23,610 nucleotides of DNA from a virus: IMG/VR virus record IMGVR_UViG_3300023179_000517, positions 1 through 23,610 of that record; one strand, 5' to 3'. The translations under genes were made by a program, and so were the position numbers. The notes below the pieces were generated by a model, which was not told where the DNA came from, made no database searches, and saw only the letters and a list, made by a program, of their open reading frames with translations. The stretch's first letter is position 1; every line of letters begins with the position of its first letter. This document shows, piece by piece, positions 1 through 23,610 of this stretch.

Positions 1-693
1 ATTTGCATGGCGAAATGAATGACAATGAATAAATTGACCATTGATAACAAAACCACAACGAACATCGCCAACACCCAACCATTCAATATCTGTCCAGAAA
101 ATTTGCGCTTTTGCTAAATCTAAAATTGCTCCAGATGGACCAGTGCCATCTAGTTTATCATAATTCCAGCCTGTCTGGACTGCTGGTGTGTCTACAACTG
201 AGCCAGTTACAATAGACCTTTCAACAAAACTGATTGTATTTCCAGATTGTTCTAAAAAGATTCCGTTGTTTGCACCAAAGTATCCAACACGTTGTCTTAA
301 ATTCTCCTTCGCTTCATTCATCACCATAGTGTTCAAAATCAGTAACGATTTTCCTGGTTGATAAGACATAACTTTTGTCGTTTCACGAATAATTTCATTA
401 TTTGCCGCACCATTCGTCAAAGTTAAACTAATTAGACCTTCATTTGATGAAAATGCATAAGTTGTATTTGCAGTATTTGCAGTCGCCCAAAGACCATTGT
501 CTTTATAGCGATGTGACGAATCAAAAAGCGTTAATGGTGTTGATACTCTCAATCTACCAAATGCATCGGTTGCAACGCCTGTCGGATTTGCTGCGCTAAT
601 CCGATTGCCGTATTGATCGGCAAGCATGATAACATCAAAAAGTGTTTTTGATTGGTCTAAGTATTGTTGAGTATTTTTATTAAATTGTGCCAT
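1..693 (-). CDS. Probable virion structural protein, N-terminal 231 residues (3' end outside window)
   Basis: This open frame begins with ATG at 693 and runs without a stop to base 1, so only the first 231 codons are visible. It abuts the upstream gene as TAAATG, with an AAAGGA ribosome site about 10 bases before the start. The protein opens MAQFNKNTQQYLDQSKTLF. Later it has the phrases DAFGRLRVS, RVGYFGANNGIFLEQ and DIEWLGVGDVRCGFVING, which from memory resemble conserved structural proteins (baseplate or fibre associated) in phages of marine bacteria. The residues are Gly/Asn/Thr-rich and beta-prone, with no enzymatic motif. It lies downstream of a late-type promoter at 1948-1955, which fits a virion component. 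The family recollection was not checked, and the exact virion location is unknown. Confidence 0.7.
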   Translation of the reverse strand, partial: MAQFNKNTQQYLDQSKTLFDVIMLADQYGNRISAANPTGVATDAFGRLRVSTPLTLFDSSHRYKDNGLWATANTANTTYAFSSNEGLISLTLTNGAANNEIIRETTKVMSYQPGKSLLILNTMVMNEAKENLRQRVGYFGANNGIFLEQSGNTISFVERSIVTGSVVDTPAVQTGWNYDKLDGTGPSGAILDLAKAQIFWTDIEWLGVGDVRCGFVINGQFIHCHSFRHAN

Positions 694-1923
694 TTATCGT
701 TGCCATCCTTTGATTACGTCAGGCGAAAAATTCGCATAACTGAATTGCAGTCTGTCTACCAGTTTAACTGCGTTTCCTTTTAGTTTATCGATAGCAACAT
801 AGCCTTCGACGCCCGTGACTTCATATCCATTCTTTGTCATTAAGAATGTGTTTAATGTTTTCACTTCGTCTAGTTTCTTAATCAGAATCAACTTTGCCTC
901 AGCAAGTAAATTCATCATCGTAAAGATGTTTTCGAGTGCTGTTTTGTTTTTTGCAGAGAAAAATCTCAAAATGCGATTACGTTTAAGGGTGACGGACAAT
1001 TTACCCTTTTCGCTCTTCTTATTTTCTTCTTCTTTTGCATATACGTCTTGTATGTAATCGATCAACTCTTGAACATGCTTTCTTACGTTTGTAATTTGTA
1101 GTCTTGCTCTTATCTTAGTATTGTTAAATGTCTTAATACGCATCAAGAGTTCTTCATCGTCTTTAATTGCATTTAGTATCGTAGCGTCTAACTTCTGAAA
1201 TATTTTACCTGCTTCGGATAGAATTGCCGTCACTTTATCAGTTTCTTCTTTTGTCATTGTTGCTTTACCAGATACATCATGGTAATTTACATCTGTCATC
1301 CACACATTCTTATCTTTCTTCAGCATAGACAAAATATCTTTACCAAAAACCGCCTTCATCGATTCAAAAGTATCGCCTTCGTAAAACGTATGCCACACAA
1401 TGCCAATTTTAGCGGATTTGATACTTCTAGCAAGTTCACTATTTGAGGGAACTGCGTATACGATTGTGTTTGGATGAAAAGTCACAAACTCTTCGCCTTC
1501 GATTGTGACAGTCTTTAAATCTGATTGGGTGAAGAGTAAATCACCTTGAATAACACCTTTGATTCCCAACTTTGGCAGCCACATTAAACATGCCTTGAGT
1601 TTATCTGCTAAATCGTCCGAAGTGTCATCATCAATTTCTGCAAATGTTTTGTATATTTTTGGATTCTTGTTGAACACACCTTTCTTTGCGACGAAAAATT
1701 TTCCGTCACCAGGGTCTTGTCCAGCAAAAACAGCCGGCGCACCATCCCACTTTGTGGTTACATTAACCTTTTGTGTGGAGTGCCCGGCTAGCATGTCACG
1801 AACAGCACGAAGAGCATTGATGCTATCTCTTGCTCCGTTCACGCCTTTATTGAGGACATCATCCTCGGCGTGTTCCATATGTACGTTTTTTTCTTCTACT
1901 AAAAAATCCTTGAATTTTAACAT
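694..1923 (-). CDS. Conserved phage protein with KxDG nucleotidyltransferase/ligase-like motif
   Basis: This protein of 409 residues belongs to a type seen as a hypothetical in marine T4-like phages (I recall DUF6267, unverified). Start choice: ATG at 1923 (MLKFKDFLVEE) is preceded by GGAAA, whereas the upstream ATG at 1938 falls about at the transcription start expected from the late promoter at 1948-1955 and would lack a leader. Residues 58-61 read KWDG. They are followed by AKKG near 79-82 and VIQGDLLF at 124-131. This order recalls motifs I (KxDG), Ia and III of the covalent nucleotidyltransferase (DNA/RNA ligase) superfamily. The C-terminal half is Lys-rich and helical. The next gene is a probable virion protein and both are probably expressed late. 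The gene is real with high confidence; an adenylylating activity is only an inference from motifs. Confidence 0.8.
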   Translation of the reverse strand: MLKFKDFLVEEKNVHMEHAEDDVLNKGVNGARDSINALRAVRDMLAGHSTQKVNVTTKWDGAPAVFAGQDPGDGKFFVAKKGVFNKNPKIYKTFAEIDDDTSDDLADKLKACLMWLPKLGIKGVIQGDLLFTQSDLKTVTIEGEEFVTFHPNTIVYAVPSNSELARSIKSAKIGIVWHTFYEGDTFESMKAVFGKDILSMLKKDKNVWMTDVNYHDVSGKATMTKEETDKVTAILSEAGKIFQKLDATILNAIKDDEELLMRIKTFNNTKIRARLQITNVRKHVQELIDYIQDVYAKEEENKKSEKGKLSVTLKRNRILRFFSAKNKTALENIFTMMNLLAEAKLILIKKLDEVKTLNTFLMTKNGYEVTGVEGYVAIDKLKGNAVKLVDRLQFSYANFSPDVIKGWQR

Positions 1924-1947
1924 TAAATTTCCATCCATTAGATGGAA

Positions 1948-1955
1948 TATTTATA
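1948..1955 (-). promoter_or_regulatory. T4-type late promoter TATAAATA
   Basis: The minus strand reads TATAAATA, the exact T4 late promoter -10 element recognised by the gp55 sigma factor with gp33/gp45. It sits in the 35-base gap between the genes ending at 1959 and starting at 1923. Transcription would begin about 10-13 bases downstream, leaving a short leader before ATG 1923. The other promoters identified in the window are sigma-70-like, and the gene after next is a probable virion protein, so this site plausibly marks the early-to-late gene boundary. It would couple late transcription to the sliding clamp encoded at 15036-15707. Confidence 0.6.
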
Positions 1956-1958
1956 ATA

Positions 1959-2288
1959 TCATCTCCTCATAGACGCCTGATCTTTGGCTTCTTCTTCGGA
2001 AAAAATAGGCACAACATTTGACTTATGCAAAGTACCAATACCAATTACTTTGTCACCGGTATAGATTTTTGCATTTAGTTTAGCGGTTGAACCCTCAAAT
2101 GTGTTTAATGAAGGATAATGTTTAGTTTTTCTTATCTGAGGCTTAAGTTCTTGCCAAGCCTTTATGTCTTTGGGTATTTTGACATTTATTCTATGTTTTT
2201 CTACAATTGCTTCCCATTCGGCCTGCAATTGCCTTTGTTTTGCATTAGGCTTTTTCTTTTTTGATCGGCAATAAGTATGGATAATCAT
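1959..2288 (-). CDS. Conserved hypothetical phage protein, 109 aa
   Basis: The function is unknown. The N-terminus is strongly basic (SKKKKPNAKQRQLQAEWE). The middle carries KTKHYPSLNT, and the C-terminal third reads AKIYTGDKVIGIGTLHKSN, then PIFSEEEAKDQASMRR. This arrangement matches small hypothetical proteins I recall from other phages of aquatic bacteria (basic head, HYPSL, then a compact beta segment and an acidic-basic tail). The only in-frame ATG near the start is at 2288. It overlaps the upstream gene by 44 bases and lacks a clear Shine-Dalgarno sequence, so translational coupling is likely. No membrane segment, signal peptide or metal motif is visible. It is probably transcribed from the promoter at 2528-2556. 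Confidence 0.7.
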   Translation of the reverse strand: MIIHTYCRSKKKKPNAKQRQLQAEWEAIVEKHRINVKIPKDIKAWQELKPQIRKTKHYPSLNTFEGSTAKLNAKIYTGDKVIGIGTLHKSNVVPIFSEEEAKDQASMRR

Positions 2289-2442
2289 TATGTATCACAT
2301 TAAGTAGTATAGTTTCTAAAATATCAGTATTTTTATAATCAAAAAAGTTGCTGTAATAGTCTATTTCAATTTCATTTAAACTTGAACCTTTTTCAACATG
2401 CTCTTTAATCCATTTTTTTATGTACTGAGTGGATGGTATCAT
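2245..2442 (-). CDS. Small hypothetical protein, 65 aa (possibly N-terminally longer)
   Basis: The function is not recognised. The translation beginning MIPSTQYIKKWIKEHVEKG is Tyr/Ile/Lys-rich, soluble and largely helical. ATG 2442 overlaps the TGA of a 17-codon ORF (2439-2492) as ATGA and has no good Shine-Dalgarno of its own. The same frame stays open upstream and reads FYEVTKNSINYYYNIGAY directly before this Met. That stretch resembles the rest of the protein, yet it has no in-frame ATG, GTG or TTG. Either the gene is translationally coupled to the leader ORF, or the native protein is longer and reached by frameshifting, or a base change removed the original start. It is the first full gene after the consensus promoter at 2528-2556. 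Confidence 0.6.
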   Translation of the reverse strand: MIPSTQYIKKWIKEHVEKGSSLNEIEIDYYSNFFDYKNTDILETILLNVIHNDYPYLLPIKKEKA

Positions 2443-2492
2443 ATAAGCGCCAATATTGTAATAATAGTTGATTGAATTTTTTGTGACTTCAT
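2439..2492 (-). CDS. 17-codon leader ORF with strong ribosome site
   Basis: ATG 2492 lies six bases after AAAGGAG, a strong Shine-Dalgarno sequence. The frame encodes MKSQKIQSTIITILALI and stops with TGA that overlaps the next ATG as ATGA. It occupies the leader of the transcript expected from the promoter at 2528-2556. It may be a coupling leader peptide that delivers ribosomes to the 65-residue gene. Alternatively it is the displaced N-terminus of that gene: a six-A run lies at its sixth codon region, and a -1 shift there would join it to the downstream frame. No standard slippery heptamer is present in phase. Confidence 0.4.
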   Translation of the reverse strand: MKSQKIQSTIITILALI

Positions 2493-2527
2493 AAAAAACT
2501 CCTTTAGCACATTACCGCTATTTTATT

Positions 2528-2556
2528 ATTATATGTTATTGTCGGATATTTGTCAA
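2528..2556 (-). promoter_or_regulatory. Consensus sigma-70 promoter (TTGACA-17-TATAAT)
   Basis: The minus strand has TTGACA at 2556-2551 and TATAAT at 2533-2528 with a 17-base spacer, a perfect match to the bacterial housekeeping consensus. Transcription should begin near 2521 and run into the genes at 2492, 2442 and 2288. An 18-bp inverted repeat (2560-2577) ends three bases upstream of the -35 element. The promoter lies just after the helicase stop codon at 2578, so it re-initiates transcription downstream of the replication block. Confidence 0.85.
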
Positions 2557-2559
2557 TAG

Positions 2560-2577
2560 TGTTGTAAAAAAACAACA
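2560..2577. repeat. Operator-like inverted repeat TGTTGT-N6-ACAACA (copy 1)
   Basis: The half-sites TGTTGT (2560-2565) and ACAACA (2572-2577) are separated by six A residues. The repeat sits between the helicase stop codon and the -35 box of the promoter at 2528-2556. The same half-sites and spacing recur at 21358-21375, also just upstream of a sigma-70 promoter. This could be a dimeric regulator site, an A-tract UP element, or a hairpin in the helicase transcript. It lacks a following U-run, so a terminator is less likely. Confidence 0.5.
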
Positions 2578-3981
2578 TCAAACTTTGAAATCATTAAAAT
2601 TTCTCGTTTGCCTCTCTCTTTTTCCAAAGGAAGTTTTGTCGAAAGCGGGCTCATCATCTTGTCCGCCATCTAAAATATCAGTTTGTGCTGATTGCTCTAC
2701 ATCATAGAGCCTCATTTTTGCTCTATCGACACCAATAACAAATCTTTTATTTGTTGTTGGATCATTATATCTATTTTTTAACTGTTTGACCATAATTTGA
2801 TTTAAATCTTCCAATTCTTCGCTCGAAATCAGTGCAAACATTAAATCGGCAGTTGCAGGAAGACCAAACGATTCTGAGGTATCTGTGAGTTCAACATCGG
2901 TGTTTTGATAGCCGCCTCTTGTTGTTTGTGTTGCAGACACAACAGGAATGTTGTATTCAACGGAAAGGCCTCTCAATTCTTCTGCTATGGCTTTAATAAA
3001 GGTATAAGAATTAATTGAAGCGCCCATTTTCATTCTAGATGATGAGCAAATATTCAAGTAATCAATGTAAATAATGTCAGGCATAAATTGCCTTTTTAAT
3101 TTTAATTCGTTTAAAAGATGTTTAAAATGTGTCGCATTCGCGGATGCAGTTGGATATTCTTTGATAATTAATTTGCCCGTTGTCTTTTCTCGAATACGAT
3201 CTACTTTTTTCAAATATGTTTCCTTAGATAATCCAATAAGGCGATCTACTTCGACATTCATCAAATTGGCATCGATTCGTTCTGCAATACGTTCTTCGGC
3301 CATTTCGAGTGTTATGTATAAAACGTTCTTACCAATTGATAGATTTGCTGCTGCACAATGACACATAAATAAAGATTTGCCAACACCAGTGCCAGCAAGA
3401 ACAATGTTCAAAGATTTAGGAGGTAAACCACCCTTTGTGATGCGATTCATATAATCTAAGTCAAAAGGTATTCTCTTTTCAATCTTGTGATAGAAATCAT
3501 ATCGATTCTCAGCATCATCAATAAAATCGTGCCCAACATGATGATCAAATGATACAGAAAGTGCGTCTGCAAGAATTGCAGGAATTGCACCTTTGTCGAG
3601 TTTCTCTTTTGTGTTTTTGCCATCTAAAATTTGAATTGACTGCATGATTCCATTGTAGATTGCTTTGTCTTGACAAAATTTTTCTGTTTCATCAACCAAC
3701 CAATTACTATCACCAATGTCTACGCTATCGCAAATTTCTTCAATGAGTTGAAGAGTTTTTTTGTGCTGATCGTCAGTCAGATTAACCTTTTCATCAACTT
3801 GAATTTTCAATGCTTCTTTAGTAGGCATTGAATTGTACTTCAAAACGTAGCCATGAATTTGATCAAATAAAAGTTTTTCGGAAGATTCGGAAAAATATTC
3901 TCCTTTTATGAAAGGTAAAACTTTTCTTGTGTAACTATCATCCAATATCAGATGTTTGAGTATTTTTTTCTCTAAGTTCAT
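2578..3981 (-). CDS. 41: Replicative DNA helicase, DnaB family (T4 gp41-like)
   Basis: This is a hexameric 5'-3' helicase that unwinds the lagging-strand template at the phage fork and works with primase. The 467 residues match the family length. The N-terminal helical collar is about residues 1-140. The RecA-like C-terminal domain has Walker A GTGVGKS at 197-203, the ITLEMAEE helix at 223-230, Walker B IIYIDYLN at 303-310 and the SATQ sensor near 349-352. The C-terminal tail is polar and Arg/Lys-rich. ATG 3981 follows a GA-rich site (AGAGAAAAGA) and the gene overlaps its upstream neighbour by 44 bases. It follows uvsX by two genes, close to the T4 order uvsX-40-41. No primase (gp61) gene is in this window. 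Confidence 0.95.
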   Translation of the reverse strand: MNLEKKILKHLILDDSYTRKVLPFIKGEYFSESSEKLLFDQIHGYVLKYNSMPTKEALKIQVDEKVNLTDDQHKKTLQLIEEICDSVDIGDSNWLVDETEKFCQDKAIYNGIMQSIQILDGKNTKEKLDKGAIPAILADALSVSFDHHVGHDFIDDAENRYDFYHKIEKRIPFDLDYMNRITKGGLPPKSLNIVLAGTGVGKSLFMCHCAAANLSIGKNVLYITLEMAEERIAERIDANLMNVEVDRLIGLSKETYLKKVDRIREKTTGKLIIKEYPTASANATHFKHLLNELKLKRQFMPDIIYIDYLNICSSSRMKMGASINSYTFIKAIAEELRGLSVEYNIPVVSATQTTRGGYQNTDVELTDTSESFGLPATADLMFALISSEELEDLNQIMVKQLKNRYNDPTTNKRFVIGVDRAKMRLYDVEQSAQTDILDGGQDDEPAFDKTSFGKRERQTRNFNDFKV

Positions 3982-4279
3982 CGTTATATCTTTTCTCTGC
4001 TTCAGTTAATGAGTGGTGCAATAAATCATTCATGATTTCACCTAAAACTTTTTCAAACTCTTGATTTTTCTTTAGGTGTTTGTGTTCACTAATTATCTCA
4101 TAATTGAAGCTGATTGTAAATGTCTTGTCTTCATTTTCTTCTTCTGGAACACGAATTTCTCCAAAATGAAATTCAACATCTTTGTATTCGCCTTCGACAA
4201 TTTTGATTGTTGCAACAACATCTAAATCTCGGTAACGAATATCCGTTTCGGTAATAATATAAGATTCATTAATTTTCAT
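3938..4279 (-). CDS. Hypothetical protein between uvsX block and helicase, 113 aa
   Basis: Function is not recognised. The first 65 residues are beta-prone and acidic (VVATIKIVEGEYKDVEFHFG, then RVPEEENEDKTFTISFNYEI). The last 45 form a charged helix (FEKVLGEIMNDLLHHSLTEA). There is no signal peptide or membrane segment. Its 3' end overlaps the helicase gene by 44 bases, so the two are probably translationally coupled. It occupies the position of gene 40 in T4, but I see no resemblance to the T4 protein. It may be a small helicase or recombination accessory, by location only. Confidence 0.75.
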   Translation of the reverse strand: MKINESYIITETDIRYRDLDVVATIKIVEGEYKDVEFHFGEIRVPEEENEDKTFTISFNYEIISEHKHLKKNQEFEKVLGEIMNDLLHHSLTEAEKRYNDELREKNTQTSDIG

Positions 4280-4291
4280 TTATTTCTCTTT

Positions 4292-4978
4292 TTAAATTTC
4301 ATCAAATGAAATATAGGAATATGATTTGGCACGATCAGAATTTAAATGATCCGAAAGAACTATATCAAAAGCAATTGTAATTCTTTCTTTATTTTCCAAA
4401 TGTTTGGTTGTAAAATGAGGAACAAAAGAAGGAAATATTGTTATTTTTGACATTTCGTTTTTGCTTTTAAACGATTCGTTTAAATCGTAAGGGAATTCAG
4501 GATTTGCGTAACACGTTGAAGTGTTTTGTGTTGTTACACAAACATGACCACTTAAGTAACCAGTAGAATTTCTAGAGTGAAGATGCGGTTTAATTTCTTC
4601 ACCTTTTCTTAGGATATTCATCCAACATTGAATACTCGTCGATTTTCTAGGTATATTTAATAATTCCAAATATAGTATATAATTTTTTAAAATTTCTTCT
4701 TTCAGTTGTTCAATTTCTTTAGTTTTCCAATTTAGAACATTATAGTATCTGTATTTTGAAGTTGTGCTGTCATAACCAAGCCCTGTGCCACCATCAGTAA
4801 GATTTTTTTCTTCAACTTGAATATTTTTTATTTCAGGCTCTTTATTTAAAAGAGTTTGTCCTAATGTATCAAAATTCAAAGCATTAATATAGTTTTCTAA
4901 AATAAAATAATTCCATGTTTGAGCAAAAGGTGTTCTTGATTCTTCACTTTTAAAATTAATCACCATCGGTTTCTTCAT
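4292..4978 (-). CDS. Putative 2OG-Fe(II) oxygenase-like protein (copy 1)
   Basis: This 228-residue protein has the layout of phage 2-oxoglutarate/Fe(II)-dependent dioxygenases. Candidate metal ligands are H132-x-H134 in KPHLHS, followed by the beta segment YLSGHVCV at 141-148 and a distal His (H188) in [11 protein letters not shown]199 in ERITIAFDI could be the 2OG carboxylate ligand. The order HxH...SG...H...R is shared with the protein at 11515-12132. The substrate is unknown; the family hydroxylates proteins, nucleotides or small molecules. The gene overlaps the end of uvsX by 23 bases. A structural, non-catalytic cupin cannot be excluded from sequence alone. Confidence 0.7.
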
Positions 4979-6014
4979 TCAAATCTCCATTGATTGATTC
5001 TTGTCCATACAAAAACTCTTTCTTACATGCATCATCAATTTGATCTAGCACTTCTTTAGTAAAGTATTTTTCGGGCTCTTCGTTGATGTTCTTACCAAAA
5101 ATTTTAGTGCCATCAGGAAGCTCATATCGAGTGGACACTTTTTTGATAATGTTATACTTCTCTGCAATGTCGAGCAATCCGTAATAACGGTCTAGGCCTT
5201 TGCTGTATGTGATTTTTACCTCGACAACTGAGTTTTCTTTCGTTAAACGTGATTTGACGAGTTTTGCTTTTACAATATTACCAACAACTTCAGTACCATC
5301 TTTATCTTTCTTCTTTGAAAGAAATACGATTGTAGATGCGGTATACTTAAGACCAGAACCACCAGACATTTCTTTTGTTGGAATGTATGCGCCAACCACA
5401 TCGTACACATGGTTAGTCACAAGCAATGGCACACCAATCTTTGCAAGTTTCAGATTGAGTACACGAAATGTTGCTTTGAGAATAGAAGCCTTTGTCATGT
5501 CTTTGGTTTCTTTACCCTCTGCGGTATCTTCCATTTCTTTAGTAGAAGATAACTGCCCAAGAGAATCTAGAACCATCATCATTGGCTTACGTTTCGCTTC
5601 AGATTGTGCGGAATATTTTTCTATAATCTGTAGCGCAGTATGACGAAACTTTTGAATAGTATCTGGTTCAGAAATGATAACACGTTTCGTATCAACTCCA
5701 CGTGCCTCCATCATTTGTTTTGTAACCGCAGCTTCAGTGTCAAAGTAAATTACACCACCATCAGGATTAACATCTAAAAATTGCTTGATGACGCCGAGCA
5801 TGAAAAATGTTTTGCCAGTTGCTGATTCACCAGCGAAGGCCGTGACTTTGTTGTTGGGCACTCCGCCGTATACACTTCCACTAAGCAGAGCGTTGAGAGC
5901 GTATGAGCCAGTATCAATGCAACCGCTAAATTCAGCACTAGCGTTCCCATCAGCAAGAATTTTAGTATCCTCATCTTTTAGTTGCTCCACTAAATCATTA
6001 AAAAAGTTTGACAT
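4956..6014 (-). CDS. uvsX: UvsX, RecA-like recombinase
   Basis: UvsX forms filaments on single-stranded DNA, catalyses strand exchange and initiates recombination-dependent replication. It has 352 residues, a little shorter than T4 UvsX. Visible motifs are Walker A GESATGKT at 62-69, the catalytic Glu region YFDTEAA near 90-96, Walker [11 protein letters not shown] at 146-155 and the RecA-type loop [11 protein letters not shown] followed by SGGSGLKY. The C-terminus is strongly acidic ([11 protein letters not shown]), as in RecA and UvsX. It lies between a membrane protein gene and a 2OG oxygenase gene, upstream of the helicase. The product assignment is secure. Confidence 0.95.
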
Positions 6015-6030
6015 AATAACCTTTCATAAA

Positions 6031-6864
6031 TTATGATGTAATATTATCTAGTTCATTCTTTGTCATAGGCACAGGTTCAAATCCAGCCGCATCTATAACA
6101 TGCGGCTGTTTTTTAACGTATTGATTCAAGGAATAATTTGCTGCTATTACAAGTAAAACTGCCAATGGATCAAATACTAAAACTAACAGTATTATAACAA
6201 ATTTCACAGCAGAACTCAAATGATCCTCAGCATCTTCTCCATATATGATTTCTGCTATGTATTTTAGAGGACCAACTTCTGCTTCAACTTTGCGAACTTC
6301 GCCACGTATTGGTGCTGCTTCCTCATTAAGTTGATTGATTTTTTTCTGTTCCATTTCAATCTCGGAAATAAGTGATGCACGTTCTTTGCTTTGACTTTTC
6401 CGAAGATTAACCGCTTTGTCTGCCCCCTTTTCATCTTTACTTCGAATCATAACCTGTTCTACTGCATCATCAAGTTGTTTAAGTGCTTTTCGATTAATAT
6501 CAATATTTTCTTTTGAGATTTTAATTTTTTCATCAATTAGCGATATTTTTGATATCACATCTGATGAGATTGCTCCTTGATCAATATGTGCTTTTGACAA
6601 GTATCCAAAAATACCCAAAGATGTAATTATCATTAAGATAATTGTAGCACACATAAAATAATATTTCAACAGTTTAGGCGATTCGTTCCAATTTTTGTAT
6701 AGCCAAGATACCACTATAAGTTTTGCTGCCTCTAATGATCCACCCATAATTGCAATGGGTATTGGAGATGCTGCAAATATTGCTATAAGTCCAACTACAG
6801 AATAATATGCAGCAATAGAGGACAATAAAATTGCACACGCAAGAGTAATTAAAGAAAACCACAT
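6031..6864 (-). CDS. Integral membrane protein with central coiled coil, 277 aa
   Basis: Hydrophobic segments lie at about residues 3-31, 33-54, 68-90 and 218-243. Between the third and fourth is a long charged helical stretch (about 100-200) with heptad-like Lys/Glu/Leu spacing, predicted to form a coiled coil. The last segment contains VFDPLAVLLVIAAN. The short C-terminal tail is soluble. This organisation, with a helical domain between membrane spans, resembles hypothetical membrane proteins I recall from marine phages and is loosely like DUF4407. A role in the inner membrane is certain from sequence, but its task is unknown (membrane anchoring of replication or superinfection exclusion are possibilities only). 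Its ATG follows the upstream stop by one base. Confidence 0.75.
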   Translation of the reverse strand: MWFSLITLACAILLSSIAAYYSVVGLIAIFAASPIPIAIMGGSLEAAKLIVVSWLYKNWNESPKLLKYYFMCATIILMIITSLGIFGYLSKAHIDQGAISSDVISKISLIDEKIKISKENIDINRKALKQLDDAVEQVMIRSKDEKGADKAVNLRKSQSKERASLISEIEMEQKKINQLNEEAAPIRGEVRKVEAEVGPLKYIAEIIYGEDAEDHLSSAVKFVIILLVLVFDPLAVLLVIAANYSLNQYVKKQPHVIDAAGFEPVPMTKNELDNITS

Positions 6865-6865
6865 A

Positions 6866-7267
6866 TTAGCGTGTCAACGAAAGAACTTTATCAATTTGTT
6901 CTTGTATTTTTTCTTTTCTGTTTGGCCAGTAAATATATTCCTTCTCTGGATTTTTCATAAGATTTACAAGCAATGGCATAATCAATTGTTCTAATTCTTT
7001 CAATTTTGATTTCGTTTCAATTTGAAGTTTTTGTCTTTCTGCGTCAAGCCCTAATTTTCCTTCATTGTATAATGTTAAGACTTGATCTATTTTATTTTCA
7101 ACTCTAGCAAGTGCTTCATTTGACATAGAAACACTTTCCCGAATAACCTCAGTTTCTAAAGTGTTTTCATCAACAACAACTTTTAATTCACCTTCATCTA
7201 CCGCACTGAAACCAAAATCTTCTTGTTGTCTTAAATATTCTGATGGAATGTTTGATGTTAAAGTCAT
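6866..7267 (-). CDS. Conserved helical phage protein next to DNA polymerase, 133 aa
   Basis: ATG 7267 is chosen because it overlaps the polymerase TGA as ATGA, the usual coupled arrangement here. A longer frame from 7309 would run inside the polymerase gene. The N-terminal 40 residues are mixed (MTLTSNIPSEYLRQQEDFGF). The rest is helical and coiled-coil-prone, ending in LMKNPEKEYIYWPNR plus a Lys-rich helix. I recall this C-terminal phrase (NPEKEYIYWPNR) from small hypothetical proteins of T4-like marine phages. No enzymatic motif is seen. Position suggests co-expression with the polymerase and the membrane protein downstream; function unknown. Confidence 0.75.
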   Translation of the reverse strand: MTLTSNIPSEYLRQQEDFGFSAVDEGELKVVVDENTLETEVIRESVSMSNEALARVENKIDQVLTLYNEGKLGLDAERQKLQIETKSKLKELEQLIMPLLVNLMKNPEKEYIYWPNRKEKIQEQIDKVLSLTR

Positions 7268-9759
7268 GAGAAAAAACTCTCTAAAGTAGATTTCTTTTCC
7301 GTTGTCCAACCCATTGTTGCGACGATGCTTTTTAATGGTTCGATATATGCTTTTTCAAATTGTGTATCGTAATCGATATATTTTTCAAGATTAAATTCTT
7401 TCGGCAAAATATTCATAACAGAAAAAACATTTTCTTGAATTGGATTAGGAACTTTCATGTAACAAAATTTAATTTTGTCACCATCTCGTATGAATTGATA
7501 TTTCTTTTGAAGTTTGTGCTTTTCAATCATGTGATTGAAAAGTATTGCACCACGAACATGAATTGGTGTTCCTTTTGCATATAAACTTACACCATCTTTA
7601 TATTTAGTGATGTCACTAACACCTCTTGGAAATGAAATATCTTCAAACGGTAGCTGTTTGAATTCTTTACGAAATGATTCAATAAAATTTTGAAACTCGG
7701 ATTGATCGCCTTTCATTACGAGTTTCATTGCAGATTTAATTTTATCACGACATACCGATGGTGTTGAAGATTTGACAGCTTCAATTCCCATCATTTTCAT
7801 TTTTGGTTCTGCATAACGAACATCTTCAGAATCATAAACATTCAGAATGTAACGCTTCTTTGCAGTCCAAATTCCTTTGTCGGCAATGACCTCTCGCTTC
7901 ATTTGCATCTTTTGTGCAAATGCATTCATGTAATCTGCCAGTTCTTGATATGACTTATCGATGAATGGTTCTATTTTTTCTTTACAAATTTTGTCGATGA
8001 AATCAACAACCTTTTCTTTTTCCTGATTCTTTGATCGATAGACCATATCCACCAACGGACCAAGATGGAGGTATACAGAATCTGTATCCGATGCAACAAC
8101 ATAATCAACTCCTTCACTATTCAATATTTTATTCATATATCTATTCAGTTTGTTTTCAATCCAACGAATAGATAATTGCCCAGACAATGTGATTGCCTCA
8201 GCTTGTCGAATGTCAAAGAATCGAAAGTATTGATTACCAAGAGCGCCATAAGCAGAATTCAATTGAACCTTTTTAGCCAACTGAAGGTTTTTGTATTTCG
8301 ATATATCTTTTTCTATTTCGAATCTTTTATTTTTTTCTTTGGTTTTTTCCAGTTCTCTCTGCGCTTCAATCATCTTCTTTTTATATAGAACACGATCATC
8401 ATACATCATTTGCATCATTTCTGGAAGAAAACCTTGAACATCTTTACGAAAGTGATGGCCATTTGCCGCCATAACATGTTCGTCATCCTGTTCATACTTT
8501 CTGTCTAGTAAATCTTCAATAGTAACGCTAGTGTGTTTACCATTTACAATTGTTTCAGGAGAAACGTTGTATTGCATGATTAAGTGTGGATACAAGCTAT
8601 TCAAGTCGAACGAAACTACCCAATTATACATGCCAGGCTTTGGCTCTTTGACATAAGCACCAGCGTATTGTGCATCTTTACTTGTGGTGACATTTTGAGG
8701 AACAACAATATTCTTTTCAATCAAATGATTATGTATCAAAGTATCCCACATGCGGACTTGCGTGAATACGTCAGTCATATTCACTTTTGCATCATATGCA
8801 AGTGCGAGTGCCATTTCAATCAATTTCATTTTGTCTTCGAGGCGGTCGACAAGTTCCACATCTTTGATGTTATACTCAATAAATTTCTGATAGTCTTGTT
8901 TATACAGTTGGTGCAGTGTTTCATATTCAGAGTAATCTAATTTCTGTTCGCCTAATTCGATATTTGCAATCGTGTCTAGTCGATAGTTTTCTTGTTGCGA
9001 GTAAGTAAATTTCTTGTACAGTTCCAAATAATCTAGAATGGCTATACCAACTAGATCAAATGCAGTTTGTTGTTTGTTATGAATTGTAGTTGTTCGTTCA
9101 CCAATTCGACGCCACGGCGAAAGTTTTTTTGCAGCGTCTTCGCCGAAGAGCCTAATGATACGATTATAGATGTATGGAATGTCAAAGAATTGAATGTTCC
9201 ATCCAGTTATAATGTCTGGAGATTGTGATTCCCATAGGTCAATAAATCTTTCGATTAGATTGCGTTCATCTCTACACTTATGATAGGTAACATCATTTCT
9301 ATGATTGTTATAATCTCCACAACCAAACACATAGATCGAATCATTAATTTTAATTGTAATTGCAGTGATTGGTTCGGTGGCATGTTTTGGTTCTGGAAAA
9401 CCATTCTCAGAACCAACCTCAATGTCGAGGTTTGCAATTTTAATTAATGAAACGTCATACTCAATTCTTTTACCAGGGTATGCCGTATTTAAATAAACAT
9501 ATGCATAGTTTGTTGAACCATAGATTCTAAAGTTTTCAACACCTTCATATTTACGAACAAAATCAGATGCGTCTTGCATTGTTCCTTGTGAAACTGGAGA
9601 CACATAGTTGCCTTCAATTGTTTTATAATCTGTTGGTGTTCGTGACGGAAGATACAGTACAGGATTGTATTCGATTTTGTCCGCAAATCTTTTTCCATTC
9701 CGATATCCTCGAACTAGAATTTGATTACCATAGCGTGTAAAATGTGTATAAAATTTCAT
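7264..9759 (-). CDS. 43: DNA polymerase, family B (T4 gp43-like)
   Basis: The phage replicative polymerase with 3'-5' proofreading, 831 residues, close to marine T4-like homologues and shorter than T4 gp43. Exonuclease motifs: ExoI D112-x-E114 (NLDIEV), ExoII WNIQFFD with D193, ExoIII YNIKD with Y296 and D300. Polymerase motifs: A with D385 in FDLNSLYP, B with K497 and N501-SAYG, C DTDS at 558-561. The C-terminal peptide STLESFFS resembles the hydrophobic clamp-binding tail of gp43. All catalytic residues are present. It starts one base inside the stop of the preceding gene (TAATG). In T4, regA precedes gene 43 directly; here about 2.8 kb of accessory genes separate them. Confidence 0.97.
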   Translation of the reverse strand: MKFYTHFTRYGNQILVRGYRNGKRFADKIEYNPVLYLPSRTPTDYKTIEGNYVSPVSQGTMQDASDFVRKYEGVENFRIYGSTNYAYVYLNTAYPGKRIEYDVSLIKIANLDIEVGSENGFPEPKHATEPITAITIKINDSIYVFGCGDYNNHRNDVTYHKCRDERNLIERFIDLWESQSPDIITGWNIQFFDIPYIYNRIIRLFGEDAAKKLSPWRRIGERTTTIHNKQQTAFDLVGIAILDYLELYKKFTYSQQENYRLDTIANIELGEQKLDYSEYETLHQLYKQDYQKFIEYNIKDVELVDRLEDKMKLIEMALALAYDAKVNMTDVFTQVRMWDTLIHNHLIEKNIVVPQNVTTSKDAQYAGAYVKEPKPGMYNWVVSFDLNSLYPHLIMQYNVSPETIVNGKHTSVTIEDLLDRKYEQDDEHVMAANGHHFRKDVQGFLPEMMQMMYDDRVLYKKKMIEAQRELEKTKEKNKRFEIEKDISKYKNLQLAKKVQLNSAYGALGNQYFRFFDIRQAEAITLSGQLSIRWIENKLNRYMNKILNSEGVDYVVASDTDSVYLHLGPLVDMVYRSKNQEKEKVVDFIDKICKEKIEPFIDKSYQELADYMNAFAQKMQMKREVIADKGIWTAKKRYILNVYDSEDVRYAEPKMKMMGIEAVKSSTPSVCRDKIKSAMKLVMKGDQSEFQNFIESFRKEFKQLPFEDISFPRGVSDITKYKDGVSLYAKGTPIHVRGAILFNHMIEKHKLQKKYQFIRDGDKIKFCYMKVPNPIQENVFSVMNILPKEFNLEKYIDYDTQFEKAYIEPLKSIVATMGWTTEKKSTLESFFS

Positions 9760-10055
9760 TATATTACAATTGAAGAATTCTTAGCAACAACTATACCTGA
9801 GCCATAAATCTCATTATACTTGTTTTGAATTTCAATTGCAACTGAAACGTTATATAGGATATGATTTCTTGAAATGTCAACAATTTTTTGCTCGGAAAAC
9901 AACAACATTGGTTGCATCTGAAGAGTAGGCTTGCCGGTTTGTGTTAATGCAATACCGAGAACACATGGATTTTTAATTCGAACTGAATCCGATTGATCTT
10001 CGATTTCCCCAACAATTTCTTCACCGCTCACCAATTTGAGAATTCTTAGTGTCAT
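9759..10055 (-). CDS. Small beta-rich protein, possible Sm/LSm-like fold, 98 aa
   Basis: The protein begins with ATG 10055 after AAAGGAAA and ends in the TAATG overlap with the polymerase. The N-terminal third (LRILKLVSGEEIVGEIEDQ, then SVRIKNPCVL) has the pattern of an Sm1-type strand pair: a hydrophobic strand, a Gly-Glu-Glu turn, Val-Gly, then a second strand ending in a conserved Asn-Pro. Similar LSGEEIIG...IKNPxxL openings are, as I recall, common in phage proteins of about 100 residues. The rest (MQPMLLFSEQKIVDISRNHI, later YGSGIVV) is beta-rich and soluble. An RNA-binding Sm-like role is only an inference. Its conserved place directly before gp43 suggests a link to replication or its regulation. 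Confidence 0.75.
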   Translation of the reverse strand: MTLRILKLVSGEEIVGEIEDQSDSVRIKNPCVLGIALTQTGKPTLQMQPMLLFSEQKIVDISRNHILYNVSVAIEIQNKYNEIYGSGIVVAKNSSIVI

Positions 10056-10075
10056 AATATTTCCTTTAATTTAAA

Positions 10076-10095
10076 CGGGGGACTTAAGTCCCCCG
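10076..10095 (-). terminator. GC-rich perfect palindrome, probable weak terminator
   Basis: The 20-base palindrome CGGGGGACTTAAGTCCCCCG can form an 8-bp stem with a TTAA loop, and on the minus strand it is followed by TTTAAATT. It lies directly after the 41-residue gene (stop at 10099) and before the ribosome site of the gene at 10055. The short U-run suggests partial termination, or an mRNA-stabilising hairpin that adjusts how much of the upstream message reaches the polymerase gene. Because it is fully symmetric, it could also be read as a protein-binding site. Confidence 0.55.
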
Positions 10096-10098
10096 AAA

Positions 10099-10224
10099 TT
10101 ACTTCTTCATCATGAGAGTTTTCGCTTCTTGAATTTTTCCATAGCGACTTGCAATTACTGCTGCTCTCACATTCGCAATTGTTTCAAGCCAAGATATAAA
10201 TTTATTCCACCAATGCTTTCTCAT
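10099..10224 (-). CDS. Small basic protein, 41 aa
   Basis: ATG 10224 follows AAAGGT and overlaps the stop of the preceding small gene as ATGA. The product begins MRKHWWNKFISWLETIANVR and continues AAVIASRYGKIQEAKTLMMKK. It is a basic amphipathic helix pair with an xxRAAxxASRxGxxxEAxxLM pattern that I recall from short proteins of phages and proteobacteria. There is no signal peptide; the WW pair and following helix could associate with the membrane surface. The gene is too short for usual length cut-offs, but the ribosome site, coupling and coding-like composition support it. The function is unknown. Confidence 0.65.
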   Translation of the reverse strand: MRKHWWNKFISWLETIANVRAAVIASRYGKIQEAKTLMMKK

Positions 10225-10361
10225 AGAATACCTTTATATTTGAGTTGATTTTCTCTGTAAGCAAAGTCCGCTCTGTCTACAGATTTGGCCAAGTATGCTT
10301 CAATATAACTTTTAGATGTTTTCACAAAGTAATCGGTAATGATCTTAAAGATTGCGATCAT
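10221..10361 (-). CDS. Small DUF3563-like protein, 46 aa
   Basis: The frame starts with ATG 10361 inside the last codons of hsp20 (17-base overlap) and stops in an ATGA overlap with the next small gene. It reads MIAIFKIITDYFVKTSKSY, then IEAYLAKSVDRADFAYRENQ and a short basic tail. The pattern EAYLxxSxDxADxxxRxxxL resembles the short DUF3563 proteins of Burkholderiales, from memory. A GTG at 10325 could start a 34-residue version, but the longer frame has the better composition and coupling to hsp20. It is part of the unit hsp20 - 46 aa - 41 aa. The function is unknown. Confidence 0.6.
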   Translation of the reverse strand: MIAIFKIITDYFVKTSKSYIEAYLAKSVDRADFAYRENQLKYKGIL

Positions 10362-10839
10362 CTTCTTCAATCAATAACTGTTTCTTTGATGAAGACTTAC
10401 TTTCACCGCTTTTCACTTCAATTTTGCGAGGCTTCTTATGATCTGGAATAATACGCTCTAGAGCAATCTTGAGCATACCGTTTATCATTTCAGCATTGTC
10501 AATGACAATTTGATCGTCAAGAGCAAATGTTCTAGTGAATGCACGATTCGCAATTCCTTTAAACAAGAAATTTTCTGCATCGTCATGCGTTCTACCTGAA
10601 ACGATGAGTTTGTTATCTTCAAATGTGATTTCAACGTCCGAACTAGAAAAACCAGCAACCGCAAGTTCAATAACGTATTTGTTATCTTCTACTTTGCGAA
10701 TGTTATATGGTGGATAGTTTGGAATGTTTTTTGTTACGTCATCATGTAATTTTGACAACTTATTGTAAGTGTCATCAAATCCGACAAAGAATTTATCAAA
10801 GTCTTTAAATGCAACTGGAAGTAAATTATGATAGGTCAT
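10345..10839 (-). CDS. hsp20: Small heat shock protein, Hsp20 / alpha-crystallin family
   Basis: An ATP-independent holdase that keeps unfolded proteins soluble; Hsp20 genes are a known accessory of marine T4-like phages. The 164 residues comprise an N-terminal region with FDKFFVGFDD and YPPYNIRK, like the IbpA type. The alpha-crystallin domain (about 50-140) has ELAVAGFSSSDVEIT and KLIVSGRTHD, ending in the GMLKIALER strand. The C-terminal tail carries PRKIEVK then a Ser/Lys/Glu-rich end. Start ATG 10839 follows AAAGGGGAA. A 120-base leader containing three hairpins precedes it (10876-10958), which is notable because bacterial sHSP messages often carry RNA thermometers. Two small genes follow in overlapping order. 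Confidence 0.93.
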   Translation of the reverse strand: MTYHNLLPVAFKDFDKFFVGFDDTYNKLSKLHDDVTKNIPNYPPYNIRKVEDNKYVIELAVAGFSSSDVEITFEDNKLIVSGRTHDDAENFLFKGIANRAFTRTFALDDQIVIDNAEMINGMLKIALERIIPDHKKPRKIEVKSGESKSSSKKQLLIEEDDRNL

Positions 10840-10875
10840 AGCGTTCCCCTTTATTAAGCGAGTTAAAATTGAAAT

Positions 10876-10958
10876 GTTACCCCGAAGGCGTAACGATTTG
10901 GCAGATTTGACTAGGATGCCAGCCTAGTTTTAATCCCTTGGGGTTTCCTCAGGATAAA
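10876..10958 (-). ncRNA. Candidate structured RNA / leader of hsp20 (three hairpins)
   Basis: Read on the minus strand, three stems occur in 83 bases. Stem 1 pairs TTTATCC (10958-10952) with GGATTAAA (10936-10929), with one bulge. Stem 2 is CTAGG-CTGGCAT-CCTAG (10927-10911), five pairs closing a seven-base loop. Stem 3 is GTTAC-G-CC-TTCG-GG-GTAAC (10894-10876) with a UUCG tetraloop. No U-run follows stem 3, so it is a poor terminator. The region lies between the HTH gene and hsp20, with the last stem ending about 37 bases before the hsp20 start. A regulatory leader, thermosensor or small RNA are all possible; no known class was recognised. Confidence 0.4.
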
Positions 10959-10959
10959 C

Positions 10960-11196
10960 TTATTTAGCCTGGCTGCCGTCTGTTTTACGGCGCGAAACAA
11001 AATAAGTTGTATTTCCTTCGGTGTTCTTTGAAGTACGAACACGATAGCCTTCTTGGCGAAGGTCGCTCATGCGAGCCCTAAGATTCTTGACGCCAAATAG
11101 CGCATCAGCTTGGGGAGCAGAAATTCCTCGACCTTTACCACGAAGGTAAGAAATCAAAAGTTCGTTTTGAGTTTTGCTAGATGTTACAAAAGTCAT
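10960..11196 (-). CDS. Small winged-helix/HTH protein (HTH_39-like), 78 aa
   Basis: Residues 10-60 (NELLISYLRGKGRGISAPQA, then DALFGVKNLRARMSDLRQEG) have the helix - turn - recognition helix - wing order of the short phage HTH_39 family, in which a conserved ARxSDLRxxGY phrase precedes a beta wing (here YRVRTSKNTEGNTTYFVSR). This suggests a DNA-binding or recombination-directionality-like small regulator. It starts at ATG 11196 after GAGGAA and follows the terminator of the secreted-protein gene. It could be reached by read-through, since no promoter is evident in the 40-base gap. Its targets are unknown; the operator-like inverted repeats in this window are candidates only by association. 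Confidence 0.75.
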   Translation of the reverse strand: MTFVTSSKTQNELLISYLRGKGRGISAPQADALFGVKNLRARMSDLRQEGYRVRTSKNTEGNTTYFVSRRKTDGSQAK

Positions 11197-11220
11197 ATTA
11201 AGTTCCTCATCAAAATTAAT

Positions 11221-11247
11221 AATAAAACTAAGAATTATTTCTTAGTT
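11221..11247 (-). terminator. Intrinsic terminator of the secreted-protein gene
   Basis: The minus strand forms a 9-bp stem (AACTAAGAA with TTCTTAGTT, 11247-11226) around an ATAA loop, followed by a U-rich run (TTATTATT). The 5' arm contains the last sense codons of the gene and the stop codon lies in the loop, so termination occurs right after translation ends. Together with the promoter at 11482-11510 it isolates the gene as a one-gene unit. Confidence 0.75.
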
Positions 11248-11462
11248 GGTTCTGCGGCAGCCTTTTCAGCCTTTTCCTTTTCTTTGTCTTTAGGAGTTTT
11301 TGCTTTAGGCTTTTTTGCCGCCTCTGTATCAGCAGGTTTATCTGCTGGTTTTGCTGCCTCAGATTTTGCCGCTTCCTTCTTTTCTGCTGGCTTGTCTGCT
11401 GCAAATGCAACTAGTGAAATGGATGTAAGTCCTACAATAATTAGAGATTTTAGTGATGTCAT
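11235..11462 (-). CDS. Secreted low-complexity Ala/Lys/Glu/Pro-rich protein, 75 aa
   Basis: ATG 11462 follows AAAGGAAAAAA at good spacing. A longer frame to 11546 would cross the promoter and is rejected. Residues 1-21 (MTSLKSLIIVGLTSISLVAFA) form a textbook Sec signal peptide with predicted cleavage after AFA. The mature 54 residues are built from only seven residue types (A, K, E, P, D, T, S), with no aromatic, Cys or hydrophobic core residues, so it should be disordered and periplasmic. Its base composition is richer in GC than that of its neighbours. Such proteins occur in proteobacterial genomes, for example acid-shock-like proteins. It has its own promoter and terminator, the layout of a moron. 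The role is unknown; host-envelope or stress effects are guesses. Confidence 0.75.
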   Translation of the reverse strand: MTSLKSLIIVGLTSISLVAFAADKPAEKKEAAKSEAAKPADKPADTEAAKKPKAKTPKDKEKEKAEKAAAEPTKK

Positions 11463-11481
11463 ATTTTTTCCTTTAAAAAGA

Positions 11482-11510
11482 ATTATATCAAAATAAGATT
11501 GAAAAGTCAA
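11482..11510 (-). promoter_or_regulatory. Sigma-70 promoter (TTGACT-17-TATAAT, extended -10)
   Basis: The minus strand has TTGACT at 11510-11505 and TATAAT at 11487-11482 with a 17-base spacer and TG one base before the -10 (TGATATAAT). Transcription should begin near 11475, about 13 bases before the start codon at 11462. It serves the secreted-protein gene and lies just after the stop of the oxygenase gene (11515). Confidence 0.85.
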
Positions 11511-11514
11511 ACTA

Positions 11515-12132
11515 CTATAGGTATAACTCAAACTCTTTGGTCCCAAATTTACCCTTCACAAAATAATTAAATGCTAAAGAGTATCTATCCTCATTAGATA
11601 GATTTTTATCTATCGAATGTACGACCATTGAAGGAAAAAGAATAATTTTATTTTTTTTTGTTTTGAAATTAGCCTTTAGAGTATTGTAAAAGTTAAGTTC
11701 AGAATAGTCTAATGATATTGTAGAGGAAAATGGATAAAAATTATCTCTATGAAATACAATATCTCCACTGTTTTCTGGACATTCTAAATATAGCACACCA
11801 CTAATCACAGAATTTGTATGAAAATGTCTTTGTCCCCAATCTCCAGGTGAATGTTTAACTACCCAAGAATTTGTTAAATAAAATGATAAATTCTCACTTA
11901 CTTTTAACGTTTCATAAACAAATTGATTGACATGAAAATCAACTTCTTCTCTAAGAGATTTTAATTGATCTGAAAATAGAATATATTTACTTTTTGTATA
12001 TTTCCCATTTCCAGATGCCATAACTTCAAATTCTGTATTTTTTATTCTGTCCATTATTTCGTTGTCCACACCGGTTATTTCAGAAATATAAATTGGACAA
12101 GGAAATAAACACGCTATTTCAAAATCATTCAT
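11515..12132 (-). CDS. Putative 2OG-Fe(II) oxygenase (copy 2)
   Basis: This 205-residue protein matches the putative 2OG-Fe(II) oxygenase type found repeatedly in marine T4-like phages. H103-x-H105 lies in RHFHTNS, followed by ISGVLYLE at 110-117, H172 in FPSMVVHSID and R183 in EDRYSLAFNYF. These fit the two metal-binding His, the distal His and the 2OG-anchoring Arg. The N-terminal half is a variable helical/beta region (FPCPIYISEITG). It starts one base after the Dps stop codon (TAAAATG) and has a weak ribosome site, so translation is probably coupled. The substrate is unknown. Confidence 0.75.
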   Translation of the reverse strand: MNDFEIACLFPCPIYISEITGVDNEIMDRIKNTEFEVMASGNGKYTKSKYILFSDQLKSLREEVDFHVNQFVYETLKVSENLSFYLTNSWVVKHSPGDWGQRHFHTNSVISGVLYLECPENSGDIVFHRDNFYPFSSTISLDYSELNFYNTLKANFKTKKNKIILFPSMVVHSIDKNLSNEDRYSLAFNYFVKGKFGTKEFELYL

Positions 12133-12133
12133 T

Positions 12134-12577
12134 TTATACCATATTTTTTAAAGTTGCCTTCAACATCCATGCATGTTTTTTAAATGCATCTTGTCTTTCG
12201 GCAAGAAAATTGCTGTAGTGATGCGATCTGTATTTTTCAGCCAAATCGTAAGCCCGTAAAATATTTGCTTCAATGATTGGTATATCGTTATATAATCTTC
12301 TTAGCATTTCTAAGGAATCTGGAATATTCTGATCGTCAGAAATTTCACTCAGTTCGGAAAATCTAGCCAAACCTGCTGGTGCAAATGCATTCATTCCACG
12401 AATTTCTTCGGCAAGTTTATCAACTGCACCATAAACCTCTTCGTAAATTTCGCCTAGTAAATTATGATATTGTGAAAAGTCTGGGCCCTGAACGTTCCAA
12501 TGATATCCTTGTGCCTTAAAATAAAATGCAAAATGATTAGCTAGAACAACTTTGGCTTCCTGAATTAAATCTTCCAT
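12134..12577 (-). CDS. dps: Dps-like ferritin family protein
   Basis: Dps proteins form 12-subunit shells that oxidise and store iron and often protect DNA. The 147 residues form a four-helix bundle of typical Dps size. The intersubunit ferroxidase signature is complete: H26 in GYHWNVQG, H38 in SQYHNL, D53 and E57 in AVDKLAEEIRG, with the 12-15-4 spacing of known Dps enzymes. There is no Lys-rich N-terminal DNA-binding tail, so it may store iron or quench peroxide rather than coat DNA. ATG 12577 abuts the RegA stop as TAAATG with AAGGAAAT upstream. It lies between RegA and an iron-dependent oxygenase-like gene. A Dps gene inside the replication block is unusual. Confidence 0.88.
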   Translation of the reverse strand: MEDLIQEAKVVLANHFAFYFKAQGYHWNVQGPDFSQYHNLLGEIYEEVYGAVDKLAEEIRGMNAFAPAGLARFSELSEISDDQNIPDSLEMLRRLYNDIPIIEANILRAYDLAEKYRSHHYSNFLAERQDAFKKHAWMLKATLKNMV

Positions 12578-12985
12578 TTAATTTATTTCCTTCTTTTTAC
12601 CAATGTTATATTTTGCAGTTAATTTCCATTCATCTTTGTCTTTATATGATATAATTTTAATTTGTGACAATGGTGCGACTGGAGCTTTTGATTTATTTTT
12701 GTTTACAATTTCAACCAATCCCCATTCCGCCAAAAGATTTGCAATTGTGTTACGTCTAGCCAAATCATTATCTTCAAAATCTGTACTTTTACCATCTAAT
12801 GCAAAAAGTTCTTTAAAATGAACGATGTAATATTTACCACGTTTATGTAAAATGTGACATGATTGATATAATGTTTTATCTTTTCTAGAAGCTACTCCAA
12901 TTCGTGTCAATGTTTCTTTTACTTTAAGAAAATTATTCTCATTTTTAAGTTTCACTTCTAGCAATTCTTCAATTTCGATTGCCAT
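12578..12985 (-). CDS. regA: RegA translational repressor
   Basis: RegA binds around the initiation codons of early phage mRNAs, in T4 including those for gp44, gp45 and RegA itself, and blocks ribosome access. The 135 residues align by eye with T4 RegA (122): FLKVKETLTRIGVASRKDK, LYQSCHILHKRGKYYIVHFK, then an Asp/Arg-rich region, LLAEWGLVEIV and a C-terminal DEWKLTAKYNIG. The N-terminus is a few residues longer than in T4. ATG 12985 follows AAAGGAGAG just after the gp62 stop. The order gp45-gp44-gp62-RegA is that of T4, except that a nuclease-like gene interrupts it and gp43 does not follow directly. Confidence 0.96.
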   Translation of the reverse strand: MAIEIEELLEVKLKNENNFLKVKETLTRIGVASRKDKTLYQSCHILHKRGKYYIVHFKELFALDGKSTDFEDNDLARRNTIANLLAEWGLVEIVNKNKSKAPVAPLSQIKIISYKDKDEWKLTAKYNIGKKKEIN

Positions 12986-12987
12986 TT

Positions 12988-13386
12988 TTATCTCTCCTTT
13001 TTCAATCCACCTTTTTCTAATTTTTGTTTCATAATTTTAAGTTGATCAGGAGAAATCAAACAAGAGATTTGTTTAGCCTTTGTGGTGCTATAACCAAAAT
13101 ACTCAGAAATGACTTTTATATCCTCGACCAACTCATTCTTTAACCACTTACTATATCGCTTTCGTGGTCTTATACTATTTAGTAAATAGGTAAATTGAGG
13201 TTTTCCGTCGAGAGTATTATGAAAATTCATTTCATTCGCATACAAAACTGTGTCTGGAAACAAAGAAAGTCCACGATTTACAATAAACGCATTATATGCT
13301 TTTTCCGCAAGTTCATCGTTTTCAGAGCCAGTCATCATATCTTTCTTCGTTTGACTAACTGCATTAATATAATCAAAGGGACTCAT
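12988..13386 (-). CDS. 62: Clamp loader small subunit (T4 gp62-like)
   Basis: With four gp44 subunits, one gp62 forms the clamp loader that opens and places gp45 on primed DNA. The 132 residues are short, as in marine T4-like phages (T4 gp62 is longer). The phrases AYNAFIVNRGLSLFPDTVLYANEMN, NSIRPRKRYSKWLKNEL and ISEYFGYSTTKAKQ fit the gp62 family pattern as I recall it. ATG 13386 has GGAAAA upstream at good spacing; GTG at 13389 is a possible alternative. It overlaps the nuclease-like gene by 14 bases instead of following gp44 directly. RegA follows after two bases. Confidence 0.88.
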   Translation of the reverse strand: MSPFDYINAVSQTKKDMMTGSENDELAEKAYNAFIVNRGLSLFPDTVLYANEMNFHNTLDGKPQFTYLLNSIRPRKRYSKWLKNELVEDIKVISEYFGYSTTKAKQISCLISPDQLKIMKQKLEKGGLKKER

Positions 13387-14041
13387 CACTATTTTCCATC
13401 ATAAAATTAATCAACGTTGTAGGCTTTGATGTTGGCGTTAGACTTATAGGTTTTGATTTGTAGTTGTTCAATAATTTTGAATTAATTTCTTGATCATGAA
13501 TAATGATGTTCATTACATCATCATACGATATTTCAAGTATTTCACATAATTCATTTCCAGTAATAATTTGAAAACTTGAATCATTAAAATAACTGTCTGT
13601 TCTTTTTCTTTTATCGATTGCACCACCAGCAAAATCTGAAATTTTAATTTCTACGAAATCAAATTCGTTACTTAAAAAATTTTTAAGTTCAAGATAAGAT
13701 TTTTGTTCAGTTGGTGCTTGCTTTGTATCGATATTGTAAGCGTTCAGTTTATTCTCACACACAATTACTTTTCTATTTTCTAGAATGACAAAATCAGGCT
13801 CTCTATTATGTATCTTAGTTTTTAAGAATAAAGTTTTTTGACTACACTTATGCCTTTGCTTCCATTCCGTAACAGGAAGTTTACATAAACTTCTCATAAT
13901 TTTTTCTAGATGCGTACCAAACTTCGATTGTGCTGAAGACAGTGTACTAAAAAATCTAGCAGTTTCCAAATCTCCTGTTAATAGAAATACTGGTGTTCTT
14001 CTTAAATGTTCATCACTTAAATTTTTTTCTTCGATGATCAT
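13373..14041 (-). CDS. PD-(D/E)XK nuclease-like protein inserted between clamp-loader genes
   Basis: The 222-residue protein has a recognisable restriction-endonuclease-like core: E47 in FGTHLEKIMR, P82-D83 in EPDFVILE and E96-N-K98 in KVIVCENKLN, giving PD-x12-ExK with hydrophobic strands around each acid. A charged stretch with Gln/Tyr (QAPTEQKSYLELKNFL) follows, as in many members. It probably cleaves DNA with Mg2+. It overlaps gp44 by four bases (ATGA) and gp62 by 14, sitting between the two clamp-loader genes that are adjacent in T4. It could be a free-standing homing-type endonuclease, a restriction-like enzyme or a repair nuclease. Target and role are not visible. Confidence 0.7.
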   Translation of the reverse strand: MIIEEKNLSDEHLRRTPVFLLTGDLETARFFSTLSSAQSKFGTHLEKIMRSLCKLPVTEWKQRHKCSQKTLFLKTKIHNREPDFVILENRKVIVCENKLNAYNIDTKQAPTEQKSYLELKNFLSNEFDFVEIKISDFAGGAIDKRKRTDSYFNDSSFQIITGNELCEILEISYDDVMNIIIHDQEINSKLLNNYKSKPISLTPTSKPTTLINFMMENSDESL

Positions 14042-14976
14042 TTGAATTCACACGATGCCATCACTTCGGTTAGAAACGCAACAAAGTTAATCTCTTGATC
14101 AACAACAAATGCGGACTTATATTGATATTCACCTAAAAGTATAACCATTTGAGGAACCGAACTTGGCGAAAGATATTCGTGGCAGCCATCGAAAATTTTT
14201 CGAAACAAAACTTGTGGATCGTTATCCAGATTTTCTGAAACCCATTTACGCATCTTCGTGAAATCTTTTTCTTTAAGATCATCAATCAAAGATTTAATGT
14301 TGTCTTCAGAAAAATTCGTTAAAATTCCTGCATCAATCCTACCAGTAGCAGAATATCTTTGAAGTTCGTTAAGAACTCTTCTCCAATCAGGAAAATGTTT
14401 TGCGATAACAGCACATACGGTTTGCGAATCGAATGTTATGTTTTCTTTTTCTAGAATGTGTGCAACCCGTTTGAAAAAACGAGATGCCATTTTTGGCCTA
14501 TCACTTTTGTTTATCTTGAAAGAAATAACGGAACATCTGGAATGGAGAGGTTGGATAATACGATTAAGAAAGTTGCAAGTAAGGATAAACCCACAGTTAG
14601 CAGAAAACTCTTCCATGAAGTTCCGTAATGCGGGTTGAGTGCTTTGAGGATTAAGATAGTCAGCCTCATCGAGTATAACATACTTGCGGTTACCGCTAAA
14701 TGAAACAGTCGATGCAAATTGCTTAATTTCATTACGGAGCGTATCAATATTGCCATTCATACTCCCATTGATTACAATATACGCACAATTCAATTCTTCT
14801 AGCATAGCCTTGGCAATGGTTGTTTTACCAACGCCAGGTCCGCCAGAAAGAATTAAATTGGGAACATTCTTGTTGTTTACAAATTCTTGAAATGTGGCCT
14901 TTAAGTCTGCTGGAAGAATTGTTTCTTCTACAGTTTTAGGACGATATTTTTCTACCCACAAAAAATCTTGTAGCAT
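14038..14976 (-). CDS. 44: Clamp loader ATPase subunit (T4 gp44-like)
   Basis: The AAA+ motor of the clamp loader. The 312 residues match T4 gp44 (319). Motifs: N-terminal WVEKYRPKTVEE typical of RFC/gp44, Walker A GGPGVGKT at 45-52, Walker B VILDEAD at 100-106, sensor 1 ILTCNF near 131-136 and the SRC arginine-finger motif at 146-148. A C-terminal helical collar follows. Start ATG 14976 has GAGGTG upstream. The 59-base gap to gp45 can form alternative hairpins. The stop overlaps the next ATG as ATGA. Confidence 0.96.
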   Translation of the reverse strand: MLQDFLWVEKYRPKTVEETILPADLKATFQEFVNNKNVPNLILSGGPGVGKTTIAKAMLEELNCAYIVINGSMNGNIDTLRNEIKQFASTVSFSGNRKYVILDEADYLNPQSTQPALRNFMEEFSANCGFILTCNFLNRIIQPLHSRCSVISFKINKSDRPKMASRFFKRVAHILEKENITFDSQTVCAVIAKHFPDWRRVLNELQRYSATGRIDAGILTNFSEDNIKSLIDDLKEKDFTKMRKWVSENLDNDPQVLFRKIFDGCHEYLSPSSVPQMVILLGEYQYKSAFVVDQEINFVAFLTEVMASCEFK

Positions 14977-15002
14977 TCTTCACCTCACAATAATATAACA
15001 TT

Positions 15003-15039
15003 CTAACATAAAACACGTTAGATATCAAAAAAATGTTAG
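15003..15039 (-). promoter_or_regulatory. Alternative hairpins in the gp45-gp44 gap
   Basis: On the minus strand CTAACAT (15039-15033, including the gp45 stop TAA) and CTAACGT (15021-15015) can each pair with ATGTTAG (15009-15003). The outer pairing is a perfect 7 bp; the inner has a GTTTT loop and one G-U pair. No U-run follows, so this is not a terminator. The arrangement could set mRNA stability or gp44 translation relative to gp45, and it lies 27 bases before the gp44 start, near sites where RegA acts in T4. Confidence 0.4.
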
Positions 15040-15707
15040 CCCTCATATTTAGAACCAGTTTCAGTTGCTATCCAATATTCAAGAGGATCCGAAGAGTGTT
15101 TGAAGTGGGAAACACCTTGTGAAGAAATAGAAACGTTATAGCTTCCAGGAATCATCTTAAGATTTTCTGTGTTAAAGATGAACTTAAATTTTGCAGTTGT
15201 ATCTGCAATTTCAATTGAAAAGTTATCGGACTCATCGTTCTTAGCATCAAGTGTGCTAATATAAATTTTATTTTTATCACCAATAACTGCAATATTAGGC
15301 AATCCTAACACACCAGACATCTTCAAAACCTGATTTAAATGTTCCTTCGTCAACAAAAAATTCACTTCGGCATTTTCGACTTTGATATCTTTTGCGGGAG
15401 GCGCGACAATCATACTTTCATCAGAAAGTCCGTAAACAGTTTTTGATAATCCAGATTTGATTGTTAGATTTTTCTTTTCGGAATTAATAACAATCTCAGG
15501 ATCATTTAGAGATGATAAAAGAGAAAGCAGACGATTTAGATCATAAATTACAAATTCTTTATCAATTGTTTCTGTAATCGTGGCCTTAGCCAATATGTTT
15601 TGTCCTTTCGAAATGGTACGGATACTCTGGCCAGACTTCAATTGAATTCCTGTGTTGATTGTCGAAAAATTCTTCAGAAGATTCATTGTCGATTCGCTTA
15701 ATTTCAT
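15036..15707 (-). CDS. 45: Sliding clamp (T4 gp45-like)
   Basis: A trimeric ring that tethers gp43 to DNA and, in T4, activates late transcription from TATAAATA promoters. The 223 residues match T4 gp45 (228). Recognisable segments are MKLSESTMNLLKNFSTINTG at the start, DLNRLLSLLSSLNDPEI near 55-71, and the C-terminal SSDPLEYWIATE, typical of the family's LEYWIA ending. The ribosome site AAGGAGTG before ATG 15707 is strong. Its first 122 bases are also the 3' end of the DUF3310 gene in another frame. Confidence 0.95.
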   Translation of the reverse strand: MKLSESTMNLLKNFSTINTGIQLKSGQSIRTISKGQNILAKATITETIDKEFVIYDLNRLLSLLSSLNDPEIVINSEKKNLTIKSGLSKTVYGLSDESMIVAPPAKDIKVENAEVNFLLTKEHLNQVLKMSGVLGLPNIAVIGDKNKIYISTLDAKNDESDNFSIEIADTTAKFKFIFNTENLKMIPGSYNVSISSQGVSHFKHSSDPLEYWIATETGSKYEG

Positions 15708-15990
15708 TTTTCACTCCTTCATGATAAGAATCATGTATATAAAGCATCATCATAGCATAATGAATAACTTTTAGCAAGTCTTTTCGATTACGCCCATTTT
15801 TTTTTCCATATCTTTGTGCATACTTAATTACATTGCCCAATGTAAATCCTTCGCCATGCCCCGAATCGATGATAAATTCTGTAGCCTGAAATTTATCTTG
15901 CGAATAATGTTCGCTATAGGTATTATTGATGTAGTCTTCAAGTTCTTTTAGAAGCCTAGGCTCATCATATTTGTATTGAATTGGTTTCAT
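15586..15990 (-). CDS. DUF3310 phage protein, 134 aa
   Basis: The core (FQATEFIIDSGHGEGFTLGN, then VIKYAQRYGKKNGRNRKDLLKVIHYA) is the DUF3310 signature, a short helical domain widespread in phages with an N-IKY--R---K---DL-K---Y pattern. Its biochemical role is not established; it is often near nucleotide or replication genes. The last 40 residues (ESSEEFFDNQHRNSIEVWPE onward) are encoded across the start of gp45, a 122-base out-of-frame overlap. The DUF3310 core ends before that overlap, so the tail may be a late extension. ATG 15990 overlaps the stop of the glycosyltransferase gene. Confidence 0.85.
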   Translation of the reverse strand: MKPIQYKYDEPRLLKELEDYINNTYSEHYSQDKFQATEFIIDSGHGEGFTLGNVIKYAQRYGKKNGRNRKDLLKVIHYAMMMLYIHDSYHEGVKNEIKRIDNESSEEFFDNQHRNSIEVWPEYPYHFERTKHIG

Positions 15991-16838
15991 TTTTTAATAT
16001 CATTTTTTTGAACATCTGAACTTGCCGTAGGACTTACTCCAATTTGTGCGAGTGCTTGCAAAGAGCCGCCAAAAATATAACTACCAGTGTGCTTCAATCT
16101 CATCCATGGAAGCATCCAAACCTTCGCTCCAGCTTTTCTTGCCCATTGACAGAACATATAATCTTCGGAAAGATAACGTTTGCTTTCAGGATCGATCACA
16201 CAATCAAAGTAAGCCATAATTTCCCTACTACCGTCAAAGTGTGTAGTGCGGACGTGATCGGGCTTGTAAGATTTTTCTGGATATGCTTTATCAAACTTTT
16301 CAAATGCCGATCTGGAAATCATCATGAATCCAGTTCCTCCTTCCTTTACTTCAACCGGTTGATCTATTCTAAATTGTGTAATGTTGTCTGCTGGATTGAA
16401 AACAAAGTCGCCAACAAATTCTTCAAGAACATTAGGATTTTTATCTGCATATCCTTTGTCTACTGCAACTTTAATTTTTTCCCAAGAAATAGCCTTCTTA
16501 GGATAAGGACCGCAAACAACTTCCATTTCAGGATTTGTTGCCGCAAAATGCGCCATCACAATAATGTCTTGTGCTTCAAATCCAATGTCACTATCGATGA
16601 ACATTAGATAATCGAATTCACTTCGCAAAAATTCATCGGCGAGATAATTTCTTGCTCTTGTGATTAAAGATTCGTTGAAGATAAAAAACAATTTTGAATC
16701 AATGCCGTACTTAGTACACATTACCATAAAATCGGCGATAGATTTAGCGTATGCTCCATGGCACATACCGCCGTACATTGGGGTTGCAATAAAAATTTTT
16801 TTCTTTCTTAGAACTTCTAGATTCAATTCAATTTGCAT
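15987..16838 (-). CDS. Glycosyltransferase-like protein (GT-A fold), 283 aa
   Basis: ATG 16838 has GGAG upstream; a longer frame to 16916 would run through the terminator hairpin and is rejected. The protein opens with KKKIFIATPMYGG, continues FNESLITRARNYLADEFL, then DYLMFIDSDIGF with a DxD-type metal-binding DSD at 82-84, and later SEDYMFCQWARKAG and LKHTGSYIFGG. These are the order and spacing of GT-A glycosyltransferases of family 2-like phage proteins. The acceptor is unknown: modified DNA bases or host surface glycans are both conceivable. It heads the gene series leading to gp45. Confidence 0.8.
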   Translation of the reverse strand: MQIELNLEVLRKKKIFIATPMYGGMCHGAYAKSIADFMVMCTKYGIDSKLFFIFNESLITRARNYLADEFLRSEFDYLMFIDSDIGFEAQDIIVMAHFAATNPEMEVVCGPYPKKAISWEKIKVAVDKGYADKNPNVLEEFVGDFVFNPADNITQFRIDQPVEVKEGGTGFMMISRSAFEKFDKAYPEKSYKPDHVRTTHFDGSREIMAYFDCVIDPESKRYLSEDYMFCQWARKAGAKVWMLPWMRLKHTGSYIFGGSLQALAQIGVSPTASSDVQKNDIKK

Positions 16839-16884
16839 AATTTCTCCATAAAAAAATAGAGTAGTACATGTAATTATATATGTG

Positions 16885-16910
16885 AAAAGAGGCCACAAAG
16901 TTGTGACCTC
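16885..16910 (-). terminator. Intrinsic terminator after the MoxR/CobS-like gene
   Basis: The minus strand pairs GAGGTCACAA with TTGTGGCCTC (16910-16889; one G-U pair) and continues TTTTCACA. The hairpin lies 22 bases after the ATPase stop codon and closes that unit. It also argues that the glycosyltransferase starts at 16838 and not upstream. Confidence 0.75.
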
Positions 16911-16931
16911 AGTCAATTAATGTTATATTAA

Positions 16932-18110
16932 TTAGGCAGAAGGCGAAACTTCATTTTCATTCACTTCAACAACTTCTGGTTTTTCAGTAACATCAACACC
17001 CGCATCAATCTTGGTGTACAAGTCGAGAAAAGAAGCCTTGGTTTCAGCATCAAAGCGGTTGACACAATACTGAATCGCATCCATTTTGCTACCAAAGATA
17101 GTGTATGCTTCAGCAATGTGAACAAGCCGGCGAGTGGAAATCAATTCATCAATCGCACCCTCTTCGAATGTCTTACGGATGATATCGGCCCATTTCACAA
17201 GATTGGTGGCAAATTCTTCATCGACAATACCGAGGTTATCAAACACTTTCTTGAGAATCTTAGTTTCGATTTTGGTGTCAGGATATTCTTGCTCAACCGT
17301 GATCGGAAATCGCTCAAGGAATGCATCATCAAGAATCGTAGCCGCCATGTAGCGACCAGTTTCATCACCCTTACCTTTGGTGTTAGCCGTAGCGACTACG
17401 TTGAAGCCCTTTGCCGGCTCAACAAATTCGCCAGTTTTCTTGATCAGGACACCCTTGCCCTCAAGAACGCCTTGAATACACATTAACTTATTTGAGCCAC
17501 GGTCAATTTCATCAAGAACTAGAACAGAACCTCGCTTCATTGCTTGAACGACTGGACCATCAAACCATTTTGTTTCTCCATCAATCAAACGAAAACCGCC
17601 AATCAAATCATCCTCATCGGTTTCGGGCGAAATATTGACGCGGAGAAATTCTCGCTTAGCCTGAGCGCAGGCTTGCTCGACCATGAAAGTCTTGCCGTTG
17701 CCAGACAGCCCAGAAACGAAAACTGGATAGAATCGTTGACTGGCAACTATAGCCTTCATCTTTTCAAAGAAGCCAAAAGGCACATACAGATTATTCACTT
17801 TAGGAATAATCGCACCTTCTTCAATACGACCGACAGAGGAAATCTTTGCTACAGGTTTTTCTGCTACCGGAGCAGGAGTTTTCTTTGGCATTTCGATTAC
17901 GGTAGCAACACCGGTATTAAGATTGATATTGAATTCTTCGAGCGGCAATTGATACTTGCCACGCCCTACTCGATATTTATCCGATTCGAGCCAGAAGTGC
18001 CGGCCAAATCCTTCATCAGCAAGGGACACAATTTGTTGGCGACTAACTACAGCACCGAAACGATTAGCCGCTTCTGTCAGAAAGGCAATTTTTTCACTTT
18101 GCGAAATCAT
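16932..18110 (-). CDS. cobS: MoxR/CobS-type AAA+ ATPase
   Basis: ATG 18110 has AGGAA seven bases upstream; the TTG at 18116 is ignored. Of 392 residues, about 1-60 form a small N-terminal domain (HFWLESDKYRVGRGKYQLP), 75-95 a Pro/Ala/Lys linker, and 105-350 the AAA+ core: Walker A GLSGNGKT at 134-141, Walker B VLVLDEID at 196-203, sensor 1 VVATANT at 238-244, and LDDAFLERF at 260-268 with a candidate arginine finger. The C-terminus is acidic. This is the type often labelled cobS in marine phages, but the VWA/metallopeptidase gene just upstream suggests a MoxR-VWA chaperone-like pair rather than cobalamin synthesis. It has its own promoter (18151-18179) and terminator. Confidence 0.88.
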   Translation of the reverse strand: MISQSEKIAFLTEAANRFGAVVSRQQIVSLADEGFGRHFWLESDKYRVGRGKYQLPLEEFNINLNTGVATVIEMPKKTPAPVAEKPVAKISSVGRIEEGAIIPKVNNLYVPFGFFEKMKAIVASQRFYPVFVSGLSGNGKTFMVEQACAQAKREFLRVNISPETDEDDLIGGFRLIDGETKWFDGPVVQAMKRGSVLVLDEIDRGSNKLMCIQGVLEGKGVLIKKTGEFVEPAKGFNVVATANTKGKGDETGRYMAATILDDAFLERFPITVEQEYPDTKIETKILKKVFDNLGIVDEEFATNLVKWADIIRKTFEEGAIDELISTRRLVHIAEAYTIFGSKMDAIQYCVNRFDAETKASFLDLYTKIDAGVDVTEKPEVVEVNENEVSPSA

Positions 18111-18150
18111 AATCAAGTTCCTATCAAGTTAAATCATTATCACATTTAAA

Positions 18151-18179
18151 AGTATACCAAAAGATTGGTGGTATGTCAA
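18151..18179 (-). promoter_or_regulatory. Sigma-70 promoter (TTGACA-17-TATACT, extended -10)
   Basis: The minus strand has TTGACA at 18179-18174 and TATACT at 18156-18151, spacer 17, with TGG before the -10. The -35 box overlaps the stop codon of the VWA gene (18176-18178). Transcription should start near 18145, giving a leader of about 35 bases before ATG 18110. Confidence 0.85.
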
Positions 18180-20317
18180 GCCAATCCTTCGATAACCTTT
18201 GTCAAAAGTACACGGTTTGTCAATCGATTCTGATTCATCTTCAGAAAAGCACCCTTAAGTTTGCGCGTACTCACTTCTTTGTTGTCTTTACCCAACAAAT
18301 CGTCAAGGTCATCATCATCTACCGAAAGTTCACTTCCGCCAGGAATTAGAAAATAACGATCATAACCGTAGTTAGTGAGCATAAAGAATTTATCATGCTT
18401 AAACTTCAAATATGATTCATCAAGATTTATGCTCGTCAACTCCATACGGTGAATGATTGATTCAAAATGACGCCGTTGTTTTGGTGCAATGAAGAATCCA
18501 ATTAGGTTACAGTCAGTCCTATCCTTAAGAATCTGTAACAGTATGGGCGTTACGCCTTGAGATTCCACACGGTACTTTTTATTGGTCTCTTTATCCATGA
18601 TATACGAAACAGTATATTGATTTGAAGGACCAATACGGCGCGTATTGTAAAAATCGGATTTAGTCCATAAAGTGCTTGCATCATCGCCGTCCGTTAGAAA
18701 AATAACATCAACGATTTCCGCCTTATATGCTTTGCGAAAACGATTCACAATTCCTCCCGAGGCAAGAATCGTAGCATTCAAAGGAGTTCCACCAAGATGC
18801 ATCATATCATGAATTCTATGGCGAGCAAGATAATTATTAATATAATTTCCATAATTCAAAAGATCATTTGCCATTTTACGATACTCTTGATTACGCATTT
18901 TACTAGACAAGAGATTCAACAAATTAAATTTTTCTCTTACATCAATTGTACCTTCATTGATTTTAACAATGCCTGAACCATCATGCGATCCAACTCTATA
19001 ATATTGATTGCTGAAGGCATAGACTTCAAAGGGCACGTTCACTTTGCGGCAAAACGTTGTTAGTGTAATTAGTTGTTCGATTGTGCCGGCCATGTTTTCG
19101 CACATAGAGCCGGACCAGTCAACAAACATTACAACACCGTGATTTTTGCCGGCAGAAACAGAACCAATTTTACGGAAGATATCGTCATTAAATTTGTAAG
19201 TGTGTAGTTTATTGGTATCGAGAACACCAGTATCCGAAATTGTTACGCGGCGTAACTCAGCAGCCTTTTTACGCAACTCAAATTCCTTAACCAAATAAGA
19301 AACGGAATTTTTGGTTCGGGTTTCAAATTCGGTTAGTTCCTTAGTGCTATGTTCATATTCGCTACTAAGAATCTTGTCAAGAAGTTCCTTATAACCTACA
19401 ATTAATTTATCATAGTTCCAATCAGAGATATCTGTAGCATTGCCAACAAAAACTTCTTTCGTTTCCGTTAATTGACGAAGGGAGTGTTGAAGATTTTCAT
19501 CTGTTACAGATTTTAGTTCATCATACTGTTCCAGTTCTTTTGGATCGGAGTATTGATAATCATGGCCTTTCGCCTCATCAGATTGATAATCTTCGCCAAA
19601 ATTATCATCATATGAATTTGGGTTTATATCTTCGCCTTCATTTTCAAAGTCATTATCGCCAAAATTATCATCAAACTTATCATCAAACTTATCATTTTTA
19701 TCATCGAACTCACCATTGGCAACTTTTTCATGAAAATCTTTCATTGATTCATGGCGCTTGTCTTCAAGTTCCTGTTTACAATAATCGTAGAGTTCTTTAG
19801 ATACTGCAATTACATCATCAAATGTTTGAACCGTATCAATCTTACGAAGAAATTCAGTTTCAGTTTCATTAAACTTAACAGGAAAGAAAGGACCAATCTT
19901 GTAATAAAGATTGATGCGATCAATCAACAAAAACTTACTGATGTCCTTGCCTTTCGTTTTGAAGAAATCGCGGCCGATAAAATCTTGATAGCCTTTAGAA
20001 AATTGGCGCTTGAGTCCAGGATATCGATCCTTAATCAGCCGTTCAATCCGAGCATCTTCGACCACATTCAAGAAACTTTGAAACCCTTTACCGTAATCTC
20101 CAAAATCACCATATTCTTTTGGAGTGTCCAGCGCATGACCGACCTCATGACCAATCAATAGGTCATGCATTTCAGGTGTCATATCATTCCAAATTGGAAG
20201 AGTTAGTGTTCGAGATTTAACATTGAATGACGCAGTATCAGTTTTGCGATACTCAACATTGATATTTTCTGTAGCCAGAAGTTTAGCTAGATTGGATTTT
20301 GAAATCTGATTAGTCAT
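18176..20317 (-). CDS. HExxH metallopeptidase-like and VWA domain protein (CobT/DUF2201-like)
   Basis: The 713-residue protein combines two active-site-like regions. The N-terminal zincin-type motif is LIGHEVGHALD with H57-E58-x-x-H61, followed by NVVEDARIERL at 84-94, which could supply a third zinc ligand. Residues 203-248 are an Asp/Asn/Phe-rich acidic tract with repeated DDKFDD units. The C-terminal VWA domain has the metal-ion-dependent adhesion site DWSGS at 400-404, then LGGTPLNA and IFLTDGDD. This order resembles DUF2201 proteins (putative metallopeptidase plus VWA-like) that pair with MoxR ATPases, and CobT. The ATPase lies directly downstream. Probably the two form a remodelling or maturation complex; the target is unknown. 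Confidence 0.8.
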   Translation of the reverse strand: MTNQISKSNLAKLLATENINVEYRKTDTASFNVKSRTLTLPIWNDMTPEMHDLLIGHEVGHALDTPKEYGDFGDYGKGFQSFLNVVEDARIERLIKDRYPGLKRQFSKGYQDFIGRDFFKTKGKDISKFLLIDRINLYYKIGPFFPVKFNETETEFLRKIDTVQTFDDVIAVSKELYDYCKQELEDKRHESMKDFHEKVANGEFDDKNDKFDDKFDDNFGDNDFENEGEDINPNSYDDNFGEDYQSDEAKGHDYQYSDPKELEQYDELKSVTDENLQHSLRQLTETKEVFVGNATDISDWNYDKLIVGYKELLDKILSSEYEHSTKELTEFETRTKNSVSYLVKEFELRKKAAELRRVTISDTGVLDTNKLHTYKFNDDIFRKIGSVSAGKNHGVVMFVDWSGSMCENMAGTIEQLITLTTFCRKVNVPFEVYAFSNQYYRVGSHDGSGIVKINEGTIDVREKFNLLNLLSSKMRNQEYRKMANDLLNYGNYINNYLARHRIHDMMHLGGTPLNATILASGGIVNRFRKAYKAEIVDVIFLTDGDDASTLWTKSDFYNTRRIGPSNQYTVSYIMDKETNKKYRVESQGVTPILLQILKDRTDCNLIGFFIAPKQRRHFESIIHRMELTSINLDESYLKFKHDKFFMLTNYGYDRYFLIPGGSELSVDDDDLDDLLGKDNKEVSTRKLKGAFLKMNQNRLTNRVLLTKVIEGLA

Positions 20318-20344
20318 TATGAGTGCCTTTTTCAGTATGAATGT

Positions 20345-20373
20345 ATTCTAGCATGATACTAGTCACCTGTCAA
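20345..20373 (-). promoter_or_regulatory. Sigma-70 promoter (TTGACA-17-TAGAAT, extended -10)
   Basis: The minus strand has TTGACA at 20373-20368 and TAGAAT at 20350-20345, spacer 17, with TGC before the -10. It overlaps the end of the KOW gene (20370) and should start transcription near 20338, about 21 bases before the VWA gene ATG at 20317. Confidence 0.85.
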
Positions 20374-21041
20374 ACGGCAAATGCAACTGGTTTGTGAATC
20401 GACTTAGCAATACGGCTCTTCACTTCAGCAACTTCACGCTCGGCATCCCGCATGGCTAATGTCTTTACATAGTTGGCATCAATTTCAGGATTGACAACTT
20501 CACAATTCCTCGCCCATACCCATACCATGTTTTTGTGGGTGGGATATTGCTTGCCGTTCTTAGCCGTATAGGTAGTCATTTCATCATCAAGTGCGATACC
20601 AAGTTTCATTTCGTAACTGGTGCGATAGCCCATGCCGTACGGACGCTCAATTGCGACAATGACCTTACCTTCAACGCCCTTAGAAGTTTTGCCACGCACA
20701 ACCTTGACGGTGCGACCTCTATCGGGAGTATTGGCAATTTGTTCAGCATTGCTGGTATGATAAGCAAGGTGACGCTTGAAAGCGGCCGCTAAGAAATCGT
20801 CCTTGATGGAATCGAAATCGCCATCGATAACGCATTCGGTGGTTTCGTTGAGCCACATGGATTTGATAGTGCCGCTCTCGGCATCCCAATAGTATGCACT
20901 GGTAATCCACTCCCAAATATCCGACATGACCCGCTCAGAATTTGCTTGAGTGTAGAGTGTAGTGCCGGCGCCAAGCACCGTGGTTTTTTTGTTAGGATTG
21001 CCATTGGTATCGTAATCAACGGTGCGAGTAAATTTAATCAT
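20370..21041 (-). CDS. KOW-motif-like protein of unknown function, 223 aa
   Basis: The clearest segment is TVKVVRGKTSKGVEGKVI (111-128), which follows the KOW pattern of NusG and ribosomal protein L24 (V-VRGK-KG--GKV). It is flanked by beta-prone residues (AIERPYGMGYRTSYEMKLG and MVWVWARNCEVV), suggesting an SH3-like barrel that contacts RNA or protein. Residues 35-100 are helical with Trp-rich stretches (DIWEWITSAYYWD). The C-terminus is a charged helix. Its ATG overlaps the stop of the preceding gene as TAATG, with AAAGGAAA upstream. Composition is richer in G and C than the replication genes. A transcription-elongation or translation role is only an inference. Confidence 0.7.
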   Translation of the reverse strand: MIKFTRTVDYDTNGNPNKKTTVLGAGTTLYTQANSERVMSDIWEWITSAYYWDAESGTIKSMWLNETTECVIDGDFDSIKDDFLAAAFKRHLAYHTSNAEQIANTPDRGRTVKVVRGKTSKGVEGKVIVAIERPYGMGYRTSYEMKLGIALDDEMTTYTAKNGKQYPTHKNMVWVWARNCEVVNPEIDANYVKTLAMRDAEREVAEVKSRIAKSIHKPVAFAV

Positions 21042-21286
21042 TATACAGTTTCCTTTTCACGATTTTCTTTCATCATCTCAAACAAAATGAACTTTGCTTT
21101 GTTGAGTTCCTTTCGAACCATTGCCCTACTGCGCGGAGTGTCCGTCGCAAGTAACTCTTGACAATCACTCAGGATGCCAGCGACAACCATCTCAAGACCT
21201 GATATCTTTACAGTCAAGGACTCCATGTACTGTTCACGGACCGCTTCAGAGGACATTCCGAATGCTTGCTCTTCAAACTCAGTCAT
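21041..21286 (-). CDS. Small helical hypothetical protein, 81 aa
   Basis: ATG 21286 follows AAAGG with seven-base spacing and is preferred over the longer frame to 21307. The product (MTEFEEQAFGMSSEAVREQY onward, ending KAKFILFEMMKENREKETV) is acidic at the start, helical and soluble, with a Cys-containing middle (GILSDCQELL). No domain is recognised. It is the first gene behind the promoter at 21317-21344 and is coupled to the KOW gene. A first-gene position behind a strong early-type promoter suits host-takeover proteins, but nothing in the sequence proves that. Confidence 0.7.
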   Translation of the reverse strand: MTEFEEQAFGMSSEAVREQYMESLTVKISGLEMVVAGILSDCQELLATDTPRSRAMVRKELNKAKFILFEMMKENREKETV

Positions 21287-21316
21287 ATTGACACCTTTCT
21301 CTATCACTATGAATAC

Positions 21317-21344
21317 AGTATAGCATAGTGGGAGAACCTGTCAA
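21317..21344 (-). promoter_or_regulatory. Sigma-70 promoter (TTGACA-16-TATACT, extended -10)
   Basis: The minus strand has TTGACA at 21344-21339 and TATACT at 21322-21317, spacer 16, with TGC before the -10. Transcription should begin near 21310, about 24 bases before ATG 21286. An inverted repeat matching that near 2560 lies 13 bases upstream of the -35 box. Confidence 0.85.
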
Positions 21345-21357
21345 GAGATATCCACAA

Positions 21358-21375
21358 TGTTGTGTAAAAACAACA
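21358..21375. repeat. Operator-like inverted repeat TGTTGT-N6-ACAACA (copy 2)
   Basis: The half-sites TGTTGT (21358-21363) and ACAACA (21370-21375) flank GTAAAA. The half-sites and their six-base gap are identical to the repeat at 2560-2577. The centre lies about 25 bases from the centre of the -35 box, against about 15 in the other copy, a difference of one DNA helical turn. Confidence 0.5.
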
Positions 21376-21395
21376 AATTTGAATGATTTTGGGGT

Positions 21396-21423
21396 AAAAA
21401 CTACTGTATCTCTATACAGTAGT
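21396..21423 (-). terminator. Intrinsic terminator after the 2OG oxygenase gene
   Basis: On the minus strand ACTACTGTAT and ATACAGTAGT form a 10-bp stem around AGAG, and the downstream arm runs into TTTTT. The hairpin lies 23 bases after the stop codon at 21446 and separates the methyltransferase-oxygenase pair from the promoter at 21317-21344. Confidence 0.8.
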
Positions 21424-21445
21424 GTCAACTAAACTTTACGATCAA

Positions 21446-22120
21446 TTATACTTCGCTGTGTGAATATTTTTTATTAAGAATTCGCACTCCGTATTTATCT
21501 CTATAGTCTTGAGGCAAGCCCAAATAAGGTCTTGAATCATTTTTCAACATATGAAATGTTCCGTCTTGTTGAACATAATGTAAAAATAATTGAACATGCC
21601 GATCACCTTTATAAGGATTTCTCCAGTGTGACAATACAGAACCTTCGTATACAACATAATCTCCAGGTTCTAATTCTACTGAAATTTCTTTTTTATCCAA
21701 ATCTTCAAAATAGATTGGCCAATCATGTTTTCCTTTTTTTATACAGACTGTGGCAGAATATTCACAACTAATTCTATCTACATGAGGCTCAAGTATTGAG
21801 CCGTAGTAATATGATCTGAAATAACTGTATGCTGGAGTTAATTTTTTATTAGTTAAATTATTGATATCTTCATTTAAAAATTCTAATAGTGAATCTCCAG
21901 CAATTGATCCGTATTTTTTATATGAAAAACGACACTGATCATCGGACATAGGATATTGTAAATTATAATTATTTTTTTGAAAAAATGATGTATTGTAATT
22001 TTTCATGTGAGAAAATAAATCTAATCGTTCTTGATTATCAAGATTTATTTGAATATATTTCAATAACTGTTTATCTAAGCCTTGTCTTATTACCTGATAT
22101 TTTTTTTCTTCAAATGACAT
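21446..22120 (-). CDS. Putative 2OG-Fe(II) oxygenase (copy 3, prolyl-hydroxylase-like)
   Basis: The 224-residue protein has a fuller dioxygenase signature than the other two: H113-x-D115 in EPHVDRISCEYSATVCI, PGDYVVYEGSVLSHW with H165, and R174 in KGDRHVQLFLHYV. This gives the HxD...H facial triad and the 2OG-binding Arg in the order of P4H-type phage enzymes. The N-terminal third is a helical, variable region. ATG 22120 follows AAGGAT, nine bases after the methyltransferase stop, and the gene ends at a terminator. Pairing with a DNA methyltransferase might point to nucleic-acid modification, though protein hydroxylation is equally possible. Confidence 0.82.
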   Translation of the reverse strand: MSFEEKKYQVIRQGLDKQLLKYIQINLDNQERLDLFSHMKNYNTSFFQKNNYNLQYPMSDDQCRFSYKKYGSIAGDSLLEFLNEDINNLTNKKLTPAYSYFRSYYYGSILEPHVDRISCEYSATVCIKKGKHDWPIYFEDLDKKEISVELEPGDYVVYEGSVLSHWRNPYKGDRHVQLFLHYVQQDGTFHMLKNDSRPYLGLPQDYRDKYGVRILNKKYSHSEV

Positions 22121-22129
22121 TTGAAATCC

Positions 22130-23610
22130 TTATGGTTTATAGAAAACAAAGATGGGTTCATACTTGAGCCACATGCCATTGACTTTGCAAAAGTTCTTTG
22201 CTTTTGGTAATCCTGTATCAGGATCAATGCGATTGCCTCCTGGCATCTGAGCTAAAGACATTTTCAATACGCCTTTGTATTCCATGCCAAGTTCTAACAG
22301 AATGTCACGGCTATCTTTTTCAAGCGGTAGCATATCTGTACCAAACTTTGCATCAGCAATATTCCATAACAGATAACGATCATTGCGTAGCCACTCAACC
22401 GCAGTCTTCAATGTTGGGCGTAGAAAACCTTCGCGCCATGCGTCATAGCCAGTAAACTTTTTGTACGATTGTGTTGGGTCTTCACTATACGCCTCTTTAG
22501 CAAAGTAAGGCGGTGAAGTAAACACCATATCTAACTTGCCTTTGTATTCTTGGAATCGCTTGTCTTCTCCAATGACTTCAGAACCCAATTGATATATGTC
22601 GAAAGTATTGGAACTCTCAAACAATACTCCAGAGTTCTTGGCGGCATTATAGAAATTAGCCAAATCGGCATACTTAGTAGAAGTATCACCACTAACGTCC
22701 CTAATAGTGTGATCAGTATTAGGATCAGTACCAACATAATGTAGGGGAGTGCTACTACGGACAGACATAGCACCGAGAATACGACCGCCCCAACCACTAG
22801 AGGGATCGTAAACAATAACTCTATCTTGTTCTTTAATGTGTCTTGTAAATTTTTCATAAAGATACTTTGCCGTCAACGGCGGAAAGTTCACTGCATATTG
22901 GCACCAAGAAACTCTAAACGCTTTGAATCCGAGAGGAAAAATTCTTTGTCCCATCTTATAAATTCGAATACGATATTTTGATTGCTTTGCTTGAATGTTC
23001 TTAATTGTATGTGCTTCACAGGTTGTCAAATCTGCAATTTCAAGATACTTTGCATTCTTCAAGTTTTCATTGTATCCAGTATACTCCTCTTCTTCATCCC
23101 GTGATTCTATCCAATAATCATAACCATATTGACGAATGTTATTGTTTTCGAACCATTGAACAAATTCATCACCAGTTTTGAATTTCTTTTTGTATGTTCC
23201 AATATCAATTACTTCATTAACTTTAATTGTATTTGAGTAGTGATAAAAAGAATCACGTTTGTAATGCCGTTTCGCATACTTGAGTGTCTTCTCCAGTAGA
23301 TCATCACGCACAAAATGATCATAGATAGACAATCCATCATCATTCTTTGTGTAATTAATTCTAGTTTTCATCATTGTTGGAAACCATTGATTAGCGGCAT
23401 TACCAATAACGCTTGTGTTACGAATCACATCTTTTTCTCCGGTGAGTTCATCGACTTGTTCGAATTCATGAACAGGAAAGCCATACATTTCCCTAAATTG
23501 TTTTCGAATCTCGTTCTCATCCCAACCAACCCGCGGAGGCTGACCAAGAGTATCCCACGCATAGACAACCGCTTTACGGAGGTCAATAAACCATTGTCTG
23601 AATTCATCAT
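22130..23610 (-). CDS. DNA methyltransferase-like protein (N4/N6 amino type), 5' end outside window
   Basis: The frame stays open to the window edge; 492 residues are visible and the true start is beyond 23610. An internal Met at 23488 is not taken as the start because the upstream 40 codons (FRQWFIDLRKAVVYAWDTLG and onward) read as protein. The catalytic domain has the AdoMet-binding phrase VIVYDPSSGWGGRILGA at about 263-279 of the visible part, GTDPN after it, and the SPPY motif (MVFTSPPYF, 361-369) of amino-methyltransferases. The C-terminal part (FVFYKP) completes a Rossmann-like order. The large N-terminal region is unknown and may bind DNA. No restriction partner is seen. It may protect phage DNA or alter host regulation. 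Confidence 0.82.
   Translation of the reverse strand, partial: DEFRQWFIDLRKAVVYAWDTLGQPPRVGWDENEIRKQFREMYGFPVHEFEQVDELTGEKDVIRNTSVIGNAANQWFPTMMKTRINYTKNDDGLSIYDHFVRDDLLEKTLKYAKRHYKRDSFYHYSNTIKVNEVIDIGTYKKKFKTGDEFVQWFENNNIRQYGYDYWIESRDEEEEYTGYNENLKNAKYLEIADLTTCEAHTIKNIQAKQSKYRIRIYKMGQRIFPLGFKAFRVSWCQYAVNFPPLTAKYLYEKFTRHIKEQDRVIVYDPSSGWGGRILGAMSVRSSTPLHYVGTDPNTDHTIRDVSGDTSTKYADLANFYNAAKNSGVLFESSNTFDIYQLGSEVIGEDKRFQEYKGKLDMVFTSPPYFAKEAYSEDPTQSYKKFTGYDAWREGFLRPTLKTAVEWLRNDRYLLWNIADAKFGTDMLPLEKDSRDILLELGMEYKGVLKMSLAQMPGGNRIDPDTGLPKAKNFCKVNGMWLKYEPIFVFYKP

Follow-up and report, generated by a model that had tools for sequence, protein, structure and literature searches.

The stretch of DNA analysed here (the window, 23,610 nucleotides) comes from a T4-like phage, of which it is a 23.6-kb fragment, and is listed as a virus record. 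Its minus strand codes for the gp41 helicase, UvsX, gp43, Hsp20, an HTH_39 protein, a 2OG-Fe(II) oxygenase, a Dps-like ferritin, RegA, gp62, gp44 and gp45; gp41, UvsX, gp43 and gp45 were named by reading of their translations, and gp43 also by polymerase comparison. The gp43 DNA polymerase is at most approx. 56% identical to any phage record, the nearest being those of marine single-cell viruses and cyanophages (55% identity with cyanophage and marine viruses). No lysogeny genes were seen in the window, and the phages look strictly T4-like. Among the replication genes, with the stress-type Dps and Hsp20 as neighbours, lies a small gene (P0001) with a promoter on one side and a hairpin and the gene of the HTH_39 protein on the other (Table 1).

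Table 1. Position and supporting evidence of the features at the P0001 locus
Feature	Position	Strand	Evidence
Sigma70-type promoter: -35 TTGACT (11510-11505), 17-nt spacer, TG (11490-11489), -10 TATAAT (11487-11482)	11510-11482	minus	11/12
Ribosome-binding site AAAGGA	11474-11469	minus	sequence; TTAGGAG or similar at equal spacing in relatives
Exported-protein gene P0001, 75 aa, stop included (start ATG 11462, stop codon 11237-11235)	11235..11462	minus	homologues, in-frame indels, dN/dS 0.47
Signal peptide, residues 1-21, predicted signal peptidase I site AFA-AD (hyphen, cleavage site)	11400..11462	minus	hydropathy, AxA in relatives, modelled helix 2-21
Mature disordered polyampholyte, 54 aa, with motif [KR]PKxxTPK[DE]K opening a predicted C-terminal helix (residues 57-69)	11238..11399	minus	
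Hairpin ACTAAGAA-ATAA-TTCTTAGT, stop codon in loop, then interrupted T-run	11227..11246	minus	fold, paired changes in relatives
HTH_39 winged-helix protein, 78 aa	10960..11196	minus	Pfam PF14090, E 4.6e-9

The small gene and its predicted product

A search of IMG/VR with three homologues gave 52 loci, and the set was widened by searches with the neighbouring HTH_39 protein. Counted as distinct slot sequences, the gene is present in 51 relatives and in the window, and absent in 17 relatives (13 and 4 more). Judged from its evolution, the ORF is a genuine protein-coding gene, as the original prediction had it, because the length differences between homologues are all multiples of three and the pooled dN/dS is 0.47, with the lowest value within the gene, 0.35, in the core motif. 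The moderate overall value suggests weak constraint on the exported protein; regA, gp62, hsp20 and HTH_39 have dN/dS of 0.05-0.16. Synonymous divergence in the gene (0.137) is approx. three times lower than in regA for the same pairs (0.455), which fits codon bias, nucleotide-level or RNA constraint, or local recombination.

The predicted signal peptide, likewise recognised at the outset, has the n-, h- and c-regions and the AxA site typical of a Sec-exported protein processed by signal peptidase I: the hydrophobic segment covers residues 7-20 (mean Kyte-Doolittle 2.5) and ends at the cleavage site, and the AxA is kept across relatives (AFA-AD, AVA-AD, AFA-Q) though the sequence varies. The homologues have no lipobox except for a Cys at +1 of the mature protein in two loci, L053 and L054, where it replaces Ala (VAVA-CDKPAE) and might make the product a lipoprotein. 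The mature part consists solely of seven residue types, again as predicted (K17 A15 E8 P6 D4 T3 S1; net charge +5), and in the alignment it runs from a flexible A/P/K linker through the core motif and a charged helix to a C-terminal [AT]KK. AlphaFold models of 18 members gave a helix at residues 2-21, coil, and a second helix at 57-69, with a mean pLDDT of 60; as expected, P0001 appears to be without a globular domain, and the model fits a signal peptide followed by a disordered chain.

The composition of the gene carries no sign of cellular acquisition, because its GC3 (0.22) is inside the range of seven neighbours (0.17-0.33). Acquisition from a proteobacterial genome, suggested earlier from composition, finds no support either in a scan of 84,980 cellular genomes (made with alignment A7, A5 being too diverse), which yielded two matches, both from Opitutae; a cellular origin was rejected, as these proteins are larger, contain Cys and have in common with the phage family just an AADKPAEKPAD-like signal-peptide junction. 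Among 50,697 INPHARED phage records there was no match to the exported protein or to this HTH_39, and for the exported protein Pfam and PADLOC gave no match and PHROG no significant one. There were also hits to MreC, YidC and T7SS in NCBIfam and a PHROG match with an E-value of 0.014, all set aside as low-complexity noise. Homology to the E. coli acid-shock protein Asr (NCBIfam NF033636) was likewise rejected: the best E-value in the family was 2.8e-4, the score reached 16.8 bits (L020) against a cut-off of 50 bits, and two of six shuffled mature sequences also matched the profile, at 15.2-15.6 bits. The similarity thus reflects composition, and Asr is kept as a functional analogue only. The family is an undescribed, phage-specific one of probably exported disordered proteins.

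Promoter, stop-codon hairpin and the leader of HTH_39

The consensus promoter with an extended -10 is present as first described, and it belongs to a class. The gene strand of the window holds four extended -10 sites scoring at least 11/12, against 0.02 expected from dinucleotide shuffles, so a chance occurrence of the class is excluded; the opposite strand holds none. The promoter is kept in 48 of the 52 gene-bearing slots, mostly at 10-12 of 12 positions and with the TG extension. In larger contigs (relatives of approx. 150 kb) the pattern TTGACA-16..18-KANAAT occurs 13 and 19 times, nearly always on one strand, against 2 and 0 occurrences of the reversed pattern, and we therefore regard it as the phage's own early-type promoter class. 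The idea of a promoter unique to the exported-protein gene was rejected, since the equivalent class recurs across these genomes. Strong sigma70-type promoters, each just 5' of a gene, lie on the minus strand of the window at 21344, 20373, 18179, 15028, 11510 and 2556, a series that marks early units of transcription in this phage.

Gene-bearing loci all have one order over as much as each contig covers: regA, an optional Dps or 2OG oxygenase, the exported-protein gene, HTH_39, hsp20, x98 and gp43. The gene is absent across the whole of a 152-kb gene-less contig (G002) and single-copy in three others (G001, G003 and G004); as 17 relatives are without it, it is not essential. The idea that diverse cargo genes collect in this slot was rejected, since only the exported-protein family or nothing was found there, plus one extra gene in L003 (L003:1242-1634) for a 130-aa protein, ParB-like by eye and with no Pfam match, between the exported-protein gene and HTH_39.

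What remains in the gene-less relatives is informative. Nearly all of them keep the promoter, and most keep a hairpin, directly 5' of HTH_39, in an interval of approx. 85-110 bases (L004, L063, L073, L058, L059, L065 and others) laid out as a sigma70 promoter, a hairpin within approx. 10-30 bases, usually a T-run, and then the HTH_39 ribosome site; L071, whose promoter matches poorly, and L076, L121 and L141, where no hairpin is followed by a T-run, are the exceptions. A midpoint-rooted tree built from five proteins places the gene-bearing phages together, with a single gene-less group (L058, L059, L060 and L071) nested among them; the outer gene-less group retains the promoter and, as a rule, the hairpin. 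A single gain plus a single loss of the gene would suffice on this tree, the root of which is uncertain. A recent or foreign gain is not supported: the position of the gene does not differ among the 52 gene-bearing loci and their divergence is ordinary, a pattern that the original prediction had itself named as evidence against its reading; yet one nested and one outer lineage are without the gene.

The HTH_39 protein scores 36.5 bits against the PF14090 gathering cut-off of 21.3 and is a putative small regulator. It starts 38 nt past the stop of the exported-protein gene, with no promoter between, and always accompanies the promoter and leader. As gene-less relatives still have promoter and hairpin before HTH_39, the exported-protein gene is nested between the promoter and the leader hairpin of HTH_39. 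The 290 bases described as a self-contained unit are thus not one: HTH_39 follows without a promoter of its own, and in the relatives that are without the gene a promoter and hairpin of the same kind lead directly into it.

The hairpin itself, in RNA form ACUAAGAA-AUAA-UUCUUAGU (11246-11227), has a folding energy of -6.8 kcal/mol over a 40-nt stretch (z = -2.6). Stems were compared by direct stem search, since MAFFT misplaced the 3' hairpin arm. Covarying pairs include CTAAG/CTTAG, TTAAG/CTTAA (L113) and CTAAA/TTTAG (L070, L072), and L034 has a G-U form, CTAAGAA/TTTTTAG; such paired changes on both sides of the stem support an RNA hairpin. The core GCTAAG..CTTAGC is common to several gene-less hairpins and to gene-bearing ones. 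In gene-bearing loci the loop carries the last codons and the stop (GCT AAG AAA TAA), the C-terminal AKK and the hairpin thereby sharing bases, and the stop codon is within the loop in nearly all of them, the exceptions being L003 and L067, where the hairpin lies away from the stop. Rfam had no match for the window or for five relatives.

Across the family the stem is conserved and covarying with 2-3 G-C pairs, and the T-run is offset by 2-3 bases or interrupted; as it is set apart or interrupted in many members, termination may be weak. With just two G-C pairs and a T-run that is interrupted, the window's hairpin did not appear among the hits of the terminator scan. Of the overlapping terminator reported earlier, the overlap with the stop codon stands, but the element is probably a weak terminator or attenuator-like.

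A palindrome, TGAGATAA-TG-TTATCTCA, spans the -10 in most relatives (L020, L004, L073, L116 and others), with variants changed at the centre. Arms of at least 6 occur in 44 of the 52 gene-bearing slots against approx. 3% by chance in shuffled slots, the slots being related and not 44 independent cases. The perfect form is found once per genome and is common to the tree-distant L004 and L020; the window itself is without the palindrome. It may be an operator, with HTH_39 as the obvious candidate to bind it, and autoregulation of HTH_39 through TGAGATAATGTTATCTCA could be a candidate mechanism.

Several neighbouring features were also recorded. A conserved structured leader RNA of 84-250 nt (10840-10959, minus strand) separates HTH_39 from hsp20 or from a small inserted gene and is also found in L006, L004, L058, L069 and others, with no Rfam match. 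It opens with a T4-late-type TATAAATA box in many relatives, and its hairpin covaries (GATAC-GCCTTCGGG-GTATC, GTTAC..GTAAC, GCCAT..GTGGC, GACAT..TGTC, CTTAC..GTAAG); longer forms have a CCTGTA..AAGTAAGCAGG element, and the end, ACTCGCTTAATA-GGAG, is unique. L006 and most large-clade loci have, between this RNA and hsp20, a gene of approx. 75 aa (MLQNINTAIDSFQDAKTQF...), phasin-like by eye and with no Pfam match; pmoC adjoining hsp20, a methanotroph-phage arrangement, was not found in inserts near hsp20. Between hsp20 and x98 there is a strong intrinsic-terminator-like hairpin, CGGGGGACTTAAGTCCCCCG + TTTAAATT (10095-10076, minus strand). Between gp44 and gp62 the window codes for a 222-aa protein (13373-14041, minus strand) with a weak type II restriction endonuclease match and a PD..(D/E)xK-like stretch, and this junction holds different genes in other relatives. 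In L015 (1021-2625) a tryptophan-halogenase-like gene (by eye) is inserted between gp45 and gp44, and gene-less relatives have, 5' of gp44, a gene for a 115-aa protein (L004:804-1151) whose signal sequence is twin-arginine-like or of Sec type and which has no Pfam match.

Possible functions of the exported protein

The anatomy of the locus, that is the gene, its promoter, the hairpin and the arrangement of the slot, is held with high confidence. For the whole we propose an accessory gene of an uncultured T4-like phage clade, coding for an early, exported, envelope-acting polyampholyte and nested in the HTH_39 leader, a reading that we place just short of an even chance. Host sigma70 RNA polymerase would transcribe from the promoter early in infection, a timing suggested by the promoter type. 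The first product would be a pre-protein that Sec exports, and cleavage after residue 21 would free the 54-aa, net-positive, disordered Lys/Ala/Pro/Glu chain, in which the conserved motif RPKxxTPKxK opens a short charged helix. The stop-codon hairpin may pass only part of transcription into HTH_39, by partial termination. The product could then act as an abundant periplasmic polyampholyte that coats or stabilises envelope or periplasmic proteins of the infected cell, in an Asr- or hydrophilin-like manner, with Dps and Hsp20 coded nearby. Such envelope protection, argued by analogy, is tentative and on the doubtful side. A secreted low-complexity protein in a T4-like replication region, the core of the original prediction, is supported: the gene is promoter-driven, very likely early, and its product is probably Sec-exported.

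The main rival to Asr- or hydrophilin-like protection is superinfection exclusion or receptor masking, where the exported basic peptide would bind LPS, porin or peptidoglycan and block a second phage. Small exclusion proteins that act at the envelope are known from T4 and other phages (Imm, Sp, Cor), and the early-type promoter, predicted export, positive charge, accessory distribution and moderate dN/dS would all suit such a role. However, the protein resembles no PHROG exclusion family or PADLOC model, and such proteins are as a rule anchored in the membrane or carry a lipobox, for which the +1 Cys of L053 and L054 is the sole counterpart here; we consider this explanation unlikely.

Regulation by the ORF is a different matter, as it would make the exported product secondary: a ribosome at the stop codon would melt the hairpin and let RNA polymerase read into HTH_39, whose level would thus depend on how the ORF is translated. 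The stop codon in the loop, the conservation of the hairpin with covariation at synonymous lysine codons, and its presence 5' of HTH_39 even in most gene-less loci are what such a leader ORF predicts. Yet the gene-less loci retain HTH_39 and hairpin, so regulation can do without the ORF; constraint acts at the protein level, including on the AxA and the core motif; and L003 and L067 depart from the arrangement. A leader ORF alone is therefore quite improbable. A combination, in which translation or export of a periplasmic product, read by the ribosome at the stop in the hairpin, sets HTH_39 expression and in which the palindrome could be the HTH_39 operator closing the loop, is a long shot; if true, it would be a phage counterpart of SecM-type secretion monitors, tying the state of the host envelope to the replication programme.

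A true moron, that is independently transcribed cargo, freely gained and lost and of benefit outside the lytic programme, has in its favour the promoter-gene-hairpin unit and the lack of the gene at the equivalent junction of relatives. Against it, absence of the gene leaves promoter and hairpin in place, a single family occupies a single position in every locus, which speaks against cargo exchange, one gain and one loss suffice on the midpoint-rooted tree, and the phages look strictly T4-like, with a native GC3 and no lysogeny genes seen in the window. This account is very unlikely. Least probable of all, and barely tenable, is envelope disruption by a cationic periplasmic peptide aiding lysis: a basic, predicted-exported peptide with a charged helix might do so, but the promoter is of early type, the gene sits among replication and not lysis genes, and the helix is charged rather than amphipathic in a polyampholyte with 12 acidic residues.

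Comparison with known systems

Asr has His/Gln-rich repeats, and the phage protein is without these. It is also shorter, has its own RPKxxTPKxK motif and scores far below the Asr profile cut-off. The two resemble each other in that a signal peptide, predicted in the phage protein, precedes a short, basic chain that is rich in Ala, Lys and Pro and disordered, again by prediction in the phage protein; Asr is periplasmic, an intrinsically disordered chaperone that supports outer-membrane integrity (PMC10746267). If export of the phage protein is confirmed, this would be a case of a lytic phage that uses a gene in its replication operon to act on the periplasm of the host early in infection.

The surrounding region, with regA/gp43 replication genes and Hsp20, resembles that of T4-like cyanophages and cyanophage-related large freshwater phages, in which Hsp20 is a known core gene (PMC7674155). 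It differs in the exported family and this HTH_39, neither of which was found in the 50,697 phage records; the family occurs in dozens of metagenomic T4-like contigs, yet in no INPHARED phage record.

As in SecM-type leaders, a small exported protein is coded in the leader of the next gene, with an RNA hairpin at the junction. Unlike SecM, there is no known arrest motif here, the distance from core to hairpin varies by more than 10 codons with the stop in the loop, and the downstream gene codes for a winged-helix protein and not for secretion machinery.

Phage morons, like this unit, have their own sigma70 promoter and a hairpin after one small gene, and here too a promoter and a putative terminator, albeit a weak one, surround the gene. 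In contrast to morons, the signals of this unit persist without the gene and belong to HTH_39, the position is fixed, and there is no sign of foreign origin: nearly all gene-less relatives keep the promoter and most a hairpin, GC3 is within the range of the neighbours and no cellular homologue was found. The moron-like autonomy of the original prediction is not upheld, the promoter and hairpin being part of the HTH_39 leader and the promoter class genome-wide, and we advise dropping or qualifying the moron label, since these signals remain when the gene is missing. At this locus an optional gene has its place between the conserved promoter of a small regulator and the hairpin in that regulator's leader. 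A unit made of promoter, gene and hairpin is not necessarily a moron that moves independently, as its signals can belong to a neighbour.
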